Source of the DNA: Spirochaetota bacterium
GTDB taxonomy: Bacteria > Spirochaetota > UBA4802 > UBA5368
Assembly (NCBI GenBank): GCA_004297825.1
Contig: SCSX01000092.1
Location: 1 to 64,000 of the forward strand
Reading direction: 5' to 3'
Length of the DNA: 64,000 bases
The notes beneath the pieces were generated by a model, which was not told where the DNA came from, ran no database searches, and saw only the letters and a list, made by a program, of their open reading frames with translations. This document shows, one piece after another, positions 1 to 64,000 of the stretch. The position numbers and the translations under genes are program-made. The stretch's first letter is position 1. Every line of letters begins with the position of its first letter.

Positions 1-470
1 CCGGCAACGATCTCGTGAAGACGCTGGCGCTCGCCGGCGGCAGCGTGGTCGCCATCTCGGCCATTTTCAACGGATTGGGAAGGCTTTTCTGGGCGAAGCT
101 TTCGGACAACATCGGCCGCAAGGCGGTATTCGCGACCATGTTCGCCACCCAGGCGGTGCTCTACGCACTGATCGCCGCCGGTGTTATCAGCAGCTATTAT
201 GTGTTCGTGGCGATCGCCTGTTTTCTCCTGGCCTGCTACGGCGGAGGATTCGCGACCATGCCGGCGTTCGCCGCCGATTCGTTCGGCCCGACATACATCG
301 GCAAGGTGTATGGATTCATGCTGACCGCGTGGAGCGCCGCCGGCATTATCGGACCCCTCGTATTTGCGCAACTGAAGCGCAACGAAGCGCTTTTCGTCGC
401 GGCGGGGCTCCTGTCCATAGGACTCCTGGTAGACATGTTTTACAAGAGGCCGTCACCCAAGAAGGCCTAA
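1..470 (+). CDS. MFS transporter, C-terminal part (OFA-like)
   Basis: The reading frame is open to the left edge of the window, so only the last ~156 residues are present and the start is outside. What remains is four to five hydrophobic helices. The linker GRLFWAKLSDNIGRK matches the conserved loop (G-x-x-x-D-x-x-G-R-K) between helices 8 and 9 of major facilitator transporters. Spacing and sequence resemble the oxalate/formate antiporter (OFA) subgroup, but the substrate cannot be read from this half. A GC-rich hairpin with a short T-run lies 20 bases past the stop, so the transcript probably ends here. Confidence 0.8.
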   Translation, partial: GNDLVKTLALAGGSVVAISAIFNGLGRLFWAKLSDNIGRKAVFATMFATQAVLYALIAAGVISSYYVFVAIACFLLACYGGGFATMPAFAADSFGPTYIGKVYGFMLTAWSAAGIIGPLVFAQLKRNEALFVAAGLLSIGLLVDMFYKRPSPKKA

Positions 471-488
471 GGTTTCAATGGGGATCAA

Positions 489-522
489 CGCGTCCCGGCT
501 TCGCGGCCGGGACGCGCATTTT
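489..522 (+). terminator. Rho-independent terminator after MFS gene
   Basis: Eleven-base-pair stem CGCGTCCCGGC/GCCGGGACGCG with a six-base loop (TTCGCG), followed by CATTTTC. It sits 18 bases after the MFS stop. Confidence 0.6.
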
Positions 523-584
523 CACCTTCGCTCGTGATGACGATGTCATTGGGCGGGCTACACCACAACACACGGGGATACCGC

Positions 585-1052
585 ATGGAGAACGTGACAC
601 TGAGAAGCCTCATCGACCGCGCGATTCAGCGCGAGGAGGAGGCATACGCGTTTTACACGAACTTGCACGCAAGGGTCGTCGACTTGACGGCGAAAGAGGC
701 GCTGGGATTTCTTGCCGGCGAGGAAAAAAAGCACCGGGAATTCCTGGTTTCCTACCGGGACGGCGCGTCCGCCATGAGGGGGCTCGCGATGGACGAGCGC
801 ATCGATTACGGCATCGCGCAGCATCTCGATGCGCCCGACATTCAAAAGGACCTGTCTACCAGCGAGGTTTACCTCGTTGCGGCGCACAGGGAATTGAATT
901 CCTGCACGTTTTATACCGAGCTGGCTGCCTTACAACCGGCGGGCGAAGCACGCGATACGCTGCTGCGCATGGCAGGCGAAGAGCTGAAACACAAGGAAAA
1001 GGTGGAATACCTGTACGCCAATACGGCCTTTCCGCAGACGGAAGGGGGCTGA
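585..1052 (+). CDS. Ferritin-like / rubrerythrin-type di-iron protein
   Basis: 155 residues, predicted as a four-helix bundle. Iron-ligand pattern is visible: a first-helix glutamate in REEEAYAFY, ExxH in EEKKH, a third-helix glutamate in HRELNSCTFY and a second ExxH in EELKH. This is the layout of the ferritin-like diiron domain of rubrerythrins, without a C-terminal rubredoxin domain. The likely role is iron binding or peroxide reduction in the cytoplasm. I chose the ATG at 585 over an upstream in-frame ATG at 534 because the domain homology begins there and the 17 extra residues do not look coding. It is a single gene between a terminator and a convergent histidine kinase. Confidence 0.75.
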   Translation: MENVTLRSLIDRAIQREEEAYAFYTNLHARVVDLTAKEALGFLAGEEKKHREFLVSYRDGASAMRGLAMDERIDYGIAQHLDAPDIQKDLSTSEVYLVAAHRELNSCTFYTELAALQPAGEARDTLLRMAGEELKHKEKVEYLYANTAFPQTEGG

Positions 1053-1083
1053 GGCGCCGGAGGAACAGGCACGGCGCTCATTT

Positions 1084-2898
1084 TCAGAGCGGGAACTTGA
1101 CCGTGACCGAAACGCCCTTCCCCTTCTCCGTGGACAAAAGCATTGTACCGCCAATCTGCCGCGCCAGCATCTTCACGAGCCTGATTCCCATGGTATCGGC
1201 ATTGTCCGGATCGAAGCCCTCCGGCAGACCGGCGCCGTCGTCGGAAACGCCCAGCTCCGCCGTTCCCCCGGCCACTCCCAGCGATATCCTGATCGCACCG
1301 CGCACGCCGGAGGAGGGGTACGCGTACTTGATCGCGTTCGTTATCAGCTCGTTCACGATGAGCCCCAGGGGCACCGCCTGGTGCGCGCCCACGCGCACCC
1401 CGGCGAGCGTCATGACGAGCTCCAGGTTTCCCCCGCCCGTGTCCAGGGCCTGGAAGATGGCGTGACCAAGGTCGCCGATATAAAGGTCGAGCTCGATGTG
1501 CTCAGGGTCCGCGCTCCCGTACAGCCGCTCGTAGATCGCCGCCATGGAGCGAATCCGCATTTGAGAATTGATGAACACCTGCCGGGATCGTTCGTCGGTG
1601 AGGCGCTCCATCTCGAGGCCGAGCAGGCTCGTGATCGTGTTGAGGTTGTTCTTTACACGATGCTGGAGCTCCCGCATGAGGACTTCCTTTTCGCCCAGTG
1701 ATTGCGTAAGCCGCTGGTGAACCATCTTGTTTTCGGTGATATCCAGGATCGTGACCAGGAAGCACGGCTCTGCGCCGATCTCGATGAGAACGCTCGAGAA
1801 GAGCCCCACGCGGAGCGATCCGCGCTTGTCGCGGAAACGCAGCTCAAGGTTCTGGACCGAGCCCTCCGTGAGGAACCGGTGCCATACCTGTCCCCTGTTC
1901 TCCGATTCGTCGGGCAGCCCCAGCTTCAGCAGGGAACGGCCGATAAGCTCGATGCGCGCGTATCCCGTCGTCGCTTCGAACGCGCGGTTAATCTCCACGA
2001 TCCGGGCGTCGCCGATGCGCACTATGCAGAGACTCGCGGGGCTCGACCGGAACGACTTGTTGAACATCTCCACCGATTTCCGCAGGGATTCCTCGGCGCC
2101 CTTTTTCCGGGTGATGTCTTCAACCATCGCAAGGTAGTGCCGCAATCCCCCCTGGGCGTCGCGAATGGCGGACAGGGTGACGTTTCCCCACACGGTATCG
2201 CCGTCCTTCCGGACGAAACGCGTCTCGGCCCGGTAGACGGAAATTTCGCCGCTGGCGAGCCGCCTGATATTACCCGCGTCCACGGCGGCATGGTCGCGGT
2301 GGGTGATGCCCCTGAGGCTGCGTGCGGACATCTCATCCGGCATAAAACCGAGCATGTCGCAGAATGCGGGATTAACGTCCATGAAGCGCAGTTCCGGGGA
2401 CACGACTGCCATTCCCAGGGGTCCGTTTTCGAATATACCCCGGAAATGCTCTTCACTCTCCCTGAGGGAGCGGTCCCTGTCCGGGGGCGTACCGCCCTTG
2501 TCCCTCCCCCGCAGCGCCGACACGATCGCCGCCGAGATCGCCGCGGCCCCCGCGTTTTTTTCCACGCAGGCTACCGACGATATCCCCCCGGTTCGCGCGG
2601 CAACCCTCTTGTCACCCGGGGGGCAGAGAAGCAGCACGGGGACGGCCGGCCCGACTGGAATATCCCGCGCGGCCGTAACGCCGTCCGTTTCCGGCCGGGA
2701 TCCGATATCAAAGAGGACGATGTCGACCCCGGAACCGCCTGACCGTATCATGTGGAGGGCCTCCGGGACGCCGGGCGCGATTATCACGCTATAGCCCTCC
2801 CTCTCAAGGTCCATGGAAAGCGATCCGCCCGGCCCCGGCCGGTCTTCGATGAGTAGTATTGTTTTCCTGGTTTCTTCCATAAGGGAGTTTCGCAACAA
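1084..2898 (-). CDS. Hybrid sensor histidine kinase (REC-PAS-PAS-HisKA_2-HATPase)
   Basis: 604 residues, no membrane segment. Order: N-terminal receiver-like domain (~12-125; TILLIEDRPG, putative acceptor Asp in IVLFDIGS), PAS domain (~145-265, EEHFRGIFENGPLGMAVV), second PAS (~275-390, FNKSFRSSPASLCIV), HisKA_2 dimerisation domain with phospho-accepting His in LMRELQHRVKNNLNT, and a HATPase domain (N-box LIVNELITNAIKYAY, G-box DDGAGLP). HisKA_2 kinases often act in general stress or light/energy sensing; the signal is unknown here. The first candidate start is a TTG at 2898; an ATG six codons in (2880) is an alternative. No response regulator gene is adjacent. Confidence 0.85.
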   Translation of the reverse strand: MLRNSLMEETRKTILLIEDRPGPGGSLSMDLEREGYSVIIAPGVPEALHMIRSGGSGVDIVLFDIGSRPETDGVTAARDIPVGPAVPVLLLCPPGDKRVAARTGGISSVACVEKNAGAAAISAAIVSALRGRDKGGTPPDRDRSLRESEEHFRGIFENGPLGMAVVSPELRFMDVNPAFCDMLGFMPDEMSARSLRGITHRDHAAVDAGNIRRLASGEISVYRAETRFVRKDGDTVWGNVTLSAIRDAQGGLRHYLAMVEDITRKKGAEESLRKSVEMFNKSFRSSPASLCIVRIGDARIVEINRAFEATTGYARIELIGRSLLKLGLPDESENRGQVWHRFLTEGSVQNLELRFRDKRGSLRVGLFSSVLIEIGAEPCFLVTILDITENKMVHQRLTQSLGEKEVLMRELQHRVKNNLNTITSLLGLEMERLTDERSRQVFINSQMRIRSMAAIYERLYGSADPEHIELDLYIGDLGHAIFQALDTGGGNLELVMTLAGVRVGAHQAVPLGLIVNELITNAIKYAYPSSGVRGAIRISLGVAGGTAELGVSDDGAGLPEGFDPDNADTMGIRLVKMLARQIGGTMLLSTEKGKGVSVTVKFPL

Positions 2899-3091
2899 GT
2901 CTATTAATCATATCAGGTTCCGAATGGGGCGGGAAAATGCAAGGAACAAATTTTTCCCGGCCCGGGGCAAAAATCGCGGGGTCCGATTCGCCCCCGGCCG
3001 CGGGTCCGGTGCCGGCGCGTGAAATTATTGCTGGACACGGCGCGGCAGAACGTGCCTAGTGTGAATCGATACCGGAAGGAACGCCGAGAAG

Positions 3092-4252
3092 ATGGACGCC
3101 AGCAACAGGAACCTGCTTCAAGACATGGAGGACGCGAACCTCGCCCCGTACGCCGCGAAATCGCGCGATTCACGCGGACGGCGCCATGCCGACACCCCAC
3201 ACCCCTACCGTACCGAGTTCCAGCGCGATCGCGAGCGCATCATCCATTCGCGCGCGTTCCGGAGGCTCGAGTACAAGACGCAGGTCTTCGTGAATCACGA
3301 GGGCGACCATTACCGGACGCGCCTCACCCATACCATAGAGGTGGCGCAGATCGCCCGGTCCATCGCGAGGGCCCTGCGCCTGAACGAGGACCTCGCGGAA
3401 TCCGTCGCCCTCGCGCACGACCTGGGCCACACGCCGTTCGGCCACACGGGCGAGCGCGCGCTCGACGAGCTCCTGGCCGACTGCGGCGGGTTCGAGCACA
3501 ACCGCCAGAGCCTGCGGGTGGTCGAGGTACTCGAGGAGCGTTATGCGGAATTCCCCGGCCTCAACCTCACCTGGGAGACGCGGGAGGGGGTCATCAAGCA
3601 TTCCTCGTACCACGACCATCCCGAGGCGTCCGGCTACGCGCCGGACGAGCTCCCCTCGCTCGAGGCGCAGATCATCGACTTCGCCGACGAGATAGCCTAC
3701 AACAACCACGATCTTGACGACGGGATATCCTCGGGCCTGCTGGATTTGGGAGAGGTACAGGGGCTCGCCATCTGGGGTATGGCCGCGGGCGCGGCGGGAA
3801 TTTCCCCGGAGGCGCTCTCCAGCCGAAAGCTCCTGGTGAGCGCCATGATTCGCGCAATTATCAACCTGCTCGTATCGGACCTCATCGACGCCACCCTGGC
3901 AAGCATCGCCGCGCTCGAGTTCCGGCGTTACGAGGACGTGCGTCGCGCGCCGCGCAGGGCGGTCGGCTTCAGCCCCGCGGTCTCTTCCGCGAGCCGCGAG
4001 CTCATGGATTTTTTAATGAAAAACCTGTACCAGCATTACCGCGTGGTGCGCATGGGCATCAAGGCGCAGCGGGTCATCCGGGACCTCTTTGGCATCTACC
4101 ACGAGAACCCCACCGCGCTCTCGGGGGCTTACCGCGCGCGCATCGCGACCGACGGCCTCAAGCAGACCATCTCCGACTACATCGCGGGCATGACGGACCG
4201 TTATGCGCTCGAGGAGCACCAGAAGCTCACCGACCCGATGATCAGGGTCTGA
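3092..4252 (+). CDS. dgt: Deoxyguanosinetriphosphate triphosphohydrolase (dGTPase-like)
   Basis: 386 residues. HD-superfamily metal ligands are in place: His in RLTHTIEV, the HD pair in ALAHDLGHTPFGHTGE and the distal Asp in FADEIAYNNHDLDDG. The N-terminal PYRTEFQRDRERIIHSRAFR followed by EYKTQVF is characteristic of the dNTPase family. It hydrolyses dGTP (or dNTPs) to the deoxynucleoside and tripolyphosphate. The length fits the short bacterial dGTPase-like class (type 2), not the ~500-residue E. coli Dgt. The next gene starts 14 bases downstream, suggesting cotranscription. Confidence 0.9.
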   Translation: MDASNRNLLQDMEDANLAPYAAKSRDSRGRRHADTPHPYRTEFQRDRERIIHSRAFRRLEYKTQVFVNHEGDHYRTRLTHTIEVAQIARSIARALRLNEDLAESVALAHDLGHTPFGHTGERALDELLADCGGFEHNRQSLRVVEVLEERYAEFPGLNLTWETREGVIKHSSYHDHPEASGYAPDELPSLEAQIIDFADEIAYNNHDLDDGISSGLLDLGEVQGLAIWGMAAGAAGISPEALSSRKLLVSAMIRAIINLLVSDLIDATLASIAALEFRRYEDVRRAPRRAVGFSPAVSSASRELMDFLMKNLYQHYRVVRMGIKAQRVIRDLFGIYHENPTALSGAYRARIATDGLKQTISDYIAGMTDRYALEEHQKLTDPMIRV

Positions 4253-4266
4253 TAAACTTCTCCCGC

Positions 4267-4833
4267 ATGGAATCCAGGGACGGCACAATGAACACCCACG
4301 ACGAAAACGGAAAAGACTACGCCGAGCTGCCCGAGTACATCCGCGAGATCATGGAGGCGGGCGGCGGGATCGAGGATATCCGCCTGGACGCGGACGGAAA
4401 CTGGTTTCACAACGGGGAGTCGTTCGTGAACGAGCGTATCATCGATTTCTTCAACCGCTCCGTGGACGTCACCAGGGACGGGACCTTCGTGCTCCGTTAC
4501 GCCGGCTTCATCTATCCCATAACGGTCGAGGACGCCCCCGTGTTCGTGAGCGGCATCATCGTCAAGGGATTCGGCGTATTCGAGCAGGTGGTGCTCCAGC
4601 TCTCGCTGGGGACGGAGGAGCGGCTGGCCCCCCATACCCTCTTTTATCGGGAAAAAAGCGGGCTCTATTGCTACGTACGCGAAGGAAAGCTTCTCGCCAA
4701 GTTCAGGCGCTCCCCTTCCTTCCAGCTCCTGGAGCGCCTGGAGGAATCGGAGGACACCTTCTACATTTCGATTTGCGGGGAAAAGATCGTGCTCACGGAG
4801 AAGACGGGGGGAGACCAGGGGGAAGGAGATTAG
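4267..4833 (+). CDS. DUF1285-like protein
   Basis: 188 residues, soluble. The core DIRLDADGNWFHNGESFVNE, then a run ending IYPITVEDAPVFVSGI, matches my memory of the DUF1285 pattern (D-G-x-W-x-H-x-G near the start, V-E-D-A-P in the middle). Function of that family is not established. It follows dgt by 14 bases on the same strand. An ATG at 4288 is an alternative start and removes seven residues; neither has a strong ribosome-binding site. Confidence 0.6.
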   Translation: MESRDGTMNTHDENGKDYAELPEYIREIMEAGGGIEDIRLDADGNWFHNGESFVNERIIDFFNRSVDVTRDGTFVLRYAGFIYPITVEDAPVFVSGIIVKGFGVFEQVVLQLSLGTEERLAPHTLFYREKSGLYCYVREGKLLAKFRRSPSFQLLERLEESEDTFYISICGEKIVLTEKTGGDQGEGD

Positions 4834-4853
4834 TTTGAGGGGCCGTGCTTTCT

Positions 4854-6257
4854 CTAGTGCAATCGGTCGAAGAATTTTTCCAGCGAGCCCAGGAATACAT
4901 CGCGATGGGATCGTTTGTCGCTGTACATGCTCTCGTCGGCCTCTCTGAAAAGTTCCTCCATCGTCACCGACACGGACGATCTGCATGCGGTTCCCACGGA
5001 AAAGGAAAGCGGAATCGATGGATTCACGGAATTGTACTCCCCGATCGAATTTTTCAGTCTTTCACGAAGCATGATTACGTTTTCCTCGCTGCATCCGGGC
5101 AATATGACCGCAAATTCATCCCCGCCGATTCGCGCGACCATGTCCCCGGCCCTGAACCCTGCAGCGATCGTGGCGGCCGCTACCCGTATCAGCTCATCGC
5201 CCTTATCATGCCCCATCGTATCATTAACAAGCTTGAGCCCATCCACGTCGCATAGGATCATTCCCATCAATAGATTCCGCCCCTTGTCGAGCCGGATCAT
5301 TTCCTGCTCGAAATAAGCCCGGTTGTAGAGTCCGGTGAGGGCGTCGTGCATGCTCAAATGTTTTAGTTTCTCCTCGTACTCCTTCCGCTCGGTAATATCC
5401 TGCACCTGCACGAGATACCCGCTCAGGGCGTTGTCTTCTTTGCCGCCCAGCGGGGTAATGAGCACATCGAGGTGAATAGTTCCGCTCTTAACGGTTTGAT
5501 ACAGCCGGTGCTCTTTCACCGTTTCAAAGGAAAACGGAGCCTCGAACCGCACCGTTTCCCCCAGTAAAAGCCGCTCTTTCGCCGTTCCCGGGAGGTTCGG
5601 ATCATCCCATAACCGAAAGCCCGCGACGCTCTCTTTCTCCGCCACTCCGAATATTTCCCTGCAGGCGCGATTAATCTCCAGCAGATCCCCGTCGCGATCG
5701 TAGAGCTCGATGCCGATAGGCGATTCCTCGTATATGAGGCGGAACTTTTCCTCGGAAAGGCGCAGTGCGTCCTCAGTCTTCTTCCTTTCGGTGATGTCCC
5801 GCGCGATAGCCTGGTATCCGATCAGGGTGCCGTTTTCGACGGTCAATTGCGTATTAATTCCAAGCCACACCGTCACTCCCGTTTTAGTCAGGATAGGCAC
5901 TTCATAATAGGTAAGACTTGTCTTGTCCTTGAATTGCTTAATATAAAACTCACGCGCCGAATCCCTGTAGGCGGGCATGATAATTGACGAGAAATGGCGC
6001 CCGAGCAATTCGTCCTTCGCGTAACCGGTGACCTTTGCGGACGCAGGATTGACGAAGGTAAAATGGCCGTAGATGTCGGTGATATAAATGAGATCGGTCG
6101 CGAAACTGACAAGCGCGTGATATTGCCGCTCGGCGTTTCGGATGGCGTCGACTTCGAGTCGAAGGGTGCGCTCCTTTTCCTCGAGTTCGGCGATACGGGC
6201 GCGGAGTAAGGATATCTCGCGGGTTTCGCGCGTACCGGGATTTTTGTCTTGTTTCAT
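4854..6257 (-). CDS. Diguanylate cyclase with two PAS domains
   Basis: 467 residues, no transmembrane helix. A short coiled-coil N-terminus (LRARIAELEEKERTLRLEVD) precedes PAS 1 (~45-165) and PAS 2 (~170-285, SEEKFRLIYEESPIGIELY), each ending in an ITERK PAC motif, then a GGDEF domain (~300-455). The active-site signature ARIGGDEFAVIL is intact, and an RxxD inhibitory site (RAGD) lies five residues before it. This points to an active, product-inhibited c-di-GMP synthase. It is convergent with the DUF1285-like gene. Its product could be relevant to the MshEN-like segment in CheA at 61.7-63.8 kb, but that link is inference. Confidence 0.9.
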   Translation of the reverse strand: MKQDKNPGTRETREISLLRARIAELEEKERTLRLEVDAIRNAERQYHALVSFATDLIYITDIYGHFTFVNPASAKVTGYAKDELLGRHFSSIIMPAYRDSAREFYIKQFKDKTSLTYYEVPILTKTGVTVWLGINTQLTVENGTLIGYQAIARDITERKKTEDALRLSEEKFRLIYEESPIGIELYDRDGDLLEINRACREIFGVAEKESVAGFRLWDDPNLPGTAKERLLLGETVRFEAPFSFETVKEHRLYQTVKSGTIHLDVLITPLGGKEDNALSGYLVQVQDITERKEYEEKLKHLSMHDALTGLYNRAYFEQEMIRLDKGRNLLMGMILCDVDGLKLVNDTMGHDKGDELIRVAAATIAAGFRAGDMVARIGGDEFAVILPGCSEENVIMLRERLKNSIGEYNSVNPSIPLSFSVGTACRSSVSVTMEELFREADESMYSDKRSHRDVFLGSLEKFFDRLH

Positions 6258-6303
6258 AGTCTGGACCAGTCTGAATAGTCAGATTCCTGATAAAGGCGTT
6301 TCG

Positions 6304-6507
6304 TTACAAGAATATTTTTTCAAAAAACGATTCCATCTGCCGGGCGAGCTTCTTTTTCAGGAGAAAATCCCAGATGTAATTAAAAGATTCGGTAAAATGG
6401 GAATCCGGGTTCATCCGGGAAACGGGGATGCCCTTCACAAGGCCAATGTCGAACGCCGGCTTGTCATAGTATACGGGTCCGGCAAAATAAATCTTACTCT
6501 GTTTTTT
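6304..6507 (-). pseudogene. Downstream half of frameshifted small secreted protein
   Basis: In the frame +1 to the preceding gene, ~65 codons read on from the A-run without a stop: KQSKIYFAGPVYYDKPAFD, then GLVKGIPVSRMNPDSH, then ESFNYIWDFLLKKKLARQ, ending at TAA 6304-6306. It has no start codon of its own near the front and looks like authentic coding sequence. Removing one A from the seven-A run at 6502-6508 would join it to the upstream 65 residues into a ~128-residue secreted protein. The split may be a real mutation, homopolymer slippage or a sequencing error. Confidence 0.5.
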
Positions 6508-6691
6508 TGATCATCGACGGCATCAAAGAAACCGTCTCTCCAAAAGTTTCGAGGACCACGCCCTCGCTGTCGGCAGTTTTAATCTGTCCGAGATAGACCG
6601 TACCGTCCTCCAGATAGAATACGTCCGCCCCGCCCTTACCAGCGAATAGTCCGATAAACAACAATGCAGTAATAATCGATTTGGATTTCAT
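6494..6691 (-). CDS. Small secreted protein, N-terminal half (frameshifted)
   Basis: 65 residues from the ATG at 6691: signal peptide MKSKSIITALLFIGLFAG followed by the mature sequence DVFYLEDGTVYLGQIKTADS. The mature part resembles short periplasmic proteins with a beta-strand ('LEDG..Y.G.I') module, but I do not recognise a family. Upstream in-frame ATGs extend to 6790 but give an unlikely N-terminus before an obvious signal peptide. The frame stops right after a seven-A run (MIKKTE stop), and a plausible continuation lies in the +1 frame (6304-6507). Confidence 0.5.
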   Translation of the reverse strand: MKSKSIITALLFIGLFAGKGGADVFYLEDGTVYLGQIKTADSEGVVLETFGETVSLMPSMIKKTE

Positions 6692-7023
6692 TTTGCACCA
6701 GGCGCTGGAATTAGAATAATTCTTCAAATCTTCAATTTTGTACATATAATAGATTAGCGCACTTGATATCAATATCCTAAAATTGTGCACTATCTGCTAA
6801 AATTTTCATATGAGCCTCATATTCGCAAATCGTTGAATCGCGGAAATCCTGGGGGATACGCTTGCGGTGCGGTTGAATGCGTGGGCGCTTGTGAATAGGA
6901 GGAGAGTTCTCCGAATGAATACTTATCCGCATTAGAAATTGATTCGGTACCGAGGGGTGAGCCAAGCCGCGAATGCATATGGACCGGCACCGTTGTGCTG
7001 GGCGAATCCGGCGGAGATGTATA
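6692..7023. other. Intergenic region without a supported gene
   Basis: 332 bases, moderately AT-rich. On the minus strand TTGATA and TATTAT-like hexamers near 6735-6775 could drive the small secreted gene, but spacing (15) is not ideal. A 62-codon minus-strand frame (6777-6965) has no domain features and is not called. Confidence 0.3.
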
Positions 7024-7692
7024 TTAAGGTATTTTCACCAAATCCATGAGTATCGCCGCGTCCAGTGTCGCGTACCCGTCAACCACAATATCGGCCGCCG
7101 AGAGGTCCTGGCCCCTGGCCCCCGGATTGTTGAATCCGACACACACCATCCCGGCAGCGTTCGCCGCCTTCACCCCGTTTGCCGAGTCCTCGATAACGAT
7201 ACATTCTTTCGGCGCGGCGCCAAGGATATCCGCCGCCCTGATGAAGATATCGGGAGCGGGTTTTCCGTGCGCGACCTCTTCCCCGCTCACTACAACGTCA
7301 AAGTAAAGATCGAGCCCGGTTGCGCCCGTTATCAGCGCGATGAGTTCCCGTATTGACGATGACGCGAGTCCGGTCCGGATGCCCCGCGCCCTTAAATCAC
7401 GCAATAGCTCCGTGGCGCCTGGTATCGGAACCATGGATTTTACGGTCGAAAAATACCGGAGCCTGAGCTCCCTGTCGAAACCGAGAAGCTCCTCGACGGT
7501 ACTGGACAAAGAATAGCGATCCCGAATCGATTCCCACATTTTTCTTCCCGACATGCCCACGAAAGAATTACGCACCGCATCCGGGACCGATATGCCGAGT
7601 TCCCCGAAAATGAGCGTCTCGGCTTCATAGTGGTACGGCTCGCTGTCGACCAGCACCCCGTCCATGTCGAAAATTACCGCCTTAAGCGTCAT
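7024..7692 (-). CDS. HAD-superfamily phosphatase (beta-phosphoglucomutase-like)
   Basis: 222 residues. All four HAD motifs are visible: I, FDMDGVLVDSEP (nucleophile Asp and DxD); II, LASSS; III, Lys in HGKPAPDIF; IV, VIEDSANGVKAANAAG. The helical cap between motifs I and II is typical of subfamily IA (beta-PGM / phosphoglycolate phosphatase-like enzymes). The substrate is a small phosphorylated metabolite, not further predictable. The start is the ATG at 7692, three bases after an AGGTG-like site; a GTG at 7698 is possible. Confidence 0.85.
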   Translation of the reverse strand: MTLKAVIFDMDGVLVDSEPYHYEAETLIFGELGISVPDAVRNSFVGMSGRKMWESIRDRYSLSSTVEELLGFDRELRLRYFSTVKSMVPIPGATELLRDLRARGIRTGLASSSIRELIALITGATGLDLYFDVVVSGEEVAHGKPAPDIFIRAADILGAAPKECIVIEDSANGVKAANAAGMVCVGFNNPGARGQDLSAADIVVDGYATLDAAILMDLVKIP

Positions 7693-7861
7693 ATCCACCT
7701 GCGCGTGATTGTTCGCGACGGAGATTGGAAAGAGTTCTATCCGAGGAGGTCTCCGCGCCTTTGAATAGAGACTTGTTTCTGGAATTCCTTAGCGTTTCCT
7801 GCACATGCCGATACTAGAGGAAGGCGAGAAAGGAGTCCACCGATTATTTCTGTGCTGTATC

Positions 7862-8356
7862 TCACAGTTTTGACATGGTTGATATATATTTTCTGATGTT
7901 TTTCGAATTTTTGGGTTGGTTTGGTGCGTTTTCTCTCTGCTGTAGTATATAACCACATACCATCAGACCAAAATTGCCTCCCCTGAGGACTTTGTACTGA
8001 ATAAAACGTACATACTTATGTATTTCTTGCGTTTGTTCTTCCAACAATCTTCCCCAATGCTTTTCTACCGCCATGGCAATCAGATTCGAAAGCGACAACT
8101 TACACAGCCTGCGGATATTCGACCAGAACTCCAACTCATCGGACCTGATCAGAATAGTATAACGATGCCACCACCCCTCGGGGTCATCTTCCTGATATTT
8201 CACCGTGGTAAATTCTCCCTGCAATTGTTCCAGTTCCGGCATCAGCCGGGCAAGAAGCATTATTATTACCTCGCGTTTCGTTTTCGCAAGACGGGCAGCG
8301 ACCCAGGATATTTTAATCCACTCTGCCAGGTGAATATTCATGGTTGTTCTAGGCAT
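7862..8356 (-). CDS. Orphan-family protein, copy 1 (RHH-like N-terminus)
   Basis: 164 residues; start at the ATG at 8356 is preceded by GGAG six bases upstream (an ATG at 8368 is less likely). N-terminal MPRTTMNIHLAEWIKISWVA then AKTKREVIIMLLAR looks like a short beta-strand plus helices, as in ribbon-helix-helix DNA-binding proteins. Further motifs are FTTVKYQ, WWHRYTI and LSNLIAMAVEKHWG. The protein at 26626-27105 shares this whole pattern (RTTINMRI, REIVILLLSR, FTLVKYQ, WHPFTI, LSVSYFVAIATERY), so the two are paralogues. The layout is reminiscent of the Leptospira DUF1564 family, but I cannot confirm homology. Function unknown; a DNA-binding regulator is a guess. Confidence 0.6.
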   Translation of the reverse strand: MPRTTMNIHLAEWIKISWVAARLAKTKREVIIMLLARLMPELEQLQGEFTTVKYQEDDPEGWWHRYTILIRSDELEFWSNIRRLCKLSLSNLIAMAVEKHWGRLLEEQTQEIHKYVRFIQYKVLRGGNFGLMVCGYILQQRENAPNQPKNSKNIRKYISTMSKL

Positions 8357-8504
8357 GACCTGCTCCATATCTGGTTATTTAGCTCGTGCATGCCTCTGAT
8401 ACGTTTTTGCTTTAAATTATAAGCGCTTTTTTTGACGGTGTGCAGGTGCCCACCCCCAAATTCCGTCAGGCCCGTCCCGCGGGCCGGGCCTATATTTTTA
8501 GCGA

Positions 8505-8540
8505 TTGACATATATACAATGCTATTGCATATATAACAAC
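8505..8540 (+). promoter_or_regulatory. Promoter plus operator-like site upstream of Gfo/Idh gene
   Basis: TTGACA (8505-8510), 17-base spacer, CATATA (8528-8533). The spacer carries the palindromic core ATGC-TATT-GCAT. The block from 8505 to 8540 differs at only two positions from 11013-11048 upstream of the cupin gene. The two sites flank the iclR gene, so IclR is the natural candidate binder (inference). Confidence 0.7.
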
Positions 8541-8622
8541 GCCTTCAGAACGGGCCGTATCGCGGCGCACATTGATTCAGACCGGCCGCGGGCGTACGAT
8601 CGAAATAAGCGCGGGGGTGACC

Positions 8623-10128
8623 ATGAACAAGATCAATATCGGCATCATCGGCTGTGGACGCATCGCGGACCTCCATTACCCGGGCTACCGCAACAACCCG
8701 GACGCGCGCATCTACGCGGTCTGCGATTCGAACGCGGATAGCGCGCGCCGAAGGCAAAAGGGATGGAAGGCAGTGAAGCTCTTTACGGATTACCGGGAGA
8801 TGCTCGCCGACCCCGCGATCGACGCCGTCGAGATACTCACCCCGCACGCGGCGCACGAACAAATGACTATCGACGCCGCGCGCGCAAAGAAGCATATCGC
8901 GCTCCAGAAACCGATGACGGTCGACCTCGCCTCTGCAGACCGCATGATCGCGGCCGCCGCGGAGGCAGGCATCATATTCCGCGTAACCGATAATTACGCC
9001 TTTTACCCGCCCATACTTCTGGCGAAAAAGATGATCGACAATGGGGATATCGGCGAGCCTGAAAATTTAAGCATCATGATGGCCAGCGGCTCCGGCGGAT
9101 GGGCGGTACCGCCCTCATCATGGGAGTGGCGTCTCAAGGAAAACCAGGAGAAGGGCGGCATGCGGGGGCTTCAGACCTTCGACCATGGGCACCATCTCTG
9201 GACCGCCGCGTACACCCTCCTGGGCCCCGCCGAGCGGGTCACGGCGTGGATCGATTCCCTGGACGGCGTGATCGATTCTCCCGCGGTGATGATGTGGAAA
9301 CATGCCGGGCGCAAGGCCTACGGCCGCTGCACCTTCAATCACGCCCACGAACTCACCATTCCTTCCAAGTACTACGCGAACGACGAGTGGATCGAAGTGC
9401 ACGGAACCCGCGGCATCGTCTTCATCCGGCGCTGCACGGGGCTCGTGCACGGCGGGCCGCCGGTGAGTCTCTTCACCTCGAAGGGGTGGAAGCACTTTAA
9501 CGGCGTAAAAAGCGATTGGGCCGATGGATTTATCGGCGCGACGCGCAATTTTATCGCCGCACTGCGCGGCCGGGAGGAGGTTCGCCTTTCGGGGGCCCAG
9601 GCGCGCGACGTGCTCCGCTTCTCGCTCGCCCTGCAGAAATCATCGCACGAACGCCGCGAGGTGTTTCCCGAGGAACTCGATGCGCGATTTCCCGCGCGCT
9701 ATCACCGCAGGCGCATCGCCAGGGAACGCCGCGAAAGCTCGCCGCGCAAGGGACTGCTCGAACGCCTGGGACTGGCCGGCGGCACGGCGCAATTCGCGGC
9801 GCAGGGGAAAAGCCTCACCCTGGATCTCGCCGCGCGCTTTAAGCCGGAGGGAGTCAAGGACTGGTCGTGCGTCTTCGGTATCGAACTCCTGCCGGAGGGA
9901 AACGCCGGCGGCACCAGGTTCGCGATGAGTGTCGCATCGGGCAGGCTCACCGTGACCCAGGGCGCCCTTCCCGATGCGCCCGTGTTCACACTCCGCGCGC
10001 CGGCGGGCACATGGGCGGCCATCCTGCTGGGTAAGAAGCGCATCGAGACGGCATTTATCCAGGGCAAGCTCAAGATCGAGGGAAAAAGCGAAGAGGCGTT
10101 GAAGCTGCGCGGCGCATTCGGGATCTAG
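8623..10128 (+). CDS. Gfo/Idh/MocA-family dehydrogenase with C-terminal SCP2-like domain
   Basis: 501 residues; ATG at 8623 follows GGGGGTG. The N-terminal Rossmann domain begins INIGIIGCGRIADLHYPGY, and the family EKP/QKP motif appears as ALQKPMTVDLASADRM. The C-terminal alpha/beta substrate domain runs to ~365. An additional ~125-residue domain (376-501) follows: the segment with PVFTLRAPAGTWAAILLGK then FIQGKLKIEGKSEEALKL has the SCP2 sterol-carrier pattern. That fusion is unusual for the family. The likely reaction is NAD(P)-dependent oxidation of a polyol or sugar hydroxyl, as in inositol dehydrogenases. It heads the catabolic cluster and is convergent with iclR. Confidence 0.8.
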   Translation: MNKINIGIIGCGRIADLHYPGYRNNPDARIYAVCDSNADSARRRQKGWKAVKLFTDYREMLADPAIDAVEILTPHAAHEQMTIDAARAKKHIALQKPMTVDLASADRMIAAAAEAGIIFRVTDNYAFYPPILLAKKMIDNGDIGEPENLSIMMASGSGGWAVPPSSWEWRLKENQEKGGMRGLQTFDHGHHLWTAAYTLLGPAERVTAWIDSLDGVIDSPAVMMWKHAGRKAYGRCTFNHAHELTIPSKYYANDEWIEVHGTRGIVFIRRCTGLVHGGPPVSLFTSKGWKHFNGVKSDWADGFIGATRNFIAALRGREEVRLSGAQARDVLRFSLALQKSSHERREVFPEELDARFPARYHRRRIARERRESSPRKGLLERLGLAGGTAQFAAQGKSLTLDLAARFKPEGVKDWSCVFGIELLPEGNAGGTRFAMSVASGRLTVTQGALPDAPVFTLRAPAGTWAAILLGKKRIETAFIQGKLKIEGKSEEALKLRGAFGI

Positions 10129-10153
10129 CGCCGGGCGCGCCCCGCGGACCCGC

Positions 10154-10921
10154 TCAATTTTCCGGGTCCGCGGCGCCCAGCATCAGGGACGCTTCCCTGC
10201 CGGCATCCCGGATGATCCCGCTGTACAACTTCGCGTGCGGCCGCATTATATCGCACTGGCCCGAGATGCCTATGGAATAACGAACCTCTCCCCGGCGGTC
10301 CCTCACCGGGGCCGCGTAGCAGACGATGCCCGTCCTGTATTCCTCGATGTCCTTCGCAAGCCCGAGCGTGCGCACCGTCGCAAGCTCCTTCTTCAGCTTT
10401 TCCAGGGTGCCTATCGTCTTCCTCGTGTAGCGCGTCCATTTCGTCGCGGCGAGTGCGCGCGCAAGCTCCTTCTTTCCCAGGAACGCGAGAAGGGCCTTCC
10501 CGAGCGCCGTGCAAAACGCGGGCTCCCTGGTGCCCACCGGCACGTGAATACTCATTCCGCGGCGCGGCTGTTCCACCGCCACGAACACGACCTCGGCGCG
10601 GTCCAGCAGCGCAAGGTGCGCGTTCTGGTGCGTCTCCGCGCATATCCTTCTCAGCAGTGGCTGCACGCGGTCCAGGTGCGCCTGCTCGCCGAATGCGCCG
10701 GAAAGCTCGATAATCCGCGCCCCCAGGCTGTAGCGCTTGCTCCCGTCGTCCTGGTGCACCAGTCCGTGCTTGACGAGCGTTCCCACGAGCCTGAACACGG
10801 TGGAGCGGTCAAGGGCGAAGTGGGCCGATATTTCCGAAAGCGAGAGGGGGCTTTCCGCCCCGCCGATTATGCGGAGTATCTGTATACCCCGGTCGAGCGA
10901 TTGAATCGTCGTCTGCGCCAT
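10154..10921 (-). CDS. IclR-family transcriptional regulator
   Basis: 255 residues. The N-terminal winged helix (QSLDRGIQILRIIGG, then LSLSEISAHFALDRSTVFRL) is followed by the IclR effector domain (~80-250; SLGARIIELSGAF, ALLDRAEVVFVAVEQPR, FCTALGKALLAFLG, GIVCYAAPVRDRRGEVRYSI). A ribosome-binding site (AAGG) sits five bases before the ATG at 10921. It is placed inside the polyol cluster on the opposite strand, with a matching operator-like site on each side. That arrangement suggests it controls both the Gfo/Idh gene and the cupin-to-symporter unit. Confidence 0.9.
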   Translation of the reverse strand: MAQTTIQSLDRGIQILRIIGGAESPLSLSEISAHFALDRSTVFRLVGTLVKHGLVHQDDGSKRYSLGARIIELSGAFGEQAHLDRVQPLLRRICAETHQNAHLALLDRAEVVFVAVEQPRRGMSIHVPVGTREPAFCTALGKALLAFLGKKELARALAATKWTRYTRKTIGTLEKLKKELATVRTLGLAKDIEEYRTGIVCYAAPVRDRRGEVRYSIGISGQCDIMRPHAKLYSGIIRDAGREASLMLGAADPEN

Positions 10922-11012
10922 TGCCTTCCCCCTCCGCCCGATGCGTTCCGATTCCCCGCGATTCTCGCACGCGGGCCCGGCGCGTCAACAAAAAAGAGTC
11001 CCGATAATTGTA

Positions 11013-11048
11013 TTGACAAATATACAATGCTATTGCATATATTACAAC
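11013..11048 (+). promoter_or_regulatory. Promoter plus operator-like site upstream of cupin gene
   Basis: TTGACA (11013-11018), 17-base spacer, CATATA (11036-11041). It includes the same ACAATGCTATTGCAT core as the site at 8505-8540 (34 of 36 positions equal). Confidence 0.7.
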
Positions 11049-11072
11049 AACAATTCCACGGGAGACAGTGCC

Positions 11073-11465
11073 ATGCCATTCGTCGATTTTTCCACGATAT
11101 CCGGATCGAAGGTGGGAAGGCCCTTCGAAAGGGAGCTCAAGATCGCCCTTTCGCCGGAAACGCACCCGGACGTAAGCGGCTTTTCGCTTATCGTCTCCAC
11201 TCTCGCGCCCGACGGCGGCTGCACCGATACGCATACGCACGCGGAATCCGGCGAGCTCATGATCTTCATTTCGGGGCGGGGAAAGGCATGGCTCGCGGGC
11301 GAGGAATACGATCTTAAGCCGGGGGCGTCGCTCTACGCGCCTCCGGGCATTCTTCATAAAACCCTTAACACGGGAACCGAGCCGCTCATGATCGCCTGCG
11401 TGTTCGTACCGGCCGTGCCGGACGACTACATTAAAACGAGCATAGAGGCCGCCGCGGCGAAATGA
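11073..11465 (+). CDS. Cupin-domain protein
   Basis: 130 residues; ATG at 11073 follows GGGAGA. The two cupin motifs are present: TDTHTHAESGELMIFISGRG (motif 1, His-x-His and Glu) and YAPPGILHKTLNTG (motif 2, His). A single metal-binding beta-barrel of this size is usually a sugar/keto-acid isomerase or a sensor. In this cluster an isomerase acting on the dehydrogenase product is plausible, but the sequence alone does not decide it. It is the first gene of the unit transcribed from the 11013 promoter. Confidence 0.75.
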   Translation: MPFVDFSTISGSKVGRPFERELKIALSPETHPDVSGFSLIVSTLAPDGGCTDTHTHAESGELMIFISGRGKAWLAGEEYDLKPGASLYAPPGILHKTLNTGTEPLMIACVFVPAVPDDYIKTSIEAAAAK

Positions 11466-11503
11466 TCCTGTTCGCCCGGAAAAAGAATTAGCGAGACAGA
11501 AGA

Positions 11504-12340
11504 ATGGAAAAACTGATCATAACGGCCGCGCTCACCGGCGGCATACACGGAAAGGAGGCGAACCCCGCCCTCCCCGAGCAGCCGGAGGAAATCATCCAGG
11601 CGGCAATCGAATGCTTCAACGCGGGCGCGGCGATCGTGCATATCCATGCGCGCGACCCCGAGGGCCGCGGCGCGGGCGACCCGGCCATCTTCGCACGCAT
11701 CAACGAGGGCATCCGCGCGCGCTGTCCCCTGGTGATCCAAAATACCACCGGCGGTCCCGGAATCCCCATCGAACGTCGTATCAGGAGCCTCGAGGCGAAT
11801 CCGGAATCCGCGTCGCTCAACACGGGATCGGTGGTGTTCTTTTACCGTGGCATCGAGGTGGGATTCCAGAACCTTCGCTCCGAGATCGAGGCATTCGCCG
11901 CCGCGATGTTGTATCGGAACATAAAGCCGGAGCTCGAGGTATACAATCCCTCCATGTTCGGCGAGGTCGCAAACCTCGTCTCGAAAAACCTTCTTAAAAA
12001 GCCATGGTATGTGAACCTCGTCATGGGCGTGAACGGCATGGGCGGCTTTCCGGGCACCCCGAAAAATCTCGTCGCGATGATCGACCAGCTTCCCGAGGGC
12101 GCCGTGTTCAACGTAAGCGGAATCGGGAGGTGCCAGCTCGCGATGAACACCATGTCGATACTCTGCGGGGGGCACGTGCGCGTGGGCCTCGAGGACAACG
12201 TTGTATACCGGCAGCACGAGGCCGCGCACTCCAACGCGCAGTTCGTCGAGCGCATCGTTCGGCTCGCGCGCGAGTTGGGTCGCGAGGTCGCGACACCCGA
12301 CGAGGCGCGAAGCCTACTTGGAATAGAAAGAGCGCTATAA
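11504..12340 (+). CDS. BKACE-family beta-keto acid cleavage enzyme (DUF849)
   Basis: 278 residues, TIM-barrel. KLIITAALTGG at the start, then AGAAIVHIHARDPEGRGAGD with the Zn-binding His-x-His, then LVIQNTTGG, NTGSVVF and the late Glu/His positions are characteristic of 3-keto-5-aminohexanoate cleavage enzyme relatives. Family members condense a beta-keto acid with acetyl-CoA and release acetoacetate plus a new acyl-CoA. The substrate pocket is too variable to name the substrate. It starts 38 bases after the cupin gene. In the cluster it would cleave the acyclic keto acid formed by the IolD-like hydrolase (inference). Confidence 0.85.
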   Translation: MEKLIITAALTGGIHGKEANPALPEQPEEIIQAAIECFNAGAAIVHIHARDPEGRGAGDPAIFARINEGIRARCPLVIQNTTGGPGIPIERRIRSLEANPESASLNTGSVVFFYRGIEVGFQNLRSEIEAFAAAMLYRNIKPELEVYNPSMFGEVANLVSKNLLKKPWYVNLVMGVNGMGGFPGTPKNLVAMIDQLPEGAVFNVSGIGRCQLAMNTMSILCGGHVRVGLEDNVVYRQHEAAHSNAQFVERIVRLARELGREVATPDEARSLLGIERAL

Positions 12341-12343
12341 ACA

Positions 12344-12471
12344 AAAACGGAAAGGGGGATGGGGAGATTGACGAGATAGGGAGATGGGGACGGATATCAC
12401 GGATTTAATAATTATTCTTATATCTCCTCAATCTCAACCATCCCCACATCTCCCTTTCCCTGAAGCACTTC
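12344..12471. repeat. Imperfect inverted repeat rich in GGGAGAT
   Basis: Arms of about 40 bases. The left arm (from 12350) carries AAAGGGGGATGGGGAGATTG, and the reverse complement of the right arm (to 12465) reads AAAGGGAGATGTGGGGATGG. An AT-rich centre (ATTTAATAATTATTCTTATA) separates them. It could form a long hairpin between the BKACE and RpiB-like genes. It looks like a miniature dispersed element, not a terminator (no T-run). Confidence 0.5.
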
Positions 12472-12532
12472 TTAAAAGCGCGCATACTTAGAGGGCACCC
12501 AGTTTGAGTCCTTTACCACGAGGAGTACTGTT

Positions 12533-13165
12533 ATGAAAATCGCCGTAATCAACGAAACAAGCGCCGGAGACCGAAGCGCCGACGTTATGGCCGCGCTTCA
12601 GGGGCGCGGGTACGAGCTTATAAACGCGGGGATGAAAAAAACCGGCGCCGCCCCGGAGCTTACCTACATCCACACCGGTTTCCTCGCCGCATTATTATTG
12701 AACGCGGGGCGCGCCGATTTCGTGGTGGGCGGCTGCGGGACCGGCCAGGGGTTTCTCAATTCGGTGATGCAGTATCCGAACGTCTTCTGCGGGCTTATCT
12801 CCGCCCCCGCGGAGGCGTGGCTTTTTTCCCGGATCAACGGCGGCAACTGCGCTTCCATTCCCATGCTGTTCGGCTACGGGTGGGCCGGGGACATCAACTT
12901 CCGGCTCATCTTCGACCAGCTTTTCAGCGACGAGGCCGGGAGCGGCTACCCCGAACACCGCCAGAAGTCCCAGCGCGCGAGCCGCGCGACGCTCGCCCAG
13001 GTTTCCCGCGACGCGCACCGGGGCTTCGCCGATATACTCACCGTTTTCCCGGAAACCATCGTTCGCCCGGTGCTCGAATTTCCCGGGGTGAAGGAAATCC
13101 TGGATCCGGGTACGATCGCGGACGAGGGGCTGCGCGCAGTGCTGGAAAAATATTACCGGAGGTAG
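12533..13165 (+). CDS. RpiB/LacAB-family sugar-phosphate isomerase-like protein
   Basis: 210 residues. MKIAVINETSAGDRSADVM at the start and GRADFVVGGCGTGQGFLNSV in the middle match the RpiB/LacA/LacB fold (G-x-G-x-G loop with the catalytic Cys in GGCGTGQG). The ~60 residues after the core (EHRQKSQRASRATLAQVSR onward) make it longer than standard RpiB (~150). Expected role: aldose-ketose isomerisation of a sugar or sugar acid, in the cytoplasm. It lies between the BKACE and IolD-like genes in the same direction, but a repeat and a palindrome isolate it on either side. Confidence 0.75.
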   Translation: MKIAVINETSAGDRSADVMAALQGRGYELINAGMKKTGAAPELTYIHTGFLAALLLNAGRADFVVGGCGTGQGFLNSVMQYPNVFCGLISAPAEAWLFSRINGGNCASIPMLFGYGWAGDINFRLIFDQLFSDEAGSGYPEHRQKSQRASRATLAQVSRDAHRGFADILTVFPETIVRPVLEFPGVKEILDPGTIADEGLRAVLEKYYRR

Positions 13166-13177
13166 CGCCGGGGGCGC

Positions 13178-13231
13178 GCGGTTGGCCTGTGTAGAGACGC
13201 GATTAATCGCGTCTCTACACAGGCCAACCGC
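13178..13231. repeat. 54-bp perfect palindrome
   Basis: Perfectly self-complementary from 13178 to 13231, centred on GATT|AATC at 13204/13205; the outer arms read GCGGTTGGCCTGTG. The inner part GAGACGCGATTAATCGCGTC resembles short palindromic repeats I remember from cyanobacterial and other genomes. The sequence AGGCCAACCGC recurs once just after it (13247-13257). No T-run follows. Confidence 0.85.
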
Positions 13232-13309
13232 TACGGACGGACGGGCAGGCCAACCGCAATACGCGAATCGGGCTACCCCGATCATTATTCATAACACGGA
13301 TACCCAAAC

Positions 13310-15175
13310 ATGAACGAACGAATGCATCGCGCTCAAACGATCGCCCGCCACAAAACCATCGAGCGCGCCGTCGAATCGGGCGGGCTTTCACAATTCCAGG
13401 ACCTGAGCGTGTCCGAGGCCATCGTGCTGGGTCTTTTTCGACAGGGCGTGACGAAATACTTCGCCGTATTCGGCCACGGCACCACTGATATCGCCGAGGC
13501 GCTGCGCGTATACGAGGACGCGGGCCTCGTGAAAACCTGGAACGTCCGCCACGAGACCGCGGCCGCGCACGCGGCCACGGCGCTGCGCATGATCACCGGC
13601 GAGGTCTCCGCGGTCATCACCTCCATTGGTCCGGGCGCGATGCACGCGTTCGCGGGATCGCTGTGCGCGGCATCCAACGGCGCCGGGGTCTACCATATCT
13701 ACGGCGACGAGACGACCCACAACGAGGGCTTCAACATGCAGCAGATCCCCCGCGACGAGCAGGGGCTTTTCCTTAAAATGACCGGCGTCATGGGGTGCGC
13801 CCGCGCGCTCTACGAACCGTGGTCGGTCGTCGCGGCCCTCAGGGCGGGCGCGGTTGCCGTGAACGGAGAGGGATTCAACCGGCCCTGCTTCCTGCTCGCG
13901 CCCATGAACGTGCAGCCCGCGATCTTGAAAAACTTCAACCTCCTCGAACTGTCCGGCGCATACGTCCCGCGCCGTCTCGCCTGCGCCGACGAGGACGCGT
14001 TCCTGGAAGCGGCCTCGCTGGCCCGGGAAGCACGGCGCGTGACCATAAAGATCGGACAGGGCGCGCGCGGATGCGGCCCGGAAATCGCGGACCTCGCCGA
14101 ACTCCTGGACGCCGCGATCGTCGCGGGCCCGTCGGCATCGGGAATCGTTTCAAGCGCGAACCCGCGCTATATGACCGTGGGGGGATCCAAGGGGTCTATC
14201 TCCGGAAATTTCGCGATGAACGAGGCGGACCTCGTCGTCGTCGTGGGCGCGCGCGCCGTCTGCCAGTGGGACTCGTCCGGCACCGCGTGGAAAAACGCGC
14301 GCGCGATCATAAACTTCAACATCGAGCCCGCGCACGCCGCGCACTACAACCGGGGCGTGCCCGTCCCCGGCGACGCGAAGCTCAACCTGCGCCGGTGGAT
14401 AGGCGTGCTCAAATCGCGGGGATTCGCCCCCGCCGACGGGCGGTCCGAATGGTCCCGCTCCATTCTGGTCAAACGCGCCGAGTGGATCGCGTTCCGCAAC
14501 GCGCGCTATGACTGCCCCGTGCTTCACGACGAGGTATGGGGGCGCCCGGTCCTCACCCAGCCCGCGGCCATAAAGGCCGTGTGCGATTTCGCGGACGCCG
14601 CGGGCGCGCTCAAGATATTCGACGCCGGCGACGTGCAGGCGAACGGCTTCCAGATCGTGGAAGACCATCGCGAGGGCATGACCCTCACCGATACGGGCTC
14701 GTCCTACATGGGCTTCGCGGCATCGGCGCTCCTGGGCGTGGGGCTCGCGGGCCGCTACGCGGTCGCCTTCTGCGGCGACGGGAGCTTCACGATGAATCCC
14801 CAGGTACTCATTGACGCGACCGCGCACGGGACGCGCGGCTGCATCGTGCTCTTCGACAACAGGCGCATGGCCGCGATCGCGGGGCTCCAGAAGGCGCAGT
14901 ACGGGAACGCGTACAAGACGGCGGACTCGGTCGAGGTCGACTATGTGGCCTGGGCCGGCTCCGTGAAGGGCGTGAGGGCGCTCCCCGGCGGAAGCAGTAT
15001 CGGCGAGCTCAAATCCGCCCTTGAACAGGCGTTTTCGCATAACGGGCTTTCGCTCGTGCACGTTCCCGTCTACTACGGGGACGACGAGCGCGGCGGCATG
15101 GGGGTGTTCGGGGACTGGAACGTGGGCAGCTGGTGCGAACGGGTCCAGGCCGAGCATCACAGGATCGGATTGTGA
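13310..15175 (+). CDS. IolD-like ThDP-dependent hydrolase
   Basis: 621 residues, close to the ~640 of IolD (3D-trihydroxycyclohexane-1,2-dione hydrolase). Three-domain ThDP-enzyme layout: PYR domain with the activating Glu in VRHETAAAHAATAL, central domain, and PP domain with the ThDP/Mg motif CGDGSFTMN and, about 25 residues on, VLFDNRRMA. IolD-type features include the N-terminal lead-in before LSVSEAIVLGLFRQGV and the segment HIYGDETTHNEGFNMQQIP. Ring-opening hydrolysis of a cyclic dione is the likely reaction. Whether the substrate is the inositol intermediate or a relative is unknown, because no IolB/C/J/E homologue is present here. Confidence 0.8.
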   Translation: MNERMHRAQTIARHKTIERAVESGGLSQFQDLSVSEAIVLGLFRQGVTKYFAVFGHGTTDIAEALRVYEDAGLVKTWNVRHETAAAHAATALRMITGEVSAVITSIGPGAMHAFAGSLCAASNGAGVYHIYGDETTHNEGFNMQQIPRDEQGLFLKMTGVMGCARALYEPWSVVAALRAGAVAVNGEGFNRPCFLLAPMNVQPAILKNFNLLELSGAYVPRRLACADEDAFLEAASLAREARRVTIKIGQGARGCGPEIADLAELLDAAIVAGPSASGIVSSANPRYMTVGGSKGSISGNFAMNEADLVVVVGARAVCQWDSSGTAWKNARAIINFNIEPAHAAHYNRGVPVPGDAKLNLRRWIGVLKSRGFAPADGRSEWSRSILVKRAEWIAFRNARYDCPVLHDEVWGRPVLTQPAAIKAVCDFADAAGALKIFDAGDVQANGFQIVEDHREGMTLTDTGSSYMGFAASALLGVGLAGRYAVAFCGDGSFTMNPQVLIDATAHGTRGCIVLFDNRRMAAIAGLQKAQYGNAYKTADSVEVDYVAWAGSVKGVRALPGGSSIGELKSALEQAFSHNGLSLVHVPVYYGDDERGGMGVFGDWNVGSWCERVQAEHHRIGL

Positions 15176-15183
15176 GACATGTC

Positions 15184-15231
15184 CGGTTCCCCGAAGGCGC
15201 GGATATATATCCGCGCCTTCGGGGAACCGGC
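15184..15231. repeat. 48-bp perfect palindrome, GAAGGCGCG family
   Basis: Self-complementary from 15184 to 15231 with arms CCGGTTCCCCGAAGGCGCG and centre GATATATATC. It starts 8 bases after the IolD-like stop. Arms GAAGGCGCG/CGCGCCTTC recur at 57.1-57.36 kb with other centres. Confidence 0.85.
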
Positions 15232-15244
15232 GGAAACTTTTAAA

Positions 15245-15264
15245 GCGCGGATATATATCCGCGC
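15245..15264. repeat. 20-bp palindrome, shortened member of same family
   Basis: GCGCGGATATATATCCGCGC, identical to the core of the preceding palindrome but lacking the outer GAAG/CTTC arms. It lies five bases before the symporter's ribosome-binding site (AGGAGG, 15269-15274), so the hairpin could affect its translation. Confidence 0.8.
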
Positions 15265-15280
15265 CCCCAGGAGGCGGTAC

Positions 15281-16678
15281 ATGGCGGGTGAAAAACTTTC
15301 TCTCAAGGTGAAGGTCGGCTTCGGGGTCTGCGACCTTGGCGGCAATCTTTTCTTCACGGCGATCGCGTTTCTCTTATTGAACTTCCTCACGGATACTGTC
15401 GGGATCGAGGCGGGACTCGCGGGACTCATCATCATGATCGGGAAGATCTGGGACGCGGTGATGGACCCAACCGTCGGATTCTTATCGGACCGCACCGTGA
15501 GCGGGATGGGCCGGCGCCGCCCCTGGATGCTCTGGGGCTCCGTTCCCCTGTTCGTCACGATGGGCTTCATGTTCGCCAACCCGTCGCTCTTCGCCGGCGC
15601 TGATTGGAACCCGGCCGAGCACCAGACCCTCCTGTTCGCCTGGGGCGCGGTCGTCTTCTGCCTGCTGAACACGGCCTACGCCTCGGTCAACATTCCCTAC
15701 ACCTCGCTCACGCCCGAGCTCACCACGGACTACCACGAGCGCACCGCCCTGAACGGATACCGGTTCGGCTTCGCGGTGATCGGCACGCTCCTGGGCGCGG
15801 GCGCGGCGCTCCCCATCGTGGGCCTCTTTCCCGACAAGACCACGGGCTTCGTCGCCCTGGGTACGCTTTTCGGATTCCTCATGATGGTCACCGCGCTCGC
15901 CACGGTCGTCACCGTCCGCGAACCCCGGCTCGAGCACGGAATCCCCACCGAGGGTTTCTTCGAAACGTACCTGCGCGTGTTCAAGAACAGGCCCTACGTG
16001 CTCATCGCCCTCACCTACACCTTCCACATCATCGCGATCACGCTCGTGAGCGGTATCGCCATTTATTTTTTCAAGTACATTCACCATGACGAGTCTCTCA
16101 CCACGATCGCGCTCCTTGTCCTGCTCGTCACGGCGATGCTCTTCATCCCGGTGAGCGTGCTCCTCTCGAAGCGCATCGGCAAAAAGGCGGTGTACGGGAT
16201 CGGCATGGCCTTCATCGGCGTTACGCAGATGGTGCTCTACACGTTCGGCCATACCCAACCCGCCGTCTTCTCGTTCGGCGTCATGTTCTTCATGGGCATC
16301 GGCTTCGGGTTCACCTATGCGCTCCCCTACGCCATGGTGCCGGACGCGATCGAGTACGATTACCTGCTCACCGGCAAGAAAAAGGAGGGGGCGTTCTACG
16401 GCATGTGGGTCTTCTGCATCAAGATCGGCCAAGCCGTCGCGCTCCTCATCACGGGGCTCGTGCTCTCACTCACGGGCTACCTTCTCCCCGCCGGGAATCA
16501 GGCCGTGGCACAGCCCGAGTCGGCGCAGTGGGGAATTCGCCTGCTCCTGGGCCCCATCCCCATGGTCATGTTCGTGGTTGCGCTCGTGTTCCTCTATTAT
16601 TATCCGCTTAACGAGAAGCGATACAACGAGATCCTGCGCGAGATCGAGGCGATGGAGGCGAAGGCGGGGGTCCGATAA
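15281..16678 (+). CDS. GPH-family sugar:cation symporter (MFS)
   Basis: 465 residues, about 12 hydrophobic segments. The N-terminal LSLKVKVGFGVCDLGGNLFF and the loop DRTVSGMGRRRPWMLWGSVP are diagnostic of the glycoside-pentoside-hexuronide:cation symporter family (MelB-like). The C-terminal half has KRIGKKAVYGIGM and YDYLLTGKKKEGAFYGMW. The start is the ATG at 15281, six bases after a perfect AGGAGG. A longer in-frame extension from 15179 would translate the palindromes and is rejected. It presumably imports the cluster's polyol, sugar or uronide substrate across the inner membrane. Confidence 0.9.
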   Translation: MAGEKLSLKVKVGFGVCDLGGNLFFTAIAFLLLNFLTDTVGIEAGLAGLIIMIGKIWDAVMDPTVGFLSDRTVSGMGRRRPWMLWGSVPLFVTMGFMFANPSLFAGADWNPAEHQTLLFAWGAVVFCLLNTAYASVNIPYTSLTPELTTDYHERTALNGYRFGFAVIGTLLGAGAALPIVGLFPDKTTGFVALGTLFGFLMMVTALATVVTVREPRLEHGIPTEGFFETYLRVFKNRPYVLIALTYTFHIIAITLVSGIAIYFFKYIHHDESLTTIALLVLLVTAMLFIPVSVLLSKRIGKKAVYGIGMAFIGVTQMVLYTFGHTQPAVFSFGVMFFMGIGFGFTYALPYAMVPDAIEYDYLLTGKKKEGAFYGMWVFCIKIGQAVALLITGLVLSLTGYLLPAGNQAVAQPESAQWGIRLLLGPIPMVMFVVALVFLYYYPLNEKRYNEILREIEAMEAKAGVR

Positions 16679-16738
16679 TACCCGCTGCTCGTCGGACGGG
16701 AAGGCCGCGATGGAAATTTATTTCCAGCGCGGCCACCT

Positions 16739-16870
16739 CCCCCTAAATCCCACTTCGACAAGCTCAGTGCGGCGCCCGGAGGGGGACTTCAGCAATCGGT
16801 AGAATATGCATATTCTACCATAAGCAGATGTCTTTGCCCCCGCCGGGGGGGTATGGGGGGAGCGTTTTTT
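16739..16870 (+). repeat. Dispersed repeat, copy A (with nested insertion)
   Basis: Begins CCCCCTAAATCCC and continues CCGGAGGGGGACTTCAGCAA, GAATATGCAT, CAGATGTCTTTGCCCC, GGTATGGGGGG and GCGTTTTTT. The reverse complement of 55612-55716 matches it along its length, apart from ~24 extra bases here at 16752-16775 (ACTTCGACAAGCTCAGTGCG...), which look like a second small repeat inserted into the first. The two halves (GGAGGGGGA; CCCCCGCCGGGGGGG) are themselves hairpin-prone. Confidence 0.75.
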
Positions 16871-16913
16871 CCACTACCGATAAGCGATATAGCTTTAAAA
16901 GCTTCGGCCGTAA

Positions 16914-16947
16914 TAAAAATGGCCCCCCGGCGTGATGCCGGGCGGCC
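16914..16947 (-). terminator. Rho-independent terminator of sigma-factor operon
   Basis: On the minus strand a hairpin GGCCGCCCGGC-ATCAC-GCCGGGGGGCC is followed by ATTTTTATT. It lies ~30 bases past the stop of the membrane-protein gene. Confidence 0.75.
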
Positions 16948-16975
16948 CTTGGCGCAATGAATCAATTCCCGCGGA

Positions 16976-17374
16976 TCATTCCGGCTTTTTATCGCCGGAC
17001 TTGATCCTCTTCACGTATTCATCGAAGGCGTTGCGGCCCTCTTCCCTCCAGAAATCGCCATAGTATTTCCAGTCCTCCCTGTCGCCCCCGCGCCGATGTG
17101 CGTGCCTCATCGCGACCCATTCATGATGACGACCCCACGCGTGCTTTCCCCGACCGTGCACGCCGTGCGATCCGAACAGCAGCTTTGCGAGCACAACCAT
17201 GGCGAACGCCTGCCAGTAATCGATCGTCCCCAGCCCGAACAGCCCCGGCATAAGGTAATTCCACAGCCACATGACAACATACCCGAACACGAACGCTACG
17301 AGTACGGCTAGTGCGAGTCCGCCGATGGCCATAGCCGCGATCCTGAATATTCCGAATCCATGCCCTCTTCGCAT
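16976..17374 (-). CDS. Small membrane protein paired with ECF sigma factor
   Basis: 132 residues from the ATG at 17374, preceded by GGAGGA at the right distance; the longer frame from 17677 is a shadow over the sigma gene. Two hydrophobic stretches (IFRIAAMAIGGLALAVLVAF and the one containing LWNYLMPGLFGL, then YWQAFAMVVLAKLLFGS). A Gly/His-rich basic segment (HGVHGRGKHAWGRHHEW) and a charged tail follow. Similar small proteins with W-N-x-L-M-P-x-L-F-G and W-Q-A are common next to ECF sigma genes in my recollection. A role in sensing or in anti-sigma function is possible but unproven. It begins one base past the sigma gene stop. Confidence 0.7.
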   Translation of the reverse strand: MRRGHGFGIFRIAAMAIGGLALAVLVAFVFGYVVMWLWNYLMPGLFGLGTIDYWQAFAMVVLAKLLFGSHGVHGRGKHAWGRHHEWVAMRHAHRRGGDREDWKYYGDFWREEGRNAFDEYVKRIKSGDKKPE

Positions 17375-17375
17375 C

Positions 17376-17954
17376 TTAATCCTCCTCTTCATCCCAATAC
17401 TCGTCGAAAAGCCTCTTCCTGATCTTGGCGAGCGCCCGCGACTTCCGCGAGAGGAGCGTACCCACCGGCTCGCCCCACTCCTCCGCCAGGTCCCGGAACG
17501 ACCTCCCCCCGAATTCCGTGAGAATGATGAGCGCCTTTTCATCCTCGCCAAGGTCGTCGATGATCTCGAATACCCTGTCCAGGACTTCGTGCCGCTCGAA
17601 TTCCGCGGCCGTATCATACCGCGCGTCGTAGAGCACATCCGCCAGGGAAACGCTTCCTTCCCCCCCGCCTGACGCATCCAGCGACACGTCGTTCCTTCTC
17701 CCCCGGAGAAGGTCGATGACCCTGTTGCGGAGCGACCGGTACACGTACGCCGAAAGGTTCTCGATCGGCCGCGTGACGTCCGCCGCGTCGAAGATGTGCA
17801 TCATAACGTCCTGAACCACGTCCTCGACGTCCCGATCGGCCGCGTCGTCGATACGCCTGCGGACGAACGCGACCATTGCCGCGTATTCGCTTTTAAAAAA
17901 CTCCGCGATTCCGGGATGGCTTTTCATATTGTTCATGGTTATAGGGACGGACAC
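17376..17954 (-). CDS. ECF-type RNA polymerase sigma factor
   Basis: 192 residues. Region 2: AAMVAFVRRRIDDAADRDVE, DVVQDVMMHIF and AYVYRSLRNRVIDLLRGRR. Region 4: LDRVFEIIDDLGEDEKALII, TEFGGRSFRDLAEEWGEPVG and LLSRKSRALAKIRKRL with the helix-turn-helix. Region 3 is absent, as in ECF factors. The acidic C-terminus (DEYWDEEED) is unusual. It is cotranscribed with the downstream membrane protein and ends at the terminator at 16.9 kb. An ATG at 17936 is an alternative start. Confidence 0.88.
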   Translation of the reverse strand: MSVPITMNNMKSHPGIAEFFKSEYAAMVAFVRRRIDDAADRDVEDVVQDVMMHIFDAADVTRPIENLSAYVYRSLRNRVIDLLRGRRNDVSLDASGGGEGSVSLADVLYDARYDTAAEFERHEVLDRVFEIIDDLGEDEKALIILTEFGGRSFRDLAEEWGEPVGTLLSRKSRALAKIRKRLFDEYWDEEED

Positions 17955-18109
17955 GATGCGAATTTATTGCATGGCATAGCATAATTTACGCGCCGGGGCA
18001 AGCGCGATATGGCGGGCATGCCTGAGAGTGCGGGCGCCCCACCTTTCCCATTCCGTAGCGCCACGCCGATTCGCCTTCGAATTGCACGACGTGTTTCGAT
18101 GATTTTGAG

Positions 18110-18136
18110 TTGACAAAACACGCCCTATTATATAGA
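18110..18136 (+). promoter_or_regulatory. Promoter of gntR-led operon
   Basis: TTGACA at 18110-18115 and TATAGA at 18131-18136 (15-base spacer), inside an AT-rich stretch 50 bases before the gntR start. The short spacer lowers confidence. Confidence 0.4.
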
Positions 18137-18185
18137 CATCTACTCATATATATGACTTACATTATCGGAGGTTGTGGGGGGATTC

Positions 18186-18941
18186 ATGATGTCGCTATCG
18201 GAACAGGAACTTTTACAGGAAATCAATACACCGCTGCCCGCCTACTACCGGCTCCAGGAGGCGCTGCGCAGGAAGATCGAGGACGGACTTTGGAAGCCGG
18301 GCGAGGCGATCCCCTCGGAGCGGCTCATCGCGGAGGAATATAGAATCAGCATCGGGACGGTGAAAAAGGCCGTGGGAAACCTCGCGGGGGAAGGATATCT
18401 TCACCGCGTGCAGGGAAAGGGCACCTTTGTCGGGGGAAGCACCCTGAAACGGGGGAGCCTGCGGTATTACCGGATGGTCCGGGAATTCAACGACGAGGTG
18501 GCGGACCTCGAGGTGAAGCTGCTGGGCATACGCGAGGTGCCGGGCTTCGATCCGGCAAACAGGTACCTGGGAATCCCGGGCTCAGCACGCCTGTTCGAGC
18601 TGACCAGGCTCTTTCTCTCGGGGGGAGCGCCGGTCGTCTATTCGATATCATATCTGCCCAAAAAGCTGTTCAAGGACCTCGACCGTATGCCCGCCGGGCG
18701 CTTGGAGAAGAGCACTCTTTACGAAACTATTGAGCAAAACTACGGGCTTCCCACCATTAGGAACCACGAACTGTATGGCGCGGCGCCTGCCGATGCCCGG
18801 ACAGCGGGCCTGTTGAAAATCGCGGAGGGCGAACCCCTTCTCACCATTGAAATGCTTTCATTCACCTATAAGAGCGTACCCTACGAATACCGCCGGAGCT
18901 ATTGTGTCACCTCCGGGTATAAAATATTCACCGAGATTTAG
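18186..18941 (+). CDS. GntR-family regulator (HutC/UTRA type)
   Basis: 251 residues; ATG at 18186 is preceded by GGGGGG. The N-terminal winged helix (YRLQEALRRKIEDGLWKPGE, IPSERLIAEEYRISIGTVKK, GYLHRVQGKGTFVGG) precedes a UTRA ligand-binding domain (~85-250; LFELTRLFLSGGAPVVYSIS, ENYGLPTIRNHELYGA, AEGEPLLTIEMLSFTYKSVP). It probably represses the operon it heads (flavoprotein to DUF819 permease) until a small-molecule ligand binds; the ligand is unknown. Confidence 0.9.
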   Translation: MMSLSEQELLQEINTPLPAYYRLQEALRRKIEDGLWKPGEAIPSERLIAEEYRISIGTVKKAVGNLAGEGYLHRVQGKGTFVGGSTLKRGSLRYYRMVREFNDEVADLEVKLLGIREVPGFDPANRYLGIPGSARLFELTRLFLSGGAPVVYSISYLPKKLFKDLDRMPAGRLEKSTLYETIEQNYGLPTIRNHELYGAAPADARTAGLLKIAEGEPLLTIEMLSFTYKSVPYEYRRSYCVTSGYKIFTEI

Positions 18942-19016
18942 GAGAGGAACCGTCGCGTCTTCCGGAACAGATCCGGATTGCGCGGACGCGTTTCGGGGTT
19001 CCGATGCGGAGATACC

Positions 19017-20687
19017 ATGAATAAAGATTTTCCGGAAATTCGCTGCGACGTACTCATCATCGGCGGGGGGAGCGCGGGCGCCATGGCGGCGATCCGCGCC
19101 AAGGAGATGGATCCCTCGCAGGAGGTGGTGATCTTTGAAAAGGGCGACGTCACGTACTCCGGGTGCATCGCGCGCGGAATGGACGCGCTTAATATCGTCG
19201 CGGTGCCGGGTATATCGACCCCCGAGCTGTACGTCGAGGCCAGCCGTATGGCATGCGAGGATATCCTGGACGAGCCGCCCAGTTACCGCATGGCGCAGCG
19301 CAGCTGGGACATGCTTAAAAAACTGGAAAACTGGAACGTGTGCTTCCCGGTCGACGCAAAGGGACAGTACGAGGTGCTGCAGGTGCACCCGAAGGGACGC
19401 TTCTGCGTCACCATGAAGGAGCCGGAACTCAAGACGATACTCGCGCGCCACCTGCGCGACATGAATGTGCGCGTCCTTAACCGCACGATGGCGCTCGAGC
19501 TTCTCACGGTGGACGGGCGTGCGGCGGGGGCCGTGGGGATCAACGTGCGCACCGGCGAGATCATCGCCTGCGCCGCGAAATCGGTCATCCTTACCGCGGG
19601 CGGGACGGCGCGCTTCGGCCTTCCGAACAACGGCTACCTTTACGGCGTGTACGATTACCCGGGCAACACCGGCGACGGCTATTGCCTGGCCTACCGCGCC
19701 GGCGCGGAGCTGAGCGGGTTCGAATACACCCTCATCTATTACATTGTCAAGGACATCAACGCGCCGCTGCTCTACATCACGTTGACCAGGGGCGCGAAGC
19801 TTCTCAACGCCTTCGGGTTCGACAAGAGCAGGGAACACCCATCCATAAAGTCCATGCTTGTGGATCACCACCGCGAGGGCAGCGGTCCCATGCGCATACT
19901 CATGAGCCACCTGCCCGAGCAGCGCATACGCGAGATCGAAGAAATACTTTTCACCACCGAGCGCCCCGTGCAGGAGCGCTTCTACGAGGGACGCGGCGTG
20001 AACTTTCGCACGGGCGAGATCGAGCTCTGGCCCACGGAATGCTTTCTCTGCGGGGGGCATGGGCTCACCGGGGTGCGCGTCGACGAGCACGCGGCAAGCT
20101 CGGTGCCGGGACTCTACGCGGCGGGGGACACCTCGCTCGTGGCGCGCGGGCACCTCACCGGCGCCTTCGTGTTCGGCGAGATCGCGGCCGAGAGCGCGAC
20201 CGAATATGCACAGGGTGTGGAAAAATCCGAATACGACGACGGCCAGGTACGCGAGGCGATAAGGAGCCGCGACGCACGGTTCGACCAGGGGGCGAACCCG
20301 GTGCCGGTGGAGGAGTTCGAGTACAAGGTCCGCCGGATCATAAACGATTATATCGTCCCCCCGAAAAACGAATACAAGCTGAACCGCGCGCTGTGGTGGA
20401 TGGAGCGCTTCCGGCAGGAGCTCGTGGAAATCGTCCAGGTGCGCGACGTCCATGATCTTTTCAAGGTCTACGAGATTGAAAACATCATCCAGTGCGCCGA
20501 CCTGAGCGCCCATGCGTCCAAGGCGCGCAGGGAAAGCCGATGGGGCATGTGGCACTACCGGACCGATTTTCCCGAACGGAACGATTCGGATTGGGTAAAG
20601 CATGTCGTCCTCTCGCGCGGTACGGAGCCGCGCGACGTTAAAATTACATTGAAAGACATCGTCAGACTTCAGGAGGGCGCACGGTGA
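19017..20687 (+). CDS. FAD-dependent oxidoreductase, AprA/fumarate reductase flavoprotein-like
   Basis: 556 residues; the ATG at 19017 is chosen because the FAD Rossmann motif follows directly (CDVLIIGGGSAGAMAAIRAK). Further family marks: GDVTYSGCIARGMDALNIV, SVILTAGGTARFGLPNNG, NTGDGYCLAYRAGAELSG, SVPGLYAAGDTSLVARGHL and the C-terminal four-helix part NRALWWMERFRQEL. The order and the Cys-containing SGCIARGMDALN resemble adenylylsulfate reductase alpha subunits more than succinate dehydrogenase. The next gene, a ferredoxin/flavoprotein, overlaps the stop by four bases (GTGA), which points to a two-subunit electron-transfer complex. The substrate is not known. Confidence 0.8.
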   Translation: MNKDFPEIRCDVLIIGGGSAGAMAAIRAKEMDPSQEVVIFEKGDVTYSGCIARGMDALNIVAVPGISTPELYVEASRMACEDILDEPPSYRMAQRSWDMLKKLENWNVCFPVDAKGQYEVLQVHPKGRFCVTMKEPELKTILARHLRDMNVRVLNRTMALELLTVDGRAAGAVGINVRTGEIIACAAKSVILTAGGTARFGLPNNGYLYGVYDYPGNTGDGYCLAYRAGAELSGFEYTLIYYIVKDINAPLLYITLTRGAKLLNAFGFDKSREHPSIKSMLVDHHREGSGPMRILMSHLPEQRIREIEEILFTTERPVQERFYEGRGVNFRTGEIELWPTECFLCGGHGLTGVRVDEHAASSVPGLYAAGDTSLVARGHLTGAFVFGEIAAESATEYAQGVEKSEYDDGQVREAIRSRDARFDQGANPVPVEEFEYKVRRIINDYIVPPKNEYKLNRALWWMERFRQELVEIVQVRDVHDLFKVYEIENIIQCADLSAHASKARRESRWGMWHYRTDFPERNDSDWVKHVVLSRGTEPRDVKITLKDIVRLQEGAR

Positions 20688-22297
20688 GCGGGATCAATTT
20701 ATTGACTGCCCTTTCGGACAATATAGTCGTCGACCGCGACAAATGCGTGGCGTGCGGCATTTGCGTGGAGAAATGCCCGGTTGACAACCTCCGGTTGAAA
20801 CTGTCGCCGTGCAGGCAGGCGTGCCCCCTGGGGGTCAACGCGCAGGGCTACGTCCGGTTGATCGCGCGCGGTGAAGAGGAAAAAGCGATCGAGCTCGTCC
20901 GCGAGACGCTGCCCTTCCCCGGCATACTGGGACGCGTGTGCTCGCAGCCCTGCGAGGCGGGGTGCCATCATGCCGCGATAGGAAGCGAGAGTATCGGAAT
21001 ACGGGCTCTCAAGCGCTACCTGGCGGACCGCTTCCCGGGAACCGCGGCGCCCCTGCCCCGCATGGAGCCTGTGTCCGGCAAAAGGGCCGCGATCATTGGC
21101 TCCGGGCCCGCGGGACTCATGGCCGCGTACGAACTGCGTGCGCACGGACACGAAACGGTCGTCTTCGACGCGGAACCCGAACCGGGGGGAATGCTCCGGT
21201 GGGCCATTCCCGAATTCCGGCTTCCCGCGAACGTGCTGCGCGATGAGATAGGCCTGCTGGAACGCATGGGCGTGGTCTTTAAATGCGGTACGCGTATCGA
21301 TACCGACGGAATGGGCTCCCTGCGCCGGGAATTCGGGGCGGTCATACTCGCCGCGGGCTCGGCGGGGCACACACGGCTGGGGATCGAAGGCGAGGACCTG
21401 CAGGGCGTGCATCATGCCCTCCCCTTTTTGAAGGCGATTCGTTCGGGCAACCAACCCGCGTTGAACGGGCGGGTCGTCGTTATCGGCGGGGGGAACGCGG
21501 CGGTGGACGCGGCGCAATCGGCGCTGCGGCTGGGGGCGGGTTCCGTGACGATCGTTTCACTCGAATCGGAGCGCGAGATGCCCGCGTTCAAATGGGCGAT
21601 CGCGGGCGCGCGCGGGGAAGGCGTCGGCGTGGTCAATTCTCTGGGACCGGTTCGATTTTTATCAGAACGCGGGATGGTACGCGGCGTGGAGTTCGTGCAT
21701 TGCGTACGCGTGTACGACGGGGACGGGCGATTCAGCCCCCGGTTTGATTCGTGCCGCGTCGAAACGGTCGAGGCCGAATCGGTCATAATCGCCGCGGGCC
21801 AGTCGCCGGACCTGGATTTTTTTGGGAAGATCGGCATCGCCCGCGATGGGAAAATCGTCTTCGATCCGCTGACCATGGGAACCATGGAGAAGGGATTGTT
21901 CTGTGCCGGCGACATGGCCGGCGGACCCGGTTCCGTAGTGGAGGCCATGGCGTCGGGACGACGCGCTGCGGAATCGGCGCATCGCTTCCTCTCGGGGGAG
22001 CACCTGCGTTACGGGCGCGCGTACCGGGGTCCCGTCGAAACGAAATTCGAGATAGTGACGGAGAACGATGTCGCGCGGGAGCGCGTGAGCATACCCGGGA
22101 GAAAATTCACCGGGCGCGGGGATTTCACGGAAATCGAGCAGTGCCTCGACGAAGAGACCGCGCGGAAGGAGGCGCGGCGCTGCATCTCCTGCGGACAGGC
22201 CTACGGGAAATACCGCACCTGCTGGTTCTGCCTTCCCTGCGAGATCGAGTGTCCGCACAAGGCGTTGCGGGTCGAGATCCCCTATCTCCTGAGATAG
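20684..22297 (+). CDS. GltD-like NAD(P)/FAD oxidoreductase with ferredoxin segments
   Basis: 537 residues, GTG start overlapping the previous stop. N-terminus: a single 4Fe-4S motif DKCVACGICVEKCPVDNLRL. Next comes the GltD-type Cys domain (PCRQACPLGVNAQGYVRLIA, RVCSQPCEAGCHHAAIG), an FAD motif (AAIIGSGPAGLMAAYELRAH), an NAD(P) motif (VVVIGGGNAAVDAAQSALRL) and the FAD-closing LFCAGDMAGGPGSVVEAMAS. The C-terminus has a further Cys cluster (CISCGQ, CWFCLPCEIECPHKAL). It likely passes electrons between NAD(P)H and the upstream flavoprotein. N- and C-terminal clusters on one GltD-type chain are notable. Confidence 0.85.
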   Translation: MSGINLLTALSDNIVVDRDKCVACGICVEKCPVDNLRLKLSPCRQACPLGVNAQGYVRLIARGEEEKAIELVRETLPFPGILGRVCSQPCEAGCHHAAIGSESIGIRALKRYLADRFPGTAAPLPRMEPVSGKRAAIIGSGPAGLMAAYELRAHGHETVVFDAEPEPGGMLRWAIPEFRLPANVLRDEIGLLERMGVVFKCGTRIDTDGMGSLRREFGAVILAAGSAGHTRLGIEGEDLQGVHHALPFLKAIRSGNQPALNGRVVVIGGGNAAVDAAQSALRLGAGSVTIVSLESEREMPAFKWAIAGARGEGVGVVNSLGPVRFLSERGMVRGVEFVHCVRVYDGDGRFSPRFDSCRVETVEAESVIIAAGQSPDLDFFGKIGIARDGKIVFDPLTMGTMEKGLFCAGDMAGGPGSVVEAMASGRRAAESAHRFLSGEHLRYGRAYRGPVETKFEIVTENDVARERVSIPGRKFTGRGDFTEIEQCLDEETARKEARRCISCGQAYGKYRTCWFCLPCEIECPHKALRVEIPYLLR

Positions 22298-22368
22298 GGA
22301 GTGATTAATTATAGGGAAAAGATGCACGGCGGGAAGCAGGGTCAACAAATAGACAAGGAGGACGCCCC

Positions 22369-23601
22369 ATGAAACTCTATTCTTTCGAAAAATCGTACAA
22401 GATGTTCGAGGACGCGAAGAGGATGGTGCCTAACGGCATCTACGGGCCCAGGAGCCCGCACTTCCTGACCTTCGGCTCGTACCCGTGCTTTTTTACCCGC
22501 GGGAAGGGCTCCCACGTATGGGACGTGGACGGCAACGAGTACATCGACTACATGTGCTCCTTCGGCACCAACGTGCTCGGCATGTGCAACCCCGAGGTGG
22601 ACGAGGCTGCCATTGAGCAGATGAAGCGCGGCGAGTCCTTCACCCTGCCCACGGACCGGTGGAACGAGCTCGCCGCGGTGCTCGTGAAACAGGTCCGCGG
22701 CATGGACTGGACCGCCTTCGGCAAGAACGGGTCCGACGTCACCACCTACGCGACATCGGTCGCGCGCCGGCATACGGGGAGGAAAACGATTATCACGATC
22801 AACGGGGCCTACAACGGGGCGCACTTCTGGTGCTCCCACAGCGCCGCCGGCGTTCCGGAGGAGTACCGTGCGCACGTGCATTCGTTCAACTTCAACGATC
22901 GCGACGGGCTCTCAAGGCTTATCGGCGAACACAAGGGCGATATCGCCGGCGTCATGCTCACGCCGCATCATCACCCCGCCATGGCGGACCAGGTGCTGCC
23001 GGACCCGGAATTCTACCGCGGCCTGGAGGCGCTCTGCAGAAAGGAAGGCATCGTCATCATCATGGACGACATTCGCTGCGGGTTCCGGCTCCACGAAAAC
23101 GGCTCGCACTGCTACTACGGGTGCGACCCGGACATCGTCTGCTTCGGGAAGGCCATGGCGAACGGCTATCCCATCTCCGCCATCACCGGCAAGGCCGCCT
23201 TCAAGGCGGCGGCCGAGGCCGTGTACTTCACCGGAACGCATTTTTTCGCCGCGGTCCCCATGGCGGCCTCGATCGCGACTATCGACATCATCAACCGCGA
23301 CGGCGTCATTAAAAAGCTCTTAGATACCGGCGTGAAGCTCAGGGACGGAATGCTCGCCCAGGCGAAGGCCGCGGGTATGGCCGTTCACTATACCGGGCAC
23401 CCGGTGATGCCCTTCATGCGGTTCGAAAACGACGCGGATTTTTCCGTGAACCGGCTGTTCTGCGGCGAGGCGGCCAGGCGCGGCGTGTTCCTGCACCCGC
23501 ATCACAACTGGTTCGTGTGCCTGGGACACTCGCAGGCGGACATCGACAGGACCCTCGAGGTGGCGGCGGAGTGTTTCAAAATCGTGAAAGAGAAAAAATG
23601 A
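22369..23601 (+). CDS. Class III aminotransferase (glutamate-1-semialdehyde aminomutase-like)
   Basis: 410 residues; ATG follows AAGGAGG. PLP-enzyme landmarks: GSHVWDVDGNEYIDYMCSFG near the start, FGKNGSDVTTYATSVARRHT (phosphate-binding loop), IIMDDIRCGFRLH (Asp contacting the PLP nitrogen) and the Schiff-base Lys in CFGKAMANGYPISAITG. The closest named relative by pattern is HemL, but with the surrounding catabolic genes an omega-transaminase on an amino acid or amine is more likely. Product and acceptor are unknown. It is followed 15 bases later by the ThDP gene. Confidence 0.85.
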   Translation: MKLYSFEKSYKMFEDAKRMVPNGIYGPRSPHFLTFGSYPCFFTRGKGSHVWDVDGNEYIDYMCSFGTNVLGMCNPEVDEAAIEQMKRGESFTLPTDRWNELAAVLVKQVRGMDWTAFGKNGSDVTTYATSVARRHTGRKTIITINGAYNGAHFWCSHSAAGVPEEYRAHVHSFNFNDRDGLSRLIGEHKGDIAGVMLTPHHHPAMADQVLPDPEFYRGLEALCRKEGIVIIMDDIRCGFRLHENGSHCYYGCDPDIVCFGKAMANGYPISAITGKAAFKAAAEAVYFTGTHFFAAVPMAASIATIDIINRDGVIKKLLDTGVKLRDGMLAQAKAAGMAVHYTGHPVMPFMRFENDADFSVNRLFCGEAARRGVFLHPHHNWFVCLGHSQADIDRTLEVAAECFKIVKEKK

Positions 23602-23616
23602 GGCGGGAGGAGCATC

Positions 23617-25311
23617 ATGATGCAATCGCTTAACAACGCCGTGGTGGAGACGCTCATCGAATGCGGGGTGGACCATGTGTTCGGGGTTCCCGGGGGCGGC
23701 GCGCTGTTCCTGTACGACGCGCTGTACCAGCACCGGGACAGGATCACGAGCGTGCTCGCGCGGCACGAGGGCGCGGCGGCGTGCATGGCCGATATGCACG
23801 GAAGGCTCACGGGGAAACCGGCGGCCGTGATCGCGCAGGGGGCGTGGGCCGCCTCCAACGCCGCGTTCGGAATCCTGGAGGCGTACCTGGGCGGCTCTCC
23901 CCTGATCGTCATCACCGATACCAGCGATTATAGCGGGCTGACCCTGCACGGGCCGTGGCAGAACGGGACCGGCGAGTACGGATCGTTCAACCTGCCGAAC
24001 ATCATGCGCTCGATGACCAAGTACACCAGCTTCGCCAACAGCCCCGACGAGGTGCTGCACGGAATCCGCCTCGCGGTGAAACACTCCATGACGGGGCGCC
24101 CGGGTCCGGTGTGCGTCTGCGCGCGCATGAACCTGTTCGCCGCGCAGGTCGATACGGACACGGTGAATCCGCGGCTGTATCCCGCTGCGGGCCACCTGAA
24201 CACACCGCTGCCATGCGTCGATACGGAGTCCGCCCGGAGCATCGCCGACCTGCTCATCCGGGCAAAGGAGCCGGTCATCATCGCCGGCGCCGGCATTCAC
24301 CGCTCCCGGGCGTACGACGAGCTCCGCGAACTCGCGGAACTCCTGGGCATTCCCGTGGCGACGAGCTTCATGGGTAAAAGCGCCATCGCCGAAACGCACG
24401 ACCTCGCCCTTGGCACGATGGGCGGCATCGGGCAGAGAATCGCGAATGAAAAGATAATGGGGGCCGATACTCTCTTCGCCGTGGGAACGGGGCTCTCCCC
24501 CGAAAACACGCGGATGCTTTCACCGGATTTTATCAATCCCTCGCGACAGAAAATAATCCAGATGGATATCGAGCCGCTCAACGTGGGATGGACGTACCCC
24601 GTCGAGATCGGCGCGGTCTCGGACGCCGGGACGGGGCTCAGGAAAATCATCGAGGCCGTATCCGCCCGCAAGCCCGTGATCGATGTCCGGTCCCGCATCG
24701 AGGCGCTTAAAGCCCGCAAGGCCGAAACGGGCTTTTTCTCCTGCGCGGAATTTTCATCAGATGAAAGCCCCGTCGCGCCCGAGCGGATCGTGTGCGCATT
24801 GAACGACGCGATGGACGGCGACGCGATGCTCTGCCTGGACGCGGGGAACAACCGGCAGTGGTTCGCCCGGCACTTCATGTCAAAAAAGGCGGGCCAGGTG
24901 TTCGCCCCCGGCGGGGCCGGCGGCGTGGGATGGGGGCCCCCCGCGGCCCTCGCGGCCCAGCTCATGCGCAGGGACGCGAAGGTCGTCTGCGTATGCGGCG
25001 ACGCCGGCATGATGATGATGCTCCACTGCCTGGAGACGGCGATGCAGTACACGCTGCCGGTCACCTACGTGGTGCTCAACAACGCCGCGCTGGGAAACAT
25101 CCGGGATTTCCAGGCGCCGGACCGCCGCTACTGCACCGAGTACCCGGCCCCGGATTTCGAATCGTACGCCCGCGCCGCGGGGTGCGGGGCATACAAGGTG
25201 GACAGGCCCGGCGACCTGGGGGATGCGCTAAAAACGGCGCTCGGCAGCGACGTGCCCTCCGTCGTGGAGGTTATCACCAAGTGCGAACCGCACTTCAAGC
25301 TCATGGTGTGA
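23617..25311 (+). CDS. Acetolactate synthase-like ThDP-dependent enzyme
   Basis: 564 residues, with a ribosome-binding site GGGAGGA. Domains: PYR (HVFGVPGGGALFLYDALYQH; activating Glu in VLARHEGAAACMADMHGRLT), central FAD/ADP-fold domain (EPVIIAGAGIHRSRAYDELR), PP domain (VCGDAGMMMMLHCLE then VVLNNAALGNIRDF, the GDG-NN type ThDP motif). Length fits the large-subunit family of acetolactate synthase, pyruvate oxidase and 2-oxoacid decarboxylases. No small regulatory subunit is nearby, so a catabolic decarboxylase or lyase acting on the transaminase product is a reasonable inference. Confidence 0.85.
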   Translation: MMQSLNNAVVETLIECGVDHVFGVPGGGALFLYDALYQHRDRITSVLARHEGAAACMADMHGRLTGKPAAVIAQGAWAASNAAFGILEAYLGGSPLIVITDTSDYSGLTLHGPWQNGTGEYGSFNLPNIMRSMTKYTSFANSPDEVLHGIRLAVKHSMTGRPGPVCVCARMNLFAAQVDTDTVNPRLYPAAGHLNTPLPCVDTESARSIADLLIRAKEPVIIAGAGIHRSRAYDELRELAELLGIPVATSFMGKSAIAETHDLALGTMGGIGQRIANEKIMGADTLFAVGTGLSPENTRMLSPDFINPSRQKIIQMDIEPLNVGWTYPVEIGAVSDAGTGLRKIIEAVSARKPVIDVRSRIEALKARKAETGFFSCAEFSSDESPVAPERIVCALNDAMDGDAMLCLDAGNNRQWFARHFMSKKAGQVFAPGGAGGVGWGPPAALAAQLMRRDAKVVCVCGDAGMMMMLHCLETAMQYTLPVTYVVLNNAALGNIRDFQAPDRRYCTEYPAPDFESYARAAGCGAYKVDRPGDLGDALKTALGSDVPSVVEVITKCEPHFKLMV

Positions 25312-25325
25312 AAAGGAGAATTACC

Positions 25326-26507
25326 ATGACGGCAACAATCCTGTTGATCGCTGTTTTTCTCGTGTCTCCCACATTGATCATTTATCTTTGCAAAAAAATC
25401 CCCATCCTGGACAAGCTCGGGGCGGGGATCCTCTGTTACGGCCTGGGGATGCTCATCGGCAATATCGGTGTGCTGCCGGCGTCCGCCAATTCCGTGCAGA
25501 TGAACTTCATGACCGTCACCATTCCCGTCGCGCTGTCGCTCATGCTTTTCTCGCTGGACGTCCGGCGCTGGAGGTTCCTTGCCGGAAAAGCCCTCCTGTC
25601 CTGCTTCCTGATGATCCTGGCGGCACTCATCGCGACGTTCATAGGCTACATGATCTACCGTGACACGATCGAGGACGCCTGGAAGGTCGCGGGCATGCTC
25701 GTGGGCATCCCCGTGGGAACGAGCGCGAACCTCAACGCGATCGGGCTCGCCCTGAAGGCGCCCGAGCACCTTCTCGTCCTTACCAATACCGCTGACATGA
25801 TCATGTGCACGCCCTATTTCATCCTCATGCTGACCTTCGCCCAGCGCCTGCTGAACCTGGTGCTGCGCCCGTTCTGCCCCCCGGCGCAGGACGGCGCTTC
25901 CGCGCTGTGCGTCGAGGACCAGGTGAAGGACTTCGACGATTACTCGGGCATCTTCAAACCGGCGACGCTCAAATCGCTGGCCGTGGCTTCGCTCATTTCC
26001 GGCGTCATCTTCTGCATCGCCGGGCTTGCCTACACGCTGGCCCCGAAGGATTTCAATATGGCGGCGCTCATTATCAGCATCACCACCCTGGGCATAATCG
26101 CCTCGTTCGTGCCCTACATCCATAATCTGAAAATGACCTTCCAGTTCGGCCAGTACATCATGTTCGTCTTCTGTCTCGTCGTCGGGTCCCTGTCCAACCT
26201 CGAGGCGATAGTGAGCGCTATGCCGTCGGTCATCATTTTCACGGGAATCGTCGTATACGGCTGCCTGGTCCTGCATATCATCTTTGCGTTCATATTCCGC
26301 ATCGACGCGGACACCGTCATCATTACCAACGTCGCGGGAATCTTCTCGGCCCCGTTCGTGCCCGTGATCGCGAGCGTGCTCAAGAACAAGGACGTGATCC
26401 TCTCGGGCATCATCACCGGGATAATAGGCCTGGCCCTGGGCAATTATCTGGGGATCGCGTTTGCGTATTTTCTGAAGAACCTTTCTTTTTTGGGAATGAA
26501 GCCATGA
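25326..26507 (+). CDS. DUF819-family membrane permease
   Basis: 393 residues; ATG at 25326 follows AGGAGA. About ten hydrophobic helices in two halves, e.g. ILLIAVFLVSPTLIIYLC and GAGILCYGLGMLIGNIG. GIPVGTSANLNAIGLALKAP and the C-terminal DADTVIITNVAGIFSAPFVP are typical of DUF819 (YjcL-like), which are distant relatives of bile-acid/sodium symporters. As the last gene of the gntR operon it is likely the importer for the substrate handled by the transaminase and ThDP enzyme. The ORF continues upstream in frame into the previous gene, but that part is a shadow. Confidence 0.8.
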   Translation: MTATILLIAVFLVSPTLIIYLCKKIPILDKLGAGILCYGLGMLIGNIGVLPASANSVQMNFMTVTIPVALSLMLFSLDVRRWRFLAGKALLSCFLMILAALIATFIGYMIYRDTIEDAWKVAGMLVGIPVGTSANLNAIGLALKAPEHLLVLTNTADMIMCTPYFILMLTFAQRLLNLVLRPFCPPAQDGASALCVEDQVKDFDDYSGIFKPATLKSLAVASLISGVIFCIAGLAYTLAPKDFNMAALIISITTLGIIASFVPYIHNLKMTFQFGQYIMFVFCLVVGSLSNLEAIVSAMPSVIIFTGIVVYGCLVLHIIFAFIFRIDADTVIITNVAGIFSAPFVPVIASVLKNKDVILSGIITGIIGLALGNYLGIAFAYFLKNLSFLGMKP

Positions 26508-26625
26508 GCACGGCTTCATTCCAGGTGTAACTGTCGAAGCGGGAAGTTGCCAGTGTGCTAATTAACATGAGACAAAAAGGGCATAGCGTAGCTCCAGTGG
26601 CGCAGTGCGTGGATGTTATTAATGC

Positions 26626-27105
26626 CTAAACGCCGCCGATGCGGCGGTGGATTTTTGTGTTTCCGCTCATCTTTCCGGGGTTTCCGGGGTCTCCCCAATA
26701 GGTTTCCCAGACACAAACACCGTTTTGTACTCTTTTACCCAGCGCGTAATGGTCGATAGGCACATAGTTATGGCTCTTCCCTCCATCCGCCAGCAACTCA
26801 TCCAGGTAGCGCTCCGTCGCGATCGCCACGAAATAGGAGACCGAAAGCTTCCCGAACTTCCGGAAATCAGTAACCAACTCGTTCTCTTCCTCTTTATAAG
26901 TAATCGTAAAGGGGTGCCAGAGATTCAGCATTTCCCTCGGTTGGTATTTCACCAGGGTAAATCCCCCTGGATAGCGCCTGAAATCGCGCCGAATGCGGGA
27001 AAGAAGCAGAATCACGATTTCGCGCCGGGGTTTCCCCAGCTGGTCGGCGGCACGGCTAATCTTATCGAAGATGGATATCCTCATGTTTATGGTAGTGCGC
27101 AGCAT
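26626..27105 (-). CDS. Orphan-family protein, copy 2 (RHH-like N-terminus)
   Basis: 159 residues; ATG at 27105 has a strong AGGGAGGA site seven bases upstream, so the longer frame from 27213 is rejected. N-terminus MLRTTINMRISIFDKISRAA and KPRREIVILLLSRIRRDFRR, then FTLVKYQPREM, WHPFTITYKEE, KFGKLSVSYFVAIATERYLD. The same motifs in the same order occur at 7862-8356. Tail lengths and sequences differ (…IHRRIGGV). Function is unknown; a DNA-binding protein with a C-terminal helical domain is a guess. A palindrome (27244-27262) lies upstream, between it and the divergent gene at 27467. Confidence 0.65.
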   Translation of the reverse strand: MLRTTINMRISIFDKISRAADQLGKPRREIVILLLSRIRRDFRRYPGGFTLVKYQPREMLNLWHPFTITYKEEENELVTDFRKFGKLSVSYFVAIATERYLDELLADGGKSHNYVPIDHYALGKRVQNGVCVWETYWGDPGNPGKMSGNTKIHRRIGGV

Positions 27106-27243
27106 TCCGTATCCTCCCTGGGGGACGCGTGTATCTGCGCCGCCCAAAACTAATACGGTTGAGGGGCGAAAAACCGTTCCGGATTCCGGAAAAAATCCCA
27201 TAATTTCATTCATCTCGAATCAGAAAAAAACTTGATTAAATTA

Positions 27244-27262
27244 CACTGTTAATATAACAGTG
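27244..27262. promoter_or_regulatory. Operator-like inverted repeat between divergent genes
   Basis: CACTGTTA-ATA-TAACAGTG, perfect 8-bp arms. A TTGATT hexamer lies just upstream on the plus strand (27232-27237) and TTGCAC/TAATTT on the minus strand, so it overlaps possible promoters in both directions. Confidence 0.5.
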
Positions 27263-27466
27263 CAATTATAACCTTTACCGGAGAGAATCAAATGCACTCG
27301 GTTCCCTTCACATGAGTAGAAATCATCGCCAGGCCTTTATTGCTTCATCCGGGACGGATTTCGAACCTCGTGCATACGCTGGATCTCTGCAGGCCGGCGG
27401 TATCGACCCCCCGACGTATTCAGATGCTCAATTCCAAATAGCCTCATCATTTAACAGGAGGACACC

Positions 27467-27889
27467 ATGCTCAAATTCACCCGAGGCTTCTTCGACAAGG
27501 AAATACTTTTCGTGGGTTTCACCGAGAAATACCGGTACTTCTGCACGCAGGTTTACAACACCCTGACAAAAAAGGGTTTCCAGGTATATGCCTTGACCGG
27601 CGAACCGAAGGATAAATTTTCCGTGCCCGTCTATGCCACCATCGATGCATTGCCCGTCATGCCCAGGAGCGCGTACCTCATCACCGACAAAGACGAGACC
27701 GCCCGGCAGGTGGATATACTGCACGGCAGGGGCGTAAAGAAGATCCTCTTCAACAGCAAAAACGTCGCGGACCAGGCCATTTTGAACCGGTGCCGCGACC
27801 TGGGAATAGAAACCGCGGTCGCCTGCCCCCTCATGCTCTATGGCGGGGGCCTCCACCGGCTGCACGGTTTTTTCGCCGGCGTGAAATAG
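27467..27889 (+). CDS. CoA-binding-domain-like protein
   Basis: 140 residues; ATG follows AGGAGGAC. The alternating pattern ILFVGFTEKYRYFCTQVYNT, then KKGFQVYALTGEP, SAYLITDKDETARQV, GVKKILFNSKNVADQ and LGIETAVACPLM resembles the small Rossmann CoA-binding proteins (YccU type). The usual glycine-rich start is only partly conserved. Soluble. It precedes a kinase-like gene by 27 bases. Confidence 0.5.
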   Translation: MLKFTRGFFDKEILFVGFTEKYRYFCTQVYNTLTKKGFQVYALTGEPKDKFSVPVYATIDALPVMPRSAYLITDKDETARQVDILHGRGVKKILFNSKNVADQAILNRCRDLGIETAVACPLMLYGGGLHRLHGFFAGVK

Positions 27890-27915
27890 CCTGTAAAACG
27901 CGGAAGGGAGGAATC

Positions 27916-28755
27916 ATGAAAAACAGCGTAAAAAAGCTTACCATAGCCGCGCTCGGCGCGCCCATAGCCATAGGCCGCTCCGCGGAGATCTTCGCCTGGA
28001 AGGAGGGGCTCGTGCTGAAGCTCTTCTTCAAGGAGATTCCGGGGGCCGATATCGCCACCGAGTTTAAAAACACGCAAGAGGCCAACGCGCTGGGCGGGTG
28101 CCCTATGATCTGCCACGAGAAGGTCTCCGTCGAGGGGCGTACCGGCATCGTCCTCGACCGTATCGATGGCATCTCGCTTACGAAGACACCGGACAAAAAC
28201 CCGCTGCTCTTTTTCAGCGTCTCGAAGTCACTGGCGGAGCTGCACGCGGGTCTCCACGGGCGGAAGACGAAGAAGCTCAGGGACATCCGGGAGATCGCCC
28301 TTGATATGCTCGATACGAAGCCCCTGGCGTTCCTGTCGAGGGACGAGCGCCGGAAGGTGAAGGGCATTATCAACGCCCTCCCCGATGGATCATCCCTCCT
28401 CCACATGGACTTCCACCCGGAGAACGTCATCGTGCGCGGCGGCGAAAAAATCATCATCGACTGGATGACCGCTGCCAGGGGAAACCCGGCCGCCGACGTC
28501 GCCTATTCGAACTTCCTGATGCGCGACGCGGAGCTCTTTCCCGGGACGTCCCGACTGAAGCTGATCTTCTACGGGATCGTGCGCACCTATATCCTCAGGG
28601 GCTACCTGAAGCATTACATGAGGCTCACCGGAATGACCATGCAAGAGGTCGACCGCTGGCGGCTTCCCATCATCATGATGCGGCTTGGGTTCTGGGACAT
28701 CGCGAGCGAGAAGGACGCCCTCGTGCGCGAAATTAAAGAGATCATCGGACGATAG
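27916..28755 (+). CDS. Aminoglycoside phosphotransferase-like kinase
   Basis: 279 residues; ATG at 27916 follows GGGAGGA. The APH/choline-kinase fold is shown by the catalytic loop SSLLHMDFHPENVIVRGGEK (Asp and Asn) and the metal-binding Asp in IIIDWMTAARGNPAADVAY. Also EGRTGIVLDRIDGISLTKTP in the hinge region. Relatives phosphorylate small molecules (sugars, choline, homoserine, antibiotics); nothing here indicates antibiotic resistance. It lies directly ahead of the glycerol-3-phosphate dehydrogenase gene (12 bases), so a polyol kinase role is conceivable but unproven. Confidence 0.7.
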   Translation: MKNSVKKLTIAALGAPIAIGRSAEIFAWKEGLVLKLFFKEIPGADIATEFKNTQEANALGGCPMICHEKVSVEGRTGIVLDRIDGISLTKTPDKNPLLFFSVSKSLAELHAGLHGRKTKKLRDIREIALDMLDTKPLAFLSRDERRKVKGIINALPDGSSLLHMDFHPENVIVRGGEKIIIDWMTAARGNPAADVAYSNFLMRDAELFPGTSRLKLIFYGIVRTYILRGYLKHYMRLTGMTMQEVDRWRLPIIMMRLGFWDIASEKDALVREIKEIIGR

Positions 28756-28766
28756 GGGGCATGGTC

Positions 28767-30380
28767 ATGAAAACCCTTTCACTGGCAAGGTTCACCGAGG
28801 ACTACGACGGAAGGCACTTCGACCTGCTCATAATCGGCGGCGGGATCACCGGCGCCGCACTGGCCTACGAGGCATCGAGCCGCGGGCTTGCGACGGCGCT
28901 GGTGGAAAAGGACGATTTCGGCGGCGCGACGTCGGCGGCGACGGGCAAGCTCATCCACGGCGGGCTCCGGTACCTGCAGCAGTTCGAGATCGGCCTGGTG
29001 CGCGAGTCCCTGCGCGAGCGGCGCATACTCTCGAACATCGCGCCCAACCTGGTGTACCCGTTCCCCATCGTGCTGCCGAAACCGGGCCTGCTGGTCCGGG
29101 CCGGTCTCCTTTTCTACGACATCCTCTCCCTGGACCGCCGGTGGACCTGGGACAGGAGCAAGCGCATTCCGGGCCATCGAATGCTCTCCGCGGACGAGGC
29201 CCGCGGCGCCATCCCGGGGGGCGATACCGACAGGGCCCTTCTCTACTATGATTGCCTCTGCCTGAGCCCCGAGCGCCTGACGCTGTACTTCATCAAGTCC
29301 GCCGCGGCCCACGGCGCCCTGGTCGCCAACTATGTCGAGTCCGAGAATCTCATCATCGAGGGAAACCGCGTGCGCGGAGCCGTTGTGCGCGATCGCATCA
29401 CCGGCAACACTATGAAGATCACCGCATCGGTCACGGTGAACGCCACGGGTCCCTGGACCCAGGCCCTCCTGAACCGCACGGAGCGCACGCGGACGCCCCT
29501 TCCGAAAAAACGCTCGGAGGGCATTTACCTGGTCACGAAAAAGATCACCGACAAAATGGTGCTTTACGTGGGCGCGCACGGGCACTACAGCTTCGCCCCC
29601 TGGCGCGGCCACAGCCTTATCGGACCCACGGAGAAGTCGTATTACGGGCCCGTTGACGAGTGGAAGGTCACCCGGGAGAGCATCGACGAATTCCTCGATG
29701 TCATCAACCGTACGGCGGCGCTGCCGGTGAAACTCGCGAGGAAGGACGTGCTCTACGCCTACGGAGGCCTGCGCCCCCTGGTGGAGACCCAGGCCGAGGA
29801 CACCTATACCGCGTCCCGGCGCTCGGACCTCTACGATCACGCGAAGGACGGCGTGGAGGGACTCATCACCGCGGCCGGGGGCAAGTACACGACGAGCCGC
29901 GAATTCGCTGCGCAGATATTCAGGCACGTGGCGAAAAAAGCCGGCAGGCCCGCCGGGCGCCCCGTCTCGCACGCGCGCTTCCTCTACGGATGCTCACTAC
30001 CGGACATCGAGGGCTTCGTGGCGGACGCCGCGAAGAAGCACGCCGATTTCGGGGCGAACACGGTGGAATACCTGGTGCGCCATTACGGCACCGAGTACGA
30101 GGCGGTACTCGCCATCGCCCGCACGTCGAAGGACCTGGCCCGTCCGCTCAACGACGACGGCGAGATCCCGGCCCAGGCCCTCTTCGCGCTGCGCCACGAG
30201 TCCGCCCGTTCCCTGTCCGATATTTTCTTACGCAGGACGGGCCTGGGCACATTGGGAAACCCCGGCGAAAAGACGATCGCCGCGATAAGCCGGCTCGCCG
30301 TGCGCGAGCTTGGATGGTCCAAGAAAATAACCGCGCAGGAGACGGCAGCCCTGAAGCGCCTGATCGATGTTCCGAAATAG
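28767..30380 (+). CDS. glpD: FAD-dependent glycerol-3-phosphate dehydrogenase
   Basis: 537 residues. The FAD motif FDLLIIGGGITGAALAYEAS is followed by the GlpD signature GATSAATGKLIHGGLRYLQQ. Further family segments: EGIYLVTKKITDKMVLYVGA, RGHSLIGPTEKSYYGPVDEW and AAGGKYTTSREFAAQI (second FAD contact), and a helical C-terminal domain with HYGTEYEAVLAIA. It oxidises sn-glycerol-3-phosphate to dihydroxyacetone phosphate at the inner membrane and reduces quinone. The ATG at 28767 is preferred over 28761 because GGGGG lies seven bases before it. Confidence 0.88.
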   Translation: MKTLSLARFTEDYDGRHFDLLIIGGGITGAALAYEASSRGLATALVEKDDFGGATSAATGKLIHGGLRYLQQFEIGLVRESLRERRILSNIAPNLVYPFPIVLPKPGLLVRAGLLFYDILSLDRRWTWDRSKRIPGHRMLSADEARGAIPGGDTDRALLYYDCLCLSPERLTLYFIKSAAAHGALVANYVESENLIIEGNRVRGAVVRDRITGNTMKITASVTVNATGPWTQALLNRTERTRTPLPKKRSEGIYLVTKKITDKMVLYVGAHGHYSFAPWRGHSLIGPTEKSYYGPVDEWKVTRESIDEFLDVINRTAALPVKLARKDVLYAYGGLRPLVETQAEDTYTASRRSDLYDHAKDGVEGLITAAGGKYTTSREFAAQIFRHVAKKAGRPAGRPVSHARFLYGCSLPDIEGFVADAAKKHADFGANTVEYLVRHYGTEYEAVLAIARTSKDLARPLNDDGEIPAQALFALRHESARSLSDIFLRRTGLGTLGNPGEKTIAAISRLAVRELGWSKKITAQETAALKRLIDVPK

Positions 30381-30586
30381 GCGGCGCCCAAGGACCGAAA
30401 ATCAATAGTACACACTATTAATTGTTAACCGGGCAAGTTTCAAGACATCCTTCACGGGGACTGGTCCCGCGGGAGAGACCTGTCAGGGAATTGCGCTTTG
30501 CATAGTGGACGTCTTTTCAAAACAACTTTTCCGGAAGGAAGGTGGAATTCCCTTCATAATAGTTTCAATACTCATAGGGCAGGCTT

Positions 30587-31384
30587 TCACTTCCTCATTA
30601 CATACCTTTCTAATTCAGCGAGATCGCCTTCACGAAAAGGAGGGAATTTATTCGTGTATTCCAACGGAACCCAAATCAATCCAGGCACAATACTTGACAC
30701 CTTGTTCATCCTTGGTTTAGCATCACTTTCACGCGCCCAAAAAATAACTTTATTATTATAAATTAAAGCTTGCCCATCCATGGCTCCACTCATTACCCCA
30801 AGACTAGCCATAACATTACAATTTTTATATAAGTAATCCAGTGAATACAATTGCTTAAAGACGCAATCTTCTTTATAAAAATCATTTTCATAAAATTTAT
30901 CGATTGATTTTACACCATCTATTTTTTCACCTATAGTAATAGGGCATAAATTATTTTCATTGCACCATTTCAACAATGAGATGATTCCATCATCATTTGT
31001 GTTTCGATGACTGCAATACGTCTTTTTTCGTATCCATATCAGAATTTTTTTATCGGTAGAAAGTAAATCTGTAAACTTCGATTCAACTACAGATTCCCAT
31101 TTACCATCTTTCGCCTTTTCGTTTATTTTATCGGTTATTTTTTTCATAGCGCCTGTATGGTAGTGTGAAAATATTATCTGCGCGGTTTCGCCTAAGTGGC
31201 TTTTCTCTGTTTTCCCAGGGGAACTGGTGTCGATTTCTATCCCAATTCCCTTAAGAAAATGCTTTCCCATTTCACAATTATCAACATAAACTGAAAATTC
31301 GATTCCAGCCAGCTTGGCTAGAATCCCCGCAACGGCCAAATGATAAAATTCACCAAATTCGTCATTGCCACATATAAATTTCAT
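30587..31384 (-). CDS. Unrecognised protein, AT-rich
   Basis: 265 residues, soluble, coded by AT-rich DNA that contrasts sharply with its neighbours. The first part is MKFICGNDEFGEFYHLAVAG then ILAKLAGIEFSVYVDN. A central basic stretch includes KILIWIRKKTYCSHRN. The C-terminal part is GVMSGAMDGQALIYNNKVIF then VPLEYTNKFPP. The alternation of strands and helices and the late G-x-x-S-G-A-M motif could suit a GT-B type glycosyltransferase, but I do not recognise the family. No partner gene is obvious. Likely acquired DNA. Confidence 0.45.
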   Translation of the reverse strand: MKFICGNDEFGEFYHLAVAGILAKLAGIEFSVYVDNCEMGKHFLKGIGIEIDTSSPGKTEKSHLGETAQIIFSHYHTGAMKKITDKINEKAKDGKWESVVESKFTDLLSTDKKILIWIRKKTYCSHRNTNDDGIISLLKWCNENNLCPITIGEKIDGVKSIDKFYENDFYKEDCVFKQLYSLDYLYKNCNVMASLGVMSGAMDGQALIYNNKVIFWARESDAKPRMNKVSSIVPGLIWVPLEYTNKFPPFREGDLAELERYVMRK

Positions 31385-31534
31385 ATAATATCTTGATATT
31401 CCATCGGTTTATTTTTAATCCCAACATTTCATATACAACATTTCATTGCATGTAATCATTTTTTATAAAGCAACGATGAAAGGAAGAATACTCAAAGGAA
31501 CACTATCTGATGAATTATGATTTATTGCTCCTAT

Positions 31535-31972
31535 TCATCCATTGCCATTATAAATTTTCATTATAATCATTGTAACATAAGCAATTCCTTCTGGCTCTGA
31601 ATATAATCGATTGTTATTGATATCAACTACTTTTTCTAATTCAATTTCTTTCCTTTGTGTATCATATCTAAAACTAAATAATAAACATAGCGTTTGATTA
31701 TAAAACAGTTTCGGATCAGCATAAGTAATATTTACCAAGCAACTGCAATTGTTTTCTATTCCAGAAGATTCCCAACGATAATTACCTTTCGAGATTTTAT
31801 TAAATACTGTATTATAATTTGTTTCTGGAAAATTATCAAAATGAGATTGTTTTGCAATTTCAATAACTTTTTGAATTTCTTTTTCTTTGTTGTAATCTAT
31901 AATTAAAAACGGAATACAAGATTGAATAAAGAATAAAAATATAAAGGCCGAGAAGACAATAGATTTTTTCAT
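31535..31972 (-). CDS. Putative lipoprotein, AT-rich
   Basis: 145 residues from the ATG at 31972. Signal peptide MKKSIVFSAFIFLFFIQSC with a lipobox-like IQSC. The remainder (EIAKQSHFDNFPETNYNTVF, SCLVNITYADPKLFYNQTLC) is a small extracytoplasmic domain of no known family. Strongly AT-rich like the gene at 30587, with ~150 bases of AT-rich, gene-free DNA on either side. Both probably came in together. Confidence 0.45.
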   Translation of the reverse strand: MKKSIVFSAFIFLFFIQSCIPFLIIDYNKEKEIQKVIEIAKQSHFDNFPETNYNTVFNKISKGNYRWESSGIENNCSCLVNITYADPKLFYNQTLCLLFSFRYDTQRKEIELEKVVDINNNRLYSEPEGIAYVTMIIMKIYNGNG

Positions 31973-32123
31973 TATACTCCTCCACATTACGATAGTTAAA
32001 CCATTTATTCACATATATAACAATCACCACAAAAAACAAGGACAAAACGCGTATTGTTCTACGCTGCAAAATCCTTCACCCCCCTCTCCCACTCTTACAC
32101 GCCTCTTTCTTTAAGCACCGCCT

Positions 32124-33569
32124 TTAAAACGCCGCCTGCGCGCTCACGTACAGCGCCCCCTTCGACGCGGGTCCCGCGACGTTCCACGCCCAGGCGAACG
32201 AGGCGCGGCTTTTCCCGGACACGAGCAAGACCCTGGCCCCCGCGCCCGTTGCGCTGCACCAGTGCCCGGATTCATCCAGGAAATACGCGGCGTTCACGAA
32301 GGGCCCCGCGTACAGGAAGTCCGGGTAGAGCTCGGCCTCCGCTTCGAGACTGCCCGCGTTCTTCCACCGCGACGCGGTATAATCCCCGGGGAAACCCATC
32401 ATCGACGCGTCGAATACGTACGTCCAATAATAACGCTCGCGCGCGGTCGTGTAGTCGCACTGGAAGCCGGGTATGATGCGCAGCCAGTACGCGGGCGCGA
32501 GGGGCGCACGGAAAGAAGCGCTGGCGCCGATATAGCCTCGCTCCGACAGGGTGCCCGTCCCCGGTTCCAGTTTCATGGTGAACGTCGTCGCATCCCTCCG
32601 CTCGAGCACGACCTCCGTGTCCGATACCGACAGCTCCCCGGTGAGCCGGATATCCCTGGCGTCCAGCGCGTGCGCGCGGTAATCCTCGACGCGCGCCGAA
32701 TCGCCCCGGACATAGATCTTCAGGGCCGCGCGCGCGCGTCCGATTGCGCCCAGGGGAACGCCCGCCCCCGCGTACCCGCGCGCGTCCGTTATGCGGTATT
32801 CAAGCTCGTCCCGCCCGGCCCACACCTCGACCGAGCGCGCCCCGCGCGCCCCGGTGAAGAAGTACGCCCGTCCCTCCCCGGCGCCCGGCGTGGAATAGAC
32901 CGCCTCTCCCTCTTCCCTGGACGCCCCCCCTTCCCTGAACGCCGCCCCCGCGCGCAGGTCAAGGATGCCCCACCCGAAGACGTGCAGGTAGCCGAGCATG
33001 GGCGAGACGCCGTAGATTGGATCGGCGTAGAGGGCGCCGCGGAACCGCCCGCTCGTCCGCGCGCCCAGCGCGACCTCGAGGCGCACGTCGCCGCCCCCCG
33101 GCCCCGCGTTGCGCGGCGTGCACTCCACCCCCGGCAGGTCCAGCGCCGCGCGCATCCCCTCGAGGGCGGTTTCCACCTCGAAGCGGTTGTACACCCCGCC
33201 CCTGAGGGGCGCGAGCATCGCGCCCGCGCGCTCCCGCGCGCGGGCCGCATTGCCGGAGATATCGATTTCCGTTATGCGCGATTCGTGGACGCTCACCTCG
33301 AGCGTACCCGCCCGTGTCAGCGCGAGCTTTTCGACGAAGGACGCCGTATAGCCCTTCCGGTGATACTCGTCGGTCACCATGACCCCGATCGCCTCGATCT
33401 CCTTCGGGGAGAGGTCCCCCCCGATGCGCGCGATCCGCGCGGCGAATTCGCCCCCCAGGTCGACCGTGTTTCCCGTGAGCGTCACGGTCTTCACCGGGAG
33501 CGCCGCCAGGGGCGCGCCCGGGAACGCGCCCAGTAAGACCGCCAGGAGTGCGAGAAGCGTCCTATTCAT
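32124..33569 (-). CDS. POTRA-containing outer-membrane protein (BamA/TpsB-like)
   Basis: 481 residues with a signal peptide (MNRTLLALLAVLLGAFPGAP). The first ~120 residues fit one to two POTRA repeats (VKTVTLTGNTVDLG, EIEAIGVMVTDEYHRKGYTA, GTLEVSVHESRITEIDISGN). Residues ~180-481 alternate in the way of a beta-barrel and end in ASKGALYVSAQAAF, a terminal aromatic strand as in outer-membrane proteins. This suits a transporter of the two-partner-secretion/Omp85 superfamily, though the barrel is short. Its start overlaps the end of the upstream LolA-type gene by eight bases, so they are one operon. Confidence 0.65.
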   Translation of the reverse strand: MNRTLLALLAVLLGAFPGAPLAALPVKTVTLTGNTVDLGGEFAARIARIGGDLSPKEIEAIGVMVTDEYHRKGYTASFVEKLALTRAGTLEVSVHESRITEIDISGNAARARERAGAMLAPLRGGVYNRFEVETALEGMRAALDLPGVECTPRNAGPGGGDVRLEVALGARTSGRFRGALYADPIYGVSPMLGYLHVFGWGILDLRAGAAFREGGASREEGEAVYSTPGAGEGRAYFFTGARGARSVEVWAGRDELEYRITDARGYAGAGVPLGAIGRARAALKIYVRGDSARVEDYRAHALDARDIRLTGELSVSDTEVVLERRDATTFTMKLEPGTGTLSERGYIGASASFRAPLAPAYWLRIIPGFQCDYTTARERYYWTYVFDASMMGFPGDYTASRWKNAGSLEAEAELYPDFLYAGPFVNAAYFLDESGHWCSATGAGARVLLVSGKSRASFAWAWNVAGPASKGALYVSAQAAF

Positions 33570-34377
33570 GGATGGTTTTTGCGACCACGTCGCGGGGGAG
33601 ATCGAGCACGAAGAGCCCGGGGGCCAGGCCGCGGTTGAGCGCGAGCGCGGAGTAGACGGTGACGTTTTTCGTGATCCCGCCCGCCGAGCGGGCGACGACC
33701 GTTACGCGCGAGGGAAACCAGGTTTCCCCTACGCGCGCATATCCCTCATACGATTCCCTCATGAGCTCGACGCCGCGCGCGTCGCGCACGGTCTTCTGGA
33801 GCACGGCCTTCTTCCCCTTGTCTACGAGCACGTCCATCACGACGCCGTTTTCGGAATTGCGGAGCTGGAAATAATGGGCGGGCGTGAAAAACCCGTAGAG
33901 ATGCGTCCCCAGGTATTCCACGGAGAGCTTCGAGTCCAGGTCCTTCGCGACGTCGCGCAACGGGTCGAATCCCCCGGCCGGGCGCTCCGCCCCCCGGCGC
34001 TCGATCTTGTAGAGGAGCTTGTCGTCCGGGTAGTACCAGTAGAAGTTCACCCCGTCGTGGATCACGACCTGGACGCCCGGCACGGTGTAGTCGATGCGCA
34101 TACGCCCCAGGCTGTCGGAGCGGTAGCGTCCCTTGAAGTACTCGCTCCCCGTTCCGGGGCTCGATATGTACTGCTCGATCTCCGCGTCGATGCTCGTGAT
34201 CTTCGCGGCCTCGTGCGCGATCTCGACCAGGAGCGCGCGCGGGTCGTCCTGCGCGGCGGGATGCTCGGCAACGGCAAGGAGCAGCGCGCATACCGCGAGG
34301 AGGCTCGCGGCGCGAAGGCGTCGGCCGGTTCCGTAGTGCAATCGGGTATCGTTAATGATCACCGCGTGGTCCCTCAT
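33562..34377 (-). CDS. LolA-family outer-membrane lipoprotein carrier-like protein
   Basis: 271 residues from the ATG at 34377, with an N-terminal signal/anchor (AASLLAVCALLLAVAEHPAA). The mature part contains ITSIDAEIEQYISSPGTGSE, YFKGRYRSDSLGRMRIDYT, VIHDGVNFYWYYPDDKLLYK, and later ETWFPSRVTVVAR. This is the pattern of LolA/LolB-fold proteins: a half beta-barrel for lipid or lipoprotein transfer through the periplasm. The extra N-terminal residues before the hydrophobic stretch (MRDHAVIINDTRLHYGTG) are long for a signal peptide, and an internal start is possible. Paired with a POTRA protein, it may help deliver a specific lipid-linked cargo. Confidence 0.65.
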   Translation of the reverse strand: MRDHAVIINDTRLHYGTGRRLRAASLLAVCALLLAVAEHPAAQDDPRALLVEIAHEAAKITSIDAEIEQYISSPGTGSEYFKGRYRSDSLGRMRIDYTVPGVQVVIHDGVNFYWYYPDDKLLYKIERRGAERPAGGFDPLRDVAKDLDSKLSVEYLGTHLYGFFTPAHYFQLRNSENGVVMDVLVDKGKKAVLQKTVRDARGVELMRESYEGYARVGETWFPSRVTVVARSAGGITKNVTVYSALALNRGLAPGLFVLDLPRDVVAKTIHE

Positions 34378-34395
34378 GATTTCAAATGATAAACT

Positions 34396-34425
34396 ATCCG
34401 CGTTCATTCGCGTCCATTCGCGGTT
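34396..34425. repeat. Half copy of ATCCGCG/ATTCGCG dispersed repeat
   Basis: ATCCGCGTTCATTCGCGTCC followed by ATTCGCGGTT. The same string occurs at ~40.20-40.23 kb and in similar form at 45.33-45.42 kb. Confidence 0.7.
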
Positions 34426-34566
34426 TCGAAGTCGCTATTTCCGTAATTCCGATATAGCGGCGGCAACCTCCCTGCCTTTCGCTTCAATCGGATCAAGCAC
34501 GCACTGCAAAGCACCCGCGCAGTTGGAACGACGCATGATGTCGCTAATGGACTAAAAAAACAAATC

Positions 34567-35772
34567 TTAAATAGAATTCCATCTATGCTTATAGATCATC
34601 CCACGCGTAGTATTAAACAAATCAATCGCCGCAATCGTATCATCCATCACTTCCGAGAAATCACGATATTTAGCGCGAACGCCTTTAGTTTTAAAATAAT
34701 TTGCGAGCTGCCCGGCCGTATTAAAAAGCATATTCAAATACTTGTATGTATCTTCATAAGATGCCTGACTTGCATAACCTGTTTGCATTTTTAAACAATG
34801 AAGATAGTGACGGAATGCTTCTCGTTCGGAAATACCGACGGTGGTAGGTTGAGCTCCCGAAAAAAGAACATTCACATATTCCGAACGAAAAGAATCATCG
34901 GTTTTAATATCATTGAGAACACCTGCTCTTTTCGCAATATCGAGAAACGTAATTTGATATTCAGACAACGATTGAGGACAATAGTACCAGGTAGTTCGTC
35001 TGCTTTGCTGGTCATCCTCAGCGGCTTCGAACTTATCAAGCGAGAAGGTACGCACATTGACCCACGTGCCCGAGGCAATGGCATCCACTTTTGCAAGAGC
35101 CAAATACACCATTTGCTGGCTGGAATACCCAACAATAACTTTTTTCCCCAACAGCTTTAGACCGGCACAGAGGTCAATAAGCCCAGCGAGCCATGAAGCA
35201 TCCGGAACCAGGTAATCATCTTTTGAATGCCGGGCAACGAGGTAGAACCCATCGACAGGCCAATCTTCAACATGATCCAGGATATCATGGACTTGATCCT
35301 CGGAGATCACCACCTCGGAGGACAAGGCCAAAGACGCATAGCGAGGAATACCAATACTTTTCTTGGTAACGACATCGATCATTTGATCATTGTATTTTTT
35401 CCAGTCATCATCAATTGCACCACTATAACGACCAGGTATAAAGAATGTATCCGCTTGGTATTTCGAATTGTATTCATTCCAAAGGATATCAACCATGTCA
35501 TTTATCGCACTTCCAGAAAAAAAACTTCCTGTCTCAAAATCATTTGGCCAGAAGGAATGATTGATAAGCTTTTCATGATCCGAATATGGCTGATAAAATT
35601 GAGGATCGAGGGCAATTTTTCCGCCGATACTTTTAATTTCGCGGCAGAACTTATCCATCTGATCGACCGTCATGTCCCGGGGGCTCAGTATACATGTTCC
35701 GCTACCCCAGGAAGAGATTAATGTTTTAGCATGTTCCATCATGCCAAAACCCATTTGAAGATATAGTTCCAT
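34567..35772 (-). CDS. Unrecognised, possibly TIM-barrel protein (kinase-linked)
   Basis: 401 residues, soluble, AT-rich. Regular beta-alpha alternation with motifs GSGTCILSPRDMTVDQMDKF, GGKIALDPQFYQPYSD, DTFFIPGRYSGAID, PVDGFYLVARHSKD, KKVIVGYSSQQMVYLALAKV and AIASGTWVNVRTFSLDKF. These suggest a (beta/alpha)8 barrel. It vaguely recalls tRNA-guanine transglycosylase-like proteins, but no signature Cys-Zn cluster is visible (only scattered Cys). A GAGG site precedes the ATG. It lies seven bases downstream of the kinase gene, so it is translated with it. Function unknown; see the island finding. Confidence 0.55.
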   Translation of the reverse strand: MELYLQMGFGMMEHAKTLISSWGSGTCILSPRDMTVDQMDKFCREIKSIGGKIALDPQFYQPYSDHEKLINHSFWPNDFETGSFFSGSAINDMVDILWNEYNSKYQADTFFIPGRYSGAIDDDWKKYNDQMIDVVTKKSIGIPRYASLALSSEVVISEDQVHDILDHVEDWPVDGFYLVARHSKDDYLVPDASWLAGLIDLCAGLKLLGKKVIVGYSSQQMVYLALAKVDAIASGTWVNVRTFSLDKFEAAEDDQQSRRTTWYYCPQSLSEYQITFLDIAKRAGVLNDIKTDDSFRSEYVNVLFSGAQPTTVGISEREAFRHYLHCLKMQTGYASQASYEDTYKYLNMLFNTAGQLANYFKTKGVRAKYRDFSEVMDDTIAAIDLFNTTRGMIYKHRWNSI

Positions 35773-35779
35773 AGAAACC

Positions 35780-36637
35780 TCAAAAAGTCAGTGTCGTACG
35801 AATTGAGCGTAAAATATCCAACGCTTCTTGTGCAGAAGATGGACGCCGTGAAATTCTATTATCTCCGATAGTTTTAATGAAATTTGCAAGCAAGTACTGA
35901 GGATCACCGGTTATTTTTATCGCCGGCAATGGATCCCGCTCGATTTTACGAATGACTTGAAAAGCATCCCGCGCATCTTTTATGTAAAAATTTTCACCGC
36001 TCGCCATTTCATAGGCAACTACACCAATAGCAAAAAGATCGGTGCGCGAATCAATATCCCTTTTCCGGTTCCGGAACTGTTCGGCGGACGCATACCCGAC
36101 CGTACAGGGGGCGAAAGGGGCATTTGAATTTGTCAGTGAGTTAAGATCGAGATGGCGGGCGATACCAAAGTCAATGAGCCATAATTTCCCATCAGTACCG
36201 ATGATAATATTCTCAGGTTTAATGTCACGATGAACGATTTTAACCTGTTCCGCTTTTATAATAATCGAGAGAATAGTTGCAAGGAATGAATAGATTTCTG
36301 CGAGGGAGAAACGCTTGCCGGTCTTTAACACTTCGCGAAGTGTTTTCCCATCAATACGCTCCTCAATGATCCAAAAGTCGTCACCGGTAACGCATGAGTC
36401 GAATATGCGGGGAATATGTTCGGATTTGACGATCTCAGAAGAGCGTATTTCCCTTTTAATCCGCTCACATAGTTCGAGGTTGTCCTGGCTTGGTTTTATT
36501 ATTTTAAGCACAACATCGCCATGGGATGGATGAACAGCCTTGTAAACGGTTTTGTAGCCACCGGAAGAAAGTTCCTCAATACCGGAGAGCGAAGGAAATA
36601 TTTCAGAAAATTTCGAACGATCCATTCCTGGCGCCAT
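35780..36637 (-). CDS. Serine/threonine protein kinase (Hanks type)
   Basis: 285 residues, a kinase domain alone without membrane helix. Gly-rich loop and Lys: LSSGGYKTVYKAVHPSHGDV then VLKIIKP. Hinge EERIDGKTLREVLK. Catalytic loop IVHRDIKPENIIIGTDGK and metal motif LIDFGIARHL. The APE-type segment is GYASAEQFRNRKRDIDSRTD then LFAIGVVAYEM. All catalytic residues are present. The gene overlaps the end of the upstream nuclease-like gene by 35 bases and is seven bases from the next gene. The start could be GTG 36640, ATG 36637 or ATG 36625. Confidence 0.85.
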   Translation of the reverse strand: MAPGMDRSKFSEIFPSLSGIEELSSGGYKTVYKAVHPSHGDVVLKIIKPSQDNLELCERIKREIRSSEIVKSEHIPRIFDSCVTGDDFWIIEERIDGKTLREVLKTGKRFSLAEIYSFLATILSIIIKAEQVKIVHRDIKPENIIIGTDGKLWLIDFGIARHLDLNSLTNSNAPFAPCTVGYASAEQFRNRKRDIDSRTDLFAIGVVAYEMASGENFYIKDARDAFQVIRKIERDPLPAIKITGDPQYLLANFIKTIGDNRISRRPSSAQEALDILRSIRTTLTF

Positions 36638-37346
36638 CACCCATATATGTATTCTTGCCTATATACTCATTAAAAATCCAGGAACAATACGAAACCGGCA
36701 TCTTCCTCCTTTCGGATTTTGAAACTACATCGTAATTATTATTGTAATAGGAAAGCAACCCTGCAGGGGATTCAGCCGCCTTATCAATAATGCTATTCCT
36801 TAACGATTCACCCGGCAACAATACATAACTTTCCGAAGCAAACCAGAAATTCGTCTCCGCCTGGTTGAACGCCGCTTTCCAATTCTTTATTTTAGCTTCA
36901 ATTGCTATTATTGTTTTTACATAAAAAGCATCACTTCTCGAGCAAACACAAAAAGTGTCATTTTTAAAATGTCTAACAAGGGACGAAGAGGACAGCTTGT
37001 CAAGGGAGCATTCGAGTTGTTTAGTTGAATATCCAAGTTGATCTCGAAGGCTTTCAAGAGTGTAGCTGCAATGATTCGTCATCATGTGGTGCAATATTTT
37101 TAAATCAATATTTCGAAGATTGCTTCTTTCTGGATGCCACTTATGAATTTTTACATCGTCCCATAAAACAATTACCAGGTCGGGAAAACCCGAACCGGTA
37201 AACGGTTCCGTAAAAACGGTGAATGACTTATCGATATTTGAATTATTCTGTTTATAAACTGAAAGGAAATCATTCACAAGAATCGATTCAGGTCCTTCCG
37301 TTCTTTTCTTAAATCGTATATCAACGCTTACAGTCAATTGCCACAC
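36603..37346 (-). CDS. PD-(D/E)XK nuclease-like protein with internal winged helix
   Basis: 247 residues, AT-rich. The segment FTEPFTGSGFPDLVIVLWDD carries the P-D of a restriction-type nuclease fold. About 80 residues later TIIAIEAKIKNWKAAFNQAE carries E-x-K followed by a Q-A pair, as in PD-(D/E)XK enzymes. Between them is a helix-turn-helix-like insert (LKILHHMMTNHCSYTLESLR, DQLGYSTKQLECSLDKLSSS). A DNA-targeting role is inferred. The start is uncertain (GTG 37346; a TTG at 37337 has the better-spaced AAGGTG). It begins 24 bases after the PIN toxin stop and overlaps the kinase gene. Confidence 0.55.
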   Translation of the reverse strand: MWQLTVSVDIRFKKRTEGPESILVNDFLSVYKQNNSNIDKSFTVFTEPFTGSGFPDLVIVLWDDVKIHKWHPERSNLRNIDLKILHHMMTNHCSYTLESLRDQLGYSTKQLECSLDKLSSSSLVRHFKNDTFCVCSRSDAFYVKTIIAIEAKIKNWKAAFNQAETNFWFASESYVLLPGESLRNSIIDKAAESPAGLLSYYNNNYDVVSKSERRKMPVSYCSWIFNEYIGKNTYMGDGARNGSFEIF

Positions 37347-37370
37347 CTTTTTTTTATTCAGTGACCGGGA

Positions 37371-37784
37371 TCACACCGATTCCAATTTTAACCCCATGTT
37401 TGCGGCTATCGCATGTTGCCGCTGATCGCCAGTAACGAACAATCCGCATTTATATTCGACCGCCGAGGCAATATGCAAAGCATCAAGACTACGCAGAGCC
37501 CCTTTCTCCAGACATTGAATCGACCTTATAATTACTTCGTTCGTAATATCTATCACAACGAACTCCCCCATATCGAGGAGAAATTCATTTTTTATCCATT
37601 CATACTGCTCGGAATTTATCTTCTTTTCCCTGACCAATCGGTTGCAGGCCGAAAGCACCTCGGGAATGCACACAATGCAAACCGCAACCTCCTTCGCCTT
37701 TTCAATCAATTCCGCCACTCGCCCGCTGCCGGACTCTTCGATATAGCGTTTCACCAGGGCGGAAGAGTCGATGAATAATTTCAT
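37371..37784 (-). CDS. PIN-domain toxin (VapC family)
   Basis: 137 residues. PIN acidic residues: MKLFIDSSALVKRYIEESGS (first Asp), the Glu in CIVCIPEVLSACNRL, GALRSLDALHIASAVEYKCG (Asp) and LFVTGDQRQHAIAANMG (last Asp). This predicts a Mg-dependent ribonuclease active on RNA. Its ATG abuts the stop of the antitoxin gene with no gap. The downstream nuclease-like gene begins 24 bases after its stop on the same strand. Confidence 0.88.
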   Translation of the reverse strand: MKLFIDSSALVKRYIEESGSGRVAELIEKAKEVAVCIVCIPEVLSACNRLVREKKINSEQYEWIKNEFLLDMGEFVVIDITNEVIIRSIQCLEKGALRSLDALHIASAVEYKCGLFVTGDQRQHAIAANMGLKLESV

Positions 37785-38006
37785 TCACTTTTCATCGCGT
37801 TCGGCGAGAATCGCCCGCGACAGACTGACACCGGGAATCTTCAAAGGCTTGGCCGAGGACAACCTCGCCTTGTCCCGTTTCTTCACCGGCATGAGAATGG
37901 CCACGGGCATGCCGTGACGATAGATTTCGATGATCTCGCCTTTTTCCACCTTGTCAAAATACCGCTTTGCGTTGTTTCGAAACTCAGTAAACGTCGCCGA
38001 CTGCAT
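37785..38006 (-). CDS. Phd/YefM-type antitoxin
   Basis: 73 residues. MQSATFTEFRNNAKRYFDKV then EIIEIYRHGMPVAILMPVKK is the Phd/YefM DNA-binding fold. The C-terminal ~25 residues (PLKIPGVSLSRAILAERDEK) are the likely toxin-neutralising part. It should bind the palindrome at its own promoter (38035-38046) and, with the toxin, autoregulate. A GAGGAG site precedes the ATG. Confidence 0.85.
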   Translation of the reverse strand: MQSATFTEFRNNAKRYFDKVEKGEIIEIYRHGMPVAILMPVKKRDKARLSSAKPLKIPGVSLSRAILAERDEK

Positions 38007-38034
38007 GGATCATCTCCTCAATGCTTGATCAGGG

Positions 38035-38064
38035 TAATGTACATTATCATGTCAGGAAATGCAA
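38035..38064 (-). promoter_or_regulatory. Toxin-antitoxin promoter with operator palindrome
   Basis: Minus strand: TTGCAT (38059-38064), 17-base spacer, TACATT (38036-38041). The 12-bp palindrome TAATGTACATTA (38035-38046) overlaps the -10 element, a classic autorepression layout. Confidence 0.6.
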
Positions 38065-38354
38065 GTATAAAATGGACTGCCGTTTTCAACGAATGTCCTG
38101 CTTTCAGCAACCGCTGACTCCACGCTGAAATCCTTCTCCATTATTTCAGGATATGAGCCGGAAGGCCGCGGGAACGGAATACGAGAACGCTACCAGGGAC
38201 GCGGCCCCTCCTTGCGCCGTCGATTCGGACTTGACCTTGCCGCGCGGAAGGTTATCCTTTTCTAACACATGAAGCATAATCCGGCAAACACCATGAGAAT
38301 AAAGCGCGGGAGCCGATACGAAGGTCCCGTAAAGCGCGGCGAATCCTGCCGGGA

Positions 38355-40085
38355 ATGCCGGCCATGATCGCCATAGGACAGCTCGCGGGCCTGGGCGCGG
38401 AGCGGATCCACGAGGGATTCCTCGCCTTCCAGAACGAGTTCCGCGCGATCACCGCGAGGGCGGCCGAACGATTCGCGCGGCGCGACTGGCACGGCGTGCA
38501 GCGCGATTCCGTCGAACGGCTGGACCTCTACAGGAAGATCGTGGACGGCGTGGTCGCCGATACGCGGGAAGCGCTCGGCGGGACAGCGATGACCGCCGCC
38601 GTGTGGGCGCAGATGAAGGCCGCCTATTCCCGCCTTATCGCGGGCGCGGGCGACTTCGAGCTCGCCGAGACCTTTTTCAACTCGATCACGCGCCGCATTT
38701 TCGCAACCGTGGGCGTCGACCGCGCACGCGAGTTCATCGACTCGGACTTCAACCTTCCCCCCGCCCGCTCGAGCGTCCCCTTCTACCACGTCCTCGCCGG
38801 GGTGGATTCCACGGCCGGTCTCGTGCGCGCGGTGCTCGGTCTCTACGACCTGGGCGCGCCTTACCAGAATATCGACGACGACGTCATGTTCGCCGCGCGC
38901 TCGATCGACGCGCAACTGGGCGCCGCGGGCCTGGGGGGAATCGAGTCCGTCGAGACGCTCAAGTCCGTCTTCTACCGCAACAAGGGCGCCTACATCGTGG
39001 GGCGCGCCTGGTCGGGGGAACAGGTCATCCCCCTGGTGTTCGCGCTCCGGCATCCGCGGGAGGGCGTCACGATCGACGCCGCGCTCACGCAGGCGGACGA
39101 CGCGAGCATCGTGTTCAGCTTCACGCGCTCCTACTTCAGCGTCACCGTCGAGAATCCCCACGAGGTGATCGAGTTTCTCCGATCCATCATGCCCCAGAAA
39201 CGCGTCGCCGAGCTCTACATTTCGATCGGCTACAACAAGCACGGCAAGACCGAGCTCTACCGCGAGTTGCTGCGTTACCTGGAATCGACGAGCGAGCTCT
39301 TCGAGATCGCCCCCGGCGAGCGCGGCATGGTGATGATGGTGTTTGCGCTCCCCTCGTTCGACGTCGTGTTCAAGATCATCCGGGACCGGTTCGCCTACCC
39401 GAAGACCGCCACGCGCCGGGAGGTCATGGACAAGTACGCCCTGGTCTTCAAGCACGACCGCGCGGGGCGCATGGTCGACGCCCAGGAGTTCGAGCACCTG
39501 CTGTTCGACCGGGCGCGCTTCCGGGAGGACCTTCTTCAAGAGCTCCTGGATAGCTGCACGGGCAGCGTCACGGTCGAGGGAGACCGGATCGCGATACGCC
39601 ACCTCTACACCGAGCGCAGGATGACCCCCCTCAACCTGTACCTGCGCGACGCGAATCCCGCCGCCGCCCGCGCCGCGATCATAGACTACGGGCAGGCCGT
39701 CAAGGACCTCGCGGCCTCGAACATCTTCCCCGGCGACATGCTCCTCAAGAATTTCGGCGTCACGCGGCACGGGCGCGTGGTGTTCTACGATTACGACGAG
39801 CTGGGCCTGCTCACCGAATACAGCTTCCGCGCGATCCCCCGGTCCGACCGCTACGAGGACGAAATGAGCGCGGAGCCCTGGTTCCACGTGGGCGAGAACG
39901 ACATCTTCCCCGAGGAGTTCATCCGCTTCTTCGGACTCCGGCCCGATCTCAAGGAGGTGTTCCTCCAGGCGCACGAGGATCTTCTGAGCGCAGAATTCTG
40001 GAAGAGTACGCAGCAGCGCATCCGCGCCGGCGAAATCCTGGATGTGTTCCCCTACCCTTATTCGCGCCGCCTCCACCGGGATTAA
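38355..40085 (+). CDS. aceK: Isocitrate dehydrogenase kinase/phosphatase
   Basis: 576 residues, close to the E. coli AceK length. N-terminal regulatory half: IHEGFLAFQNEFRAITARAA, ARRDWHGVQRDSVERLDLYR. Later VPFYHVLAGVDSTAGLVRAV, YIVGRAWSGEQVIPLVFALR and the kinase half with YALVFKHDRAGRMVDAQEFE (Lys), FPGDMLLKNFGVTRHGRVVF and YDYDELGLLTEYSFRAIPRS (Asp). AceK phosphorylates and dephosphorylates isocitrate dehydrogenase to split flux between the TCA cycle and the glyoxylate bypass. This fits the malic enzyme, malate synthase and isocitrate lyase genes that follow. No icd gene is in the window. Confidence 0.93.
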   Translation: MPAMIAIGQLAGLGAERIHEGFLAFQNEFRAITARAAERFARRDWHGVQRDSVERLDLYRKIVDGVVADTREALGGTAMTAAVWAQMKAAYSRLIAGAGDFELAETFFNSITRRIFATVGVDRAREFIDSDFNLPPARSSVPFYHVLAGVDSTAGLVRAVLGLYDLGAPYQNIDDDVMFAARSIDAQLGAAGLGGIESVETLKSVFYRNKGAYIVGRAWSGEQVIPLVFALRHPREGVTIDAALTQADDASIVFSFTRSYFSVTVENPHEVIEFLRSIMPQKRVAELYISIGYNKHGKTELYRELLRYLESTSELFEIAPGERGMVMMVFALPSFDVVFKIIRDRFAYPKTATRREVMDKYALVFKHDRAGRMVDAQEFEHLLFDRARFREDLLQELLDSCTGSVTVEGDRIAIRHLYTERRMTPLNLYLRDANPAAARAAIIDYGQAVKDLAASNIFPGDMLLKNFGVTRHGRVVFYDYDELGLLTEYSFRAIPRSDRYEDEMSAEPWFHVGENDIFPEEFIRFFGLRPDLKEVFLQAHEDLLSAEFWKSTQQRIRAGEILDVFPYPYSRRLHRD

Positions 40086-40380
40086 CGAAGAGCATCCGTT
40101 TCCCCACGGTCGGTGTCCATCCGTGCTTATCCGCTGGTCATGCCTGACATTGTTAGCCACGGATTTTCACGGATAAGCCTTTTCACTCCTTGTTCTTTAT
40201 CCGCGTTCATTCGCGTCCATTCGCGGTTCATGTCCTTTATTTTGCCACGGATTTACACGGATTTTCGCGGATAAGCCTTTTCACTCCGCTATCCTTGATC
40301 CGTGTTCATCCGTGCCGATCCGTGGCTCATGCCGTTCTTTTAGGCCACGGATTCACCGGGATTTAATCGAGGCCACTACG
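40086..40380. repeat. Cluster of ATCCGTG-type dispersed inverted repeats
   Basis: Roughly two and a half units. Each has CCACGGATTT..CACGGATTTTC.CGGATAAGCC, a spacer (CTTTTCACTCC), and the inverse part ATCCGCGTTCATTCGCGTCC or ATCCGTGTTCATCCGTGCCG. The left half of each can pair with the right half. No gene is supported in the 516 bases between aceK and the malic enzyme gene; the last ~110 bases hold its promoter. Confidence 0.75.
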
Positions 40381-40489
40381 CATCGCCTCCCGCACACCCT
40401 GCCCACCGATCCGCTTCAGGAAGACCACGCGAATCGGACCCCGATCATTCAAATTTTTCCTTAAATAGCACGCGTCGCCAGGACGGTGT

Positions 40490-40518
40490 TTGACTAAATT
40501 AATGTGCGGGTGTACATT
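40490..40518 (+). promoter_or_regulatory. Promoter of the malic enzyme / malate synthase unit
   Basis: TTGACT (40490-40495), 17-base spacer, TACATT (40513-40518), giving a leader of about 80 bases to the ATG at 40602. Confidence 0.6.
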
Positions 40519-40601
40519 TAAACAATGACCGCGCGCCATGAAATCTCAAGCGCACGCTGCCGGTCGGAATCGTCGTACACAAGGAGAAAGACCGCACCAC
40601 C

Positions 40602-41903
40602 ATGAAGATACCCGAGATACTTCTCGTCGAGTCCCTGCACAAACCCGGAAGCCTGGCCAGGGTGCTCACGGTCATAGGTGACGAAGGGCTCGTGATCGAG
40701 CACCTCAACGCGGTGCGGCGGGACGGGGAAAAGACCGTCTGGGAGATCACGCTCGAGCTCGACATGGACGACGCGCGGGGGCTCATCGAAAAGATAGACG
40801 CCCTTCCCAACGCGCGCGTCCTTGGAAAATCGGACCGCGTGTTCAACCGGCACGAGGGGGGCAAGGTGCGCATGACGTCGCGCCTGCCCATCGCGACGCT
40901 CCAGGAGCTCCGCGACATCTATACACCCGGCGTGGCGCGCGTCTGTCTCGCTATCCGGGACGAACCGGCGCTCGCGCGGCGCTATACCGGCGTCGCGCAT
41001 ACGGTGGGCATAATCACCAACGGGACGGCGATCCTGGGACTGGGCGATATCGGCCCCCTGGCGGGCCTCCCGGTCATGGAGGGCAAGGCGGCGCTTATGG
41101 CGCGCATGGCGGACCTGTCCGGGATCCCGGTGCTTATCGACGAGAAGGACCCCGGGAGGCTGGTCGAGGCGATCGCGGCGGTGGCGCCCTCGTTCGGGGC
41201 GATCCAGCTCGAGGACATCGCCGCGCCCGCGTGCTTCGCGGTGGAGGACGCACTGCGTGCGCGCCTCGACATCCCCGTCCTCCACGACGACCAGCACGGC
41301 ACCGCGGTGGTGATACTGGCGGCGCTCATAAGCGCCGCGCGGCGGGTGGGGCTCGATATTCAGAAAAGCGTGATAGGTCAGATAGGCCTTGGCGCCGCGG
41401 GGATAGGCATTGCCCGGCTGTTGAAGGCGTTCGGGGCGCGCTCGGTCCTGGGAACGGACCTTAACGAGGACGCGATGCGCCGGCTCGAATCGATGGGCGG
41501 AACACGCACGGACCTCGCGGGCCTCATGGCGCAGGCGGACGTGGTGATCGCTACCACCGGGAAGAAGGGGCTCATAGATCCCGCGCTCGTGCGCCCGGGC
41601 CAGCTCGTATTCGCCCTGTCGAACCCCGACCCGGAGATCGAGCCGGAGGACGCCATGGAGCGCGGCGCCGCGTTCGCGGCGGACGGGAAGAGCATCAACA
41701 ACGTGCTCGGCTTCCCGGGGCTCTTCCGGGGGGCGCTCGACGCGCGGGCGCGCGCCTTCACGGACGGCATGCTCTTCGCCGCGGCCCGCGCGATATCGGA
41801 CGCGGCCCCCGAGGGTGAACTGGTGCCCTCGCCCCTGGACCGTGCGATGCACGACGCGGTGGCGCTCGCGGTCTGCCAGGCCGCGGGCGGGAAAAAAACA
41901 TGA
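40602..41903 (+). CDS. Malic enzyme with N-terminal ACT domain
   Basis: 433 residues. Residues 1-75 form an ACT regulatory domain (EILLVESLHKPGSLARVLTV, EGLVIEHLNAVRRDGEKTVW). The malic-enzyme domain follows: IYTPGVARVCLAIRDEP, IITNGTAILGLGDIGPLAGL (Tyr/NAD site), GIPVLIDEKDP, IQLEDIAAPACFAVEDAL (metal ligands) and VLHDDQHGTAVVILAALISA. The NAD(P) domain has VIGQIGLGAAGIGIARLLKA. It decarboxylates malate to pyruvate, the exit from C4 acids made by the glyoxylate bypass. The ACT domain suggests control by an amino acid. Malate synthase starts 31 bases later. Confidence 0.93.
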   Translation: MKIPEILLVESLHKPGSLARVLTVIGDEGLVIEHLNAVRRDGEKTVWEITLELDMDDARGLIEKIDALPNARVLGKSDRVFNRHEGGKVRMTSRLPIATLQELRDIYTPGVARVCLAIRDEPALARRYTGVAHTVGIITNGTAILGLGDIGPLAGLPVMEGKAALMARMADLSGIPVLIDEKDPGRLVEAIAAVAPSFGAIQLEDIAAPACFAVEDALRARLDIPVLHDDQHGTAVVILAALISAARRVGLDIQKSVIGQIGLGAAGIGIARLLKAFGARSVLGTDLNEDAMRRLESMGGTRTDLAGLMAQADVVIATTGKKGLIDPALVRPGQLVFALSNPDPEIEPEDAMERGAAFAADGKSINNVLGFPGLFRGALDARARAFTDGMLFAAARAISDAAPEGELVPSPLDRAMHDAVALAVCQAAGGKKT

Positions 41904-41934
41904 CGCGTACACAACAGACGGCAAGGAGGCGGCA

Positions 41935-43533
<1,599 letters not shown>

Positions 43534-43568
43534 CGGCTTCAAGAAGCGCTGAAAGACCTCACCCCCCG

Positions 43569-43594
43569 TCCCCCTCTCCCATGGGAGAGGGGGA
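43569..43594. repeat. 26-bp palindrome CCCTCTCCC/GGGAGAGGG type
   Basis: Perfect palindrome centred on CATG, arms TCCCCCTCTCCC. A related one follows at 43679-43700. Confidence 0.7.
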
Positions 43595-43678
43595 GAGAAA
43601 GTGGGAGCCTTGATCAGGTATGAGAAGCGAAAAATAAAGATGGCTTTGAATATTCGGAAACACGAATTCCAATGAACA

Positions 43679-43700
43679 CCCCTCTCCCCGGGGAGAGGGG
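43679..43700. repeat. 22-bp palindrome CCCCTCTCCCC/GGGGAGAGGGG
   Basis: Perfect palindrome, second of two between aceB and aceA with the same CCCTCTCCC arms. Followed by CCGGGGGTGAGG, as in many CCCTCTCC-type intergenic repeats. It is not T-rich, so not a standard terminator. Confidence 0.7.
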
Positions 43701-43772
43701 CCGGGGGTGAGGTGCCGTAAAGCTCAGGCTTGAATCATCGCATTTGAAAACAAAAAGGAGGACTCCGGACAC

Positions 43773-45113
43773 ATGAAAAAAACAATCGAGCAGTCGGCGA
43801 TCGAGCAGGAACAGCGCCTCTCGTGCCATCTCATCGACAATGACGAAATAGCCGATCTCCAGCACGGCTGGGACACCGATCCCCGCTGGAAGGGGGTCCT
43901 GCGCCCGTACACCGCGAGCGACGTCCTCAATCTGCGCGGCACGCTCAAGATCGACTATTCCTTCGCGGACGCGGGCGCGCGCCGGTTGTGGCGCCTCCTC
44001 AAATCCGAGGAATTCATTCCCGCGCTCGGGGCCCTCACGGGCAACCAGGCGGTGCAGCAGGTCGAGGCCGGCCTCAAGGCGATCTACGTGAGCGGCTGGC
44101 AGGTCGCGGCGGACGCGAACCTGGCCGGGGAGATGTACCCCGACCAGAGCCTGTACCCGTCCAACAGCGTGCCCAACGTCGTGCATCGCATCAACAACGC
44201 ATTCAGGCGCGCCGACCAGATCCAGGTGCTCGACTGCCGGGAGCACGGGCCTTACTGGTTCGCGCCCATCGTCGCGGACGCCGAGGCCGGGTTCGGCGGA
44301 CCCCTGAACGCCTTCGAGCTCATGAAGTCGATGATCGAGGCGGGCGCCGCGGGCGTCCACTTCGAGGACCAGCTCGCGTCCGCCAAGAAGTGCGGCCACC
44401 TGGGCGGGAAGGTCCTTGTGCCCACGAGCGAGTTCATCGTGAAGCTCATCGCGGCGCGCCTCGCCGCCGATATCTGCGGGGTGCCCACAATACTGGTCGC
44501 TCGCACCGACGCCGATGCCGCGAAGCTCATCACGAGCGATATCGACGAGCGCGACCGCCCCTTCCTGCTCGGAAGCGAGCGCTCCGAGGAAGGCTACTAC
44601 TGGGTCAAGCCCGGTGTGGAGTCCGCCGCCGCCCGGGGAATCGCCTACGCCCCGTATGCCGACATCGTCTGGTGCGAGACCTCCGAGCCCGACCTGAAAC
44701 AGGCGAAGCAGTTCGCCGAGGCCGTGCTCAAGAAGTATCCCGGGAAATACCTTGCCTACAACTGCTCGCCCTCGTTCAACTGGCAGGCGAACATGGACGA
44801 CGCGCAGCTCGGGCGCTTCCAGAAGGAGCTCGCGGCCATGGGCTACAAGTTCCAGTTCGTCACGCTCGCGGGCTTCCACACCCTCAACATGGGCATGTTC
44901 GATCTCGCCATGAGCTACCGCAAGGAGGGCATGAAGGCGTACTCCCGCTTCCAGCAGGAGGAATTCAAGCACGGCAAGGAAGAGGGCTATATGGCGATCA
45001 CGCACCAGAAGTTCGTCGGCGTGGGCTACTTCGACCGCGTGATGGAAACGGTCACCGGCGGAAAGAGCTCGACCGAAGCCCTCAAGGACTCGACGGAGTC
45101 GGCGCAGTTCTAA
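43773..45113 (+). CDS. aceA: Isocitrate lyase
   Basis: 446 residues, standard bacterial length; ATG follows [46 protein letters not shown] and [20 protein letters not shown] are followed by the metal-binding [10 protein letters not shown] and the catalytic signature [10 protein letters not shown] (active-site Cys). [16 protein letters not shown] and [10 protein letters not shown] complete the pattern. It cleaves isocitrate to succinate and glyoxylate, feeding malate synthase upstream. The two CCCTCTCCC palindromes separate it from aceB. Confidence 0.97.
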
Positions 45114-45185
45114 AAGATTTTCGGGGTCCGATACTCTGGGTCCCGGTTCAAAGCGCGGCCTCCCGGGGCCGCGCTTGCCCTCCAG

Positions 45186-45425
45186 AATGAACGATCCGTG
45201 TCCATCCGTGGCTAATACCTTTTATTTTGCCGCGGATTTACACAGATTTTCACGGATTTCGACTCAGGGTCAATCGCATCCCTATGCATTAATTTCGCCC
45301 TCAATTCATGGGAAAAATTTCACCTTACGATGAATCATCCGCGTTCATCCATGTCAATCCGCGGCCAATGCCGTTTTTTCTCGCCGTGGATTATTCGCGC
45401 TCATTCGCGTTTATTCGCGGTTCAC
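45186..45425. repeat. Second cluster of ATCCGTG-type dispersed repeats
   Basis: Contains GATCCGTGTCCATCCGTGGC, GCCGCGGATTTACACAGATT and later ATCCGCGTTCATCCATGTCA, then TTCGCGCTCATTCGCGTTTA. Same family as at 40.1-40.35 kb. No gene is supported in the 453 bases between aceA and the gene at 45567. Confidence 0.7.
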
Positions 45426-45566
45426 GCCGCTTCTTTCCGGCAACCCACTCCAGGGGGATCGAATTCACCGGTACATCGCGCATCGGCCCCCCGCGTAAAA
45501 AAGAATTGCCGATTTTCCGGCAGCAACTACCATTCTCCGGAATCGACCCGGAGACGTCCATAATCA

Positions 45567-46343
45567 TTGAAATCCTTACATTACATACTGACACTCCTGC
45601 TCATCACATGCCTGGTCATGGGAGAGGCGCCTTCGCGCGCGCAGGGCATGGTCGCGCCCCTCGTGTATCCCGAAGGCCGCGTATGCGCCGATACGCGTAC
45701 GATAATCTGGCAGGACCTTTATCCCGAACTTGACGCCGACGCCGGGGCGCGTTACCGGCTGACGCTGCGCGAATCGGCGAAAAAGGACGCCGCTCCCCTG
45801 GTCACCGAGATCGATCCGCGCAGGTATTTCGGCATCTACTACGCGTACAGCCTTCCCGCGCCGCTCGCCGCGGGGAACTGGGAACTCACCATCGACCGCC
45901 TCGTCGGGGGCGAACCGGTCACGACCCGCCACTATCATTATCTGCGCTACCCCGTGAAGCGGGAATTCACCGTGGACCCCGACCTGTCGAGCCGGCTCTG
46001 CGCGCTTCCGCCCGACTACCTTATCCGCTGTCTCCAGCTCGACCGCGCCAATACCTATGCCAACGGGTACAACGCCTTGTTCTTCACGGGATCGAGCGTG
46101 CTTTCATTCGGAGTGGGCGTGCTGTTCTATTCCGTCATCAACCTCGGCATCATCTCGACGATAATCTACACCATCTCGTTCATTTCCGCGGGGACGGGCT
46201 TCACCGCCGCAGGCTATTATGGATGGAAGTACCGCGCGAACCGCGTGAAGCTCGAAAAAATGGTGGAAATAGGGACGTCGGTATCGTTAAACGGTGCAAT
46301 CCTTGACGACAGGATACTTGCCGCGCTGGAATTACGCTACTGA
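45567..46343 (+). CDS. Exported/membrane protein of unknown function
   Basis: 258 residues with a TTG start. Signal peptide YILTLLLITCLVMGEAPSRA, then a ~125-residue extracytoplasmic domain (VYPEGRVCADTRTIIWQDLY, LAAGNWELTIDRLVGGEPVT) that reads like an Ig/fibronectin-type fold. Two adjacent hydrophobic helices follow (ALFFTGSSVLSFGVGVLFYS; LGIISTIIYTISFISAGTGF), then a short basic tail. No family recognised. The mfd start codon follows its stop with a single base between, so the two are probably cotranscribed. Confidence 0.6.
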   Translation: MKSLHYILTLLLITCLVMGEAPSRAQGMVAPLVYPEGRVCADTRTIIWQDLYPELDADAGARYRLTLRESAKKDAAPLVTEIDPRRYFGIYYAYSLPAPLAAGNWELTIDRLVGGEPVTTRHYHYLRYPVKREFTVDPDLSSRLCALPPDYLIRCLQLDRANTYANGYNALFFTGSSVLSFGVGVLFYSVINLGIISTIIYTISFISAGTGFTAAGYYGWKYRANRVKLEKMVEIGTSVSLNGAILDDRILAALELRY

Positions 46344-46344
46344 A

Positions 46345-49300
46345 ATGCTGCTGAAACCCCTCACCGACTCGTTCATACGCTCCGCGGAATTCGCAACCCT
46401 GCGCGACGGCCTGGGCCGGAGGCTTGCCGTGGAAGGAATCGCGCCCAGCTCGTTTCCCTTCATCGCCGCGTCCGTGTTCAACGACGACCCGCGCCAGACC
46501 CTCGTGATCGTGAAAAACCGGCAGGCCATGCTCGACGCCGTGACCGACCTGTGCTGCTGGACGGACCACTCCAGGGTGTTCGCGCTCCCCGCCTGGGAGA
46601 CGCTTCCCTACGAGTTCGTCTCGCCGCCCGAGAACATCGAGCGCGAGCGTATCACCTCCCTGTACCGGCTTATCGGCGGGGAACCCGGGATCTTCGTCGC
46701 GCCGGTGGAGTCGCTCGTGCGCCTTCTGCCCTCCCGCGCATTTCTATTACAGAAAGGCATATCGCTCGAGGCAGGCGAGGATTATCCCTTCGACGACATC
46801 GTACACACCCTCGCGGCGTACGGTTTCACGCGCGAATACCGCGTGGAGACCTACGGGCAGTTCTCGGTGAAGGGCGGTATCATCGACGTGTACCTGCCCA
46901 CCGCGGACAACCCGGTGCGCCTCGACTTTTTCGGCGACACGCTCGAAACGATCCGCGAGTTCGATCCCGAAAGCCAGATATCCCTTTCGAAGCTCGACGG
47001 CGTTACCGTGTACCCCCGCAAGGAGCTCATCCTCTCGAAGAGGGAGCACAAGGCGGTCGCCGATGAGCTGGAACGGGCGCATTCGCGTAAGCTCCAGGTG
47101 CCGGAGCTCGCCGGCGGGGAAAAGGGCGACATCCTGCACCACGGGTCCATTCCCGGCATCGAGGACCTCTTCCCCCTGATCGTGGATCCGGCGACGCTTC
47201 TCTCGCTCGCGCGGGAGGACGCGCGCATAATCGTGTTCGACCCCATCGACTGCGCGGCCGCGCGCGACGCGATCGTGAAGACCTTCTCCGAGCTTTACCG
47301 CCGCAGGCACGCGCACGCCTACTGTCTCCCTCCCGAAAAACTCATCGCCCCGGAGGCGATGGAACAGGCCCGGGACCGGGCGCTGGATCTGCAGGTGTTC
47401 ACCACGACGCCCGGCGCGGTGCAGATGAAGCTCCGGAGCATTCCCAACTACCATGGCAAGATCAAGATGGTGCGGGAGGAGCTCGCCGACCGCCTCGCCG
47501 AGGACTGGCGCGTCTACGTGTGCACGGGCTTCGAGGGGCAGGCGCGGCGTCTCTACGACCTGCTGTCGGAGCTCTCGCCCTCAAGCTCCTTCGAGGCGAT
47601 AGAGCCGGGGTCGTCCCTCTCGATCCTGATAAGCCCGCTCAAGGAAGGCTTCGAGCTCGTCGAGCAGAAGGCGCTCGTGCTCACCGACCACGAGATATTC
47701 GGGAAGGCCTACCGCAAGAAAAAGCACTTCAAGCGGAAGGGCTCCCGTCCCATCGAGTCGTTCCTCGACCTGGAGATCGGCGACCGCGTGGTGCACATCA
47801 ATCACGGGATAGGATTTTTCCGGGGCATCGAGCGAATGACCGCGAGCGGGGTCGAGCGCGATTTCCTCATCATTGAATACGCGGGCGGGGACAAGCTCTA
47901 CGTCTCGCTCGACCAGATCACCATGGTCCAGAAGTTCGTGGGCATGGACGGGCGCGAGGTTCGCATCGACGCGCTGGGGAAGAAGTCCGCCTGGAACCGC
48001 ATCAAGGAGCGCGTGCAGAAATCGGTCGAGGAGATCGCGAACGAGCTCATGCATATTTACTCCCGGCGCCGCGCGCTCAAAGGCTACCAGTTCCCCCCCG
48101 ACACGGTGTGGCAGGAGGAGTTCGAGTCCCAGTTCGAGTACGACGAGACGCCCGACCAGATCACGGCGATCGAGGACATCAAGGACGACATGGAGAAGGC
48201 GGAGCCCATGGACCGGCTCGTCTGCGGCGACGTGGGATTCGGCAAGACCGAGGTCGCGATCCGCGCCGCCTTCAAGGCCGTGATGGCGGGTAAGCAGGTC
48301 GCGGTGCTCGTTCCCACCACCGTGCTCGCCATGCAGCACTATTCCACGTTCTCGCGGCGCTTCGCCGACTATCCCATCACGATCGAAACGGTGTCCCGCT
48401 TCCGCTCGCGCGGCGAGATCGCGGAGGCCAAGAGGCGCCTCACGGCCGGTTCGCTCGACATCATCATCGGGACGCACGCGCTCCTGGCGAAGGATGTGCT
48501 TATAAAAAACCTGGGGCTCATCGTCATAGACGAGGAACAGCGATTCGGGGTAATGCACAAGGAGAAACTCAAGAAACTGCGCACCCAGGTGGACGTGGTC
48601 ACGCTCTCCGCGACGCCCATTCCCCGGACCCTGCATATGTCGCTCGCGGGGATCCGCGACCTTTCGATCATCAGCACGCCACCGGAGAACCGCCAGTCGA
48701 TCGAAACCTACGTGATTGAGGAAAATCCCGACATAGTGCGCATGGCAATTCTCAAAGAGATCGAGCGCGGCGGGCAGGTCTTCTACGTGCACAACCGTGT
48801 GCAGACGATAGACGCCCAGGCGGCCGCGCTCCGGGAGCTCGTCCCCGAGGCGAGCTCCGTAATCGCCCACGGCCAGATGCCTGAGCACGAGCTCGAAGAC
48901 GTCATCATCGACTTTCTCGCGAGGAAGTACGACATACTCATCAGCACGTCGATCATCGAATCGGGCCTGGACATGCCCAACGTGAACACCATCATCATAA
49001 ACCGGGCGGACACGTTCGGGCTCTCGCAGCTCTACCAGCTCAAGGGGCGCGTGGGGCGCTCGATAACGCAGGCATACGCGTATCTCACCTACCCGCGCCA
49101 CATCGCGCTTTCCGAGACCGCGCAGAAGCGCCTCTCGGTTATCGCCGAGTATTCCGACCTGGGGAGCGGCTTCAAGATCGCCATGAAAGATATGGAGATA
49201 CGCGGCTCCGGGAACATCCTGGGACGGGAGCAGTCCGGAAACATCATGGACGTGGGCTTTGACCTCTACTGCCAGATGCTCGAGGACGCAGTGCGCCGCC

Positions 49301-49764
49301 TCAAGGGGGAAAGGCCCCTGCGCATGTTCCGTACCCCGGTATTCATGAAAACGAATTTCTTCATCCCCGAAACCTATATCGCCGACGAGCGCCAGAAGAT
49401 CGAGTTCTACAAGCGATTCGAATCCTGCGAGCTTATCGAGGAAGTGGACGAGCTCGAGAAGGAGATGACGGACCGATTCGGCCATCCGCCCGGCGAGGTG
49501 CGCATCCTCGTGGAGCTCGAAAAGATCCGCACCATCGCGTCCACGCTCATGGTCGGCGAGATCCTCGAGGACTCCCGCGGCGTACGCATCCGCATCTCGG
49601 GCGATTCGCGCATCGATGTGAAGCGCCTCCTCGCGCTCATAAAGAAGGACAAGCGCTTTTCCCTTGACCCGGTGGACAAGGAGGTCCTGCACTTCCGGCC
49701 GGGCGCATTAACGGAGGAAAAAAAGCTCGACGAACTTAAAAAATGCTTGCAACAAATGATTTGA
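46345..49764 (+). CDS. mfd: Transcription-repair coupling factor
   Basis: 1139 residues, the expected Mfd length. UvrB-like modules (~1-350: PAWETLPYEFVSPPENIERE, GQFSVKGGIIDVYLPTADNP). RNA polymerase-interacting domain (~470-560: IGDRVVHINHGIGFFRGIER). Superfamily 2 motor with Walker A LVCGDVGFGKTEVAIRAAFK, DEEQ box VIDEEQRFGV, motif III TLSATPIPRTL and motif VI QLYQLKGRVGRS. TRCF C-terminal domain (~1000-1120: ETYIADERQKIEFYKR). It removes stalled RNA polymerase and recruits UvrA. The ATG at 46345 replaces the longer frame because it directly follows the upstream stop. Confidence 0.97.
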   Translation: MLLKPLTDSFIRSAEFATLRDGLGRRLAVEGIAPSSFPFIAASVFNDDPRQTLVIVKNRQAMLDAVTDLCCWTDHSRVFALPAWETLPYEFVSPPENIERERITSLYRLIGGEPGIFVAPVESLVRLLPSRAFLLQKGISLEAGEDYPFDDIVHTLAAYGFTREYRVETYGQFSVKGGIIDVYLPTADNPVRLDFFGDTLETIREFDPESQISLSKLDGVTVYPRKELILSKREHKAVADELERAHSRKLQVPELAGGEKGDILHHGSIPGIEDLFPLIVDPATLLSLAREDARIIVFDPIDCAAARDAIVKTFSELYRRRHAHAYCLPPEKLIAPEAMEQARDRALDLQVFTTTPGAVQMKLRSIPNYHGKIKMVREELADRLAEDWRVYVCTGFEGQARRLYDLLSELSPSSSFEAIEPGSSLSILISPLKEGFELVEQKALVLTDHEIFGKAYRKKKHFKRKGSRPIESFLDLEIGDRVVHINHGIGFFRGIERMTASGVERDFLIIEYAGGDKLYVSLDQITMVQKFVGMDGREVRIDALGKKSAWNRIKERVQKSVEEIANELMHIYSRRRALKGYQFPPDTVWQEEFESQFEYDETPDQITAIEDIKDDMEKAEPMDRLVCGDVGFGKTEVAIRAAFKAVMAGKQVAVLVPTTVLAMQHYSTFSRRFADYPITIETVSRFRSRGEIAEAKRRLTAGSLDIIIGTHALLAKDVLIKNLGLIVIDEEQRFGVMHKEKLKKLRTQVDVVTLSATPIPRTLHMSLAGIRDLSIISTPPENRQSIETYVIEENPDIVRMAILKEIERGGQVFYVHNRVQTIDAQAAALRELVPEASSVIAHGQMPEHELEDVIIDFLARKYDILISTSIIESGLDMPNVNTIIINRADTFGLSQLYQLKGRVGRSITQAYAYLTYPRHIALSETAQKRLSVIAEYSDLGSGFKIAMKDMEIRGSGNILGREQSGNIMDVGFDLYCQMLEDAVRRLKGERPLRMFRTPVFMKTNFFIPETYIADERQKIEFYKRFESCELIEEVDELEKEMTDRFGHPPGEVRILVELEKIRTIASTLMVGEILEDSRGVRIRISGDSRIDVKRLLALIKKDKRFSLDPVDKEVLHFRPGALTEEKKLDELKKCLQQMI

Positions 49765-49846
49765 GCGGCACCCATATTTGGTACTCTGGCGGCGGATATG
49801 CCGTGAGGGATCCAATCTCTCCAATATTATTTCAAGGATTTATATC

Positions 49847-50485
49847 ATGAAGATATCACGTGTATTCGCAGCCGCGTTCATCGTCGTGGGCCTTGCATCG
49901 GCTTCGTCCTGCAAGGATTCCGGCTCCTGGCTCGCCAAGATCGACGGGGAGACCCTCTCCATCGAAGAGTTCAACGGCCTTTATTACGCGCAGCACCGTT
50001 CGGTCTATCACCTCCCCGACAACAAGATCGACGAGCTCGCCGCCGATCCCGAGCAGGTGGCCCGCAACCCGTTCCTGGACAAGCAGGAGTTCCTCGAGCA
50101 GGTCATTCGCCAGCGGCTGGTCGCCAAAAAAGCGTCCGCCGAGGGCTTCAGGAAGGAGAAGGACCTGCAGGCGCTCATCGAAACGACCACCGACAGCCTG
50201 GTGAGCACCTACTACATAAGCGAAAAGTACAAGAAGGAAATCGAGCCCACGCAGAAAGAGGTCGACGACGGTATCGTCGCGCTCAACAATAATCCCAGGC
50301 TCGATCCCCAGATCAAGATGCTCCCCATCGAGAAGAAAGAGCTCCTGGTGAAGCAGCAGCTCATGCAGCAGAAATTCCAGATGAAGGCGCGCGAGGTGGT
50401 CGAAAATCTCCGCGACGAGGGCAAGGTCCAGAAGAACTCCGAACTGCTGAAGAAAGAGATTTCCAAGGCAAAGGACAAGAAATAG
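49847..50485 (+). CDS. SurA/PrsA-like foldase lipoprotein (N-terminal domain type)
   Basis: 212 residues; ATG at 49847 follows CAAGGA. Lipoprotein signal: VFAAAFIVVGLASASSC with lipobox ASSC. The mature part starts WLAKIDGETLSIEEFNGLYY, the 'V-D-G-x-x-I-x-x-x-x-F' entry of SurA-type chaperones. KQEFLEQVIRQRLVAKKASA and KEIEPTQKEVDDGIVAL follow. A PPIase (parvulin) domain is missing, so it is likely a chaperone-only member acting in the periplasm on outer-membrane proteins. A strong terminator follows. Confidence 0.7.
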   Translation: MKISRVFAAAFIVVGLASASSCKDSGSWLAKIDGETLSIEEFNGLYYAQHRSVYHLPDNKIDELAADPEQVARNPFLDKQEFLEQVIRQRLVAKKASAEGFRKEKDLQALIETTTDSLVSTYYISEKYKKEIEPTQKEVDDGIVALNNNPRLDPQIKMLPIEKKELLVKQQLMQQKFQMKAREVVENLRDEGKVQKNSELLKKEISKAKDKK

Positions 50486-50497
50486 CGACTCCTCCAC

Positions 50498-50527
50498 GGG
50501 CCCCCTCGCGGGGGCCCTTCCGTTTTT
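50498..50527 (+). terminator. Rho-independent terminator
   Basis: Hairpin GGGCCCCC-TCGC-GGGGGCCC (50498-50517) followed by TTCCGTTTTT, 13 bases after the foldase stop. Confidence 0.85.
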
Positions 50528-50531
50528 CTAA

Positions 50532-50560
50532 TTGACATCGACATCGCCCGGTGCTACCTT
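50532..50560 (+). promoter_or_regulatory. Promoter of the 50.6-52.3 kb gene pair
   Basis: TTGACA (50532-50537), 17-base spacer, TACCTT (50555-50560), immediately past the terminator and ~70 bases before the ATG at 50630. Confidence 0.6.
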
Positions 50561-50629
50561 ATTCAGGCACAATGCGTATCCGCGGGGAAAGCTCCTGCCG
50601 GTGCGCTAACCTTTGGACAGGGTAACGCC

Positions 50630-51211
50630 ATGCATACAACGTCACGTTTTGTCGGGCCCGCCGCGATCTGCGCCGCGATCATCATGGCCGCCGGCCTCGC
50701 GTGCGCGTCGAAAAAATCGGTCTCCGTCGTGAAGCAGAAGATAGCCCCCGCGTCCAGCGTCATCGTCATCGTGGATTGTCCCACGAACATCCAGAACGTG
50801 ATTTACGCGAAATTCATGAGCAAGGACATCAAGGTGAAAGCCTTCAACGCCTCGGATATCTACACATCGAAGGATGTGTTCGATATCAAGGATTTCAAGA
50901 AGGTCGCCTATTCCACATCCCTAAACGACATAAACCTCCTTTTCTCGATGCAGAAGACGTACGACAACCTGTACAAGCTCCACGTGTACAACTACGAGCT
51001 CAGCAAGGCCGAAACGCTGGGCCAGTTGAAAGACAAGTGGGCCACCCGCTACTTGGTGCTATTGGAGCTCAAGGACTGGGAACACGTGAGCTGGGCCCGC
51101 GTGATAGACCTGGGCAGCTACGAACTGGTGGGCGTCGTCAACTACTCGACCCAGTACCGCGATTCCCTCGAGAGCGTGCTCGACCGGTTCATAACGGAGC
51201 TCGTCCAGTAG
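50630..51211 (+). CDS. Putative lipoprotein of unknown function
   Basis: 193 residues; signal peptide with lipobox (AAIIMAAGLACASKKSVSVV). The mature domain has VIVIVDCPTNIQNVIYAKFM, VKAFNASDIYTSKDVFDIKD, YKLHVYNYELSKAETLGQ and WARVIDLGSYELVGVVNYST. That resembles small periplasmic lipoproteins of the kind that partner CsgG- or TolB-like envelope proteins, but no family is recognised. The next gene starts four bases after its stop, so they form a pair. Confidence 0.6.
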   Translation: MHTTSRFVGPAAICAAIIMAAGLACASKKSVSVVKQKIAPASSVIVIVDCPTNIQNVIYAKFMSKDIKVKAFNASDIYTSKDVFDIKDFKKVAYSTSLNDINLLFSMQKTYDNLYKLHVYNYELSKAETLGQLKDKWATRYLVLLELKDWEHVSWARVIDLGSYELVGVVNYSTQYRDSLESVLDRFITELVQ

Positions 51212-51215
51212 CGCC

Positions 51216-52277
51216 ATGCTTAAGCGCGTCGCATACTGCTGCGCGATCCTGGCCTGCATGGCGGCGCTCGCCGCGGGCGCGCAGGCCCGAACGACCATCG
51301 CGTTTGGATACTTGAGCAACACCTCCGACAACGAGAACTTCAACTACCTCGAAACCATATTTCCCAATTCATTCGCCACTGCCATAAAGTCCATATTCGA
51401 CGTCGAGGTGCGCAAGCCGGGAGAGCTCGATGAGAGGCTCAAGAAGTACAACCTGGAGCTCAGGAAGAAATATGAGCTCTTCGAGCTGCCGGAGATCACG
51501 GACAGGATGGACGCTCATATCTTCATATTCGGGAGCTTCAAGCCCCTGCCCAACAACCAGATAAGCATCGAGCTTTCCCTGTACGCGCGGGAGAGCAACG
51601 AGGTATTCACCTTCACGAATATCGGACGCATGGAGACCGAGATATTCCGGCTCGTCGATCGGATATCGCTTATCGTCATCAATTTTCTCGATAGCGAAAA
51701 CCTCTACAAGAGCAGGCCCATCGCGAAGGGATCCCGGATCGCGCTCATCACCAACCTGGAGGGCGAGGAGCTCAACAGGCTTTACGCCGCGCTCATGGAG
51801 GGCGGCTACCCCCTGAGCTGCGCCCAGGCCGACGACCTGGTGAGCGCGTTCAACCCGGCGTCCTTTGCGGTGTTCAAATACGTGCGCACGAAAAACAGCT
51901 CGTACGACATCGTCACCGACTGGCGAAAGACGAATTTTCCCCTGGGTCCCTGGTTGAGCCGGAAAGACGAGGAGCGCGCCGCCTACTTCAAGAAGCTCTA
52001 CGCCGACATGGATCTCAACTATACCGCGACCAAGAACGAAACGCTCGACCGCATGGCGAAGGCGTTCAGGAACAGCATCGACGTGGTGCTCATCGTGGGA
52101 TTCAGCGAAAACAGGAAGAGCTGCTGGCTCAGGGCGGTGGACATGAAAGACCGCGAGCTCGTCTGGATGCAGTCCAACATGAAGACGGACGCCCTTTTCG
52201 TTGATCCGGTCGAAAACCTGGGCGCCAGGATTGTGAAGGGGCTCGAAAGAGAAATAAAGAACCCGTTTGAGAAATGA
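51216..52277 (+). CDS. Secreted/periplasmic protein of unknown function
   Basis: 353 residues with a signal peptide (RVAYCCAILACMAALAAGAQA). The first half (TTIAFGYLSNTSDNENFNYL, ETIFPNSFATAIKSIF, DAHIFIFGSFKPLPNNQISI, EIFRLVDRISLIVINFLDSE) has the look of the FlgO/CsgG/TolB-N type domain, which senses or assembles at the outer membrane. The second half is unfamiliar (NTATKNETLDRM-like helices, then VVLIVGFSENRKSCWLRAVD). It follows the lipoprotein at 50630 by four bases and is convergent with the barrel gene at 52287. Confidence 0.55.
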   Translation: MLKRVAYCCAILACMAALAAGAQARTTIAFGYLSNTSDNENFNYLETIFPNSFATAIKSIFDVEVRKPGELDERLKKYNLELRKKYELFELPEITDRMDAHIFIFGSFKPLPNNQISIELSLYARESNEVFTFTNIGRMETEIFRLVDRISLIVINFLDSENLYKSRPIAKGSRIALITNLEGEELNRLYAALMEGGYPLSCAQADDLVSAFNPASFAVFKYVRTKNSSYDIVTDWRKTNFPLGPWLSRKDEERAAYFKKLYADMDLNYTATKNETLDRMAKAFRNSIDVVLIVGFSENRKSCWLRAVDMKDRELVWMQSNMKTDALFVDPVENLGARIVKGLEREIKNPFEK

Positions 52278-52286
52278 GCCCGGTCC

Positions 52287-52865
52287 CTAATATTCGTCCA
52301 TTATGCCCTTATTGCTGCCGAACACGGTGAACCTTACCCCGACGAGTATCTGAACCCCGGCGATGCTGCCGTCTTTCAAGCCGCCCGTATACATCGACAT
52401 GTGATAACCCAGTTGGAGAAAGGGCGTGATATGCTGGGTGGCGATCCACTGCAGGCCGGTGTACACCGCCCATGAAAATCCCGAGTCATCGAGCGATTCC
52501 TTGTCGGCGAGCGGCGCGCTGTAGTTATATTCAATGCCGGTTTTCGACCAGCCCAGCGCAACCGAGGAAGCCCAGACGAGCGGTGCGGCGAAGCGGTATC
52601 CGTATTCGACCGCGCCCTGTATCATCAGGTGTTCGTAGGCGACCTCGTTGTACTCGTCCGCGTTTTTCGTGTATTGCCCATCGATAATATGAAACATGAC
52701 GTTGACGTTGGGGACGACCGTCATCCCCAGTCCTCCCCCGAACCCTAATTGGGATTTCGCGTCACCCGCGCCTGTATATGCCCCCATGAGATCGATCTGC
52801 ATTTGCGCATGGGCCATGCTCGCCCCGAGTATGACTGCCGCGAGGGCCAGGAATAGCTTTTTCAA
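52287..52865 (-). CDS. Outer-membrane beta-barrel protein
   Basis: 192 residues, signal peptide MKKLFLALAAVILGASMAHA. Then short amphipathic strands typical of an 8-stranded barrel: IDLMGAYTGAGDAKSQLGFG, LGMTVVPNVNVMFHIIDGQY, ALGWSKTGIEYNYSAPLADK, ITPFLQLGYHMSMYTGGL, GVQILVGVRFTVFGSNKGI. Small barrels of this kind (OmpW/OmpA-like) are common but not assignable to one function. A GGAG-like site precedes the ATG. It is convergent with the 51216 gene. Confidence 0.65.
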   Translation of the reverse strand: MKKLFLALAAVILGASMAHAQMQIDLMGAYTGAGDAKSQLGFGGGLGMTVVPNVNVMFHIIDGQYTKNADEYNEVAYEHLMIQGAVEYGYRFAAPLVWASSVALGWSKTGIEYNYSAPLADKESLDDSGFSWAVYTGLQWIATQHITPFLQLGYHMSMYTGGLKDGSIAGVQILVGVRFTVFGSNKGIMDEY

Positions 52866-53195
52866 GGGGTTTCTCCTTTGGTCGATGTTTAGGGATCCGC
52901 GCGCTCAAGCCCCGACGGGCGCCAGCCGCATGTGGCGAAATTATAAGGTGCGCCACGGCGAAAGTCAAGCAAAGATTTCGGGGGCCCGATCCGGGATACG
53001 GCGGGGAGCGAATCGGCCCCCCGGCTTCTCTTCCTTATTTTTGTAAAGCCCGGCGGAAAAACCTTTGAAATATCGGGCTCATGATTTATCTTTGATTCAG
53101 GCAGGCGAAAGGAACGGGCGTACGAACCCTTGTCCCCCGCCGGTCCTCCCCTGACAACCGCGCCCCGCGCGGAACCTATGCGATATGGTGAGAAG
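52866..53195. other. Divergent intergenic region before lon
   Basis: About 330 bases between the outer-membrane protein gene and lon. It holds TTTGAAA-type hexamers (53063-53069) that could be part of a heat-shock-like promoter for lon, but no clear -10 partner. No gene is supported. Confidence 0.3.
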
Positions 53196-55574
53196 ATGAG
53201 CGAAGAGAACGGACAAATGAACGAGAACACCCATCTCATAATCCCGACGGAAATCCTGCCGGACGCGATACCCGTCATCCCGATTTCCCAGCGGCCGCTG
53301 TTTCCCGGAATGATGATACCCATGGTGCTTACGGGCGACAAGATGGTCGAAACCGCGAAGGAAATCATGGAGTCCGATACCAAGGTGGGGGGCGTAGTGC
53401 TGCTCAAGAACGCGGTCGAGGGACCCCTGGCCATGAGCGATCTCTACACCGTGGGTACCACGATCCGCATCATCAAGGTGACCCCCATGGACGATAAGAC
53501 CGTACAGGTCATGATCAACGCGCTCAAGCGGTTCACCCTCACCCAGGTGGTAAATGAAGATCCGGTGCTCCGGTGGAAGGTCATTCACCATTACGAGGAC
53601 GACCTGGTCGCCGATCCCGAGGCCAAGGCCTATTCGATGGCGATCATCTCATCCGTGAAGGAGCTCATCAAGTCGAACTCGCTCTTCCAGGAAGAGCTCA
53701 AGCTGTTCCTCAGCCGGTTTTCCATTGAGGACCCCGGCAAGCTCGCGGATTTCGTCGCCTCGATGACCTCCGCAGAATCGCACGAGGTCCAGGAGATTCT
53801 CGAAACCTTCGAGGTGAAACGGCGCGTGGAGAAGGTGCTCCTGCTTCTAAAGAAGGAGCTCGAGATAAGCAGGCTGCAGAAGAAGATCAGCAAGCAGATC
53901 GAAGAAAAGATCGCGAAGAACCAGAAGGAGTTCTTCCTGCGCGAGCAGCTCAAGGAGATCAAGAAGGAGCTGGGGCTCGAGAAGGACGAGAAGACGAGCG
54001 AGGTCGAAAAGTTCGAGGAAAAGGCGGCGGGGCTCAAATTTTCGGAGGAGGCGCAGAAGCGCTTCGACGAGGAGATCGAAAAGCTCAAGGTGCTGGAGCC
54101 CCACTCGGCCGAGTACGGCGTAAGCCGGAACTACCTCGACTGGCTCACCGTGCTGCCCTGGGGACAGTATTCCACGGACAACTACGATATCGCGAAGGCG
54201 CGCAAGATACTCGACCACGACCATTACGGGCTTGACGACATCAAGGACCGCATACTCGAGTTCATCGCCAAGGGCAAGATGAAGGGGAACATATCCGGTT
54301 CAATAATACTTTTCGTGGGGCCTCCCGGCGTGGGAAAAACGTCCATCGGCAAATCGGTGGCCGAGGCCCTGGGACGCAAATTTTATCGCTTTTCCCTGGG
54401 CGGCATGCGCGACGAGGCCGAGATCAAGGGCCACCGGCGCACCTATATCGGCGCGATGCCGGGCAAGCTCGTGCAGAGCCTTAAGCTCGTGGGCACCGCG
54501 AACCCGGTCATCATGCTGGACGAGGTGGACAAGATCGGGGCCAGCTTCCAGGGAGATCCGGCGTCGGCGCTGCTCGAGGTGCTGGACCCCGAGCAGAACT
54601 CCCAGTTCCTGGACCATTACCTTGACGTGCGGTTCGACCTTTCCAACATTCTTTTCATCGCCACGGCCAACCAGCTTGACACCATTCCGCCACCCCTGCT
54701 CGACAGGATGGAAATGATGAAGCTCTCAGGCTATATCCTCGAGGAAAAGCTCCAGATCGCGAAGCGCTTTCTCATCCCCAAGCAGTTGGGGGAGCACGGG
54801 CTTAAAAAGGACATGGTTAAGATCGACCAGGCGGCGCTCAGGAAGATCATTGACGGCTACGCGCGCGAGGCGGGCGTCCGGAGCCTGGAGAACACGATCA
54901 AGAAGATAATGCGGAAGGCGACGCGCGCCTTCGCCGAGGCGAAACCCCCGAAGCAGATCGTCGTGACCGCGGCCACGATGGAGGAATACCTGGGGAAACC
55001 GGTATTCACGGACGAGACGCAGTATTTAAAGAACATCCCCGGCGTCGTGATGGGACTGGCCTGGACCAGCATGGGAGGAGCGACGCTCTACATCGAGGCC
55101 ACGGCGATCAAGTCGAAGACGATGGGATTCAAGCAGACGGGCCAGCTCGGCAGCGTCATGAAGGAGTCCACGGAGATCGCGTATTCGTTTATCAGCTCCC
55201 GGGTCAGGGAATTCGGGATACACGAGGGCTTCTTTGAAGACCACTTCATCCACCTCCACGTACCCGCGGGCGCGACACCCAAGGACGGGCCCTCGGCGGG
55301 CATGACGATGGCGACGGCGCTGTATTCGCTCGCGAAAAACAAGCCCGTGAAAAAGCGGATCGCGATGACCGGCGAGCTCACCATCACGGGAAAGGTCCTG
55401 CCGATAGGCGGGGTGAAGGAGAAAACGCTTGCGGCGCGAAGGGCGAACGTGAAGACCATCATCTTCCCCGTCGAGAACAAGAAGGACTTCGACGAGCTTC
55501 CGGAGCACATACGGAAGGGACTGGACGCGAAATTCGCGAATTACTTCGAGGACGTGCTCGAGATCGCGTTTTAA
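53196..55574 (+). CDS. lon: ATP-dependent protease Lon
   Basis: 792 residues from the ATG at 53196. N-terminal LAN domain (IPVIPISQRPLFPGMMIPMV). Coiled-coil helices (LQKKISKQIEEKIAKNQKEF) follow, with FFLREQLKEIKKELGLEKDE. AAA+ domain: LFVGPPGVGKTSIGKSVAEA (Walker A), VIMLDEVDKIGASFQGDPAS (Walker B), sensor and arginine-finger segments. The proteolytic domain has the Ser in TPKDGPSAGMTMATALYS and the Lys about 40 residues later in GGVKEKTLAARRANVK. Complete and intact. It degrades misfolded and regulatory proteins in the cytoplasm. The longer frame from 53130 lacks conserved sequence. Confidence 0.97.
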   Translation: MSEENGQMNENTHLIIPTEILPDAIPVIPISQRPLFPGMMIPMVLTGDKMVETAKEIMESDTKVGGVVLLKNAVEGPLAMSDLYTVGTTIRIIKVTPMDDKTVQVMINALKRFTLTQVVNEDPVLRWKVIHHYEDDLVADPEAKAYSMAIISSVKELIKSNSLFQEELKLFLSRFSIEDPGKLADFVASMTSAESHEVQEILETFEVKRRVEKVLLLLKKELEISRLQKKISKQIEEKIAKNQKEFFLREQLKEIKKELGLEKDEKTSEVEKFEEKAAGLKFSEEAQKRFDEEIEKLKVLEPHSAEYGVSRNYLDWLTVLPWGQYSTDNYDIAKARKILDHDHYGLDDIKDRILEFIAKGKMKGNISGSIILFVGPPGVGKTSIGKSVAEALGRKFYRFSLGGMRDEAEIKGHRRTYIGAMPGKLVQSLKLVGTANPVIMLDEVDKIGASFQGDPASALLEVLDPEQNSQFLDHYLDVRFDLSNILFIATANQLDTIPPPLLDRMEMMKLSGYILEEKLQIAKRFLIPKQLGEHGLKKDMVKIDQAALRKIIDGYAREAGVRSLENTIKKIMRKATRAFAEAKPPKQIVVTAATMEEYLGKPVFTDETQYLKNIPGVVMGLAWTSMGGATLYIEATAIKSKTMGFKQTGQLGSVMKESTEIAYSFISSRVREFGIHEGFFEDHFIHLHVPAGATPKDGPSAGMTMATALYSLAKNKPVKKRIAMTGELTITGKVLPIGGVKEKTLAARRANVKTIIFPVENKKDFDELPEHIRKGLDAKFANYFEDVLEIAF

Positions 55575-55611
55575 TCCCCTCCGGCTAATCCCCTCCGGCT
55601 CCGCGCCGACT

Positions 55612-55716
55612 AAAAACGCCCCCCATACCCCCCGGCGGGGGGCAACGACATCTGCCAATTGCAGAAAATGCATATTCCGCCGATTGCTGAAGTCCCCCTC
55701 CGGGGGATTTAGGGGG
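55612..55716 (-). repeat. Dispersed repeat, copy B (inverted)
   Basis: The reverse complement begins CCCCCTAAATCCCCCGGAGG and continues ACTTCAGCAATCGGCGGAAT, GCAGATGTCGTTGCCCCC and GTATGGGGGGCGTTTTT. It matches copy A at 16739-16870 without the ~24-base insertion. It lies just past lon. Confidence 0.75.
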
Positions 55717-55857
55717 CCTCTTGAGGCAGTTTGTGTGAAATGAGGGGATTTCGCGAGGCGCCGATACACCGGCGGCATGAGTGTGCGCCGGGAAGAGTAT
55801 CGGCCCCCCCTACCCTTGAAAAAAATGAATATCGTCCGCCTGAAATCGAATTAAATA

Positions 55858-55887
55858 TTGACGATGTTAAGTATTTTAGTATATTAT
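55858..55887 (+). promoter_or_regulatory. Promoter of the UGA-containing gene pair
   Basis: TTGACG (55858-55863), 18-base spacer, TATTAT (55882-55887), in a very AT-rich stretch 60 bases before the ATG at 55947. Confidence 0.5.
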
Positions 55888-55946
55888 AAATATAAGATTT
55901 ATAATCTGTGGCGTTGATATTGTGCCGCAGTGATAAGGATGGGTTT

Positions 55947-56249
55947 ATGGCGATCAAGGTTACTGAAACGGCAAAGAACGAGCTTTCAAAGGTCATGGGT
56001 GAATCCGGATTGAAAAAGCCCGCACTGCGCATCGTGTTCGCGGGGGCCGGGTGAGGAGGGCCCCGTTTGGGGCTGGCTCTGGATGAGTCCGAAAACAGCA
56101 GCGATTTCAAGGTACACGACAACGGGATAGACATACTTCTCGACAGGGACATCAAGCGGTACGTGGAGACCGGTTCTCCAGTGACAGTGGATTTTAAGAC
56201 CAGCCCATACGGTTCGGGGTTTTTTATAAACAGCGGAAGCAATTGCTGA
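55947..56249 (+). CDS. HesB/IscA-like selenoprotein (in-frame UGA at codon 36)
   Basis: ATG at 55947 follows AAGGATGGG. The frame reads MAIKVTETAKNELSKVMGES, then KKPALRIVFAGAG, a TGA (56052-56054), and continues in the same frame GGPRLGLALDESENSSDFKV, DILLDRDIKRYVETGSPVTV, GSGFFINSGSNC to TGA 56247-56249. With Sec at codon 36 this is a 100-residue A-type (HesB-like) protein. The UGA replaces the first conserved Cys of GxGCGGPRL, the position used by the known HesB-like selenoprotein family. One Cys remains at the C-terminus. A hairpin with loop UGGAU lies 25 bases after the UGA. Likely an iron-sulfur or redox protein. Standard gene calling would truncate it. Confidence 0.8.
56075..56090 (+). 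promoter_or_regulatory. Candidate bacterial SECIS for HesB-like gene
   Basis: GGCTC-TGGAT-GAG(T)CC: 5-bp stem with one bulged T, loop T-G-G-A-T starting 25 bases after the UGA. A second, stronger hairpin (GCCCC-GTTT-GGGGC, 56060-56073) lies closer, but its loop is only 10 bases from the UGA, nearer than is usual for bacterial SECIS elements. Confidence 0.45.
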
Positions 56250-56268
56250 TGCGCTACGGGGGGAATCG

Positions 56269-56424
56269 ATGAAGTCTTACCTGTTTTTTTTCGCGGTCCT
56301 CGCGATATGGTTCGTGATGAACAAGTGGGTGCTTCCCAGGTTGGGAGTGCCCACGTGAATGTCGCCCCAGTGCTCCCTGGACCGGGAGCCCGGCAAAGAT
56401 GCTCAAAAAAACGGAACGCCCTAG
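56269..56424 (+). CDS. Candidate selenoprotein: small membrane protein with in-frame UGA
   Basis: ATG at 56269 follows GGGGGG; it starts 19 bases after the HesB-like stop. Read to the first TGA (56356-56358) it is 29 residues: one membrane helix (YLFFFAVLAIWFVMNKWVLP) and RLGVPT. Through the TGA the frame continues U-MSPQCSLDREPGKDAQKNG and ends at TAG 56422-56424, total 51 codons. The resulting PT-U-MSPQC resembles a Cys-x(n)-Cys tail that I associate with short membrane proteins of other anaerobes, from memory only. A clean hairpin begins 13 bases after the UGA. If UGA is a stop, this would be a 29-residue peptide. Confidence 0.55.
56372..56389 (+). promoter_or_regulatory. Candidate bacterial SECIS for small membrane protein
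   Basis: GCTCCC-TGGACC-GGGAGC: perfect 6-bp stem, loop starting 19 bases after the UGA with G at loop position 2. The loop shares UGGA with the candidate SECIS at 56075-56090. Confidence 0.5.
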
Positions 56425-56439
56425 TCGTTCCGTTTTTTT
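56405..56439 (+). terminator. Bidirectional-type Rho-independent terminator
   Basis: Fourteen-base-pair inverted repeat AAAAAAACGGAACG/CGTTCCGTTTTTTT with a 7-base loop that contains the TAG of the preceding frame. Confidence 0.9.
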
Positions 56440-56490
56440 GTAACCCGCATCCGGATACGCCTCCTTACCCGGTGGGTCCGAAAAATAGAT

Positions 56491-56519
56491 TTGACAGCGT
56501 TTCACCGCTGACATTGAAT
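56491..56519 (+). promoter_or_regulatory. Promoter of lipoprotein gene
   Basis: TTGACA (56491-56496), 17-base spacer, TTGAAT (56514-56519), 34 bases before the ATG at 56553. Confidence 0.5.
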
Positions 56520-56552
56520 TCACCCCGATATTCGCATGGGAGCGTTTTACCA

Positions 56553-57095
56553 ATGAAGAAAGCACTGATCGCCTGCACGCTTGCCGGGCTCATCCTGTCT
56601 TGTGGAGGCGGATACAACAGCAGCAGCGACAAGGGATTCACCATACAACCGGGGGATTTGACGCAGTTTACCCTTCAAAATAAATCACATTCAATAACAT
56701 TCGGCGGTACACCATACAATTGCGTTTCTGATCCGGGTTGCTATGCAATACTTTTCCAGGGTACGATTAATGGAACGCAGTACGTTGGCCTTGCAGTTCA
56801 GCGCGAAACACTGACCGAAATCTTCAATCTTAAGATTTACTATCCGGGATCGATACCAACAACTTTCCCTGATTCGAAGGACATTCAGGCAGATTCAAAT
56901 TCAGTTGTAAAAGTCGAACGAAAAAATATTTCTACCGGCGTGACCACAACTTACACCTATGATCATATTGCTGCGTTTACCATCAATTTTACCGCAGCTG
57001 CAACAAACAATGTATATCCGATTACCGCGACTGGCACTCCGAGCGTAGGCGGGTCTTCGCTTACCATTACAAGTATTGATGCACTAGGGATATAA
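56553..57095 (+). CDS. Putative lipoprotein of unknown function
   Basis: 180 residues from the ATG at 56553 (the longer frame crosses the terminator). Lipoprotein signal KKALIACTLAGLILSCGGGY. The mature part is low in charge and rich in Ser/Thr/Asn: FTIQPGDLTQFTLQNKSHSI, GGTPYNCVSDPGCYAILFQG, KNISTGVTTTYTYDHIAAFT, GTPSVGGSSLTITSIDALGI. This suggests an all-beta surface domain. Less GC-rich than its neighbours. Palindromes of the GAAGGCGCG family follow the stop. Confidence 0.6.
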   Translation: MKKALIACTLAGLILSCGGGYNSSSDKGFTIQPGDLTQFTLQNKSHSITFGGTPYNCVSDPGCYAILFQGTINGTQYVGLAVQRETLTEIFNLKIYYPGSIPTTFPDSKDIQADSNSVVKVERKNISTGVTTTYTYDHIAAFTINFTAAATNNVYPITATGTPSVGGSSLTITSIDALGI

Positions 57096-57102
57096 ACATG
57101 CC

Positions 57103-57136
57103 CCCGAAGGCGCGAAAACGTTTTCGCGCCTTCGGG
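57103..57136. repeat. 34-bp palindrome, GAAGGCGCG family
   Basis: Arms CCCGAAGGCGCG/CGCGCCTTCGGG around the centre AAAACGTTTT, 8 bases past the lipoprotein stop. Confidence 0.85.
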
Positions 57137-57203
57137 TTTCACGTAAACACGCTTTGAATTACCAATAAGTTATTCCGGATTCTCACCGCACACCGTCCCT
57201 CGT

Positions 57204-57231
57204 GAAGGCGCGAATATATATTCGCGCCTTC
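57204..57231. repeat. 28-bp palindrome, GAAGGCGCG family
   Basis: GAAGGCGCG/CGCGCCTTC around the centre AATATATATT. Confidence 0.85.
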
Positions 57232-57312
57232 GGGGAAAAATACACGCGTTTACATATTCCCACACGCCATCATGCATTTCCCGAATAATTTTTCGCCTTT
57301 GCATAATCGCAA

Positions 57313-57356
57313 GCCCGATTGAAGGCGCGCAAGCGCTTGCGCGCCTTCAATCGGGC
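57313..57356. repeat. 44-bp palindrome, GAAGGCGCG family
   Basis: Arms GCCCGATTGAAGGCGCG and the centre CAAGCGCTTG; a further partial arm GCGCCTTCATCCGGGCGCCC follows (57357 onward). It lies next to the end of cheB, between converging transcripts. Confidence 0.85.
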
Positions 57357-57377
57357 GCGCCTTCATCCGGGCGCCCC

Positions 57378-58451
57378 TCACTCCACCCCTTTTAAATACT
57401 CAATAATCCCCTGGATATTTCTCACCTCGTCCGCAGCGCCCAGCTTGATGGCCTCCTTGGGCATGCCGAAGACAATCGAGGACGCTTCGTCCTGGGCGAG
57501 CGTCACCGCGCCCGCCTCCTTCATCTCGAAGAGACCCGCGGCGCCGTCATTCCCCATGCCGGTCAGGATCACGCCCACCGCGTGCTCACCCGCCGTCTGC
57601 GAGACCGAACGGAAGAGCACGTCCACGGAGGGCCTATGGCGGTTCACCGGGGGACCGTCGTTGATCTCCACCCAGTAGCCGTTGGCGTCGTTCTGTAACA
57701 GCATGTGGAAATTGCCCGGCGCCACGAGGGCGGTGCCCCGGTATAGCCTGTCACGGTGCTCGGCCTCCTTGATAAAAAGCTTCGACATGCCGTTCACGCG
57801 ATCCGCGAACGCCTTCGTGAATTTCTCGGGCATGTGCTGGACCACGAGTATGCCCGGCATGTCCTCGGGGAGCGCACTCAGGATTTCCGCGATCACCTCG
57901 GTTCCGCCGGTGGAGGCGCCTATGGCGATAATGGTTTCGGTGCGCAGGCGCGATACGAGCGCCGCTTTTTTGGGGAGTATCACGTCCGCGGTGTATTTTA
58001 CAAGCGGATCGTCTGTATCGAGCGCGGGCGGGACTGCCTTGCGCTTGATTTTCGAGGCGCTCGCGCCCACCACTTTTTCGATAAGATCGTCGGCGAAGGC
58101 GTCCCACTTCGCGGTATCGTCTATCCTCGGCTTTAAAATGAAATCGACCGCCCCCGAGTGGAGCGCCTTCATCGTGGCGGTCGCCCCCGCGTCGGTGAAT
58201 GAGCTCACCATGATCACGGGCATGGGATGGGAGATCATAAGCTTCGAGAGAAAGGTGATCCCGTCCATGCGGGGCATCTCTATGTCGAGCGTCATGACGT
58301 CGGGGGCGAGGCTCTTGATCTTGTTCACCGCGATAAAGGGATCCATCGCGGTCCCTACCACCTCGATCTCCCTGGACTTCGATAGCGCATCGGTAAGAAG
58401 CTTCCTGGTCACCGCGGAATCGTCGACGATAAGCACTTTTATTTTTTTCAT
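57378..58451 (-). CDS. cheB: Chemotaxis methylesterase/deamidase CheB
   Basis: 357 residues. Receiver domain (~1-125): KKIKVLIVDDSAVTRKLLTD, phospho-Asp in MTLDIEMPRMDGITFLSKLM. Methylesterase domain (~165-355): catalytic Ser in IAIGASTGGTEVIAE, His in LVVQHMPEKFTKAFADRVN, Asp in LTGMGNDGAAGLFEMKEAG. It removes methyl groups from receptor glutamates. It is the last gene of the chemotaxis operon; its ATG overlaps the cheD stop (ATGA). Confidence 0.96.
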   Translation of the reverse strand: MKKIKVLIVDDSAVTRKLLTDALSKSREIEVVGTAMDPFIAVNKIKSLAPDVMTLDIEMPRMDGITFLSKLMISHPMPVIMVSSFTDAGATATMKALHSGAVDFILKPRIDDTAKWDAFADDLIEKVVGASASKIKRKAVPPALDTDDPLVKYTADVILPKKAALVSRLRTETIIAIGASTGGTEVIAEILSALPEDMPGILVVQHMPEKFTKAFADRVNGMSKLFIKEAEHRDRLYRGTALVAPGNFHMLLQNDANGYWVEINDGPPVNRHRPSVDVLFRSVSQTAGEHAVGVILTGMGNDGAAGLFEMKEAGAVTLAQDEASSIVFGMPKEAIKLGAADEVRNIQGIIEYLKGVE

Positions 58452-59008
58452 TTCTTTCCGATCAGTCTCCTCGCGTATTCTGTCTCCTCCTGCAGCGCCT
58501 CTTCGAATACGTCGCCGCGTGTGGACCTTTTCAGGTAGACCTTCCCGGTTTTCACGTCCATGAGAAGCTTTCGGGTGAAATTCGAGCCCACATCCTGTTC
58601 CGCTATCTGGATATCCTCCATCTCCATCATTACCTTCGCGATGCGGATATTGTCCGCGGGAATGGTCGTGCTCCGGAGAACGTTGTTCAGCACCTCCCCG
58701 CCACCGAATATTTTTGCGACGAGGTTGTCCCTCTTCGCCCCGAGCGCGGCCATCTCCCCGAGAAGCTCGTTGATCGCGGTGATGCCGTATTTCGCCGTAC
58801 GGTCCTTTTGTATGTCCATGTGGGTGATCCTTCCCGGGAGCATGAAATGATTCATTCCCGAAATGCCCTTCACGGGATCGTACAGGCAGACGGCGACGCA
58901 GGATCCCAGCAGGGTGCCTATGATCTCGTCCTTGTCCGAGGCGTAGAGCTCACCCGGATTGATTATCTTCATCTGTTTGCCGAATTTTGAACTGTTACGT
59001 ACGTACAT
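58448..59008 (-). CDS. cheD: Chemoreceptor glutamine deamidase CheD
   Basis: 186 residues. Catalytic residues in place: Cys37 in GTLLGSCVAVCLYD, His54 in GISGMNHFMLPGR. KRDNLVAKIFGGGEVL and a C-terminal GKVYLKRS complete the family pattern. It deamidates receptor glutamines and in some bacteria is controlled by CheC (none seen here). The N-terminal 14 codons overlap the end of cheR. A second cheD-like gene two genes upstream lacks the Cys. Confidence 0.94.
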   Translation of the reverse strand: MYVRNSSKFGKQMKIINPGELYASDKDEIIGTLLGSCVAVCLYDPVKGISGMNHFMLPGRITHMDIQKDRTAKYGITAINELLGEMAALGAKRDNLVAKIFGGGEVLNNVLRSTTIPADNIRIAKVMMEMEDIQIAEQDVGSNFTRKLLMDVKTGKVYLKRSTRGDVFEEALQEETEYARRLIGKK

Positions 59009-59867
59009 CGCTCCGCTCCCTTCCGGTTACCTGCGTCTTTCTGTATATCGTGCTTTTTATGAATGTGAATTTATCGGTCACCCCGGCCAGCGTCTCCGAG
59101 TGTCCCACGAAGAGATAGCCGTCGTCGGCGACGTACCGGTGGAACCTGTCGAAAAGCGTCCGCTGGGTGTCCTTGTCGAAATATATGATGACGTTGCGGC
59201 AAAAGATCGCGTCGAAAGGGCCGCTCATGGGATAGTGCTCCTCCAGGAGGTTAAGCTTCCTGAAGCGGACGAGCGACTTCACCTCGTCCCTTACCCTGTA
59301 CTTTCCTTCGTTGACTCCCGTGCCGCGCAGGAAATAACGGCGAGCGGTTTCCCTCTCTACCGTTTCGAGGATGGACTCCTTGTACACGCCCTTTTCCGCG
59401 ACGCCGAGTACGGCCGTGTCGATATCCGTCGCCAGGATCTTGATGTCCTCCTGGGGGACGCCCCCGAAGAAATCCAGCACGCAGATGGCGATGGTGTAAG
59501 GCTCCTCCCCCGTAGAGCATCCCGCGCTCCAGATGCGCATCTTCTTTTTCCCCGAGGCCCTGAATTGCGGGAACACGACCTCGCGCAGAAAATCGAAATG
59601 CTTGGATTCCCGGAAAAAGTCGGTTTTATTGGTGGTGATGCAATTGATCAGGTTGACGATTTCCGCGTCGTAATTCTCCTGGAGATAGTCGTAATACTCC
59701 CCGTAATCACTCAGCCGGAGCTCGCGCAGCCGCATCATGAGCCTCGCCTGCACGAGCGCCTTCTTCATCTCGGAAAGCTTGATGCGGCTCTCCTCGTATA
59801 TGATGTCCCGGAATTTCGCGAAGTCCCTGTCGCCCAGCTCCCGGATGGTAAAGGCCCCATTGGTCAT
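58995..59867 (-). CDS. cheR: Chemotaxis protein methyltransferase CheR
   Basis: 290 residues. N-terminal helical domain (FAKFRDIIYEESRIKLSEMK, NLINCITTNKTDFFRESKHF). SAM-binding domain: KKMRIWSAGCSTGEEPYTIA (motif I), IKILATDIDTAVLGVAEKGV, FDAIFCRNVIIYFDKDTQRT, GYLFVGHSETLAGV. It methylates receptor glutamates. The MCP whose end lies at 63.9 kb ends in GFEEF, a possible CheR-binding tail. Confidence 0.96.
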   Translation of the reverse strand: MTNGAFTIRELGDRDFAKFRDIIYEESRIKLSEMKKALVQARLMMRLRELRLSDYGEYYDYLQENYDAEIVNLINCITTNKTDFFRESKHFDFLREVVFPQFRASGKKKMRIWSAGCSTGEEPYTIAICVLDFFGGVPQEDIKILATDIDTAVLGVAEKGVYKESILETVERETARRYFLRGTGVNEGKYRVRDEVKSLVRFRKLNLLEEHYPMSGPFDAIFCRNVIIYFDKDTQRTLFDRFHRYVADDGYLFVGHSETLAGVTDKFTFIKSTIYRKTQVTGRERSDVRT

Positions 59868-59873
59868 CTTACC

Positions 59874-60464
59874 TCACTCGAACAGGTAAACTTTTCCGTA
59901 GCGGACCTTATCCCTGAACGTGGTATCAATATATTCCTGTTCAAGCTTGAGAAATTCGGAGGAGTCCTCGTTACGGCGCTGGAAACGCCTGTAGGCCTGG
60001 CCCGTGGTGGGGAAAAAATACACCTTCCTTCTCTCCTGGCCGCCCAGGTCCTCCCCGTTCACCTGTATCTTCTCCAGGGTGAAGTATTCCTTGAGAAACC
60101 TGATGTTGCTCTGGATGATCGACTCCTTCTGGGGGAGCCGCGCGAAGGTGCTTCCGGCGCCGAAAAGCTTGGCCTTCAGATATTTCCTGTCCCCCCCCAG
60201 CTTCACGATCTCGCCCATGAGGTATTCCATGCTGAGAATCCCGTGCGCGGCGATCTGGTCCTCGACGATGCCCTCGGTGCCGATCATCCCCGGCACGATG
60301 AAATGACCCATGCCGCCGATACGCCGTGCGTCGTCGTACAGGCACACGCTTACCGTCGCCCCGGTAACCGTGCCCAGGACGCATTCCTCTTTCGTTGCAA
60401 AATAGTCGCCCGGGTAAAGGATGCACATGGGTTTGCCGAACCTGCTTGTTCCCGTGCGTATCAT
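59874..60464 (-). CDS. CheD-like paralogue lacking catalytic cysteine
   Basis: 196 residues. Aligns with CheD from residue 1: GTVTGATVSVCLYDDARRIG then GMGHFIVPGMIGTEGI; LKAKLFGAGSTF and a late GEDLGGQERRKVYFFPTTG. The catalytic Cys37 of the neighbouring CheD is Thr37 here (GSC to GAT), while His54 and the second Cys41 remain. Deamidase activity is therefore doubtful; a binding or regulatory role, for example at CheD's partner site, is more likely. The C-terminus is ~30 residues longer (EEYIDTTFRDKVRYGKVY-like). It sits between cheW and cheR. Confidence 0.85.
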   Translation of the reverse strand: MIRTGTSRFGKPMCILYPGDYFATKEECVLGTVTGATVSVCLYDDARRIGGMGHFIVPGMIGTEGIVEDQIAAHGILSMEYLMGEIVKLGGDRKYLKAKLFGAGSTFARLPQKESIIQSNIRFLKEYFTLEKIQVNGEDLGGQERRKVYFFPTTGQAYRRFQRRNEDSSEFLKLEQEYIDTTFRDKVRYGKVYLFE

Positions 60465-60477
60465 CCGCGCGCCCCGG

Positions 60478-61026
60478 CTACGATGATCTCTCCCGGTCCA
60501 TCTCGCTTATTTCCTGGGTGGAGAGAATCCGGTCCACGTCCAGGATGATAACAAGCTTGTCCTCCACCTGGCCGATCCCGCTGATAAAGTCGGTCTCGAT
60601 ATGCGCGCTGAAGTGCGGCGTGTCCTGAATGCCTTTCACCGGGATACCCACCACGTCCGATACGCTGTCCACGATCATGCCGATCATGCGTTCGCGCACC
60701 TCGACGATGATGATGACCGTGAACGCGTCGTAATCGCGTTCCTCCATCGCGAACTTGATGCGCATGTCCACGACGGGCACCACCGAGCCGCGCAGGTTGA
60801 TCACCCCTTTCATGAAAACCATCGTATTGGGAACATGGGTGATCTGCGTCATGCCTATGATCTCCTGGACCTTGAGCACCTCGACGCCGTACGTCTCCCC
60901 GCCAATCATGAAGGTCACGAACTGGTTTTCTTCCTCGGTCTTTTCTACCCGCGCGGACTGCGCGAGCGAACGGTACGATTTTTCGGCCTTGTGTTCCTGG
61001 GGATCGAGCTGTTCGAATTCTCCCAT
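60478..61026 (-). CDS. cheW: Chemotaxis coupling protein CheW
   Basis: 182 residues; the CheW domain starts QFVTFMIGGETYGVEVLKVQ, then EIIGMTQITHVPNTMVFMKG, VINLRGSVVPVVDMRIKFAM, VRERMIGMIVDSVSDVVGIP and ISGIGQVEDKLVIILDVDRI. The ~30-residue N-terminal tail (EQLDPQEHKAEKSYRSLAQS) is extra. It links CheA to receptors in the cytoplasmic array. Confidence 0.95.
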   Translation of the reverse strand: MGEFEQLDPQEHKAEKSYRSLAQSARVEKTEEENQFVTFMIGGETYGVEVLKVQEIIGMTQITHVPNTMVFMKGVINLRGSVVPVVDMRIKFAMEERDYDAFTVIIIVEVRERMIGMIVDSVSDVVGIPVKGIQDTPHFSAHIETDFISGIGQVEDKLVIILDVDRILSTQEISEMDRERSS

Positions 61027-61036
61027 ATGCGCCTCC

Positions 61037-61408
61037 CTACCGTATAAATTTCTCGACGACGCCCAGGAGCTCCGATGGCTGGAACGGTTTCACGAGCCAT
61101 CCCGAGGCTCCGGCTTCTTTGCCGGCCTTGATCTTGTCCTGCTCCGATTCGGTGGTGAGCACGAGCACGGGCGTGAACTTGTCGATTTTCCTGAATTCCC
61201 TTATGAACGTGATGCCGTCCATCACCGGCATGTTGACGTCGCAGATGCACAGCGCGGTCTCGTCTCCCGCGGCCTTGAACTCCCTGATCTTCTGCAGGGC
61301 GTCCTGGCCATTCTCGGCGTGCTTGATGGGAACGCTCACCTTCTTGAGCGCATACTCAACGCTGATGCGAATTGTGGGCGAATCGTCGATTACGAGTATG
61401 TACTTCAT
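61037..61408 (-). CDS. cheY: Chemotaxis response regulator CheY
   Basis: 123 residues, a single receiver domain: MKYILVIDDSPTIRISVEYA, phospho-Asp in LCICDVNMPVMDGITFIRE, Thr in PVLVLTTESEQDKIKAGKEA, Lys in GWLVKPFQP. Phosphorylated by CheA; acts on the flagellar switch or as a phosphate sink. Starts after the STAS gene and ends 10 bases before cheW. Confidence 0.94.
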   Translation of the reverse strand: MKYILVIDDSPTIRISVEYALKKVSVPIKHAENGQDALQKIREFKAAGDETALCICDVNMPVMDGITFIREFRKIDKFTPVLVLTTESEQDKIKAGKEAGASGWLVKPFQPSELLGVVEKFIR

Positions 61409-61457
61409 GTTTCCTCCGGCTCATGCGTGTAAATCGGCAGATCCCCTGCCTCGTATC

Positions 61458-61709
61458 CTATCTCAAACCGCACAGCTGAAGCTGTGCCCTGACCTCTTCG
61501 TTGGCGCCCCTCATCCTGACCGCCAGGGATCGCTCCCGCGCCTCCCGCGCACCCGCCAGGATCACCTGGATCGAAGCGAGGTCGAGCCTGCGTACCGCGG
61601 AAAAATCCAGGATGATCTCCTCGTTCCCGTCGATGATATCCCTCCACGATGCGTGGAGCTCCCTGATCTTCTTTATGCCCGTATCTTCGGCAAGCCTGAA
61701 CGTTCCCAT
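61458..61709 (-). CDS. STAS-domain protein
   Basis: 83 residues from the ATG at 61709 (the frame runs further back but overlaps cheA). GNEEIILDFSAVRRLDLASI followed by VILAGAREARERSLAVRMRG is the STAS pattern. The position of the usual phospho-Ser (D-x-S-x-x-x-x-D-S) is occupied by Ala (LDLAS) with a Ser one residue on. Anti-anti-sigma-like proteins are embedded in chemotaxis operons of several phyla; the binding partner is unknown. 17 bases after cheA. Confidence 0.8.
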   Translation of the reverse strand: MGTFRLAEDTGIKKIRELHASWRDIIDGNEEIILDFSAVRRLDLASIQVILAGAREARERSLAVRMRGANEEVRAQLQLCGLR

Positions 61710-61726
61710 TGCGTGTCCCCTGCCCC

Positions 61727-63835
61727 CTATCTCGAAAGCTCTTCGACGAGCCCGTGCACGTCGATTATGAGCGCGACGCGCCCGTCGCCCAATATGGCGG
61801 CCCCGGAAAGCGCGCGGCTGCGGCTGATATAATTCTCCAGGCTCTTGATTACTATCTGCTGCTGGCCAAGGAGCTCGTCTATCATGATGCCCACGCGTGA
61901 AATACCCGCCTCCACGATCACCATGAGCGATTCCCACGGGTTCTGGAATTCGGACTTGATCCCGAACAGGTCATACAGGCGCACCAGCGTCACGAACTCG
62001 CCCCGCACGTGCACCACCTCGCCCTTTTCCTTCACCGTGCTGATGTCCTCCCTGCGCGGCTGCATGGACTCGACGATGGACAGGAGCGGGATTATGTAGA
62101 TGCTCCCGCCCACCCGCACCAGCATGCCCTCGATTATCGCCAGGGTAAGCGGGAGCTTGACCCGGAACATGGTCCCCTCCCCGGCGCGCGTTTCGATCTC
62201 CACACTTCCGCGTAGTGACTCGATATTGGTCTTTACCACATCCATGCCCACGCCCCGCCCGGAGAGCTCCCCCACCCGCGCGGCGGTCGAGAACCCGGGC
62301 ATGAACAGGATGGAAAGCAGCCGCGCATCGTTCACCTCGTCGCCGGGTTTTATGATTCCCATAGACTCCGCCTTTTCGCGGAGCCTTTTCCGGTTCACGC
62401 CGGCCCCGTCGTCGGAGACCTCGATGAAGACGTTCCCCTCCTGGTGGTAGGCGCGCAGCATGATCCTCCCTATGGGCTCCTTGCCGGCCTGCCCGCGCTC
62501 TTCCGGCGTTTCGATGCCGTGATCGATCGCGTTGCGTATCATGTGCTTGAGCGGATCGCCTATCTTCTCGATCACCGTCTTGTCGAGCTCGGTCTCCGCG
62601 CCCTCGATCTCGAGGCGGATGTCCTTGCCCAGGGCGTGGGCGGAATCGCGCACGAATCTCCTGAACTGCTCGAACGAGGGTCCCACGGGGATCATGCGGA
62701 TCGCCATGATCTGCTCCTGGAACTCGCGCGTTACGCGATCGAGCCCATAGAGCGCGTTTTTCAGCCTGAAGCCCTTTTCTTCGTCAAGCTCGTCGGCGAT
62801 CCTGTTTATCCCCGACTGGCCGATGACGATTTCGCCCAGGAGATTCAGCAGGGTGTCCAGCTTCCCGGTATCCACCCGCACCGTGCTCGTCTCCACCTTC
62901 TTCTTGATCTTCTCCTGCTCCGTGAGCGCGAACTGGAGGTCCTTGTCGGTCGCGTATCCCTTCTCGACGACGAGCGTTCCTATCTTTTTGTTCTCGAGCT
63001 CCTGCGAGATGAGCACGTCGGTAAGCTCGTTCTCGGTAAGTATGCCCTTTTCGGTGAGGATCTCCCCCAGCATCCGTTCTTCCTGGGTCCCCCTGCCTCC
63101 CGCGCCGCTCGTGTACAGCGCGGTGATGTCCTCGACGGAGATATCGTTGTCGTCCCTGACGAAGAGAAAGACGTCGTCGACCTTCTGCTGGGGATGCTTG
63201 GTTTTCAGCACCAGGTCCCAGGCTAGGTAGCATTTTTCCGGGTCCATGTCCTCCAGCAGGGGCAGTCTCGACCGGTCGATTTTCCGTTCGACGAATTTCC
63301 CGAGCGCGGCAAGGTCCTCCATTATCAGGAGCGGGTCGATCCCGCTTTCGAACACGTCTTCACGGAACGCCGCATGCACGCGGAAGTATCGGAACCCCAC
63401 CTCGATCTCGCGCTCGGGCTCCGGGATGTCCGCCTTTTCGGGAGCGGCATCGGGGGCCGATTCGCCCACGCCCAGGAGCGCATCGGTTTTACTAATGAGC
63501 GCCCGGCGCGACTCCTCCGGCGCGGCGTCGTCCCCCGCGATGGCCTCCCGCACCCAGTCAAGGCTTCCCAGCAGCAGGTCGATGAGCTCCGGGCTCACCG
63601 CGACCCCCCCCGAGCGGACCTTGTCGAGGACACTTTCCACCTTGTGGGTGAACTCGTACACGTTCTTGAAACCCGCGATCCCCGAGCTGCCCTTGAGCGT
63701 GTGGAAATAGCGAAACAGCCGGTGCACCACCTCCGGGTCGGACCCCTCCTCGAGCACGATGAGGTCCGACTCCAGGTGGTCGAGAATCTCCCGCGATTCC
63801 TTTAAGAAGACGTCCCTGATCCCTGTATCTTCCAT
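61727..63835 (-). CDS. cheA: Chemotaxis histidine kinase CheA with MshEN-like insert
   Basis: 702 residues. HPt domain: FRYFHTLKGSSGIAGFKNVY (His45). Residues ~145-245 form a P2-like linker domain (EVGFRYFRVHAAFREDVFES). Residues 255-307 hold two 24-residue repeats five residues apart: MLGEILTEKGILTENELTDV..Q and KIGTLVVEKGYATDKDLQFA..Q, the MshEN pattern of c-di-GMP-binding domains. Dimerisation (~316-380), HATPase (HMIRNAIDHGIETPEERGQA; SDDGAGVN; SGRGVGMDVVKTNIESLRGS) and CheW-like regulatory domain (TLAIIEGMLVRVGGSIYIIP) follow. The core kinase is intact. Confidence 0.95.
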   Translation of the reverse strand: MEDTGIRDVFLKESREILDHLESDLIVLEEGSDPEVVHRLFRYFHTLKGSSGIAGFKNVYEFTHKVESVLDKVRSGGVAVSPELIDLLLGSLDWVREAIAGDDAAPEESRRALISKTDALLGVGESAPDAAPEKADIPEPEREIEVGFRYFRVHAAFREDVFESGIDPLLIMEDLAALGKFVERKIDRSRLPLLEDMDPEKCYLAWDLVLKTKHPQQKVDDVFLFVRDDNDISVEDITALYTSGAGGRGTQEERMLGEILTEKGILTENELTDVLISQELENKKIGTLVVEKGYATDKDLQFALTEQEKIKKKVETSTVRVDTGKLDTLLNLLGEIVIGQSGINRIADELDEEKGFRLKNALYGLDRVTREFQEQIMAIRMIPVGPSFEQFRRFVRDSAHALGKDIRLEIEGAETELDKTVIEKIGDPLKHMIRNAIDHGIETPEERGQAGKEPIGRIMLRAYHQEGNVFIEVSDDGAGVNRKRLREKAESMGIIKPGDEVNDARLLSILFMPGFSTAARVGELSGRGVGMDVVKTNIESLRGSVEIETRAGEGTMFRVKLPLTLAIIEGMLVRVGGSIYIIPLLSIVESMQPRREDISTVKEKGEVVHVRGEFVTLVRLYDLFGIKSEFQNPWESLMVIVEAGISRVGIMIDELLGQQQIVIKSLENYISRSRALSGAAILGDGRVALIIDVHGLVEELSR

Positions 63836-63907
63836 ATGCGCGTGCCCTCACCTTCCTGGTCTTGGAGCGGTCCCGTTCACGACCGCGCGGCGTACCGCGC
63901 AGAGAAT

Positions 63908-64000
63908 TTAAAACTCCTCGAATCCTTCGTCCCTGAGCGTATCTTTCACTACCCTGACATCCGCGGGCAGCGCTTTCGCCTCCGCCTGCTTTCTCCTTTC
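63908..64000 (-). CDS. C-terminal end of a methyl-accepting chemotaxis protein (probable)
   Basis: Only the last 30 residues are inside the window: ERRKQAEAKALPADVRVV then KDTLRDEGFEEF. The 5' end lies beyond the right edge. The final GFEEF fits the aromatic pentapeptide (x-aromatic-x-x-aromatic) that ends many receptors and tethers CheR/CheB, and a receptor is expected ahead of cheA. So MCP is the best guess, but with so little sequence another chemotaxis or sensor gene is possible. Confidence 0.45.
   Translation of the reverse strand, partial: ERRKQAEAKALPADVRVVKDTLRDEGFEEF

Follow-up and report, generated by a model that had tools for sequence, protein, structure and literature searches.

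HesB-like selenoproteins (NF038090, TIGR01911) are A-type proteins with Sec in GxGUGGP at a ligand Cys and a bSECIS behind the UGA. They are already catalogued in PMC13188914 and PMC1794560. The gene designated here hesB-Se shares these features, but differs from them in its sub-cut-off scores and in having a second, unrelated selenoprotein gene behind it. It matches the A-type carriers IscA, SufA and ErpA (PF01521) over its whole length and keeps their C-terminal Cys, whereas Sec stands in place of the first Cys. The second gene is called PTUM here. Different selenoprotein genes likewise lie side by side in the Tso and Sao operons, although the motifs of TsoA (LULAxC), TsoC, TsoX and Sao, as listed in PMC13188914, differ from the PTUM segment GVxTUMSxxC.

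We read nt 55947–56424 (forward strand) of the window, which is the whole 64,000-nucleotide stretch analyzed, as a two-gene spirochaete selenoprotein unit with one internal UGA per gene decoded as Sec. From sequence comparison, the probability of this reading is put at roughly 0.95. A bSECIS just behind the internal UGA of each gene would direct SelB and tRNA-Sec to insert Sec there, and the UGA that ends hesB-Se, which lacks such a hairpin, would act as a stop. HesB-Se would serve as an A-type Fe-S carrier whose first cluster-ligand Cys is replaced by Sec36. PTUM would be a small inner-membrane protein with one helix followed by the GVxTUMSxxC segment. The preliminary description had delimited nt 55947–56249. 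This interval does hold a real selenoprotein gene, but only the first of two; the second, at nt 56269–56424, was missed.

Gene hesB-Se (nt 55947–56249, +) encodes a 100-residue A-type (IscA/HesB) protein. Its read-through translation is MAIKVTETAKNELSKVMGESGLKKPALRIVFAGAG-U-GGPRLGLALDESENSSDFKVHDNGIDILLDRDIKRYVETGSPVTVDFKTSPYGSGFFINSGSNC, with Sec36 at the in-frame UGA of nt 56052–56054 and Cys100 as the last residue. The frame had been said to keep A-type/HesB similarity through this codon, and the family matches agree. The read-through product matches PF01521 over residues 1–96 with 28.5 bits, above the Pfam cut-off of 26.3, and the best NCBIfam match, NF038090 (IscA_HesB_Se, 2.4e-16), takes both flanks of the UGA into one alignment. 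With Cys written for Sec, the NF038090 score is 59.9 bits, 25 bits short of the cut-off of 85, and the TIGR01911 (HesB_rel_seleno) score is 32.7 bits against a cut-off of 66.35. Since both scores lie under the curated cut-offs, hesB-Se is on this measure a divergent relative and not a member of the HesB-Se models as curated. The earlier assignment to the HesB-like Sec family is upheld by the A-type match, the Sec at the ligand Cys and the bSECIS, and falls short at both curated models. Taken by these features, hesB-Se is a new, divergent member of the known HesB-like family. A weak possible promoter, TTGACG-16-TATATT, lies upstream at nt 55858–55885 (+); two sites were found versus a shuffle mean of 0.8.

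The internal UGA was claimed to stand at a conserved Cys. In the profile alignment its column coincides with the conserved ligand Cys of the solved IscA-family proteins AQ_1857 and HI1723. The profile search of the PDB gave these true IscA-family matches; the polyubiquitin chains that topped a single-sequence phmmer search are an artefact, their score being summed over nine repeats. A search of 148 genomes for A-type genes gave a match in 36, from which 30 loci of one order, the window's included, were retrieved. The UGA column holds TGA in 29 of the 30 and Cys in the remaining one (genome G016, 94% complete), in which selA was not found. Compared with its nearest relative, hesB-Se shows 18 synonymous codon changes to 7 replacements before the UGA, and 20 to 9 after it. 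The changes past the UGA are still mostly synonymous, indicating that selection on hesB-Se persists 3′ of this codon. Many relatives end at, or within one or two residues of, nt 56247–56249 with TAA, TAG or TGA, and no stable hairpin was found 3′ of the final TGA of hesB-Se. This TGA therefore looks like an ordinary stop.

A single PF01521 match, hesB-Se itself, is found in the window genome, which is 95% complete. That the sole A-type Fe-S carrier found there is a selenoprotein would make Fe-S maturation depend in part on the supply of selenium.

Gene PTUM (nt 56269–56424, +) begins 19 bases after the hesB-Se stop. Its translation, MKSYLFFFAVLAIWFVMNKWVLPRLGVPT-U-MSPQCSLDREPGKDAQKNGTP, is a predicted single-pass membrane selenoprotein of 51 residues, with Sec30 at the in-frame UGA of nt 56356–56358 and Cys35; the Sec motif in the window is GVPT-U-MSPQC. 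When the 148 genomes were searched reading through stops, all 27 aligned members of the order had the UGA in the same position, and the Cys five residues later was present in 24 of the 27. A conserved UGA, Cys homologues, a SECIS and the selenium machinery, by which a bacterial selenoprotein is recognized, are all present for PTUM. The AlphaFold model shows a single helix at residues 2–24 (pLDDT about 85), the tail being loose. Lys and Arg number 3.8 per sequence behind the helix versus 0.3 before it in the family, the two stretches differing in length, and by the positive-inside rule the UMSxxC segment is predicted on the cytoplasmic side. The Ux4C segment borne on one helix is neither UxxC nor CxxU, nor does the protein have a thioredoxin fold. 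A terminator-like inverted repeat with a T run, read from the sequence at nt 56405–56439 (+), holds the PTUM stop codon in its loop of 9 bases; it was absent from a scan limited to loops of at most 8 bases. A lipoprotein-like ORF (MKKALIACTLAGLILSCGGG...) lies downstream at nt 56553–57095 (+), and relatives of it stand behind PTUM in several genomes of the order.

The two genes of nt 55947–56424 may be co-transcribed as one unit. In 15 members of the order hesB-Se directly precedes PTUM on the same strand, and the two are found close together, with their order and orientation kept, in genomes from at least five of the order's families. In this order PTUM could be a source of reducing equivalents or sulphur for the Fe-S carrier HesB-Se. 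This functional link is given less credence than the thiol/persulfide role of PTUM considered below. The adjacency might instead reflect inherited gene order only, without joint function, to which we allow a substantial chance, short of even. PTUM was not found near hesB in other phyla, and in many genomes of one family of the order (f7) the two genes are apart. A lon-type gene is also kept upstream of the pair in several members, and the lipoprotein-like gene downstream. These observations favor mere inheritance, while the closeness and constant arrangement of the pair across at least five families speak against it.

When the PTUM pattern, with the key codon restricted to TGA, TGC and TGT, was scanned against the genomes of 84,980 bacterial and archaeal species, it was found in at least 118 places. 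Among the matches listed, 108 have TGA, 6 TGC and 4 TGT, giving 10 Cys forms, and about a dozen phyla are spanned. The carriers among the matches listed are Desulfobacterota and related deltaproteobacteria, Planctomycetota, Acidobacteriota, Verrucomicrobiota, Obscuribacterales/Melainabacteria, Gemmatimonadota, Zixibacteria, KSB1, LCP-89, Armatimonadota, Rokubacteria and Spirochaetota; the isolates Pelovirga terrestris, Desulfospira joergensenii and Desulfacinum hydrothermale are among them. At positions not fixed by the pattern, the same matches listed show Trp/Tyr at −16 in 117 of 118, Leu at −13 in 105, Asn/Gln/Met at −12 in 111, Ser at +2 in 88 and Ser/Ala/Thr at +4 in 98. Plasmids gave no PTUM match. 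One of the 118 matches listed, in Aeromonas sp. RU39B (L182), without the usual long hydrophobic stretch and with a second UGA, is probably due to chance.

Pfam and NCBIfam gave no match for 37 PTUM members. The motif has no entry in the 119-family selenoprotein table of 2026 (PMC13188914), and the selenoprotein-operon section of that review holds no operon of the hesB-Se/PTUM type. The accessible text of the deep-Sep paper (PMC12013277) does not mention PTUM, and a literature search by the motif letters returned, among the papers listed, only chance word matches such as 'septums'. Judged from Pfam, NCBIfam and the 119-family table, a narrower base than all NCBI proteins, PTUM is probably an undescribed family. 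It is carried on more than 100 genome contigs of several phyla, yet seemingly absent from the selenoprotein catalogues checked. It probably escaped them because its product has only about 50–60 residues and is cut off at the UGA by gene callers. Cys forms are few (10 of 118 among the matches listed), so that a search begun with annotated Cys homologues would be prone to overlook the family.

In several phyla PTUM is found in the surroundings of CcdA/DsbD-thioredoxin relays and sulfide-detoxification islands (SQR, persulfide dioxygenase, rhodanese, TauE). To our knowledge, no small single-pass selenoprotein has been described in either setting. The 93 same-strand adjacent genes of PTUM in other genomes include thioredoxin (5), rhodanese (4), metallo-beta-lactamase (4), DUF302 (4), TauE (3), DsbD (2), ArsR (2) and histidine kinases (6, from one group of relatives). 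No family in this list occurs more than once among 93 distant control genes of the same loci, a control that covers the 25 commonest families and in which single members could be hidden. Sequence inspection, rather than family search, places persulfide dioxygenase/rhodanese-type proteins in about 12 PTUM loci and SQR-like flavoproteins in 5. The open frame of PTUM runs on into thioredoxin in L085 and L184 and into an SQR-like protein in L136; these could be fusions, or adjacent genes with no intervening stop. The neighbors are varied, and the thiol/sulphur genes are a minority of them.

The thioredoxin, CcdA, rhodanese and TauE neighbors suggest, though they do not prove, thiol/persulfide chemistry for PTUM. 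The protein could act as a selenol anchored in the membrane, its partners in the exchange of electrons or sulfane sulphur being thioredoxin, CcdA or rhodanese-type proteins. To judge from sequence, this role is nearly an even bet. A role of Sec in metal or metalloid binding, in a PTUM that is still a selenoprotein, is a good deal less likely: some members have ArsR-family regulators and efflux-type genes nearby and the motif is neither of the two redox types named above, but thioredoxin, rhodanese, TauE and CcdA are commoner beside PTUM, and thioredoxin twice continues in its frame. The full proposal takes PTUM as an undescribed, phylum-crossing selenoprotein family with a cytoplasmic-face selenol that partners thioredoxin/CcdA or persulfide enzymes and, in one spirochaete order, is coupled with a selenoprotein Fe-S carrier. 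It is tentative, and somewhat less probable than the thiol/persulfide role by itself.

An ECF sigma factor-like gene lies shortly behind PTUM in four loci (L154, L155, L176 and L180), with thioredoxin separating the two in L154 and L155. In L154, L155 and L176 the ECF-like gene is in turn followed by a small zinc-finger-like protein. These genes hint at stress-regulated expression.

The SECIS candidate first marked at nt 56075–56090 proved to lie inside a larger hairpin, nt 56073–56091 (+), with a 7-pair stem and the loop UGGAU at nt 56080–56084. In 18 aligned members of the order 96.8% of the cells are paired and 4 of the 7 pairs have changed on both sides, versus 15–43% paired at slid control positions of the alignment. 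For example, GTT-CTG-GAT-GAA replaces GCT-CTG-GAT-GAG, where an Ala to Val change alters one base of a pair and the base opposite changes with it through the synonymous step from GAG to GAA. A SECIS-like hairpin is observed in 79% of the hesB-Se genes (n=29) versus 30% of synonymous-codon shuffles. By these comparisons, the hesB-Se SECIS is conserved and covarying.

The PTUM SECIS, GCUCCC-UGGACC-GGGAGC, lies at nt 56372–56389 (+) with its loop at nt 56378–56383. In UGA forms of PTUM (n=133) a bSECIS-like hairpin is present in 91% versus 37% of synonymous shuffles, whereas Cys forms (n=10) show no excess, with 30% versus 29%. The loops vary by lineage (GGUC, GUC, GGA, UGGAU), and the alignment mixes loops of 5 and 6 bases. 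The Rfam scan of the 64-kb window at gathering thresholds gave no match. The comparative evidence shows that both UGAs are recoded and that both SECIS elements are real.

The window genome (4.89 Mb, 96 contigs) holds the Sec-decoding set selA, selB, selC and selD. Genes selB, selA and tRNA-Sec adjoin one another on contig C37; selD is on C25. The preliminary description would have fallen with a genome lacking selA, selB or tRNA-Sec, or with homologues bearing another residue at the UGA position; the machinery is present, and the homologues have only Cys or Sec in that column. In the order, 32 genomes have hesB or PTUM in a UGA form, and selA is found in 31 of them versus 7 of the 14 without such a form (Fisher p = 4e-4, a value that is only indicative, the genomes of one order not being independent). 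The exception, G043, has UGA forms and no selA was found in it; this genome is only 81% complete.

That the UGAs are true stops, leaving a hesB pseudogene and a 29-residue PTUM peptide, is very improbable: a plain table-11 reading does end at them and HesB-Se does score under both curated cut-offs, but the UGA is kept at the same codon in 29/30 hesB and 27/27 PTUM loci, Cys is the only alternative residue in these sets (the public PTUM scan admitted only TGA, TGC and TGT), and the selection past the hesB UGA, the SECIS elements and the Sec machinery all oppose it.

Gene selD of the window genome itself has an in-frame UGA (SVKGAGUASKIG; locus base 1531 of L197, G000:C25) with a strong GGA-loop hairpin behind, and is a selenoprotein gene. 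The loop core GGA is common to the hesB-Se, PTUM and selD hairpins of this genome, as one would expect of hairpins read by a single SelB. Further along the window, a chemotaxis-like cluster at nt 57378–63835 contains CheB-, CheW-, CheY- and CheA-like ORFs, named by eye from their translations. Two ORFs resembling CheD (chemoreceptor deamidase) paralogues, at nt 58448–59008 (−) and 59874–60464 (−) and also named by eye, flank a CheR-like ORF.
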